This document shows positions 1 through 39,522 of a DNA stretch of 39,522 nt, in pieces. Below the pieces are notes generated by a model. It searched no databases. It was not told where the DNA came from and saw only the letters and a list, made by a program, of their open reading frames with translations. Within the stretch, counting starts at the first letter, position 1; each line of letters opens with the position of its first letter. A program made the translations under genes and the position numbers. This stretch comes from Mariprofundaceae bacterium (GTDB taxonomy: Bacteria > Pseudomonadota > Zetaproteobacteria > Mariprofundales > Mariprofundaceae): positions 1 through 39,522 of the forward strand of contig JAUZQZ010000013.1 in assembly GCA_030950745.1 (NCBI GenBank), in the 5' to 3' direction.

Positions 1-107
1 CGAGTCTGCCATTGTACTATTCACCCATCTACCGGGATTTTTTTGCTTGTCCCGCCTGATCAGGCGACCTTTCTCTCCAGCACCACGATGCGTTCCTCAT
101 GACCACT

Positions 108-1610
108 TCAAAATTTCCCCTTCCGGCTCAGGTAATCCACCACCAGCCGCACACCTGCGCCGGTCGCGCCGACGGGTGAAATATCCGTGCCCTTCATGTT
201 CCAGGCCGTGCCGGCAATATCGAGATGCGCCCATGGGATGTCATCGACAAACCGCGACAGAAAACAGGCTGCGGTAATGGTGCCAGCCTCGCGGCCGCCG
301 ATATTCCTGATGTCGGCAATCTTGCTCTTGATCTGGTCCTGATACTCCTCATACAACGGCAATTCCCATACCCGATCATGCGTATGGTCGCCGGATTCTT
401 TCAGCCCCTTCTTGAGCTTCTTACCGGTTCCTATCAGCCCGCTTGCCTGTGAACCCAGCGCAATCACGCAAGCCCCGGTCAGGGTCGCAAAATCAATGAT
501 TTCAGCAGGCTTCTGCTCAGCGGCATAAGCCAATGCATCGGAGAGAATAATCCGTCCTTCGGCATCGGTGTTCTGCACCTCGATGGTCAGACCTTTGTAG
601 GAAGTCACGATATCACCCGGCTTGTATGCCGCTGATCCAAGCAGGTTCTCGGTCGAGGCAATCACGCCCAGCAGATTGACCGGCAGATTCATCTCGATCG
701 CCGCCTTGAAGATTCCAAGAACAGCAGCCGAACCGCACATGTCGAATTTCATTTCATCCATCTGCGCCGCCGGTTTGATGGAAATGCCACCGGCATCAAA
801 GGTCAGGCCCTTGCCGACCAGAGCCACCGGCGCCGTACCCTTCTTTCCACCCTGATATTCCAGCACGATAAAACGCGGCTCTTTGGCCGATCCCTGATTG
901 ACGGCCAAAAGTGCCGTGAACCCAGCCTTTTCAATGGCTTTTTTGTCCATCACGGTCACTTTCAGTTTCCCGTGTTTCAACGCAGCCGCCTGCTCACCAA
1001 GAAATTCCGGTGTGCAAACATTGCCCGGCTCATTGGCCAGATCGCGGGCAAAATTCGTCCCTGTGCTGACCGCACGCGCATTGGCCAACGCACCCTCCGC
1101 ACTCCCCAAATCCCGCCTCGATGAAATCATAATTGTGACAGAGCGCAGCGCACGTTTATTCTCTTCTTTCTCCGTCTGATACTTCTCGAATGCATACAAA
1201 CCCAGCCAGACGCCCTCGGCCACGGCCTGCACCTTGTCCGGCAGACTGGCACCGCGCACATTCAGTTCGGGAAGATAAAATGACACATCGCGGGCACCGC
1301 CTTTATCCAGTTTACGTGCCGCCGTAGCTGCCAGACGCCGTAAGCCGTGCAGAGTGAGTTTCCGTTCATCCCCTGCGCCGATCAGCATCACCCGCTGGGT
1401 GTACGTGCCTTCCACGTGATACAGTGTACGCGATGTGCTAAATGCGCCCGAAATATCAAATTTACGCAGGAAATCGGGTAACACCTTACCTGTCGCCTGT
1501 TGAAATGCTCTGCCGGACTCGGTCAGCTTACGCCCATCGAGTAACGGCAACACCACCGCATCATCACGTTGTTTCGCGGCAGCGCCTGCCTTGACATCAA
1601 TTTTAATCAT
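108..1610 (-). CDS. pepA: Leucyl aminopeptidase (M17 family cytosol aminopeptidase)
   Basis: 500 aa ORF; contains the M17 signature NTDAEGRIILSDAL, plus VGKGLTFDAGG and KFDMCGSAAVLG. Confidence 0.97.
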   Translation of the reverse strand: MIKIDVKAGAAAKQRDDAVVLPLLDGRKLTESGRAFQQATGKVLPDFLRKFDISGAFSTSRTLYHVEGTYTQRVMLIGAGDERKLTLHGLRRLAATAARKLDKGGARDVSFYLPELNVRGASLPDKVQAVAEGVWLGLYAFEKYQTEKEENKRALRSVTIMISSRRDLGSAEGALANARAVSTGTNFARDLANEPGNVCTPEFLGEQAAALKHGKLKVTVMDKKAIEKAGFTALLAVNQGSAKEPRFIVLEYQGGKKGTAPVALVGKGLTFDAGGISIKPAAQMDEMKFDMCGSAAVLGIFKAAIEMNLPVNLLGVIASTENLLGSAAYKPGDIVTSYKGLTIEVQNTDAEGRIILSDALAYAAEQKPAEIIDFATLTGACVIALGSQASGLIGTGKKLKKGLKESGDHTHDRVWELPLYEEYQDQIKSKIADIRNIGGREAGTITAACFLSRFVDDIPWAHLDIAGTAWNMKGTDISPVGATGAGVRLVVDYLSRKGKF

Positions 1611-1713
1611 TTTGCCTCTCGAAAATTAAATGTTATTTTGAAAAAACGTAAGGTTTTTCTGAAAACTGCGGGAACCATATGCTTTTACATAAAAGAATAA
1701 AAGTTATCCAATA

Positions 1714-4440
1714 TTATTTCACATGAAGAAGCTGTTTGAAACATACATGTACCTGCTTCATCGTATCGCGCAATTGCTCCGGGCTGCTAATCGCCGCGTG
1801 GCGACGCATGGTTTCCCATTCTGCACACGTAGCATCAACGGATAATCTGCCAATGGACTGCCACAACTCTACACGCAGGGCATTTTCCATCTGCCGATAA
1901 TCCAGATAAGTTTTGGCCAACCAATCGGCATGTGTTCTCCATACTTCAGGCACGTCATTCATTGACGCCATATGGCGCAGCACTTCCACCGTCCCGCGAT
2001 CATTTCCGCCAAAGACCAGCCGCCCGTACTGGGCCAAAAACTCGATATCCACCAAGCCACCGGCATCCTGTTTGAGATTGATCATTTGCCCGGATTTACT
2101 GGCAAGATGATCCAGCATCTTGCGCCGCATCGCCATAACCTCCCAGGCCAGTTTTCCTGCATCCCACTTCAGGTTCAGCACCTCATCAACCACACCCCCG
2201 ACCGCCTTTTGCGCGGCAGCGGGACCGGCCACTGTACGCGCACGGCACAGCGCCTGATGCTCCCAACTTTGTGCATGGTGCAACTGATAATCACGAAAAC
2301 CATTCAAACTGGTAACCAGCGTGCCGCTCCGGCCAGAGGGACGCAGGCGTGCATCGAATTCAAAACTGGCTCCGTAAGGCCGCTGTCCGCTCAATTGTTG
2401 AATCATGTGCCGACCAAGCCGTTGGGCATGCTCCCACATACTCCTTTTGCCGAGCATCCGCTCCGGCTGCTCATCAGCCAGTACAAACACCATATCCAAA
2501 TCGGAAACAAGCCCCATTTCCCGGCTGCCATGCTTACCCATGGCCAGTGCTACAAAGGGAAAATCTTGCGGCAATTGCATTTGTTTCAGGCACAGCCGCA
2601 ACACTACCTGCGTCGCTGCATCTGCGGTGTCCGCCATCCATGCTCCCACAGTTTCCGGACCGACCTGATGTGCATCCACGCTCAGCGCCGCAGTCAACCG
2701 CACCCGATCTACCAAATGCCCGATCTCCACCAATGCCTGCTCCGTATCGGAGACATCAATTTGTCCCATCCGGTGGCATACGGCCTGCACATCCGATGCT
2801 CCCCTTTCATGTGCCAGCGGCCACTCCAGCCAGGACGGATCGCAAACAATATGTTCACGTACATAACGCGATGCCGAAAGCGCCCCGATCAACCAGTCCA
2901 GCGCGCCCTGATGTGTCGCCAACAGGTCAATCCATGTCGCCCGTCCGGCAATGCTTTTCAGTAAATCGGAAAATGCCTCAAGCGCGGTGACGCCATTGGT
3001 ATCGCTAAGCCAGATTGGCATGGCACGCGCCAGCACCGCCTCCACCCGCTTCCGGCTCCGTTCGGGCAGCATCCCGCGCAGCAGATGCTCATCCATGGCT
3101 GCCAGCGCCTGTGTAACACGATTCCGGGAAGCCGCATCCAGATGGCTCAGCTCGGCATCGTGATCCCCGTTAAGCCAGCTTACCTCCTCTGATGCGGCAA
3201 TCGGCAGCACGTGCTCGGCAAAGACTCGGCCAACAACTACCGCATGGTCATCCATACAGGCCTGAATACCGGAAACGCCAAGCGCCGACTCCAGATAATC
3301 GACATAACCTTCGGGCAGCTTCTGCGTTTGCTCGCCCACCCGCGCCTGTACGGCATGTTCGACCCTGCGCCAGAAGCGGTAAGCCGCATGCAATTGCGCC
3401 GCCTCATCTTCACGAATGGCCCCGAATTCACACAGCGCCTCCAGCGCCAACATGCATGGAGACTGGCGTAACTGCGGATTGAGGCCTCCATGCAGCAACT
3501 GCATCGATTGCACAATAAACTCGATTTCCCTTATCCCGCCGCTTCCACGTTTAACATCAAACCCGGCTCCAATCTTCCGATCACCCGCATACGCATCAAT
3601 TCGCCTCTTCATATCGGCCAGTGCCGCCACCGTCGTATAATCCAGATAACGGCGATAGATAAATGACGCCGTTTCCACAACAAAAGCATCCCCGAGTACC
3701 TTGTCACCAGCCACCGGGCGCGCCTTGATCAGCATCGCCCGCTCCCATGTCTGACCATAATTCTGGTAGAACTCAACCGTCGCATCCAGGCTGAGGCAAA
3801 TTGCCGCGCCATCGCCACCGGGACGCAGGCGCATGTCCACCAGCCAAACCATGCCGTCCTCAGTATGCTCCGACATCAGTCGAATTAGCATACGTGACAG
3901 ATGATTGTAATACTCAGTCGCTGTCACCTCTGCTCTGCCACCCGATGTTGTCTCTTTTCCCTGCCAGATGAATAGTGGATCAACGTCGGAACCGAGGTTG
4001 AGTTCGTGGCCTCCAAGCTTGCCCAGTCCAATCACGCAAAACCGCCCCCCGTCGAGATGACCGAAACGAGAGGTAATCAACCGCTCCGCCATCACCAGTG
4101 CCTGCTCCAGCAGGCCGGAAGCAAAATCGGCAATGGCTCGATATGAGACCTCAATATCGCCATGGAGTCCCATCTCCCACCAGATGATATGGCGCATACC
4201 ACGCTGCTTGCACAGCCGCAGGTGCCGCATACACTTACTCAAATCATCGCTGGTACAATCCGGCACCCAGTTTTGTCCACCATCTGGCAGGACAGCTTCC
4301 GCCTCTGATCTGAAAAGCGCATGACAATCTTCGGCATCTACTGTGCGCATCAGCGACACGAATAAAGGGGAAATTTCTAACAGGCGGTCAACATCCTCAC
4401 GCAGGGATTCGGGAACGTGTTTCAGCCAAAGCATACTCAT
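1714..4440 (-). CDS. glnE: Bifunctional glutamine synthetase adenylyltransferase/deadenylase
   Basis: 908 aa; two nucleotidyltransferase modules (VIGLGKLGGHELNLGSDVDPLFIW and ALAMGKHGSREMGLVSDLDMVFV); adjacent to glnA. Confidence 0.95.
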   Translation of the reverse strand: MSMLWLKHVPESLREDVDRLLEISPLFVSLMRTVDAEDCHALFRSEAEAVLPDGGQNWVPDCTSDDLSKCMRHLRLCKQRGMRHIIWWEMGLHGDIEVSYRAIADFASGLLEQALVMAERLITSRFGHLDGGRFCVIGLGKLGGHELNLGSDVDPLFIWQGKETTSGGRAEVTATEYYNHLSRMLIRLMSEHTEDGMVWLVDMRLRPGGDGAAICLSLDATVEFYQNYGQTWERAMLIKARPVAGDKVLGDAFVVETASFIYRRYLDYTTVAALADMKRRIDAYAGDRKIGAGFDVKRGSGGIREIEFIVQSMQLLHGGLNPQLRQSPCMLALEALCEFGAIREDEAAQLHAAYRFWRRVEHAVQARVGEQTQKLPEGYVDYLESALGVSGIQACMDDHAVVVGRVFAEHVLPIAASEEVSWLNGDHDAELSHLDAASRNRVTQALAAMDEHLLRGMLPERSRKRVEAVLARAMPIWLSDTNGVTALEAFSDLLKSIAGRATWIDLLATHQGALDWLIGALSASRYVREHIVCDPSWLEWPLAHERGASDVQAVCHRMGQIDVSDTEQALVEIGHLVDRVRLTAALSVDAHQVGPETVGAWMADTADAATQVVLRLCLKQMQLPQDFPFVALAMGKHGSREMGLVSDLDMVFVLADEQPERMLGKRSMWEHAQRLGRHMIQQLSGQRPYGASFEFDARLRPSGRSGTLVTSLNGFRDYQLHHAQSWEHQALCRARTVAGPAAAQKAVGGVVDEVLNLKWDAGKLAWEVMAMRRKMLDHLASKSGQMINLKQDAGGLVDIEFLAQYGRLVFGGNDRGTVEVLRHMASMNDVPEVWRTHADWLAKTYLDYRQMENALRVELWQSIGRLSVDATCAEWETMRRHAAISSPEQLRDTMKQVHVCFKQLLHVK

Positions 4441-4469
4441 TGGCTAAGCATACCCTGCAATCGGCGCAT

Positions 4470-4501
4470 AAAAAAAGGCCACCACACAAAGTGGCGGCCT
4501 T
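4470..4501 (-). terminator. Intrinsic terminator downstream of glnA
   Basis: Minus strand AAGGCCGCCAC-TTTGT-GTGGTGGCCTT followed by a T tract; lies between glnA and glnE. Confidence 0.8.
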
Positions 4502-4520
4502 CTACGCACTGCTATACCGA

Positions 4521-5936
4521 CTAAACGGAATAATACATCTGCATTTCAATCGGGTGCGGACGCATACGCAGCTCATTGACCTCTTCCATCTTCAGTTCGA
4601 TATAGGCGTCAATCATGTCGTCGTCCATGACACCTCCCACCGTGAGAAACTCACGGTCCGCATCCAGGGCTTCCAATGCCTGATCCAGACCATGACAGAC
4701 GGTCGGAATCTTCTTGCCTTCTTCCGGCGGCAGATCGTACAGGTTCTTATCGGCGGGCTCACCCGGATCAGTCTTGTTGGCGATACCATCAAGGCCGGCC
4801 ATCAGCAGAGCAGTAAAGGTAAGATATGGATTACCGGAGGAATCCGGGAACCGCACCTCAATGCGACGTGCAGCGTCGGAATTAACCACCGGAATACGGA
4901 CGGAGGCAGAACGGTTGCGATTCGAGTACGCCAGCATCACCGGTGCTTCAAAACCCGGCACCAGACGCTTGTAAGAGTTGGTGGATGCATTGGTAAATGC
5001 ATTCAGTGCGCGGGCATGTTTGATGATACCGCCAATATACCACAGCGCTTCCTGACTCAGGTTGGCATATTTATCGCCTGCGAACAGGTTCTTGCCATCT
5101 TTCCAGATTGACTGATGTACGTGCATGGCCGTGCCGTTATCGTTGTGAATCGGTTTCGGCATAAAGGTCGCAGTTTTACCATGTGCATCGGCCACATTGT
5201 GCACCACGTACTTATACCACTGCGCACGGTCGGCGATATCAATCAATTCGCCGAATCTCATTGCCAGTTCGCACTGACCGGCAGTTGCTACTTCATGATG
5301 ATGGCATTCCATATGAATGCCGAGATCGGTCATCACCAGTGACATATCGTTGCGAATTTCATGTAGAGAATCTACTGGGGGAACAGGGAAATAGCCGCCC
5401 TTCACACCCGGACGGTGGCCGGTATTGCCTCCCTCGTATTTTCTATGGGAGTTCCATGCAGCTTCTTCCGATTCAATTTCATAGCCGGAAGAACCCATCT
5501 CGTTGTGATAACGCATGCTGTCAAAAATGAAAAACTCCAGCTCCGGGCCAAAATACACGGTATCGGCAATGCCTGCGCCACGAATGTATTTCATGGCACG
5601 CTGTGCCACCTGACGCGGACAGCGGTTGTAATCCTGACCGGTCAACGGGTCGATGACCTGAGCGACCAGCACCAGCGTCGATGCCTCGAAGAACGGATCA
5701 ATTCTGGCTGACGCGGGATCGGGGATCAGCGCCATATCGGAGTTATTGATCTCGCACCAGCCGGCAATGGAAGAGCCGTCGAAGGCAAAGCCGTCCTCAA
5801 AACAATCTTTATTCAACTCGGAAATTGGGAAGGTAACATGTTGCCACTTACCCTTGGTATCGGTAAAACGGATATCAACGAATTCACATTCATGCTCTTT
5901 CACCATATCCATCACTTTCTTGACTGCATCGCTCAT
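4521..5936 (-). CDS. glnA: Glutamine synthetase type I
   Basis: 471 aa; [53 protein letters not shown]; adenylylation-site region NLYDLPPEE. Confidence 0.98.
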
Positions 5937-5993
5937 GGTTACTTCTCTCCTTTTTTACGTTAAATCACTGCCCTCAAAATCGTCCGTGCCGCG

Positions 5994-6344
<351 letters not shown>

Positions 6345-6360
6345 TTATCCGCACTCATTG

Positions 6361-7974
6361 TCAGCCATCCTCCTCCCATTCACGAAACCCGTGCGTAATC
6401 GGATAGCGCCTGTCACGGCCAAAAGCCTTTTGCGTAATCTTCACGCCCGGCGGGGCCTGCCGCCGCTTGTACTCCGCCAGATGTAACATGCGGATCATGC
6501 CGTGGACATCGCCCAAATCAAAACCCCGCGCCGCGATAGAGGTCACACTCTGCCCCAATTCGACATAAGCCTGCAAGATGGCATCGAGCGTTTCGTAATC
6601 CGGCAATGAATCCGAATCTTTCTGATCCGGACGTAATTCGGCGGAAGGCGGTTTATCAATGGTATGTTGCGGAATGACTTCCAGCTTGTGATTCAAATGC
6701 TTTGCCAGCGCATACACCTGTGTTTTATATACATCCTTGAGCACGGCAAAACCGCCCGCCATGTCACCGTAGAGCGTGGCATAACCGACAGCCATTTCAG
6801 ACTTGTTTCCCGTGGATAGCAGCATGCGCCCGGTCTTGTTTGAAATCGCCATCAGCAGCAACCCGCGCATGCGCGCCTGAATATTCTCCTCGGTTACATC
6901 AGGCTCGGATTTACCCCACTGTTCAAACGGTGCTTCGAGAAGAGTCTCAACCGAAACAACGGGATTCTGAATGGGTAAGGTTACAACATCCATACCCAGG
7001 TTTTTTGCCAGCGCCTCGGCATCACGGATCGAATGGCCACTGGAGAAACGCGACGGCATCAGCACTCCCAACACATTCTCCGCGCCCAACGCCTCGCAGG
7101 CCAGTGCCGCAACCACAGCCGAATCAATACCGCCGGAAAGTCCGACCACCACCTGGCTGACCCCGTTGCGGCGCACATAGTCACGCACCCCCAGCACCAG
7201 CGCCTTATGAATCTGCTCGACCGATGAAGGGATTGTGGCCACCTTGCCACAGGGTTCGGCGATATCCACCAGCACATCGGCTGCTTCAAACAACGGCGCA
7301 CGCGTCAGCATCTGCCCCGTGGCGTCCACGGCATGGCTGCCGCCATCAAACACCACCTCATCCTGCCCGCCTACCTGATTCACATAAATGACCGGAACAG
7401 CGAAATGGAGCGCACGTTTTTTCATCAACGCTTCACGATCAATCTGTTTGTCCACATGGAAAGGAGAGGCATTCAGGTTGATCAAAACATCGCGTGCCTG
7501 CATTGCGGTTTCTTCCGCCACGGTATCGGACCACAAATCCTCGCAGATACCAACACCAATGCGCCAACCATGAACGGAAAACACCTCCGGGCCAGTCCCC
7601 GGCGTGAAATAGCGCCGTTCATCGAATACACCATAATTGGGTAACGCCCGTTTATCGTACACGCCCAACACTTTCCCATCCGCCGCCAATGTTGCGCTGT
7701 TGTGCAATCCGTTTTCTGTTCGACGCGGATGGCCGAACACCACAGCGACTTTTTCACTGGCTTCCACGATCCGGCTTACCGCACGTTCCACTGCATCCAT
7801 GAATGAAGGCCTGAGCAGCAAATCCTCAGGCGGATACCCGGCCAGCACCAGTTCCGGCAATGCCAGCACATCGCAGTCAGCGGACTCCGCCCGCCGCATC
7901 ACATCCAGTACCAGACCGGTATTGAACGCCACATCGCCCACCTGTGGCGCAACCTGCGCCATCATGATCTTCAA
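6361..7974 (-). CDS. nadE: Glutamine-dependent NAD+ synthetase (N-terminal nitrilase domain plus NAD synthase domain)
   Basis: 537 aa; nitrilase-like N terminus (LALPELVLAGYPPEDLL, GVGICEDLW); synthase P-loop GLSGGIDSAVVAALA; STGNKSEMAVGYATLYGDMAGGF. Confidence 0.96.
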   Translation of the reverse strand: MKIMMAQVAPQVGDVAFNTGLVLDVMRRAESADCDVLALPELVLAGYPPEDLLLRPSFMDAVERAVSRIVEASEKVAVVFGHPRRTENGLHNSATLAADGKVLGVYDKRALPNYGVFDERRYFTPGTGPEVFSVHGWRIGVGICEDLWSDTVAEETAMQARDVLINLNASPFHVDKQIDREALMKKRALHFAVPVIYVNQVGGQDEVVFDGGSHAVDATGQMLTRAPLFEAADVLVDIAEPCGKVATIPSSVEQIHKALVLGVRDYVRRNGVSQVVVGLSGGIDSAVVAALACEALGAENVLGVLMPSRFSSGHSIRDAEALAKNLGMDVVTLPIQNPVVSVETLLEAPFEQWGKSEPDVTEENIQARMRGLLLMAISNKTGRMLLSTGNKSEMAVGYATLYGDMAGGFAVLKDVYKTQVYALAKHLNHKLEVIPQHTIDKPPSAELRPDQKDSDSLPDYETLDAILQAYVELGQSVTSIAARGFDLGDVHGMIRMLHLAEYKRRQAPPGVKITQKAFGRDRRYPITHGFREWEEDG

Positions 7975-9173
7975 GCCATGTCCTCCTCGGGATAGGCCGC
8001 TACCTGATGCACGGCCAGATCGGCACCCTGATACTCATCCTCCTCGGAAAGGCGCAGTCCCAAAATAGCTCTGATCGCGCCATACACTGCAAAACCGGAA
8101 ATAACGGCAAGTCCCACGCCGGTCAACGTACCAACCAACTGCGTCATGAACGTCACGCCACCAGCACCGCCCATGGCAGTGGAACCAAAGATACCGGCGG
8201 CGATGCCGCCCCATGCGCCGCATACGCCATGCAAAGGAATCACGCCCAGCACATCATCGATGCGCAAACGATTCTGGATAATCTCGAAACCGAACACAAA
8301 AATCACACCCGCCGCGCCGCCAATCGCCAATGCGCCAATCGGGTGAACAATATCCGAGCCGGCACATATGGCGACCAGTCCTGCCAGCGCACCATTGTGG
8401 ACAAAGCCCGGATCGTTCTTGCCTACGACAAGCGCGGTCAGCATACCGCCAACCATGGCCAGCAATGAATTGATGGCCACCAGACCGGAGACAGCCCCTG
8501 CCACCCCGGCGCTCATGACATTGAATCCAAACCATCCCACGCATAAAATCCATGACCCCAGAGCAAGGTACGGGATGTTTGAAGGCAAAATAGCGTTTAC
8601 GCGCCCATCCTTGCTGTAACGCCCTCTGCGCGCCCCCAGCATGATCACAGCCCCAAGCGCCAGAAATCCGCCCATGGCATGCACCACCACCGAACCGGCA
8701 AAATCATGGAATTTTGCGCCAAACATACTGTTCAGCCATGTCTGGAAACCATGGTTACCGTTCCAGATCAAACCCTCATAGAAAGGATAAACCAGACTCA
8801 CCAGCACTACCGTAGCCAATACATTGGGCCAGAAACGAATGCGTTCGGTGATTCCACCGGAAATAATGGCGGGAACAGCCGCAGCAAAAGTCAGCAGAAA
8901 GAAAAAATGTACCAGTTCATAGGCGTTTGATTTGCCACCGAGCTGCATCAATTCCGGTACCGGCGCAAAAAAATACGTCCCATAGGCAATGCCGTAGCCG
9001 ATAAAGAAATAGGCAATGGTGGAGAACCCGAAATCGGTCAGCACCCGCACCATCGCATTAACCTGGTTTTTCCTGCGTACCGTGCCTGCTTCCAGAAAAG
9101 CAAACCCGGCATGCATCGCCAGCACCATGGCCGCGCCCATAGTTAGAAAAAAGACATCCATTCCCGCGTTCAT
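7971..9173 (-). CDS. amtB: Ammonium transporter
   Basis: 400 aa Amt family; DFAGSVVVHAMGG, NGALAGLVAICAG, PLHGVCGAWGGIAAGIFG; overlaps the nadE start by 4 nt. Confidence 0.95.
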   Translation of the reverse strand: MNAGMDVFFLTMGAAMVLAMHAGFAFLEAGTVRRKNQVNAMVRVLTDFGFSTIAYFFIGYGIAYGTYFFAPVPELMQLGGKSNAYELVHFFFLLTFAAAVPAIISGGITERIRFWPNVLATVVLVSLVYPFYEGLIWNGNHGFQTWLNSMFGAKFHDFAGSVVVHAMGGFLALGAVIMLGARRGRYSKDGRVNAILPSNIPYLALGSWILCVGWFGFNVMSAGVAGAVSGLVAINSLLAMVGGMLTALVVGKNDPGFVHNGALAGLVAICAGSDIVHPIGALAIGGAAGVIFVFGFEIIQNRLRIDDVLGVIPLHGVCGAWGGIAAGIFGSTAMGGAGGVTFMTQLVGTLTGVGLAVISGFAVYGAIRAILGLRLSEEDEYQGADLAVHQVAAYPEEDMA

Positions 9174-9210
9174 AATTCCTCCCCTGGAATATTGTTAGCC
9201 TGGCTGCCAA

Positions 9211-10257
9211 TCATTCCATATCCAAAGATGTTTCGGAAGTCATGTGATCAACAAACATCGCATCACCATAGGAATAAAAACGGTATCGGGCTTTGATTGC
9301 ATGTGCATACGCATCCAGAATACGTTTCCGGTCTGCCAACGCACACACCAGCATCAGCAGGGTGGAACGTGGCAGATGAAAATTGGTCAACAACGCATCC
9401 ACCATACGAAATTGGTAACCGGGCGTAATAAACAAACTGGTGCGTCCACTTCCAGCTTGTAATTCACCTGTCTGACCTGCTGCCTCCAGCGTACGCAGAC
9501 TGGTGGTGCCCACAGTGACAACTCGCCGTCCTTCACGTTTGGCTCGATTAACCGTCTCCGCCGTTTTCGGCGGCACCACATAAGACTCTTCGTGCATCAC
9601 ATGATCAGCGATACATTCAGCCTGCACCGGCTGAAAGGTTCCGGGCCCGACATGCAGCGTAACATGTGCAAATTCAGCCCCTGCTTGCTCCATTGCCTGC
9701 ATTAATGCCCTTGTCAGATGCAGGCCTGCCGTGGGTGCAGCCACCGCACCCGGATTTGCGGCGAATACAGTCTGATAACGTGCCTTGTCTTCCTCGGTGT
9801 CCGGCCGGTCAATATATGGCGGCAGGGGCATATGACCATGTCGTTCGATGGCCGCAGCCACATCATCTGCCCGAAGGCGAACCGTGACTTTCTTGCCATC
9901 CCGCACCAGCACCTCGGCGGAAAGTTCGCCGGTGATTTCAACCACAACGCCCGGCTTCAATGGTTTATTCGATTTTCCCCATGCCAGCCAGACATCATTT
10001 TCGCCCGTGGGTTCCAGCAACAACAGCTCCACTTTACCACCACTTTCCTTTTGCCCCAGAAGCCGCGCCGGAATCACTCTGGTATCGTTAATTACCCATA
10101 CGTCGCCGGGTCGCACCAGCTGCGGCAGGTCGCGGATCATGCAATCAGCCAGCCTGTCATCCAGCACATGCAACAGTCGCGAAGCATCGCGCTTCTCCGG
10201 CGGTCGTTTGGCAATCAAAGCCTCCGGTAAATGGTAATCAAAATCAGTAAGCCGCAT
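9211..10257 (-). CDS. queA: S-adenosylmethionine:tRNA ribosyltransferase-isomerase
   Basis: MRLTDFDYHLPEALIAKRPPEKRDASRLL..., APTAGLHLT, HVGPGTFQPV, NFHLPRSTLLMLV; start placed at MRLTDFDYHLP rather than the longer ORF start at 10275. Confidence 0.95.
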   Translation of the reverse strand: MRLTDFDYHLPEALIAKRPPEKRDASRLLHVLDDRLADCMIRDLPQLVRPGDVWVINDTRVIPARLLGQKESGGKVELLLLEPTGENDVWLAWGKSNKPLKPGVVVEITGELSAEVLVRDGKKVTVRLRADDVAAAIERHGHMPLPPYIDRPDTEEDKARYQTVFAANPGAVAAPTAGLHLTRALMQAMEQAGAEFAHVTLHVGPGTFQPVQAECIADHVMHEESYVVPPKTAETVNRAKREGRRVVTVGTTSLRTLEAAGQTGELQAGSGRTSLFITPGYQFRMVDALLTNFHLPRSTLLMLVCALADRKRILDAYAHAIKARYRFYSYGDAMFVDHMTSETSLDME

Positions 10258-10294
10258 GGCGGCAAAGCTACACAAGAAGAGGGATTATGGCTTT

Positions 10295-10418
10295 TGCAAA
10301 ACCTGAAGCAGCACATTTTCCCAGCCATCGCACGTACCGCACTTTCGTCGTCCACAATAAGTAGCGTGCCTTCCCTTTGCCACCCTTCCGCATCGTCGAC
10401 ACCGGAATCAGAGAGCAT
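10295..10418 (-). pseudogene. Truncated response-regulator receiver (REC) remnant
   Basis: Translation MLSDSGVDDAEGWQREGTLLIVDDESAVRAMAGKM matches the N-terminal beta1/acidic DD motif of REC domains, then loses homology (CCFRFCKS...) before any phospho-Asp segment. Confidence 0.55.
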
Positions 10419-10441
10419 GCACCCTCCCGATTATAACAAGT

Positions 10442-10602
10442 GAGCCACTTGCAAAACTCATGAGCGGCAATCGGCTTCCCCACTTCGGTCCATTTCCGAT
10501 CTGGAATTTCGGTCCATGGAACCACCATGCACCTCATTCCACCCCGAAAATGGACTCAAAGTGGGATTGCCGCTCATCCACCCAGAGTTTTGCAAGTGGC
10601 TC
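10442..10602. mobile_element. MITE-like 161-bp palindromic element, full copy 1
   Basis: Terminal inverted repeat GAGCCACTTGCAAAACTC, inner inverted repeat TGAGCGGCAATC...GATTGCCGCTCA; flanked by AAGT on both sides; near-identical to 27197-27357. Confidence 0.8.
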
Positions 10603-10675
10603 AAGTGAAATTACATACATTAACCTGTTCACATAAAGCCGCATGCAATGAGTACAAACGACTGTGAGCCATGTA

Positions 10676-13204
10676 CTATGAAGCATCCCTTTCCAGCACT
10701 TCCTTCATTTTCGCCCGCAGAGCCTCGGGTGGATAAGGCTTTTGAATAAATCCGGCCAATCCCTGTCCAGCGAAACGGTTGGTCGTGTCCTGCTCGTTGT
10801 AGCCACTGGACAATACTACACGCACATTCTTGTTGATGCGTCTGAGTTCGGTAAAGCAGCCCTTACCATCCAGTTTCGGCATGGTCATGTCCAGCACCAC
10901 AGCGACAATTTTATCCTGATGTTTGCGATAGACTTCAACTCCCTGCTCACCATCTTCCGCCGTGAGCGTGTCAAAACCCATGTCCCTGAGCATCATAGCC
11001 GCTGTTTCACGAATGGTTCCCTCATCATCCACCACCAGTACCGTACCGATACCACACCAATCGCCCCATGCTTCACTTTCTGCCTGTTCACTGACCTTTG
11101 CAATCGAAGCAGGTAGTAGAACCTTGAATGTCGTTCCCTGTCCCGCCTCGGAATACACCTTGATAGCCCCGTGGTGCCCGCGCACAATGCCCAGTACTGC
11201 ACTCATACCAAGGCCTCTGCCGGTAAATTTGGTGGTGAAGAAGGGATCAAACAACTTCTTTTGCGTTTCTTCATCCATGCCACAGCCAGTATCGGCCACC
11301 TCCAAAAATACGAAATGTCCCGGTTCAATATCATCGGCAGCATAGGCCCCGAGCAGATAACCGGCATCGGCCTGCATCATACCTGTGGAGAGAGAAATCA
11401 CCCCGCTTCTCGACCCGATAGCATCGGAAGCATTGATTACCAGATTCATGACTACCTGTTGCAACTGGGCGATATCGGCTTCCACTGCCGGCAGGTTCTC
11501 CGCAAGATGAAACTTGAGCACCACGTTCTTGGCAATCGAAATTCCCAGCAATTTGGTAATATCCTCCGCCATGTCCGAAAGATTGATGGCCTTGACCACA
11601 AATCTCCCCTTACCCGAATAGGCCAGCATCTGTTTGCACAGTTCCGCCGCGCGCTGACTGGATTCCTCAATACGCGCCAGATGCACCAGGGCCGGATCTG
11701 CATCTTTCATCTTCATCCGTCCCAGCGCGGCATTGCCCATGATAGCGGTCAGAATGTTGTTAAAATCATGTGCGATGCCGCCAGCCAGCACGCCCAGTGA
11801 TTCCAGACGCTGGGTATGCTCCATCTTTTCCTGCTGTATGCGCTCTTCAGTAATGTCGTGATCCATATAGACGTGATAGATCACCTTATGACCATTGCTG
11901 ACCGGCGAGACAATACGTCGCACCGTATGAGAACGATTCGAAATATTCATTTGCAGCTGATCCTTCCATACTGCACCACTATTCAGTCTGGCCCTGATAT
12001 CCCGGTATAGATCGTCATCCACATCTCCGCCACGCAGCCTGGCGGCATATTCACCCAGCATAGAATCCAGCGTCAGACCATAAAGTTGTTCGCAAGCGGG
12101 ATTGGCATACACGATATGGCCTTCGCGGTCGGTGATAAACAACGCGTCGGGTATCTGATCAATGGCCACACGCAGGCGCAGCAGCTCTTCATTGCGCTGC
12201 ATGCGCTCGCTGATATCCCGTACATAGGCCACCACGCGGGCTTTCTCTCCCTCAATTTCAGGTAATGGCCTCAAACGAACCTCTACGGGGAATTCTTCAC
12301 CATCGGCTGTACATGCCACACATTCAAAATCAACGGCCTCGCCGGCGACTGCTTGCATATATCTGCCTTTGGCCTCTTCGGTATCACAGTCCTTGCCCAT
12401 CAATTGCCCCAGTTTCCACTGGACCAACTCTTCTTTGGGACAGCCATAGCGTGTCACTACAGTATCACTGACGTCTAAAATCTGCCCGTTTTTGTCATGT
12501 ACAAAAATCATATCCGGCGTGGCATTGTAAAAAGCCCTCAGAAACTCCGCGTTTTGATGCTGTTGCCGTTCGGCTTCCAGCGCAGCTTCGGCTGATCTTT
12601 TACGATTACGGTCCAGTATCCAGAGGAAAAACAGTGCCAGTAACATCCCCATCACAGCTGTGAGTAATAAAAACTCCCGATTATGGTGGAATTTCACAAT
12701 GTGCCGACTGGTAGACTGCACTATTGAATTTTCAACGTTAGCGGCAATATTTAGCACAACATCAAGTTGCTGATCATACTCATCATCCAGCGGACTGTTT
12801 ACGCCCCCTTTTTGAGGATTAGCAATGCGCGTCCGGGCCAGTTGATCCACCATTTGCAAATGCTCATTTACTTTCCGGATATCCTGGGGAATTGTTGTCC
12901 CCGGCTCATGAACACGAACCAGTTCACGCAGCTTTTCAAGATGGATGCCCGCTTTTTTCCACATACTCCGGTAGATCTTCAAACTGTTCGGATCATGTGG
13001 CGGAGCCATGTATTTTGCCAGCCACAGGTGTGCACTGATCAGGTCCTGAGAGAAACTCTCAATGTGAACAATCTGTTGAATATGCGCTGTATTAATGTGG
13101 GAAATGTTATGATTGGAATACCAGACATTGTACAACATATAGGCAAAAGCCAGCATCAGCAGGCCATATGCCCAGTAAGGGATAGCATACCGGCTACGGT
13201 TCAT
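10676..13204 (-). CDS. Membrane-bound hybrid sensor histidine kinase (extracytoplasmic sensor, PAS-PAS-HisKA-HATPase-REC)
   Basis: Two TM segments around a helical sensor region; PAS segments (DMIFVHDKNGQILDVSD, DALFITDREGHIVYANPA); H box [33 protein letters not shown]...VVLDMTMPKLDG...QKPYPPEAL. ORF opens at 13270; MNRSRYAIPYW at 13204 is the more plausible start. Confidence 0.9.
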   Translation of the reverse strand: MNRSRYAIPYWAYGLLMLAFAYMLYNVWYSNHNISHINTAHIQQIVHIESFSQDLISAHLWLAKYMAPPHDPNSLKIYRSMWKKAGIHLEKLRELVRVHEPGTTIPQDIRKVNEHLQMVDQLARTRIANPQKGGVNSPLDDEYDQQLDVVLNIAANVENSIVQSTSRHIVKFHHNREFLLLTAVMGMLLALFFLWILDRNRKRSAEAALEAERQQHQNAEFLRAFYNATPDMIFVHDKNGQILDVSDTVVTRYGCPKEELVQWKLGQLMGKDCDTEEAKGRYMQAVAGEAVDFECVACTADGEEFPVEVRLRPLPEIEGEKARVVAYVRDISERMQRNEELLRLRVAIDQIPDALFITDREGHIVYANPACEQLYGLTLDSMLGEYAARLRGGDVDDDLYRDIRARLNSGAVWKDQLQMNISNRSHTVRRIVSPVSNGHKVIYHVYMDHDITEERIQQEKMEHTQRLESLGVLAGGIAHDFNNILTAIMGNAALGRMKMKDADPALVHLARIEESSQRAAELCKQMLAYSGKGRFVVKAINLSDMAEDITKLLGISIAKNVVLKFHLAENLPAVEADIAQLQQVVMNLVINASDAIGSRSGVISLSTGMMQADAGYLLGAYAADDIEPGHFVFLEVADTGCGMDEETQKKLFDPFFTTKFTGRGLGMSAVLGIVRGHHGAIKVYSEAGQGTTFKVLLPASIAKVSEQAESEAWGDWCGIGTVLVVDDEGTIRETAAMMLRDMGFDTLTAEDGEQGVEVYRKHQDKIVAVVLDMTMPKLDGKGCFTELRRINKNVRVVLSSGYNEQDTTNRFAGQGLAGFIQKPYPPEALRAKMKEVLERDAS

Positions 13205-13328
13205 AAGATAATTGCCCCATAATCTGATTATGGATTGTGCCAGAAGGCCTGTGAGGATAAATTCATGCACAAAATAAGACAGATCCTCCCGGATTGATTT
13301 TCCTTACAGCGATTGAGAGTATAGCCAA

Positions 13329-14000
13329 TCAGTCGATTAGCTGCACTCCGGACGGCGTACCCACCAGTACAACATCCGCACCCTGATGTGAGAAGATACC
13401 ATTGGTCACCACCCCGGGCACGCTGTTCAGTTCATCTTCCATACCACGGGGATTAGCAATTTTCAGGCCATGAACATCAATAATAATATTGCCGTTGTCG
13501 GTGGTGAACCCCTCGCGCAACACGGGTCTGCCACCCAGTTTTTTGGCCACACCCGCGACCAACTCCCGCGCCATCGGAATCACCTCAATCGGTAACGGAA
13601 ATACCCCCAGATATTCAACTTTTTTTGTTTCATCGACAATGCAAATAAACTGATCACTGGCTGCAGCAGTAATCTTCTCACGCGTCAACGCACCGCCACC
13701 ACCTTTGGTCAAATTCCTGCCGCCATCGAATTCATCCGCGCCGTCGATATACACAGACAGCGAATCCACCTGCGAAAGCGCCTCGTTCAAATCAAGCACC
13801 GGGATACCATGTCCCGCAAGCCGTTCGGCAGTTGCTTTGGAACTGGCCACCGTTCCCCTGATGCTATCCTTCATGCTCACCAACGCATCAATGAACATAT
13901 TGGCTGTTGAGCCCGTGCCCACACCGATAACAGTGCCTGCTTTGACATATTTCAATGCCGCTTCGGCCACCTTCTGTTTCATTTCGTCCTGGGTCATCAT
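13329..14000 (-). CDS. rpiA: Ribose-5-phosphate isomerase A
   Basis: 223 aa; [41 protein letters not shown]. Confidence 0.96.
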
Positions 14001-14064
14001 TCCCTCCTTTGTATTTGGGCGATATTAGCCCAGAATCAGGCGTGATTCATCCTCTGCATCATTA

Positions 14065-14300
14065 AACCCAATTCACCACGGAGGCACGAAGACACAAAGA
14101 AAGTCTTTCGGACGCTGACTGTTCCCCGATTGGCTGGCTGCCCAAGCCTGCCCTTTACACACAAATCACGCTTCAGAATCCTTCCAGACGGGTCAGACCA
14201 AGACGCGGTGCGCAGGCGAGGGAACCCGCAGGGCAGTCAGACGCCGGGTGCCCTTTCTTGCTTCTTCTTTGGGCACGCAAAGAAGAAGAGAACCCACCGC
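14065..14300. repeat. Intergenic repeat-like block
   Basis: AATTCACCACGGAGGCACGAAGACACAAAGAAAG, then a GGGAACCCGCAGGGC...GGGTGCCCTTTCTTGCTTCTTCTTTGGGCACGCAAAGAAGAAGAGAACCC segment; 11-bp hairpin stem at 14261-14288. Resembles repeats familiar from other proteobacterial genomes; copy number not testable here. Confidence 0.5.
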
Positions 14301-14332
14301 AAAGCTTCGTAAAGTAAATTTATTCTGCATTT

Positions 14333-14374
14333 ATGCCTCGTCTGGACTAGCCTCCCACCATGCCTCGTCTGGAC
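14333..14374 (+). repeat. 15-bp direct repeat duplicating the start region of the 14360 gene
   Basis: ATGCCTCGTCTGGAC at 14333-14347 and again at 14360-14374, offset 27 bp. Confidence 0.9.
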
Positions 14375-15028
14375 ATCATCATTACTTTCCTTTTCGCCAT
14401 CGGACTTGGGCAGGGCTGCTGGCTGACGAGTCTCGCAGCAAGATATGGCGTTCCATCTTCCCTGATACTCCGTGCCCTGTGGTCGCTTACCGGGATATGG
14501 GTGCTATTCTGGCCGGCATATAAAAACACCACGTCTATTTTTGCCGCTATCGGTCTGTTCGTGATTGTTATTCTTCTGGTTTCCTCTATTAGGCATCCTG
14601 CCTTTAACCGGATCAGGCTGGCGTGGTCCGATAATATGGCGTGGCCGTGGCCTATGCTTATGTTCACCGCAGCATTGGCTCTCGCTGCCACTTTTTCAAC
14701 ACCGTTTCCGGAATTTGGCTTTGGCGCTGCATTAAGTGTATGCCTCGGCCTGCCGCTGGCCCACTGGCTGGACCGGTCAGGCAAATTCAAACTGAAATTC
14801 CCGGCCAACCCGGCGCAAACTCTGCCGGGGCACCTTAGTCTTATCGCCACCGTCATGATTACCTGTGGCTGGAGTTTGCATGTATTCCACCAGATCGGCT
14901 GGTTTGAATCGCTCACTGCAACCGCGCTGGCCGGTATTGCCGCCTCCGCAACACGCGCGCTGATCCCGCATCCTTTCAATCTTCCCGGTATTGCAACTGC
15001 TATTGGAGGTGTGCTGTGGATTCTTTGA
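14360..15028 (+). CDS. Integral membrane protein, possible divergent CTP-dependent lipid kinase/cytidylyltransferase-like (phytol/dolichol kinase-like)
   Basis: 222 aa, many hydrophobic segments; C terminus SLTATALAGIAASATRALIPHPFNLPGIATAIGGVLWIL resembles the C-terminal pattern of that superfamily; overlaps nadC by 13 nt. Confidence 0.6.
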   Translation: MPRLDIIITFLFAIGLGQGCWLTSLAARYGVPSSLILRALWSLTGIWVLFWPAYKNTTSIFAAIGLFVIVILLVSSIRHPAFNRIRLAWSDNMAWPWPMLMFTAALALAATFSTPFPEFGFGAALSVCLGLPLAHWLDRSGKFKLKFPANPAQTLPGHLSLIATVMITCGWSLHVFHQIGWFESLTATALAGIAASATRALIPHPFNLPGIATAIGGVLWIL

Positions 15029-15843
15029 GTACACTGGTCAAGCTGGCGTTGGCTGAGGACGCTGCGGCAACGGACTTGACGGCACAGGCAACCATTGCGC
15101 TCGAACAATCCGGTTCTGCCACACTGACCGCCAAAGCAAACGGCGTACTTTCAGGTATTCAGGTTACCCGGTATGTGTTTGAATCCGTGGATAAAAATAT
15201 AACGCAGACATGGGCAAGACAGGACGGTGATGACGTGCATGCGAGCGATATCATCTGTCGAATTTCAGGGCCGCTACGCTCTCTGCTGGCTGCCGAACGC
15301 ACAGCATTGAATTTTCTGCAACATCTCTCCGGCATTGCCACTCTCACACGCGCCTTCGTGGACACAGTGGCCGAAACAGGTTGCGCCATCGCGGACACAC
15401 GCAAGACCACGCCGGGGTTGCGGCATCTGGAAAAGCAAGCCGTACTGCATGGTGGAGGTGTCAACCACCGCATGGACCTGGCCAGCGGCATGCTGATTAA
15501 GGAAAACCACATTGTGGCAGCAGGCTCCCTGAGCCAGGCTGTTCATCTGTGTTCCGAATCAGGATACGATGTGTGGGTGGATGTGGAATGCGAAACCATG
15601 GATGAAGTCCGCGAAGCCGTTAGCGTCTGCCCGGACATCATTCTGCTGGATAATATGACGCCGGAAGCGGTACGCACGACCCGTGCCATCGTTCCCAAAA
15701 CCATTCTGTTGGAAGCTTCCGGCAATATCACATTATCCAATGCCCGCGAATATGCCGAAACCGGCGTGGATCGGCTGGCCATCGGGGCCATCACCCATTC
15801 TGCCCCTGCCCTGGATATTTCCATGCGGGTAAAAGCTCAATGA
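15016..15843 (+). CDS. nadC: Nicotinate-nucleotide pyrophosphorylase (carboxylating)
   Basis: 275 aa; RTALNFLQHLSGIAT, DTRKTTPGLRHLEKQAVLHGGGVNHRMDLASGMLIKENH, DVECETMDEV. Confidence 0.97.
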   Translation: MDSLSTLVKLALAEDAAATDLTAQATIALEQSGSATLTAKANGVLSGIQVTRYVFESVDKNITQTWARQDGDDVHASDIICRISGPLRSLLAAERTALNFLQHLSGIATLTRAFVDTVAETGCAIADTRKTTPGLRHLEKQAVLHGGGVNHRMDLASGMLIKENHIVAAGSLSQAVHLCSESGYDVWVDVECETMDEVREAVSVCPDIILLDNMTPEAVRTTRAIVPKTILLEASGNITLSNAREYAETGVDRLAIGAITHSAPALDISMRVKAQ

Positions 15844-16847
15844 ACACGACGCGGGAAGCCATTCTGGAGCATTTGGTCAACACCCGTGCACCCGTGTCTG
15901 GTGATAAACTGGCGCGTAAGCTGAATCTGAGCCGGACTGCGGTCTGGAAACATATTCATACCCTGCAGCGGGCAGGTATTCATATTCGCGCATACAAGGG
16001 GCGTGGCTATGTGCTTGAGTCTGATGTGCTCAACGAACACTTTCTGGAACAGCATTTGAACACCCGTCTGCTTGGACACCCGTGCCTCGTTCTGGATGAA
16101 GTAGATTCAACCAATTCCGAGGCAATGCGCCGGGCGAGCGTTGGTGCAGAAGAAGGTTTAACTGTACTTGCCAACAGGCAAACAGCGGGCCGTGGACGCT
16201 TGCAGCGTCAATGGCACACCATCGCGGAACATACGCTGGCCATGTCCGTATTGCTTAGGCCTCCACTTGCTCCGGAAAAGATTCCGCAGATTTCCCTGCT
16301 CACCGCCGTGGCGCTCCATAACGCACTTTCACCACTGGCGCCGGATATCAGAATCAAGTGGCCGAACGATATTCTTCATCACGGTAGGAAAATAGCCGGT
16401 ATCCTCACCGAGATGCGCGCTGAACCGGGACGTGTGCAAGCCGTGGTGGTCGGCATGGGCATCAATGTGAACGCGCCCTCCGGTGGTTGGCCGGAGGATA
16501 TAGCGGATATTGCCACCGATCTGGGCACTGCCTCAGGGCACACCGTTTCACGCATGGACATTGCGGTACGTATCCTTGAATCCATGGAACAGCATTATCT
16601 GGATTATTTGAACGATGGCTTTGACCCTGTACGGGAACAGTGGTGGCAGGCCCATGCGGCTTGTGGAAAGCCGGTGCGCGTGCATGATGGTTTGCGCTAT
16701 ATTGAGGGTATTGCTGAAGCTCTGGATGAAGATGGCGCATTGCTATTGCATACCCGTTCGGGGACTCAAAGGGTGGTCGCCGGTGATCTTGAGTTGATGG
16801 AGCAAAAACCGATGGAGACGAAACGGAGGGGAACGCATCATGGCTGA
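15840..16847 (+). CDS. birA: Bifunctional biotin-protein ligase / biotin operon repressor
   Basis: 335 aa; N-terminal HTH (GDKLARKLNLSRTAVWKHIHTLQRAGI); ANRQTAGRGRLQRQW; IKWPNDILHHGRKIAGIL. Confidence 0.95.
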   Translation: MNTTREAILEHLVNTRAPVSGDKLARKLNLSRTAVWKHIHTLQRAGIHIRAYKGRGYVLESDVLNEHFLEQHLNTRLLGHPCLVLDEVDSTNSEAMRRASVGAEEGLTVLANRQTAGRGRLQRQWHTIAEHTLAMSVLLRPPLAPEKIPQISLLTAVALHNALSPLAPDIRIKWPNDILHHGRKIAGILTEMRAEPGRVQAVVVGMGINVNAPSGGWPEDIADIATDLGTASGHTVSRMDIAVRILESMEQHYLDYLNDGFDPVREQWWQAHAACGKPVRVHDGLRYIEGIAEALDEDGALLLHTRSGTQRVVAGDLELMEQKPMETKRRGTHHG

Positions 16848-17622
16848 AACACCCGCGCTCCTGCTGGTCGATATCGGTAACACATGCATGGTCTTTGGCC
16901 TGTATCACGGCGATGTTTTAACTGCTCATTGGCAATTATCCAGCGAAGGCAATATGACCAGCGACGAGTTGGCCCTGAAGCTGTGCGGCCTGACCACAAA
17001 GCATGCCAGAGATGAAATCCGGGGTATTCTTGCCGCCAGCGTGGTGCCGCATTTGGATGACGTGTTGAAAGAAGCCTGTAGCAAAGTTTTTGGCGCCACC
17101 CCTGCTTTTGTCGGAACCAGTGAGGTTAAAACCGGCATGGCCGTGGACTACAAGAATCCACGTGAGGTTGGCGCGGACCGTATTGCCAATGCTGTTGCCG
17201 CGCGTGAACAGTTCGGCAGCCCGGTCATCGTTATGGATTGCGGCACCGCGACCACCTTCGATGTTGTTTCCCCGGAAGGTCATTATGCCGGAGGCCTCAT
17301 CCTGCCGGGTATGGAGCTTGCGCTGGCAGCTCTTTCAGGGCGAGCCGCCAGGCTACCGGAGGTATCCTTCGGCAAAACGGATACGCTCATTGGTCGGGAT
17401 ACCGCGAGCAGCATGCAGACGGGCAGTTACTGGGGAATGGTAGAAGCCTTAAGCGGCATCATCCGCAGGCTGCATACGCTTACCAGCTATGAGGACGCGC
17501 CGGTGATCGCCACGGGTGGACAGTCAGCAACAATAATTGAAGATATTTCAGGCATTACCGAACACCGCCCACGCCTCACCCTCGAAGGCCTGCTATTATT
17601 GGCAAAACGCCACTTTGCTTAA
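16840..17622 (+). CDS. coaX: Type III pantothenate kinase
   Basis: 260 aa; LLVDIGNTCMVFGLY, GADRIANAVAA, VIVMDCGTATTFDVVSPEGHYAGGLILPG. Confidence 0.95.
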   Translation: MAETPALLLVDIGNTCMVFGLYHGDVLTAHWQLSSEGNMTSDELALKLCGLTTKHARDEIRGILAASVVPHLDDVLKEACSKVFGATPAFVGTSEVKTGMAVDYKNPREVGADRIANAVAAREQFGSPVIVMDCGTATTFDVVSPEGHYAGGLILPGMELALAALSGRAARLPEVSFGKTDTLIGRDTASSMQTGSYWGMVEALSGIIRRLHTLTSYEDAPVIATGGQSATIIEDISGITEHRPRLTLEGLLLLAKRHFA

Positions 17623-18261
17623 ATGGGAAAAAGTCTCACCTCGTTCGTCTTACTTATCCTGCTGACATGGCTTGCATGGACAAGCTGGCAGTCTCCGGAA
17701 ATCATCTCTGGCGCACAGAAAATAAGGGCCGCACTACCCGAACCAGTGGAAACTGTGCCCACCCTCTGGCGTGTAGTCACACGCCGGATGGTCTGGAAGA
17801 AAGCAGCTGAAGCCATGCATGCACGTCTGGAAGAAACCGGATTGCGTGTAATACCCATTGGCCGCAAGGAAGATGTCGAACTGCATGCCTTTGATGATGT
17901 GCGCACTTTTGCCAAACGGAAAGAGGCGGTCCGCGCCAAAAGGGCATGGGAGAAACTCGGATTTGAAGCCAGCATTATTAAACCAAACGCCCGCTTTGGC
18001 GTAGCTCTGGGTCGCCTGTACCTGACTGCCTATGCAAAACAGTTGCAGAGAAGGCTCAGAAAAAATGGCATGAAATACCGTTATGAACGCCGGATGGTCA
18101 ATATCCCAACCTGGCGATTTACCTTTCCTGCCGCAAGCCACGCAGAAGCTGAAAAACTGTGGCAGCGGATACAGTCGTTGGGCGTGGCTGAACCTTCACT
18201 AATGCCGGCGGCACGTTTCCAGCCATTATACGGTAAAAAGAATGTTATAACCAAGTTATAA
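17623..18261 (+). CDS. Membrane-anchored hypothetical protein with SPOR-like repeats
   Basis: 212 aa; N-terminal hydrophobic anchor SFVLLILLTWLAW; Lys/Arg-rich sequestering-repeat pattern (A..A...L...G); ATG directly abuts the coaX stop. Confidence 0.6.
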   Translation: MGKSLTSFVLLILLTWLAWTSWQSPEIISGAQKIRAALPEPVETVPTLWRVVTRRMVWKKAAEAMHARLEETGLRVIPIGRKEDVELHAFDDVRTFAKRKEAVRAKRAWEKLGFEASIIKPNARFGVALGRLYLTAYAKQLQRRLRKNGMKYRYERRMVNIPTWRFTFPAASHAEAEKLWQRIQSLGVAEPSLMPAARFQPLYGKKNVITKL

Positions 18262-18264
18262 CAT
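18242..18264. repeat. Perfect 10-bp inverted repeat between convergent genes
   Basis: ATGTTATAAC-CAA-GTTATAACAT spans the stop codon of the 17623 gene. Confidence 0.75.
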
Positions 18265-18272
18265 ATGTCACT

Positions 18273-19397
18273 TCAGGCTGAACAGGTACGAATCATCTCC
18301 ACGAAACGGTCAAACAGATAATCAGCATCGTGTGGGCCGGGACTGGCTTCCGGATGATACTGTACGGAAAATACCGGTTTATCCTTCACTCGCAGACCTT
18401 CCACCGTACCATCGAACAATGAGCGGTGCGTAATTTCAACATCGGCAGGCACATGATCATCCCGCACGGCAAAGCCATGATTCTGGCTGGTAATCTCAAT
18501 TTTGCCGGTGGTTTCATCCTTCACCGGATGATTACCGCCACGATGGCCGAATTTCAGTTTGAATGTAGATAGTCCCAGCGCCTGCGACAACAACTGATGC
18601 CCCATGCAGATGCCGAAGATGGGCGTATTGGTTTCCAACAGTTCGCGGATGGTATCCACCGCATAGCCAACCGCTGCCGGATCTCCGGGTCCGTTGGAAA
18701 GAAAGATACCATTGGGATTCTGTGCCAGAATATCAGATGCAGAGGAAGATGCTGGCATCACGGTTACACGGCAATCGCGGTCGGCAAGTTTGCGCAGAAT
18801 ATTATCTTTACAGCCAAAATCCATGGCTACCACATGCCATACATCCCCGACATCACGATGATGACAGGCATCCAGGTCATAGCTGCCTTGAGTCCATCCG
18901 CTGGCCTGTTTGCGACTGACCTGCCCGGCCAGATCACGACCTTCCAGACCTTGCCAGTCACGCGTCATCGCTAACGCATCGGCCTCGCACATATCGTCGG
19001 AGCTGATCACTCCATTCTGCACACCCTGATCGCGCAAGCACCGCACCAGCGCGCGTGTGTCAATACCTGCGATACCCACCACACGCTGTAATTTTAGCCA
19101 CGTTTCAAAATCTCCCTCAGCACGATAATTGGACGTGATGCGGGCAGGTGCGCGCACGATCAAACCACGCACAGCTGCTTCAGAGGATTCTAAATCGGTA
19201 TCGTTAACGCCTACATTGCCAATGTGCGGATAGGTAAAAGTAATGATTTGATCCGTATAAGAAGGGTCGGTAAGAATTTCCTGATATCCTGTCATGGAAG
19301 TATTGAAGCAAACTTCACCAACGGTATGGCCAACAGAACCAAAGGCACGGCCTTGAAAAACCGTCCCGTTTGCCAGTACCAGCATCGCCGGTTTCAT
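18273..19397 (-). CDS. carA: Carbamoyl-phosphate synthase small subunit
   Basis: 374 aa; [69 protein letters not shown]. Confidence 0.97.
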
Positions 19398-19462
19398 ATT
19401 TATTCAATCGCTCCAATCATGGTTGCGTGCAGACTACGAACACCCCGGTACGCTGTCGAGGT

Positions 19463-22400
19463 TTACCCTTCACCCTTCCCGTCCAGGAGTTCACGCAATA
19501 TACAACTAAGCTTGGGGATAGCTGTCGGTTTGGTAACAACACGGCAAAATTTCATGTCTCTCATCTCCTTAAGGGCCTGCTCCTCACCATAGGCGGTCTG
19601 AAATAAAATGGGCAAGTCCGGAGCAGATACACGAATCTGCAGTGCCGCATCCACACCCCCCATCTGCGGCATCACCACATCCAGTATAGCCAGACGAACC
19701 TCACTCTGATGCTCTCTGAATAGCCTGACTGCTTCTTCCCCATCGGTCGCTATCAGTACGCGGTAACCCATGGCCTCCAGTAATCCCAGAGACACTTCAC
19801 AAACCAACTTTTCATCATCAGCCAATAAAATAGTTTCACCATGCCCCTCCAGCATCTGGTCCTCCGCAGCTTGGGAGGGAGCCTCATCCTGTTTAATCAG
19901 GGGAAGAAATACATGAAAAACACTCCCCTTTCCCTCTTCACTCTCCACCTCAATAATACCATTATGGGACTGCACCGCTCCGTACACCATGGCCAGACCC
20001 AGACCTGTGCCTTCACCGACTTCCTTGGTAGTGAAAAACGGATTGAATAATTTACTGAAATATTTCTCCGGGATGCCATAACCATTGTCCTCAACTGTCA
20101 GCCGGGCATAAGGTTTATGCGGAATATCCGGATATCGCTCCCACAAAGCCTCATCCGCTTCCAGCACATTCAATGAAACACAAATCTCCGGACGGACTTG
20201 CCCGGCAACAGCGTGTCTTGCGTTGCTGACGAGATTCAGCAGCACCTGCTGTAGTAAAGTGGCATCACCCTTCACCGTACACTCAATATCCGGCACATCC
20301 AGCGTGAAACTGATATTCTCAGGAACACTGCTGCGTGCCAGCTTAAAGGTTTCTTTCAGAAAGGGGGTCAGTGCCACGGGTTGCATATCCGTCATACCCT
20401 TACGCGCAAAGGTCAATAACTGTGAAATCATTTCTGCGGCACGAAATCCTACTTGCTCGACCCGCTTCAGCTTCTCTTGCTCCTCGGGATGATCCTGAAG
20501 TTTCTCCCGTACGAGATAGACCGTGCCAAGCATGCCCGCCAGCATGTTGTTGAAATCATGCGCAATGCCGCCAGCCAAGGTTCCAATAGCTTCCATTTTC
20601 TGGGCCTGGCGGAATTGCTCTTCCAGGACCTCTTTCTCCTTTCTGTGACGCAACACTTCCACACCAAAGGCCACATCACTGGCCAGTTCTTCCAGAAGAT
20701 TTATCTCATCAGCATGAAATGCCTCTGGTTCAGAGGCATAAATATTCAGTACCCCCATCACGTTTCCATCAATCATCAGAGGAAAAGCAGCACAGGAAGC
20801 ATAACCGTGCCGGACAGCCTGGTCGCGCCAAGGCTGAAATGTCGGATCCTGAAGAATATTCTGGCATACAATAGTTTTCTTTTCACGAATTGCCCGTCCA
20901 GATGGACCTCTGCCAAACTTATCGTCTGCCCATGAGATATGGGCCGATTTAAGATAGCTATCCCCAAAACCTGCCTGACTAATGGGGACAACACGACGCT
21001 CATCATTATGCTCCGCTTCGCCCACCCAGACCATTCTGTATCCACCTTCATTTACAATGAGTGTACAAATAGTTTCGAGTAACCGCTGCTCATCTGATAC
21101 GCGAACCAGTGCCTGATTACAGTCGCTGATCATGCGTAAGGTACGGTTCACTCTGCGTAATTGTTCTTTTGCTCGTTTGCGTTCAGTAATATCATGCAAT
21201 GTGCCAATGATCTTTATTGGCTTACCATTAGCATCACGAATTAGTTCGGCTTGCGAGTGTGTCCACATAATTGAGCCATCCGGGCGCACGATACGATGCT
21301 CAATATCATATACCTGCTCACCACGCATCACCAAATCAAGCCTCTTTTGCACTAGCTCCAGATCATCCGGATGCACGTGGCTCACGAGTTCGAGCATCGT
21401 CTCAACTTTCCCTTTTTCAATCCCATACATACGGCAGGTTTCATCGGACATGTAAATCTGTTCTGTTTCCAAATCCACCTCAATAAACCCTATGTGAGCT
21501 ATTCTCTCAGCTTCCAGCAATCGGCTTTCATTCTTCTTCAGCGCTTCCTCGGCCCGCTGGCGTTCGGTGATGTCCCGGAACACACCCTGAATCAGCACCC
21601 TTCCTTCCGTCTCAATTCGGCAGGCACTGACATTCACAGGTATTTTATGACCATCGCTGTGCTGGATGATAATGTTATCATTGACCGCTTCCCCTGATAC
21701 CACACGGGCTCGAAACCGCTCTCTATAGGCCTTGGCGTCTTCAGGCGGGTGAAGCATGCTCTGGTGCATGCCAATCAGCTTCTCGTGAGGCAAACCAACC
21801 AGTTCCTCCGCGCGATGATTGGTCTCAACAATAGTGCCGGTATCAGCGTCAGCGATAAAAATAGCATCATTGCTATTTTCAATCAGAGTCCGGTACTTCT
21901 TCTCACTGGATCTCAAAGCATTTTCGGCCTGCTTCCGTTCGGTAATGTCCAGTAGTGTTCCAATAATTGCCGGCTTCCCCTGGTGGCGCGTAAACGAACC
22001 GAAGGCCTCGACCTCAATGATGCTTTTATCCCTGGTAATCCCTCTGAATGTGTAGTGGATACTTTCCTCTTTACTTTCAATCCGCTTGCGTATGTTTTCG
22101 GAAACTAACGGCCAGTCTTCCTCAAGGGTCAGGTGCTTCGGCCCAAAGTGATTGATCATTTCATCCTCGGAATAGCCAAATATCTTCGCCAGCATGGGAT
22201 TAACGTATTTGAATATATTGTTCTGAATGATGTAAATGCCCACCAGCGATTTAACTGCCATGTCCCTGAATTTTTCTTCCGATTGTTTGCGTTTGCTAAT
22301 ATCATTCATGGAAACCAACAGACGGCTCCATGTATCCTCATGTCCCGGCATGATCGAAATACGTATCAGGATATGAACCGGTTCCCCGGTTAACGTTTTC

Positions 22401-22759
22401 GTTACTGCCTCACTGGCAACGCTACTTTTGCCATCGGCCAGAGCAATCAACTCTTCCCTGAATACCTCATAGGACTCTTCAGTAAAGGTTTTGTCTATCC
22501 CCTCAAAAAGATGTTTCTCGCTATCGGCTCTATACATATCCAGCGTGGCCTTATTAACTTGAATGACTTTGACCGCCTTTGCACATGCGCTGACTACTTG
22601 CGGATGGCTTTCAAAGTGTGCTCTCAAATTATCCACCCCGGAAGCACGTAACTGGTCAATAATCTTTTTTACATCTGATAAATCCTCTACCCATAAAGAA
22701 ACAGGAGCCGCATCAAATATGTGCCGAAACTCATTATCCGGAGATTGACGCTCATTCAT
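19463..22759 (-). CDS. Soluble hybrid histidine kinase with several PAS domains, GAF, HisKA, HATPase and C-terminal REC
   Basis: 1098 aa; repeated PAS/PAC ([39 protein letters not shown]); GAF ([26 protein letters not shown]); [31 protein letters not shown]...[13 protein letters not shown]. Confidence 0.92.
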
Positions 22760-22797
22760 TCGAAAGAATCCTCAACCACGCATGAAGCAAGTTCATA

Positions 22798-24195
22798 TTA
22801 GGCATGCGGATATAGCATTGATGAGGGATCAAGCAGCACATTTAACTCATCCTCCGGCAAAACATTCATGTCCAGACATATCTGGCGTACCGTTTTACCC
22901 TCGATAATTGCCTGTTTGGCAATCTCTGCCGCCTTATTATAGCCGATTTTTGGGGTCAGTGATGTCACCATACTCATGCTCCATTCGATCTGCTCGGCAC
23001 ACCTTTCAATGTTGGCTTGCAGCCCGGCAACACACTTGTCAGCAAACATACGCACGGCGTTCGCCAAAAGCCGTTCCGATTCAAGCAGGTTATGTACCAT
23101 CACCGGCAGCATCACATTCAGGTCAAGCAAACCGGAACTACCGGCGAAAGCAATCGTCACATCATTGCCGATAACCTGGGCGCAAACCTGTGCCAACGAT
23201 TCGGCTATCACCGGATTGACCTTGCCGGGCATGATTGAGGACCCGGGCTGCACAGCAGGTACGGTAATCTCTCCAATGCCGCAGCGCGGGCCAGCATTCA
23301 GCAGGCGCACATCGTTGGCGATCTTGAGCAGCGAAACAGCCACCGTTTTCAGCGCGCCGGATAATTCTACCGCCGCATCCTGCGCCGCCTGCGCCTCGAA
23401 ATGATTGGCTGTCTCAGCAAACTTTATACCGTAGGATGTGGACAGCTCCGCCGCTATGCGCGCCCCGAATTCAGGATGGGTATTGAGCCCGGTACCGACC
23501 GCCGTACCACCCTGTGCCAATTCGGTGATACGTGGAAGCACCGCTTCCAGCCGCGCAGTGCCAAGCTCCACCTGCCGCGCCCAGCCGGCAATCTCCTGCC
23601 CGAGCGTGATGGGCGTTGCATCCATCAGGTGGGTGCGGCCAATCTTCACCACATCGCTCGTTTCCTGCACCTTTTCGGTCAGGATATCGTGCAGATGGAT
23701 CAACGCTGGAGTCAATTCGTGAACAAGTAAATCAACCGCCGCGACATGAATAGCCGTTGGGATTACATCATTGGACGACTGACCCATGTTCACATGATCG
23801 TTCGGATGCACGGTAATATCGGCATCCAGTTGTGCGCAGCGGTGAGCGATCACCTCGTTGGCGTTCATGTTTGTGCTTGTTCCCGACCCCGTCTGGAAGA
23901 TATCCAGCACCATATGGTTATCCCATTGTCCTTCGGCGAGTTCGCTTGCTGCCTGTGAAATCAGCTGCACACGTCGGCCATCAAGTTTGCCCAGCGCTCC
24001 GTTGACTCCCGCTGCCGCCTTCTTGATATTTCCCAGCGCCTTGATGAATTCGCGCGGAAAACGAACGCCTGAAACCGGGAAATTCTCGACCGCACGTGCT
24101 GTGGATGCACCGTACATCGCATCCGCCGGCACATGCATCTCTCCCATCGAGTCATGCTCAATACGAAAAGCAGGTCCCTGATTCTTCTGATTCAT
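22798..24195 (-). CDS. fumC: Class II fumarate hydratase
   Basis: FRIEHDSMGEMHVPADAMYGASTARAVENFPVSG, TGSGTSTNMNANEV, signature GSSIMPGKVNPV; start placed at MNQKNQ (24195), giving an ATGA overlap with the upstream gene. Confidence 0.96.
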   Translation of the reverse strand: MNQKNQGPAFRIEHDSMGEMHVPADAMYGASTARAVENFPVSGVRFPREFIKALGNIKKAAAGVNGALGKLDGRRVQLISQAASELAEGQWDNHMVLDIFQTGSGTSTNMNANEVIAHRCAQLDADITVHPNDHVNMGQSSNDVIPTAIHVAAVDLLVHELTPALIHLHDILTEKVQETSDVVKIGRTHLMDATPITLGQEIAGWARQVELGTARLEAVLPRITELAQGGTAVGTGLNTHPEFGARIAAELSTSYGIKFAETANHFEAQAAQDAAVELSGALKTVAVSLLKIANDVRLLNAGPRCGIGEITVPAVQPGSSIMPGKVNPVIAESLAQVCAQVIGNDVTIAFAGSSGLLDLNVMLPVMVHNLLESERLLANAVRMFADKCVAGLQANIERCAEQIEWSMSMVTSLTPKIGYNKAAEIAKQAIIEGKTVRQICLDMNVLPEDELNVLLDPSSMLYPHA

Positions 24196-25904
24196 GATTC
24201 CTCCCGCTGTAGACATAACAGTGTAATATCATCTTCCTGAGTTGTCTGGCCAAACAGTTTCAGTGTTCTAAGCAAATCCTCCGGCAAATCCTCCAGTGAA
24301 GACCCCCGATGGATGGTAAGCCAATCGGCCAAACGTTGATCACCAAACATTTCCCCACCCATATCTCCTCCTATAACGCTATGTGTTTCGGTCACACCAT
24401 CCGTATAGGCCAGCAGCAAATCTCCCGGTTGCAGTTCGATCCTTTGCGGCTCGATTCCGATCTCCGGCAACAGCCCCAATGGGGGTGTGGAAGCATGCAG
24501 GCGTTCCACACCTGATTTCCTCAATAGCATGGGCGGCACGTGTCCTGCATTCAACCACAGCAGGGAGTGACTTTGCGGCTGTAGCTTGGCCATGAACAAC
24601 GTGACAAACCGTCCTCCTGCGAGAGTTCGGCAGAGTGCTTTGTTGATATAATCCACTGCTTTTTCAAAAGGGACGTTTTCAGCCGCCAGCACATGCAGCA
24701 TAGCCTGCAGGTTGGCCACGGTCAGCGCCGCCGGATAACCTTTTCCCGCCACATCGGCAATCACCAGCCACATACGTCCATCAGGCAAGATAATAAAATC
24801 ATAATAATCACCACCCACGGAGTAGCAGCTTTGCTCGAATGCACAAAAAGTATATCCGGGAATATCGGATGGTGCTTCCGATAACAACCCCTGCTGAATT
24901 TCCTCGGCAATGGCCAACGAATCCTTCAGTGCCTCACGTTCCTTCAGTCCCTGCAATGCAGTATTTAAGCCACTGGCAAGTTCTCCCAAATCATCATCCG
25001 TCAACACCGGAACGGTTGCATCAAAACGGCCATGCCGAAGATGTTGCAGGCCCTTGGCCAGTTCGTTGGTTACCAGCTTCAATGAATGACTCATCAGAAA
25101 CACCAGCCATATACTGGCCAGAATATATATGGTGAAAAGTACCAGCCCCTGCGATGCTATAAAGTGTTCTTCCGCCTCAACCTCTGTTCCGGCAACCAGA
25201 AAAATAAAAGCCGCGAGTAAGCTGGCTGGAATCAATCCGGTCACCATAAAAACCAACCATGGCCTGTGGGATGAATCCGTCAGTGAATACACGGGACTCC
25301 AGTTACCGGATGTATTTGCAGGTGCTGTATTTGGTGTCTGGGAAAGCCTTAGAATGAGGCCGTAGTGAACAGTTATAGCAACGCCGAGGGCTGGTGCCAA
25401 TACCAGTGTACTGAAATAAACGCTCAATACCAGAGAAATGACTATGCGGAAGGTCAGTGGTGCATTGCCAGAAAGTTCGGACAACACCAGTAGCAAAATT
25501 ATCAAACAGGTGCCAAAAATTGCTCCCGTCACGAAATATGCCTTCAAAGCACGCCATGGCAATTGGGCCATCATGGCATAATCCAGTCTGGATTGCCCGG
25601 TCCCGAGGCTCTGATGACGCATAATATGGGACATGGGCCAATATACCCACGCCGCAGCCAGAATGAAAAATAACAGAAACAGGGATAAATCTATACCGGA
25701 AGTCCGGAGAGAAAGCCCAAGAAAGTCACTGTTCCCAGTCAACCTCATGGTAATTTGTGCAATCAGGAACAGTAACGGCAAGGGCCACAAATGTAGAATA
25801 TAGCGGACAGTGGTGGCGTGTCTGAATTTTGATTGAATCATGGACATGCTTGAAGAGTAAAGCTCTATGACTCTTGGCACAAACCTGATCATCACTTTCT
25901 CCAA
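24192..25904 (-). CDS. Multi-TM HAMP / SpoIIE (PP2C-type) serine phosphatase
   Basis: 570 aa; TM N terminus; HAMP-like GLQHLRHGRFDATVPVLTDDDLGELASGLN; RsbU/SpoIIE core GGDYYDFIILPDGRMWLVIADVAGKGYPAALTVA, NAGHVPPMLL, LLAYTDGVTE, QEDDITLLCLQ. Confidence 0.92.
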   Translation of the reverse strand: MEKVMIRFVPRVIELYSSSMSMIQSKFRHATTVRYILHLWPLPLLFLIAQITMRLTGNSDFLGLSLRTSGIDLSLFLLFFILAAAWVYWPMSHIMRHQSLGTGQSRLDYAMMAQLPWRALKAYFVTGAIFGTCLIILLLVLSELSGNAPLTFRIVISLVLSVYFSTLVLAPALGVAITVHYGLILRLSQTPNTAPANTSGNWSPVYSLTDSSHRPWLVFMVTGLIPASLLAAFIFLVAGTEVEAEEHFIASQGLVLFTIYILASIWLVFLMSHSLKLVTNELAKGLQHLRHGRFDATVPVLTDDDLGELASGLNTALQGLKEREALKDSLAIAEEIQQGLLSEAPSDIPGYTFCAFEQSCYSVGGDYYDFIILPDGRMWLVIADVAGKGYPAALTVANLQAMLHVLAAENVPFEKAVDYINKALCRTLAGGRFVTLFMAKLQPQSHSLLWLNAGHVPPMLLRKSGVERLHASTPPLGLLPEIGIEPQRIELQPGDLLLAYTDGVTETHSVIGGDMGGEMFGDQRLADWLTIHRGSSLEDLPEDLLRTLKLFGQTTQEDDITLLCLQREES

Positions 25905-25931
25905 ACCACACAGGAAGAGATCAGGTCTTAA

Positions 25932-25966
25932 GAGCCACTTGCAAAACTCATGAGCGGCAATCGGCT
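25932..25966. mobile_element. Solo left end of the MITE-like element
   Basis: GAGCCACTTGCAAAACTCATGAGCGGCAATCGGCT is identical to the first 35 bp of copy 1. Confidence 0.8.
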
Positions 25967-26029
25967 CTTAATTCGTGCTTTTTTTACCCAATAATCAAAA
26001 AAAATGAGAGACAGACTCGATTGATCTGC

Positions 26030-26170
26030 TTAGTCATCACCACCGTGCCTTTCATGTTCTCCACCACCATAATGGGGATAGTCGATATCGAACGGCTCAT
26101 AGATTTCGCAACCGGCTATAACGAACGTTAGTATGAGTAAGGCCAAAACCGACATTATTCTCTTCTTCAT
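26030..26170 (-). CDS. Small putative lipoprotein, 46 aa (not in the ORF track)
   Basis: Hand translation MKKRIMSVLALLILTFVIAGCEIYEPFDIDYPHYGGGEHERHGGDD*; signal peptide with lipobox IAGC; SD-like GGAGGGTGAA before ATG. Confidence 0.75.
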   Translation of the reverse strand: MKKRIMSVLALLILTFVIAGCEIYEPFDIDYPHYGGGEHERHGGDD

Positions 26171-26251
26171 TTCACCCTCCAGTGTGACTTAGGTGTAGCA
26201 GATGTTTTTTCCCTTAGTATTTTCCACAATAAATCATTTGATCCATTCACT

Positions 26252-27088
26252 TTAGTAAACCTCAGGCACAAAATGCTGCTCTTCCATATCCGGTCTTTTA
26301 TAGTCGGGCGGTTCCCGACGAGCCGGAAGCGGTGCTGGAGCGGGCATGATGTCCTGATATGGAGTGGCCTGTAGAATATGGCTCAGGCAATTCAGCCGTG
26401 CCCGCTTCTTGTCATCCGCATGTACCACATTCCAGCGAGCCTCCTCGATGTCGGTATAAAAAAACATTTCATCCTTGGCTTTTGAGTATTCCACCCATCG
26501 ATCCCTGGATTCCAGATCCATGGGGCTAAGTTTCCAGTGTTTGGTCGTGTCCGTGGCCCGCTTCTGAAAACGTTTCTCCTGCTCGGCATCACTGACCGAG
26601 AACCAGTATTTGAGAAGAAGAATCCCCGAACGCACAAGCATGCGCTCAAACTCAGGGCAAGAACGTAAAAACTCACGGTACTCTTTGTCGGTGCAATAAC
26701 CCATCACGCGCTCTACTCCGGCCCGATTGTACCAACTGCGGTCAAATACGACGATTTCACCTGCGGCAGGCAAATGCTGGACATAGCGCTGAAAATACCA
26801 CTGTGTTTTTTCCCGATCCGAGGGTGCGGGCAACGCCACCACATTACATCCGCGTGGATTCAGCGGGTCCAGAAGGCGCTTGATGGTACCGCCCTTGCCG
26901 GCAGCATCCCGTCCCTCAAAAACAATGACAATACGCAGACCCTGATCCTTGACCCAGTATTGAAACTTAACCAGTTCCTCGTCGAGCCTGGCCAAAGCCT
27001 TTCTATATTCCTTATCGGAAATTTTTTTGTAATGCCGAGTATCTACTATGTGTCCGGACATAAACCACTTCCCCCGTTTGCCTGACAA
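26252..27088 (-). CDS. ppk2: Polyphosphate kinase 2 family protein
   Basis: 278 aa; Walker A FEGRDAAGKGGTIKRLLDPLNPRGCNVVALPAPSDREKTQWYFQRYVQHLPAAGEIVVFDRSWYNRAGVERVMG. Confidence 0.95.
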   Translation of the reverse strand: MSGKRGKWFMSGHIVDTRHYKKISDKEYRKALARLDEELVKFQYWVKDQGLRIVIVFEGRDAAGKGGTIKRLLDPLNPRGCNVVALPAPSDREKTQWYFQRYVQHLPAAGEIVVFDRSWYNRAGVERVMGYCTDKEYREFLRSCPEFERMLVRSGILLLKYWFSVSDAEQEKRFQKRATDTTKHWKLSPMDLESRDRWVEYSKAKDEMFFYTDIEEARWNVVHADDKKRARLNCLSHILQATPYQDIMPAPAPLPARREPPDYKRPDMEEQHFVPEVY

Positions 27089-27133
27089 CAGGATTGTACG
27101 CAGCGAATGAGAAAAGATAAACCAACCCGATAA

Positions 27134-27166
27134 TAAAAAACCCGCCAGCTTTGCAACTGACAGGTT
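27134..27166 (-). terminator. Probable intrinsic terminator
   Basis: Minus strand AACCTGTCAG-TTGCAAAG-CTGGCGGGTTTTTTATT; stem pairs completely if G-U pairs are allowed. Confidence 0.6.
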
Positions 27167-27196
27167 ATATGAAATAAAGAAAACAGTGTTTTACTT

Positions 27197-27357
27197 GAGC
27201 CACTTGTAAAACTCATGAGCGGCAATCGGCTTCCCCACTTCGGCCCATTTCCGAGCTGGAATTTCGGTCCATGGAACCACCATGCACCTCATTCCACCCC
27301 GAAAATGGACTCAAAGTGGGATTGCCGCTCATCCACCCAGAGTTTTGCACGTGGCTC
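27197..27357. mobile_element. MITE-like 161-bp palindromic element, full copy 2
   Basis: Same length and orientation as copy 1 with 4 substitutions; GAGCCACTTGTAAAACTC...GAGTTTTGCACGTGGCTC. Confidence 0.8.
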
Positions 27358-27516
27358 GAAGGGTTCTTTAATACCAGCACCCAACTCACTGGAGTTGCTC
27401 TTGGTAGTTGAATCCGCGCAATATATGCCGAAATCCTTTGCTTCATCTGGCATCCCGGCAAAACCTTCATCATCAATACGGTAGCACCATACAGAGCAAA
27501 CTATTACATCCCGCAT
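27289..27516 (-). CDS. Small hypothetical ORF whose 3' third is contributed by MITE copy 2
   Basis: MRDVIVCSVWCYRIDDEGFAGMPDEAKDFGIYCADSTTKSNSSELGAGIKEPFEPRAKLWVDERQSHFESIFGVE; residues from about AKLWVDERQ onward are element sequence; weak RBS. Confidence 0.3.
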   Translation of the reverse strand: MRDVIVCSVWCYRIDDEGFAGMPDEAKDFGIYCADSTTKSNSSELGAGIKEPFEPRAKLWVDERQSHFESIFGVE

Positions 27517-27584
27517 CTACATCCAATATCAGTTCTTAGGCTAAAGCACCAACTGAACAAGACAGATTAACCCTTTTGCGAGAC

Positions 27585-27624
27585 AAAAGAGCAGGTGTCA
27601 AGTTGAACACCTGCTCTTTTTTTT
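27585..27624. terminator. Bidirectional intrinsic terminator downstream of rpoC
   Basis: AAAAGAGCAGGTGT-CAAGTTGA-ACACCTGCTCTTTTTTTT; perfect 14-bp stem. Confidence 0.85.
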
Positions 27625-27625
27625 G

Positions 27626-30600
27626 TCAGGCGGCTTTCTCGTCGGCATCTGCCGTTTCAATCGCCTTCCCGGATTCTTCCGGAATTTCCGGCGGAGGTAT
27701 AAGGCGGGATGCAAAGCCCGTCCCCGCCGGTAACAATCGGCCAAGAATGACATTCTCCTTAAGACCTTTCAGCCAGTCCACCTTACCTGCCAGTGCCGCC
27801 TCGGTAATCACACGTGTCGTTTCCTGGAAAGATGCTGCGGAAATAAAAGAATCCGTAGACAGTGACGATTTGGTGATGCCCAACAGAACCGGTTCGAACG
27901 TCGCCGGGGGCTTACCCTCTGCTTCCAGCTTGCGATTCGCTTCCATCACCGCCCTGCGTTCAGCCTGCTCTCCGGCAATAAAGTTTGAAGCACCAGGATC
28001 GTTGATTTGAACCTTACGCATCATCTGCCGTACAATGACCTCAATATGTTTGTCATTGATCTTCACCCCCTGCAGACGATAAACCTCCTGTACTTCATCA
28101 GTCAGATATTTAGCCAGCGCTTCAACACCAAGCACGCTCAGGATATCGTGAGGTGCGGGTGAACCCTCCATCAAGCGCTCGCCCCTGCGCACACGATCCC
28201 CTTCCTGGACAATGATGTGGCTGCCCTTGGGAACCTGATACTCAACCGGATCGGAACCATCATCCGGATTGACCAGCACGCGTCGCTTGCCGCGAATATC
28301 CTTGCCGAACGAAATCACGCCATCCCTGGCTGCAATAAAAGCCAGACTCTTCGGCTTACGCGCCTCAAACAGCTCGACCACGCGTGGCAAACCACCGGTA
28401 ATATCCTTGGTTTTGGTCGTCTCGCGAGGAATACGTGCCAATACATTGCCGGCTGTGACCGCTTCGCCTTCTTCTACATTTAAAATAGCACCTGGAGACA
28501 GGAAATACCGCGCCGGCGTATTGGTGCGCGGCATAATCACCGGATTACCGTCGGGATCCTTGGGGTCTACAAGCTGTAATTGTGGCCGTAGCGCCACCTT
28601 ACGGGCTTCACTCGCCTGCGTAATAACGCGATTGGAAAGCCCGGTCACTTCATCGGTTTGTTCGCGCATGGTCTTACCTTCCACCACGTCCTGATAGCAT
28701 ACGCAACCATCCACTTCGGCAATAAGTGGCATGGTGTACGGATCCCATTCGGCCAGAACCTGGCCCGCTTTGACCTTACTGCCCGGCTTCGCACGCAAAC
28801 CGGCTCCATACGGAATCTTGTGGCGTTCACGCTCTGCACCCTTGGCATCTTCGATAATCGCTTCGGTATGGCGGTTGATAATCACCACAATGCCATCCTG
28901 ATCCTGAACCGTTACTTCATTCTCAAGCTTCAAGGTGCCGGCAAACTTGGCCTCCACGTGCGCCGCTTCAGCTGAACGGGATGCGGTACCACCCACATGG
29001 AAGGTGCGCATGGTTAACTGCGTACCCGGCTCGCCAATGGATTGTGCGGCAATTACACCCACAGCCTCTCCCAGGCTGACCGGCGTACCATGTGCCAAGT
29101 CACGGCCATAACAGGCAGCGCACACGCCATGCTCGGCTTCGCAGGTAAGCACCGAACGGATATGGGCGCTCTCCACACCCGCAGCATTAACTTTGGCAAC
29201 CAGTTCTTCGTTAAGCATGGCCCCCGCAGGTGCAATCTCATCACCGCTGATCGGGTCACAGGCTGCGTCGATCAGCACCCGGCCCAGTACGCGCTCGGAC
29301 AATTCCTCAACCACTTCGCCGCCTTCCATCAGCGGTGTCATGGTAATGCCCTGCTTCGTACCACAGTCCTGTATGGTAACCACGCAATCCTGTGCCACAT
29401 CCACCAGTCGGCGGGTCAAATAACCCGAGTTCGCGGTCTTCAGAGCAGTATCCGCCAGACCCTTGCGAGCGCCGTGTGTGGAAATAAAGTATTGCAACAC
29501 GGTCAATCCTTCACGGAAATTCGCGGTGATCGGCGTTTCAATAATGGAGCCGTCCGGCTTGGCCATCAGGCCACGCATCCCGGCCAGCTGACGAATCTGT
29601 TGCGCCGAACCACGTGCGCCGGAATCCGCCATCATATAAACGGAATTGAATGATTTCGTCGTTTCCTTCGTCTTACCATCCGGCGACACCAACTCTTCCG
29701 TCGCCAGATTATCCATCATGGCCCGCGCTACGCTTTCCGTGGTATGCGTCCACAAATCAACCACCTTGTTATAACGCTCGCCCGCTGTAATCAGACCATC
29801 GGTATATTGCTGTTGCACTTTTTTTACTTCGGCTTCGGTCTTGTCCACCAGAGTATATTTTTCATCCGGGATAATCACGTCATCCAGCGAAAACGATACG
29901 CCTGATTTGGCTGCATGGGCAAATCCCATGTTCTTCATACGATCCACAAACAACACCGTCGCCTTGTTACCGGCGATGCGATAGCTATCTTCAATCAAGC
30001 CTGCCATATCTTTCTTGGTCAGTACCTTATTGATGCCGGAGAATGGCATGTCTTCCGGTAAAACTGTGGAAAGAATCGCACGGCCCACGGTTGTCGTTTC
30101 GCGTTTGCCACGGATACGGCATGCAATTCGAGTATGCAATGCAACCGCCCCTGCATCAAAGGCCCGCAACACCTCACCGGGATTGGCAAAGACCATGCCC
30201 TCACCCTTGCAGAAGGGGCGGTCACGCGTCATGTAGTAAATACCGAGAATGATGTCTTGCGTCGGCGCCACCACAGGTTTGCCGGTCGATGGTGAAAGAA
30301 TATTGTTGGTGGACATCATCAACGCCCGCGCTTCCGTCTGTGCCTCCACGGAAAGAGGCACATGCACTGCCATCTGGTCACCGTCAAAGTCGGCATTAAA
30401 CGCGGTACAGACCAGCGGGTGCAACTGAATGGCCTTGCCTTCAATCAGGATGGGTTCAAAAGCCTGGATACCCAAACGATGCAGCGTTGGCGCACGGTTC
30501 AGCAAAATCGGGTGTTCCTCAATAACCTCTTCAAGGATATCCCAGACCTCGGTAATTCCCTGCTCCACCAGCTTCTTGGCTGCTTTAATGGTTGTGGCCA

Positions 30601-31768
30601 AACCACGCACTTCCAGTTTGTGATAAATAAAGGGTTTGAATAACTCCAGCGCCATGGTTTTGGGCAGACCGCATTGATGCAGCTTCAGATCGGGGCCCAC
30701 CACAATCACCGAACGACCGGAATAGTCCACGCGTTTGCCCAGCAAATTCTGGCGGAAACGGCCCTGCTTGCCCTTGATGATATCGGACAATGATTTGAGC
30801 GGCCTGCGATTGTTGCCGGTAATAGGCTTGGTTTTACGTGAATTGTCAAACAGCGCGTCCACCGACTCTTGCAACATACGTTTTTCGTTACGTGTGATAA
30901 TTTCCGGTGCTTTCAATTCCAGCAACCGTTTCAACCGATTGTTGCGGTTAATCACCCGGCGGTACAGATCATTGAGATCGGATGTGGCGAAACGACCACC
31001 ATCCAGTGGCACCAGGGGTCGCAGTTCCGGCGGTAAAATTGGAATCACTTCCATAATCATCCGTTCGGGTCGATTGCCGGATTCAAGCATAGCTTCAATG
31101 GTTTTCAGGCGCTTGGTCAGCTTGGCCAGCCTGGTTTCCGCTTTGGTCGCAGCAATCTGGGCACGCAATGACTGCCGCTCTTCCGCCAAATTGACGTCAG
31201 CCAGCATTTCACGCACAGCCTCGGCTCCCATACCGATGCGGAATTCATCACCATATTCATCAAATGTTTCAAGATACTCTTCTTCGGTAAGAATCTGGTA
31301 CTGATCCAGACTGGTAAGTCCCGGGTCGAGCACCACATAGGATTCAAAATAGAGGATGCGCTCCAGTTCCTTCAATGTTTTGTCGAGCAACAGGCCGATA
31401 CGGGAAGGAAGGCTCTTCAAAAACCAGATATGTGCAACCGGTGCGGCCAGTTCTATATGCCCCATGCGTTCACGCCGCACCTTGGACTGGATGACTTCCA
31501 CGCCACACTTCTCACACACCACGCCACGATGCTTCAGCCGCTTGTACTTGCCGCACAGGCACTCATAGTCACGTACAGGTCCAAAAATTTTGCAGCAAAA
31601 CAGCCCATCCCGCTCCGGTTTAAAGGTGCGGTAATTGATGGTTTCTGGTTTCTTGACCTCACCATACGACCACGAACGGATCTTTTCCGGACTTGCCAGA
31701 CTTATTTTTAGCCCGTCAAACTCCTCGATGCTACGGGGTTTCTGAAACAATTGAAGAATTTCGCGCAT
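27626..31768 (-). CDS. rpoC: RNA polymerase beta' subunit
   Basis: 1380 aa; [16 protein letters not shown], zinc-binding [41 protein letters not shown]. Confidence 0.99.
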
Positions 31769-31771
31769 GGT

Positions 31772-34700
31772 TTAGTTCTCCTGATTATCCTGAATTTCTG
31801 GTGTTTCCTGTACGGGTACCGGGCGCTTGACCATCGCGAGATCAATGCCCAGCGCATTGAGTTCCTTGGTCATCACATTGAATGACTCGGGAATGCCGGC
31901 ATCAAAGGTCATGTCACCCCTGACAATGGACTCATACATGGAGGTACGTCCCGCCACATCATCAGATTTCACGGTCAACATCTCCTGAAGCGTATAAGCG
32001 GCACCATATGCCTCCAGTGCCCACACTTCCATCTCACCGAATCGTTGACCACCAAACTGCGCCTTGCCACCCAGCGGTTGCTGGGTGACCAGCGAGTACG
32101 GCCCGGTGGAGCGTGCATGAATCTTTTCGTCCACAAGGTGATGCAGCTTCAGCATATACATATAACCGATGGTGACAGGATGGTCGAAAGGCTCGCCGGT
32201 CCTGCCGTCATGGAGCCTCATCTGGCCCGATTCGGGCAATCCAGCCAGACTCAACAGCTTCCGGATCTGACCTTCATTGGCACCGTCAAACACAGGCGTC
32301 GCCATGGGAACGCCATCTTCAAGCTGTCCCGCCAGCTCGCAAATCTGCGCTTGCGTCATTCCGGAAATTTTTTCCACCGCCGCAGTATCACCCGCATAAA
32401 TTTCGAGCAACAACTTCTTTAACTTGTCATCCGTGGCACATTCACCCATCAGTTTTGCAATGTTTCGACCCAGACCATGTGCGGCAAGCCCCATATGAAT
32501 CTCAAGAATTTGTCCGATATTCATACGTGAAGGCACACCCAGGGGATTAAGGCAAATATCCACCGGTGTTCCGTCATCCATGTACGGCATGTCTTCCTCG
32601 GGAACAATAATGGAAATAACGCCTTTGTTACCGTGGCGGCCAGCCATTTTGTCGCCAGGCTGAAGCTTACGTTTCACAGCCAGAAACACCTTAACCACCT
32701 TGATAACACCAGGCCGCAACTCAGAACCTTCACGTGCTTTGGCAACCTTTTCTTCAAAGCGCTTCTCAAGTCGTGCGCGTTCTTTATCCATGTTTTCCAG
32801 GATACCTGCCACACGTTTGTTTACCTTGTCATCTGCCGTCGAAATGTCAGTCAGATCACGCAACTTGAGGCCTTTCAGATACTCGGATGTGATGATGGCA
32901 TCTTTCTTCAGACCCTTCGCATTCACTGCCTTCTTGCCCGCAAAAAGGGTTGCAAGCCGCGTAATCACATTGGCCTCCAGAATACGACGCTCCTCTTCCT
33001 TATCACGGTAGAGCAGCTCGACATCCGCTTCTTCAATAGATTTGGCGCGGTCATCCTTCTCATCACCACGGCGGGTAAATACCTGAACGTCCATCACCAC
33101 GCCTTCATCACCCGGCTTCACACGCAAACTGGTATCGCGTACATCGGATGCTTTCTCACCAAAAATGGCGCGCAGGAGTTTTTCCTCCGGCGAAAGCTGA
33201 GTTTCACCCTTGGGCGTGATCTTGCCGACCAGAATATCGCCCGGCTTGACTTCAGCACCAACGATTGTAATACCCGCTTCGTCCAGATGACGCAAAGCCT
33301 CTTCACCCACATTCGGGATATCGCGCGTAATTTCCTCATCGCCCAGCTTGGTTTGACGCGCCGTGCATTCAAACTCCTCAATATGAATCGAGGTATAAAC
33401 ATCGTCACGCACCATTTTCTCGGAAATGACGATTGCATCCTCAAAGTTGTAGCCACGCCAGGGCATGAACGCCACCAACGCATTACGCCCCAGAGACAAC
33501 TCACCCTGATCCGTGGAGGGACCATCCGCGATGATATCCCCTTTGACCACCACATCCCCGACCTTCACCAGCGGGCGCTGATTGAAACAGGTGTTCTGAT
33601 TGGAACGGCGATATTTGAACAATTGGTAAATATCCACACCCGGTTCGCCTTCAACCTGTTCGCTTTCATTCACACGAATCACAATACGACTGGCATCCAC
33701 ACGCTCCACCGCACCGCCACGGCTGGTCACCATAGCCACGCCCGAATCACGCGCGACCTCGGCCTCCATGCCGGTACCGACCAAAGGTTTCTCACTCTTG
33801 ACCAGTGGCACAGCCTGACGCTGCATGTTGGAACCCATCAGAGCACGGTTGGCATCGTCATGCTCAAGAAACGGAATCAGGCCAGCAGAAATGGAAATTA
33901 CCTGACTGGGCGACACATCCATATAATCAATCTGGACCGGTTGTGCCATGATAAAATCACCATCCTGCCGGCACTGTATACGGTCAGCTTCGAACTTACC
34001 TTTGGCACCCAACTTAGCATTAGCCTGAGCAATCACATGACCCGCCTCGGCAATGGCGGAAAGATATTCCACCGTATCCGTCACATGGCCATTCTCCACC
34101 TTGCGATAGGGCGTCTCGATGAAACCGAACTCATTGACCTGAGCAAAACATGACAGTGAATTAATCAGGCCGATATTCGGGCCTTCCGGTGTTTCGATGG
34201 CGCACATGCGCCCATAATGCGTTGGATGAACATCGCGCACCTCAAATCCGGCACGTTCGCGTGACAACCCGCCCGGGCCCAGTGCCGACAACCGCCGTTT
34301 ATGCGTCACCTCGGAAAGCGGATTGGTCTGATCCATGAACTGTGAGAGCTGTGAAGAACCGAAAAATTCGCGCACAGCAGCAATCATCGGCTTGGCATTC
34401 ACCAGATCGGAGGGCATCATCTCACTCAAATCACCTGAACTCAGCCGCTCACGGATGGCGCGTTCCATACGCACCAGACCAAGACGAATCTGGTTCTGCA
34501 GCAATTCACCTACCGAACGCAGGCGCCGATTACCCAGATGATCAATATCATCCACCTCACCAATGCCGTCCCGTAATTTTAACAGCGTATCCAGCGTTAA
34601 CAGGATATCCTCATTGCGCAGTGTCCCCTGGTCCAGCGTGACCTCTTCATCGCTGATCCCCAGACGACTATTAAGTTTCATGCGTCCAACGCGGGACAAA

Positions 34701-35917
34701 TCATAACGGCCTGCATCGTGGAACATGGATTCAAACAAAGCGCGCGCAGTTTCCACGGTCGGAGGCTCGCCGGGACGCATCATACGGTAAATCTCAACCC
34801 GGGCTTCTTCCTTGCTCTGCACCTCGTCCAGACGCAACGTATCCGCCAGCCATGGCCCACGGCGGAAAATATCGATGAACAGGCATTCGAATTGTTTGAT
34901 CCCCGCCGTCCGCATGGCCTCAAGCGTATCTCCGGTCACCTCGACATTGGTATCGGCAATGATTTCGCCACCTTCAGTCAACACCGGCGTGGCGATACTC
35001 TCACCAGTGACCACCTCTTCCGGCACATCAATCCATTCCACCTTGGCATCCGTTAAACGTTTAATCGCCAATTTGGTAATTTTTTTACCCTCGGCAACAA
35101 CCTGCTTGCCACTTGCCTTGATATTGACAAAGGCCCGGCTTCCCAGAAACTGTTCGGGTGCAAACTTGACCTGAAGACCCTTTTTGGCAAAACGGAACGT
35201 ACGGCGTTCATAAAAACGGTCGAAAATTTCCTGCTCGTTGTAACCCAGCGCCTTGAGCAGAATACCCGCTGGCATTTTACGGCGCAGATCAATGCGGAAA
35301 TTGACCTTGTCCTTGGCATCAAATTCAAAATCCAGCCAGGATCCACGATAGGGGATAATGCGGGCCTTGAACAAAAACTTGCCCGAAGCCTGTGTTTTAC
35401 CCTTGTCATGATCGAAAAAGACGCCTGGAGAACGGTGCATTTGAGACACGATGGCCCGCTCGGTTCCGTTGATAATGAAGGAACCATGATCTGTCATCAA
35501 CGGAATCTCACCCATGTAAACTGATTGATCACGCACCTCACGCACTTGTCGCTTGGCCGTGGAACGGCTACCGCTCTTGCCCGGAGTAGGCTCAAAAATG
35601 GTCAGCCGTAAATGCACTTTGATCGGCAATGCATAGGTGAGATCACGCCGGAGGCATTCATCCAGATCATAACGCGGTGGGCTGTATTCCAGCGCGACGA
35701 AATCCAGCTCAGCATGACCGGCATAGTCCCTGATTGGAAATACAGACTTGAATACCGCCGCCAAACGTGACGTGTTAATCTCAGTTTTTCCCTGGCCCAC
35801 ACCGAGAAAACCGATAAAGGATTCTGTTTGGAGTTGCAGCATATTCGGCATTGAAATTACCGAATGAATACTTCCAAAGTTCTTGCGGATACGCTTTACT
35901 GACGTTTGCTTTACCAT
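31772..35917 (-). CDS. rpoB: RNA polymerase beta subunit
   Basis: 1381 aa; [83 protein letters not shown]. Confidence 0.99.
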
Positions 35918-35948
35918 GTTGACCTCACCCCGGTGGAATCAGAAATAC

Positions 35949-35996
35949 AAAAAAAGGCAAGCCCCGGCAGCGCTTTGGCTACCGGGGATATTTGCC
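35949..35996 (-). terminator. Terminator/attenuator-like hairpin between rplL and rpoB
   Basis: Minus strand GGCAAATATCCCCGGTAGCCAAAGCGCTGCCGGGGCTTGCCTTTTTTT; GC-rich stem plus seven T. Confidence 0.75.
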
Positions 35997-36035
35997 CATT
36001 CATTTATTTTTGTTTAACAAGAGAAACAGCGGCAA

Positions 36036-36428
36036 CTACTTGAGTTCGACCGTTGCTCCCGCCTCTTCCAGCTTGCCCTTGATTTCTTCGGCCTCTTCCT
36101 TGGCTGCACCTTCTTTCACCGGCTTCGGCGCGCTATCCACCAAATCCTTGGCATCCTTCAGGCCCAGACCGGTGATTTCACGTACCGCTTTAATCACCTG
36201 AATCTTCTTGTCGCCAACAGCAGTCAGAACTACGTCAAACTCGGTCTTTTCTTCAGCAGCTTCAGCTGTGTCACCTGCAGCAGGTGCAGCCACCATAGCC
36301 ACTGGGGCAGCAGCGGAGACACCAAATTTGTCTTCCAGTGCGCTGACCAGTTCGGACATTTCGAGTACCGTCATGCTCTCAATTGCTGTCATTAAATCAT
36401 CATTCGTTAATGCTTTTGCCATTTTCAA
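36036..36428 (-). CDS. rplL: Ribosomal protein L7/L12
   Basis: 130 aa; [48 protein letters not shown]. Confidence 0.98.
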
Positions 36429-36483
36429 GCTCCTTTTGCTTTATCAGTTATTAATTCAATATTTGAGGGTGTCATCATCGATA

Positions 36484-37002
36484 TTAAGCAGCCTGCTTTT
36501 GATCACGCACTGCTGCCAGCGTACGTACAAACGAGGCCGGAACCTCATTCAAGGTACGCACAAAACCGGACAATGGCGATTGCAGGCTTCCCAGCAGTCT
36601 GGCCAACAAAATTTCACGCGGTGGCAAACTCGCCAATGCAGAAACTTCAGCTTTCTCCAAACGTTTGCCATCAAGCACGCCGCCGAGAATTTTCAGCGCT
36701 TCGTTGCTCTTGGCAAAGTCGGACAGAGCCTTGGCTAGACCGACAGGGTCATTGCCATAAGCCACGGCTACAGGCCCTGTAAACAGATCTTCCGCCACCG
36801 AAAAATCCGTGCCTTCAGCCGCCCTTCTGGCCAGCGTGTTTTTGACCACTTGCAAACTGACCTCGGCGGCGCGCAATGACCGGCGTAACTCACCCATCTT
36901 GGCCACGGAAAGGCCCCGATAGTGCGTCACTACGCCAGCATTTGCTTCCGACCAGGCAGCGTGCAGATTTTCCACCACGCGTTGCTTGTCTTCCCGATTC
37001 AC
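36484..37002 (-). CDS. rplJ: Ribosomal protein L10
   Basis: (V/M)NREDKQRVVENLHAAWSEANAGVVTHYRGLSVAKMGELRRSLRAAE...; GTG start at 37002 preceded by GGGGGTAGAT preferred over the ORF-track ATG at 37053. Confidence 0.93.
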   Translation of the reverse strand: MNREDKQRVVENLHAAWSEANAGVVTHYRGLSVAKMGELRRSLRAAEVSLQVVKNTLARRAAEGTDFSVAEDLFTGPVAVAYGNDPVGLAKALSDFAKSNEALKILGGVLDGKRLEKAEVSALASLPPREILLARLLGSLQSPLSGFVRTLNEVPASFVRTLAAVRDQKQAA

Positions 37003-37150
37003 ATCTACCCCCTTCTTTTTTTCGATCCGCAAGAAGGAGCTCTCGCTCACCATCTATTGCAGGATGTTGCCTATTAAGCCCGGCCTATGGCCATGGCACC
37101 TGCAGTCTTGGACGGACCGTTTTTAACTACCTTCCATCGTTACACCGTGG
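37003..37150 (-). promoter_or_regulatory. L10 leader (autoregulatory mRNA structure upstream of rplJ)
   Basis: Minus strand CGGTCCGTCCAAGACTGCAGGTGCC...GGCTTAATAGGCAACATCCTGCAATAGATGGTGAG resembles the CCGUCCAAGAC-GCAGGUG ... CUUAAU ... CCUGCNUAGACGGUG pattern of the L10 leader family. Confidence 0.8.
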
Positions 37151-37181
37151 TTGGCAGTTATCCTTTTATGTAGCCGTTTTT

Positions 37182-37868
37182 CTACAAACTCGCTACGTCT
37201 ACTGTCACAGCGGCACCCATAGTGGAAGAAATCACCATGCGTTGCATATAACGCCCCTTGGAAGCCGCCGGTTTCATCCGGTTCAATTCATCCACCAGAA
37301 ATCGTACATTCTCTTCCAGCTTGGTCGCATCAAATGAACGCCGTCCCACCGATGCATGCACGATACCGGTTTTATCGGTGCGGACCTCAATCTGGCCAGC
37401 CTTGACCGCTGATACAGCTTTACCAACATCCATGGTCACCGTACCCAGCTTGGGATTCGGCATCAGGCCGCGCGGGCCCAACACACGACCGAGCTTGCCC
37501 ACCTGTGCCATCATATCCGGCGTAGCAACGATACGATCGAAGTCCATGAATCCGCCTTGCACCTTCTCCACCAGGTCATCAGCGCCCACAATATCGGCAC
37601 CAGCCTCTTTCGCTTCATCGGCCTTTGGACCTTTGGCAAACACGGCTACACGCACGGTTTTTCCAGTACCATTCGGCAGACTGACCGATCCGCGCACCAT
37701 CTGCTCGGCATGCTTGGGGTCCACACCCAAATTTACGGCCACATCTACAGATTCATCGAATTTAGCGGCAGGTTGAGCCAACACTGCCGCGACAGCCGCA
37801 TCCAGCGTCACTGCTTCTCTGGGGGCAACCTCGCGGGCTGCCTGCATCCGTTTTGAAATTTTTGCCAT
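37182..37868 (-). CDS. rplA: Ribosomal protein L1
   Basis: 228 aa; [53 protein letters not shown]. Confidence 0.98.
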
Positions 37869-37871
37869 CGC

Positions 37872-38300
37872 TTAGCCCTCCACTTCCAGACCCATGGATC
37901 GGGCCGTTCCTTCGATAATCCGCATTGCAGCTTCCACGTCATAGGCATTCAGGTCGGGCATTTTAGTTTCAGCAATCCCCTGCACCTGTGCACGCGTTAC
38001 CTTACCTACTTTGTTCTTATTGGGCTCCGGGCTACCTTTCTGCAGGCCCGCAGCTTTCTTCAACAAAAACGAGGCCGGTGGCGTCTTGATAATAAAATCA
38101 AACGAACGATCCTTGTATACGCTGATGACCACCGGCAAAGGCATGCCGGCCTCCATTTCCTGCGTCTTGGCATTAAATGCCTTGCAGAATTCCATGATAT
38201 TCACACCGGCCTGGCCCAATGCGGGGCCCACCGGGGGTGCCGGATTAGCCTTACCGGCCGATACCTGCAACTTTATGAGAGTCGTAACTTCCTTAGCCAT
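37872..38300 (-). CDS. rplK: Ribosomal protein L11
   Basis: 142 aa; [39 protein letters not shown]. Confidence 0.98.
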
Positions 38301-38312
38301 ATGTCCTTCCTT

Positions 38313-38837
38313 TTAACCCTTCTCGACCTGGACAAAATCGAGTTCCACGGGTGTCGGTCGACCAAAGATGGATACACTCACCTTCAGTTTCGCCTTATCT
38401 TCCATCACCTCTTCAACAATACCGTTGAAGGAAGCAAACGGACCATCCATGACACGCACGGCATCGCCTATATCAAACATCACCTTCGGACGAGGCCGTT
38501 CCACGCCTTCTTCGATCTGCTGCTTCAGCGCTGTCACTTCCTTGGCAGGCATGGGCCTCGGCTTACCGCCCGAGCCCAAAAACCCTGAAACCTGGGGCGT
38601 ATCTTTCACCACATGCCAGGTCTCATCATTCATTTCCATCTCAACCAGAATATAGCCGGGGAAAAACTTGCGCTGAGAAGTAACCTTCTGACCCTTCTTC
38701 AGCTCAACGACCTCTTCACGCGGTACGATAATTTCGCCAAACTGATCAGCCAGTCCGGACCGCTCAATACGCTCCGTCAGACGCTCGACAACTTTATCTT
38801 CAAAGCTAGAATACGCTTGTACGACATACCAGTCCAT
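38313..38837 (-). CDS. nusG: Transcription termination/antitermination factor NusG
   Basis: [29 protein letters not shown]..., [31 protein letters not shown]; start set to MDWYVV, overlapping the secE stop. Confidence 0.97.
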
Positions 38838-39028
38838 CAGATCACCTTCTGCACAAGCCAGCCCATGGTGCCATCGACAGCCCACAGAAACAGTGCCACA
38901 AAAATTACCATGACCACCACCATCAGGGTGGATTGCAGGGCATCTTTACGCTCCGGCCATACCACCTTCTTGGCTTCAGCCTGGACTTCCCGTACAAATT
39001 TCTGTACTTCCGCAATACGGCTCATCAA
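38837..39028 (-). CDS. secE: Preprotein translocase subunit SecE
   Basis: 63 aa; FVREVQAEAKKVVWPERKDALQSTLMVVVMVIFVALFLWAVDG; syntenic position. Confidence 0.95.
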   Translation of the reverse strand: MMSRIAEVQKFVREVQAEAKKVVWPERKDALQSTLMVVVMVIFVALFLWAVDGTMGWLVQKVI

Positions 39029-39072
39029 TGCATTCCTCTTTACCTGGCCATCTTATAAATACAGCCCTTCAA

Positions 39073-39149
39073 CTGGCAGGCCAGGAGGGACTCGAACCCC
39101 CAACCCCCGGTTTTGGAGACCGGTGCTCTACCAATTGAGCTACTGGCCT
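39073..39149 (-). tRNA. trnW: tRNA-Trp (anticodon CCA), 3' CCA encoded
   Basis: AGGCCAGTAGCTCAATTGGTAGAGCACCGGTCTCCAAAACCGGGGGTTGGGGGTTCGAGTCCCTCCTGGCCTGCCA; cloverleaf arms pair; anticodon loop CTCCAAA. Confidence 0.95.
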
Positions 39150-39162
39150 TCGCTCTGAATCC

Positions 39163-39315
39163 TTAAACCTTTGACTCCGTATGCAGGGTATGCTTGCGGC
39201 AAAATGGGCAATATTTGCGTAACTTCAACTTTTCAGTTGTCGTTCGCTTATTCTTATCCGTTGTATAATTACGCCGCTTGCAATCCTCACAAGCCAAACT
39301 CAGCAAATCACGCAT
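39163..39315 (-). CDS. rpmG: Ribosomal protein L33
   Basis: Hand translation [50 protein letters not shown] (50 aa, below the ORF-track cutoff); CxxC...CxxC. Confidence 0.95.
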
Positions 39316-39336
39316 TTCCTAAACTCCAGGGGCAAC

Positions 39337-39368
39337 AAAGCGGCGGTAACACAGGCTACCGCCGCTTT
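39337..39368 (-). terminator. Intrinsic terminator-like hairpin downstream of tuf
   Basis: AAAGCGGCGGTA-GCCTGTGT-TACCGCCGCTTT, perfect 12-bp stem. Confidence 0.7.
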
Positions 39369-39382
39369 ATGCTGTCTCTTAC

Positions 39383-39522
39383 TTACTTAATAATTTCGGT
39401 AACGACGCCAGCGCCGACCGTACGACCACCCTCGCGAATAGCGAAGCGTAGTTCCTTGTCCATTGCAATCGGGGTAAGCAGTTCAATTTCCATGCTTACG
39501 TTATCTCCCGGCATCACCATCT
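39383..39522 (-). CDS. tuf: Elongation factor Tu, C-terminal part (cut by the window edge)
   Basis: [45 protein letters not shown]. Confidence 0.97.

Follow-up and report, generated by a model that had tools for sequence, protein, structure and literature searches.

The window analysed here is a stretch of 39,522 nucleotides from a Mariprofundaceae bacterium, corresponding to contig C35 of the source MAG (1.89 Mb, 146 contigs, 88.6% complete). Two copies of a 161-bp palindromic repeat in this window raise the question of what the repeat is and how it came to be dispersed. Very probably, it is a MITE mobilised by an IS1182-like (ISUnCu17-group) IS with the same ends, whose DDE transposase acts in trans.

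The repeat and its derivative in the window

An initial annotation had described two copies of a non-autonomous, MITE-like element, and its coordinates, length, shared orientation and four differences were all exact (Table 1). As it also stated, the window holds no transposase, and with 161 bp the gene-less element has no room for one. The outer inverted repeat GAGCCACTTGCAAAACTC that it reported is perfect in copy 1, and in copy 2 each arm has a single change. Its view that nearly the whole element can fold back was borne out by folding copy 1 as DNA, which yielded one hairpin of -54.8 kcal/mol, compared with -18.7 +/- 2.9 kcal/mol for shuffled sequences; this hairpin has a 7-nt asymmetry, one per arm. 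A third family member, missing from the annotation, is composed of the first 35 bases of the element and its last base, joined via a shared GGCT, and thus corresponds to the element minus the 125 bp between two GGCT repeats. All three copies are intergenic.

Table 1. Members of the repeat family in the window, with their ends and flanking duplications
Feature	Coordinates	Strand	Remarks
MITE copy 1, 161 bp	10442..10602	+	4 substitutions vs copy 2; hairpin z -12.6
Target-site duplication AAGT, left of copy 1	10438..10441	.	exact 4-bp direct repeat
Target-site duplication AAGT, right of copy 1	10603..10606	.	exact 4-bp direct repeat
Left terminal inverted repeat GAGCCACTTGCAAAACTC, copy 1	10442..10459	+	motif common to autonomous IS1182-like element ends
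Right terminal inverted repeat, copy 1	10585..10602	-	reverse complement identical to left end
MITE copy 2, 161 bp, without exact target duplication	27197..27357	+	98% identity to copy 1
36-bp deletion derivative	25932..25967	+	35 nt = copy 1 positions 1-35
TTAA flank, probable target duplication, left of 36-bp derivative	25928..25931	.	
TTAA flank, probable target duplication, right of 36-bp derivative	25968..25971	.	

Copy number, target duplications and distribution

Blastn analyses of the source MAG returned 80 matches, one on either strand for each of 40 copies of the palindromic element, a number to be read as at least 40 since 90 candidates were found and 40 scored. The 18-bp end, with up to three mismatches, occurred 121 times in this MAG, compared with two occurrences of the reversed control. 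Many of these copies are located at contig ends; therefore, the repeat breaks the assembly and explains where many of its contigs stop. The 14 full-length copies of this genome have a mean identity of 98.1%, with 13 of them at one or two substitutions from the consensus and one at five. Their changes are mostly private, and this star-like divergence is as after a recent burst.

The initial annotation took the AAGT flanking copy 1 for a possible target duplication that might be due to chance, since it found none around copy 2. The lack of a duplication at copy 2 was confirmed. Chance was countered by a set of 63 two-ended elements (38-377 bp) from the own and related genomes, 43 of which are bordered, directly beyond GAGCC...GGCTC, by an exact direct repeat of 4 or 5 bp; one member of this set (377 bp, G210) is an internally deleted IS and not a MITE. 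With re-paired flanks, 2000 trials gave a mean of 1.35 duplications and a maximum of 7. The AAGT is thus a real target duplication.

Insertion polymorphism was found between related genomes. A MITE copy in G024 (L081:573-757, without exact target duplication) is missing in the sister species G016: its flanks align up to position 572 and resume at 759, and the two alignments meet at neighbouring positions, 1845/1847, of this empty site. The two remaining copies examined coincide with alignment gaps whose size fits but whose breakpoints are not exact. Allowing one mismatch, G024 has 241 end matches, the most of any genome, and its sisters G004, G016 and G031 have no exact end match, a natural comparison for studying rates of spread and decay. 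Another dispersed repeat, ca. 93% identical at several places, lies between two MITE copies of G024 (L081, 1156-1501).

The exact end pattern, which also picks up IS ends and not MITEs alone, matched 20 of the 399 genomes of the phylum. One or two loci were read per genome, and genomes assigned to IS may also hold MITEs. MITE-type sequence followed the end in the same family (G000, G005, G024, G035, G141, G153, G163, G191, G208, G234, G256 and G262) and in another family of the same order (G039). IS-type sequence was found in G215, G102 and G210, as well as in G084, which lies outside the family; the sequence behind the end in G057, G087 and G189 could be assigned to neither type. G033 contains one full-length copy with 77% identity. 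The element was absent from the phage, plasmid and viral collections searched. In some copies (L031, L036, L044, L071, and L064 in G005) the interior contains an additional block, GATTCGGGCCGTTGGCCCTCACCC...GGCCTTTTTGT, which has short palindromes of its own and is shared between genera. Outside the family, G057 contigs C39, C59, C207 and C216 (L108, L127) carry a repeat with the end GAGCCTCTTGCAAAATTC, cut at contig ends. This is perhaps another IS of the ISUnCu17 group; the body of such a putative IS was not found.

Autonomous insertion sequences sharing the MITE ends

The MITE ends, GAGCC(A/T)CTTGCAAAANTC, are those of a ca. 1.45-kb IS with a transposase of ca. 375 aa (DDE_Tnp_1/DUF772) and 4-bp duplications. 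Traced from an end match, a 377-aa ORF with both domains was identified between two such ends in G084, and G163, G215 and G102 have homologues 60-62% identical to it, with one stop interrupting the frame in G102. A boundary search around 30 homologous transposase genes, blind to the MITE end motif, delimited elements of ca. 1.45-1.5 kb, mostly with GAG(C/G)nnnTTGCA(A/G)AAnTC ends. Several had exact 4-bp duplications, and no such ends were found at some incomplete or divergent loci.

Intact IS copies are present in other Zetaproteobacteria. The G215 transposase locus has the sequence of MNWZ01000165.1 (Zetaproteobacteria bacterium CG1_02_53_45), whose IS shares 18-bp ends with the MITE, 17 of 18 positions being identical at one end. 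The G163 locus corresponds to JAUZSH010000007.1 (Ghiorsea sp.), and by these two identities the family is assigned to Zetaproteobacteria. The IS of Ghiorsea sp. Faavne_M6_B18 likewise has 18-bp ends (GAGGTAATTGCAAAACTC, with three differences from those of the MITE) and a 4-bp duplication, TATG. Unlike the MITE, these autonomous elements carry a transposase. The nearest named element is ISUnCu17, an IS1182-like element from an Aeromonas caviae plasmid (NZ_AP026405.1), with ends GAGCCTCTTGCAAAA/GAGCTTCTTGCAAAA and a 4-bp duplication, ATGA. With 1483 bp it is autonomous, in contrast to the gene-less MITE, and its transposase is 49% identical to the zetaproteobacterial one. Full-length relatives of this transposase, 44-52% identical, are annotated as IS1182 or ISUnCu17. 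Its best match among NCBIfam models, the IS1182 model NF033551, scored 79.6 bits, far below the curated cut-off of 270, and for this reason the partner is called only IS1182-like. Replacement of palindromic targets without duplications was reported for IS1272, a member of IS1182, and not for all members (PMC5678879); the partner IS group differs in leaving 4-bp duplications. No sequence relative of the transposase was found in the PDB at E 0.01, and literature searches on the MITE end sequence and on ISUnCu17 returned nothing.

In the own assembly, the search for a full IS turned up two fragments only. One is an IS right end (C49:1-131), which can be aligned to the corresponding IS ends in G210 and G215; the other, at the end of C32, comprises 24 transposase codons with 92% identity to the transposase of G215. 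Both are situated where a contig stops, the location to be expected of a repeat that was not assembled. Two further candidates were rejected: G012:C20 turned out to be a gene-fused remnant, and an end pair 1371 bp apart in G024:C7 to be two separate MITEs. A short DDE_Tnp_1 locus (L105 1159-1850, G000:C121) displays perfect 21-bp inverted repeats, TAGGGAGATGCTGATCAACTC, unrelated to the MITE ends.

MITE and IS are linked by their 18-bp ends and by the length of the duplications, from which the ISUnCu17-group transposase emerges as the putative mover. The DDE transposase of the ca. 1.45-kb IS would recognise the terminal inverted repeats in trans, and insertion at staggered cuts would generate the 4-bp, sometimes 5-bp, target duplications. 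A single foldback lineage probably spread through Zetaproteobacteria, with a separate amplification in each of several genomes, that in the source genome being recent. The established similarity of MITE and IS is that of the 18-bp ends. In the sequence further inside, the left arm of the MITE resembles IS right ends (set-wide P 0.01, compared with P 0.11 for the right arm), and neither arm resembles IS left ends, a hint that both arms might derive from an IS right end.

Several other origins were considered for the repeat. The initial annotation tentatively related it to IS21, likening its repeated motifs to the multiple terminal repeats of these elements and pointing to an inner repeat that starts with TG. 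However, it is GAGCC, and not the inner TG, that the duplications directly adjoin, and the transposase encoded between such ends is of the DDE_Tnp_1/DUF772 type and not IstA/IstB, so that an IS21-derived MITE has next to no likelihood. It is scarcely more credible that the repeat is not mobile and has been conserved for a function, as a structured RNA or a regulatory hairpin. The strength of the hairpin, the intergenic position of the three copies in the window and the occurrence of changes on both sides at 15 of 44 consensus pairs are in its favour. The two MITE ends change together between genomes (columns 6-158 are A-T in 14 and T-A in 6; columns 16-148 are C-G in 9, G-C in 9 and A-T in 2), but concerted changes of the arms are also expected from the fit to a single transposase variant or from conversion between arms, two processes that the data do not separate. 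A hairpin maintained in place accounts poorly for target duplications, an empty site and a star-like burst. Moreover, one copy lies within a coding sequence, and Rfam gave no match.

A MITE moved by another, unassembled transposase family recognising the same ends is unlikely too, if the least so of these alternatives. It would agree with the assemblies of the own MAG (88.6% complete) and of G024, neither of which contains an intact transposase of the ISUnCu17-like group. It would also agree with the co-occurrence of MITE interiors and transposase in the 74 genomes of the family, which was not significant: MITE interiors were seen in 12-13 genomes, including three of the eight with transposase matches (P 0.11-0.14). 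A value of P 6e-4 obtained from the end-pattern genomes was dropped as circular, the sampled ends in G215, G102 and G210 being the IS itself. Against another family, the same ends, with 4-bp duplications, surround one transposase group across many phyla, and the DDE_Tnp_1 loci surveyed in the own MAG have ends different from those of the MITE. A MITE mobilised by the ISUnCu17-group transposase is the reading that we retain.

Related elements and affected genes

The repeat is a real member of a well-known kind of element, apparently unreported; no paper on MITEs of Zetaproteobacteria was found in the literature search. Besides adding a MITE to this class, it ties ISUnCu17-type ends to a widespread IS group. 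Other bacterial MITEs such as ERIC, Correia, QMITEs and MITEAba12 are likewise short and non-coding with inverted ends, but have other ends and other partners (see also PMC10969869). Rickettsia palindromic elements are described as palindromic, ca. 150 bp long and readable in frame in host genes (PMC10969869). In contrast to these elements, which are mostly in-frame inside genes, the copies studied here are mainly intergenic, with one clear in-frame case.

This case is a copy of the own genome (L015, G000:C1, 1501-1654), where 154 bp with a 5-bp TGAAC duplication lie within a methyltransferase-like ORF and are read through in frame, adding 53 residues to the predicted product. When the full 161 bp are inserted together with a 4-bp duplication, a gene grows by 165 bp (55 codons), and most of the copies compared have an open forward frame 3. 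Given this open frame, the copy in the methyltransferase-like ORF and start codons in remnants, the element might repeatedly supply zetaproteobacterial genomes with new protein segments, its interior being conserved because it is tolerated inside genes; we consider this proposal quite improbable.

Remnants with one end and no second end, mostly 20-50 bp and fused directly to other sequence, were observed at L035, L038, L040, L041, L045, L048, L050, L067 and L079, as well as at L056 (G012). At L038, L045 and L067 the ATG of the remnant opens the downstream ORF, and the L056 remnant is part of the N-terminus of an ORF.
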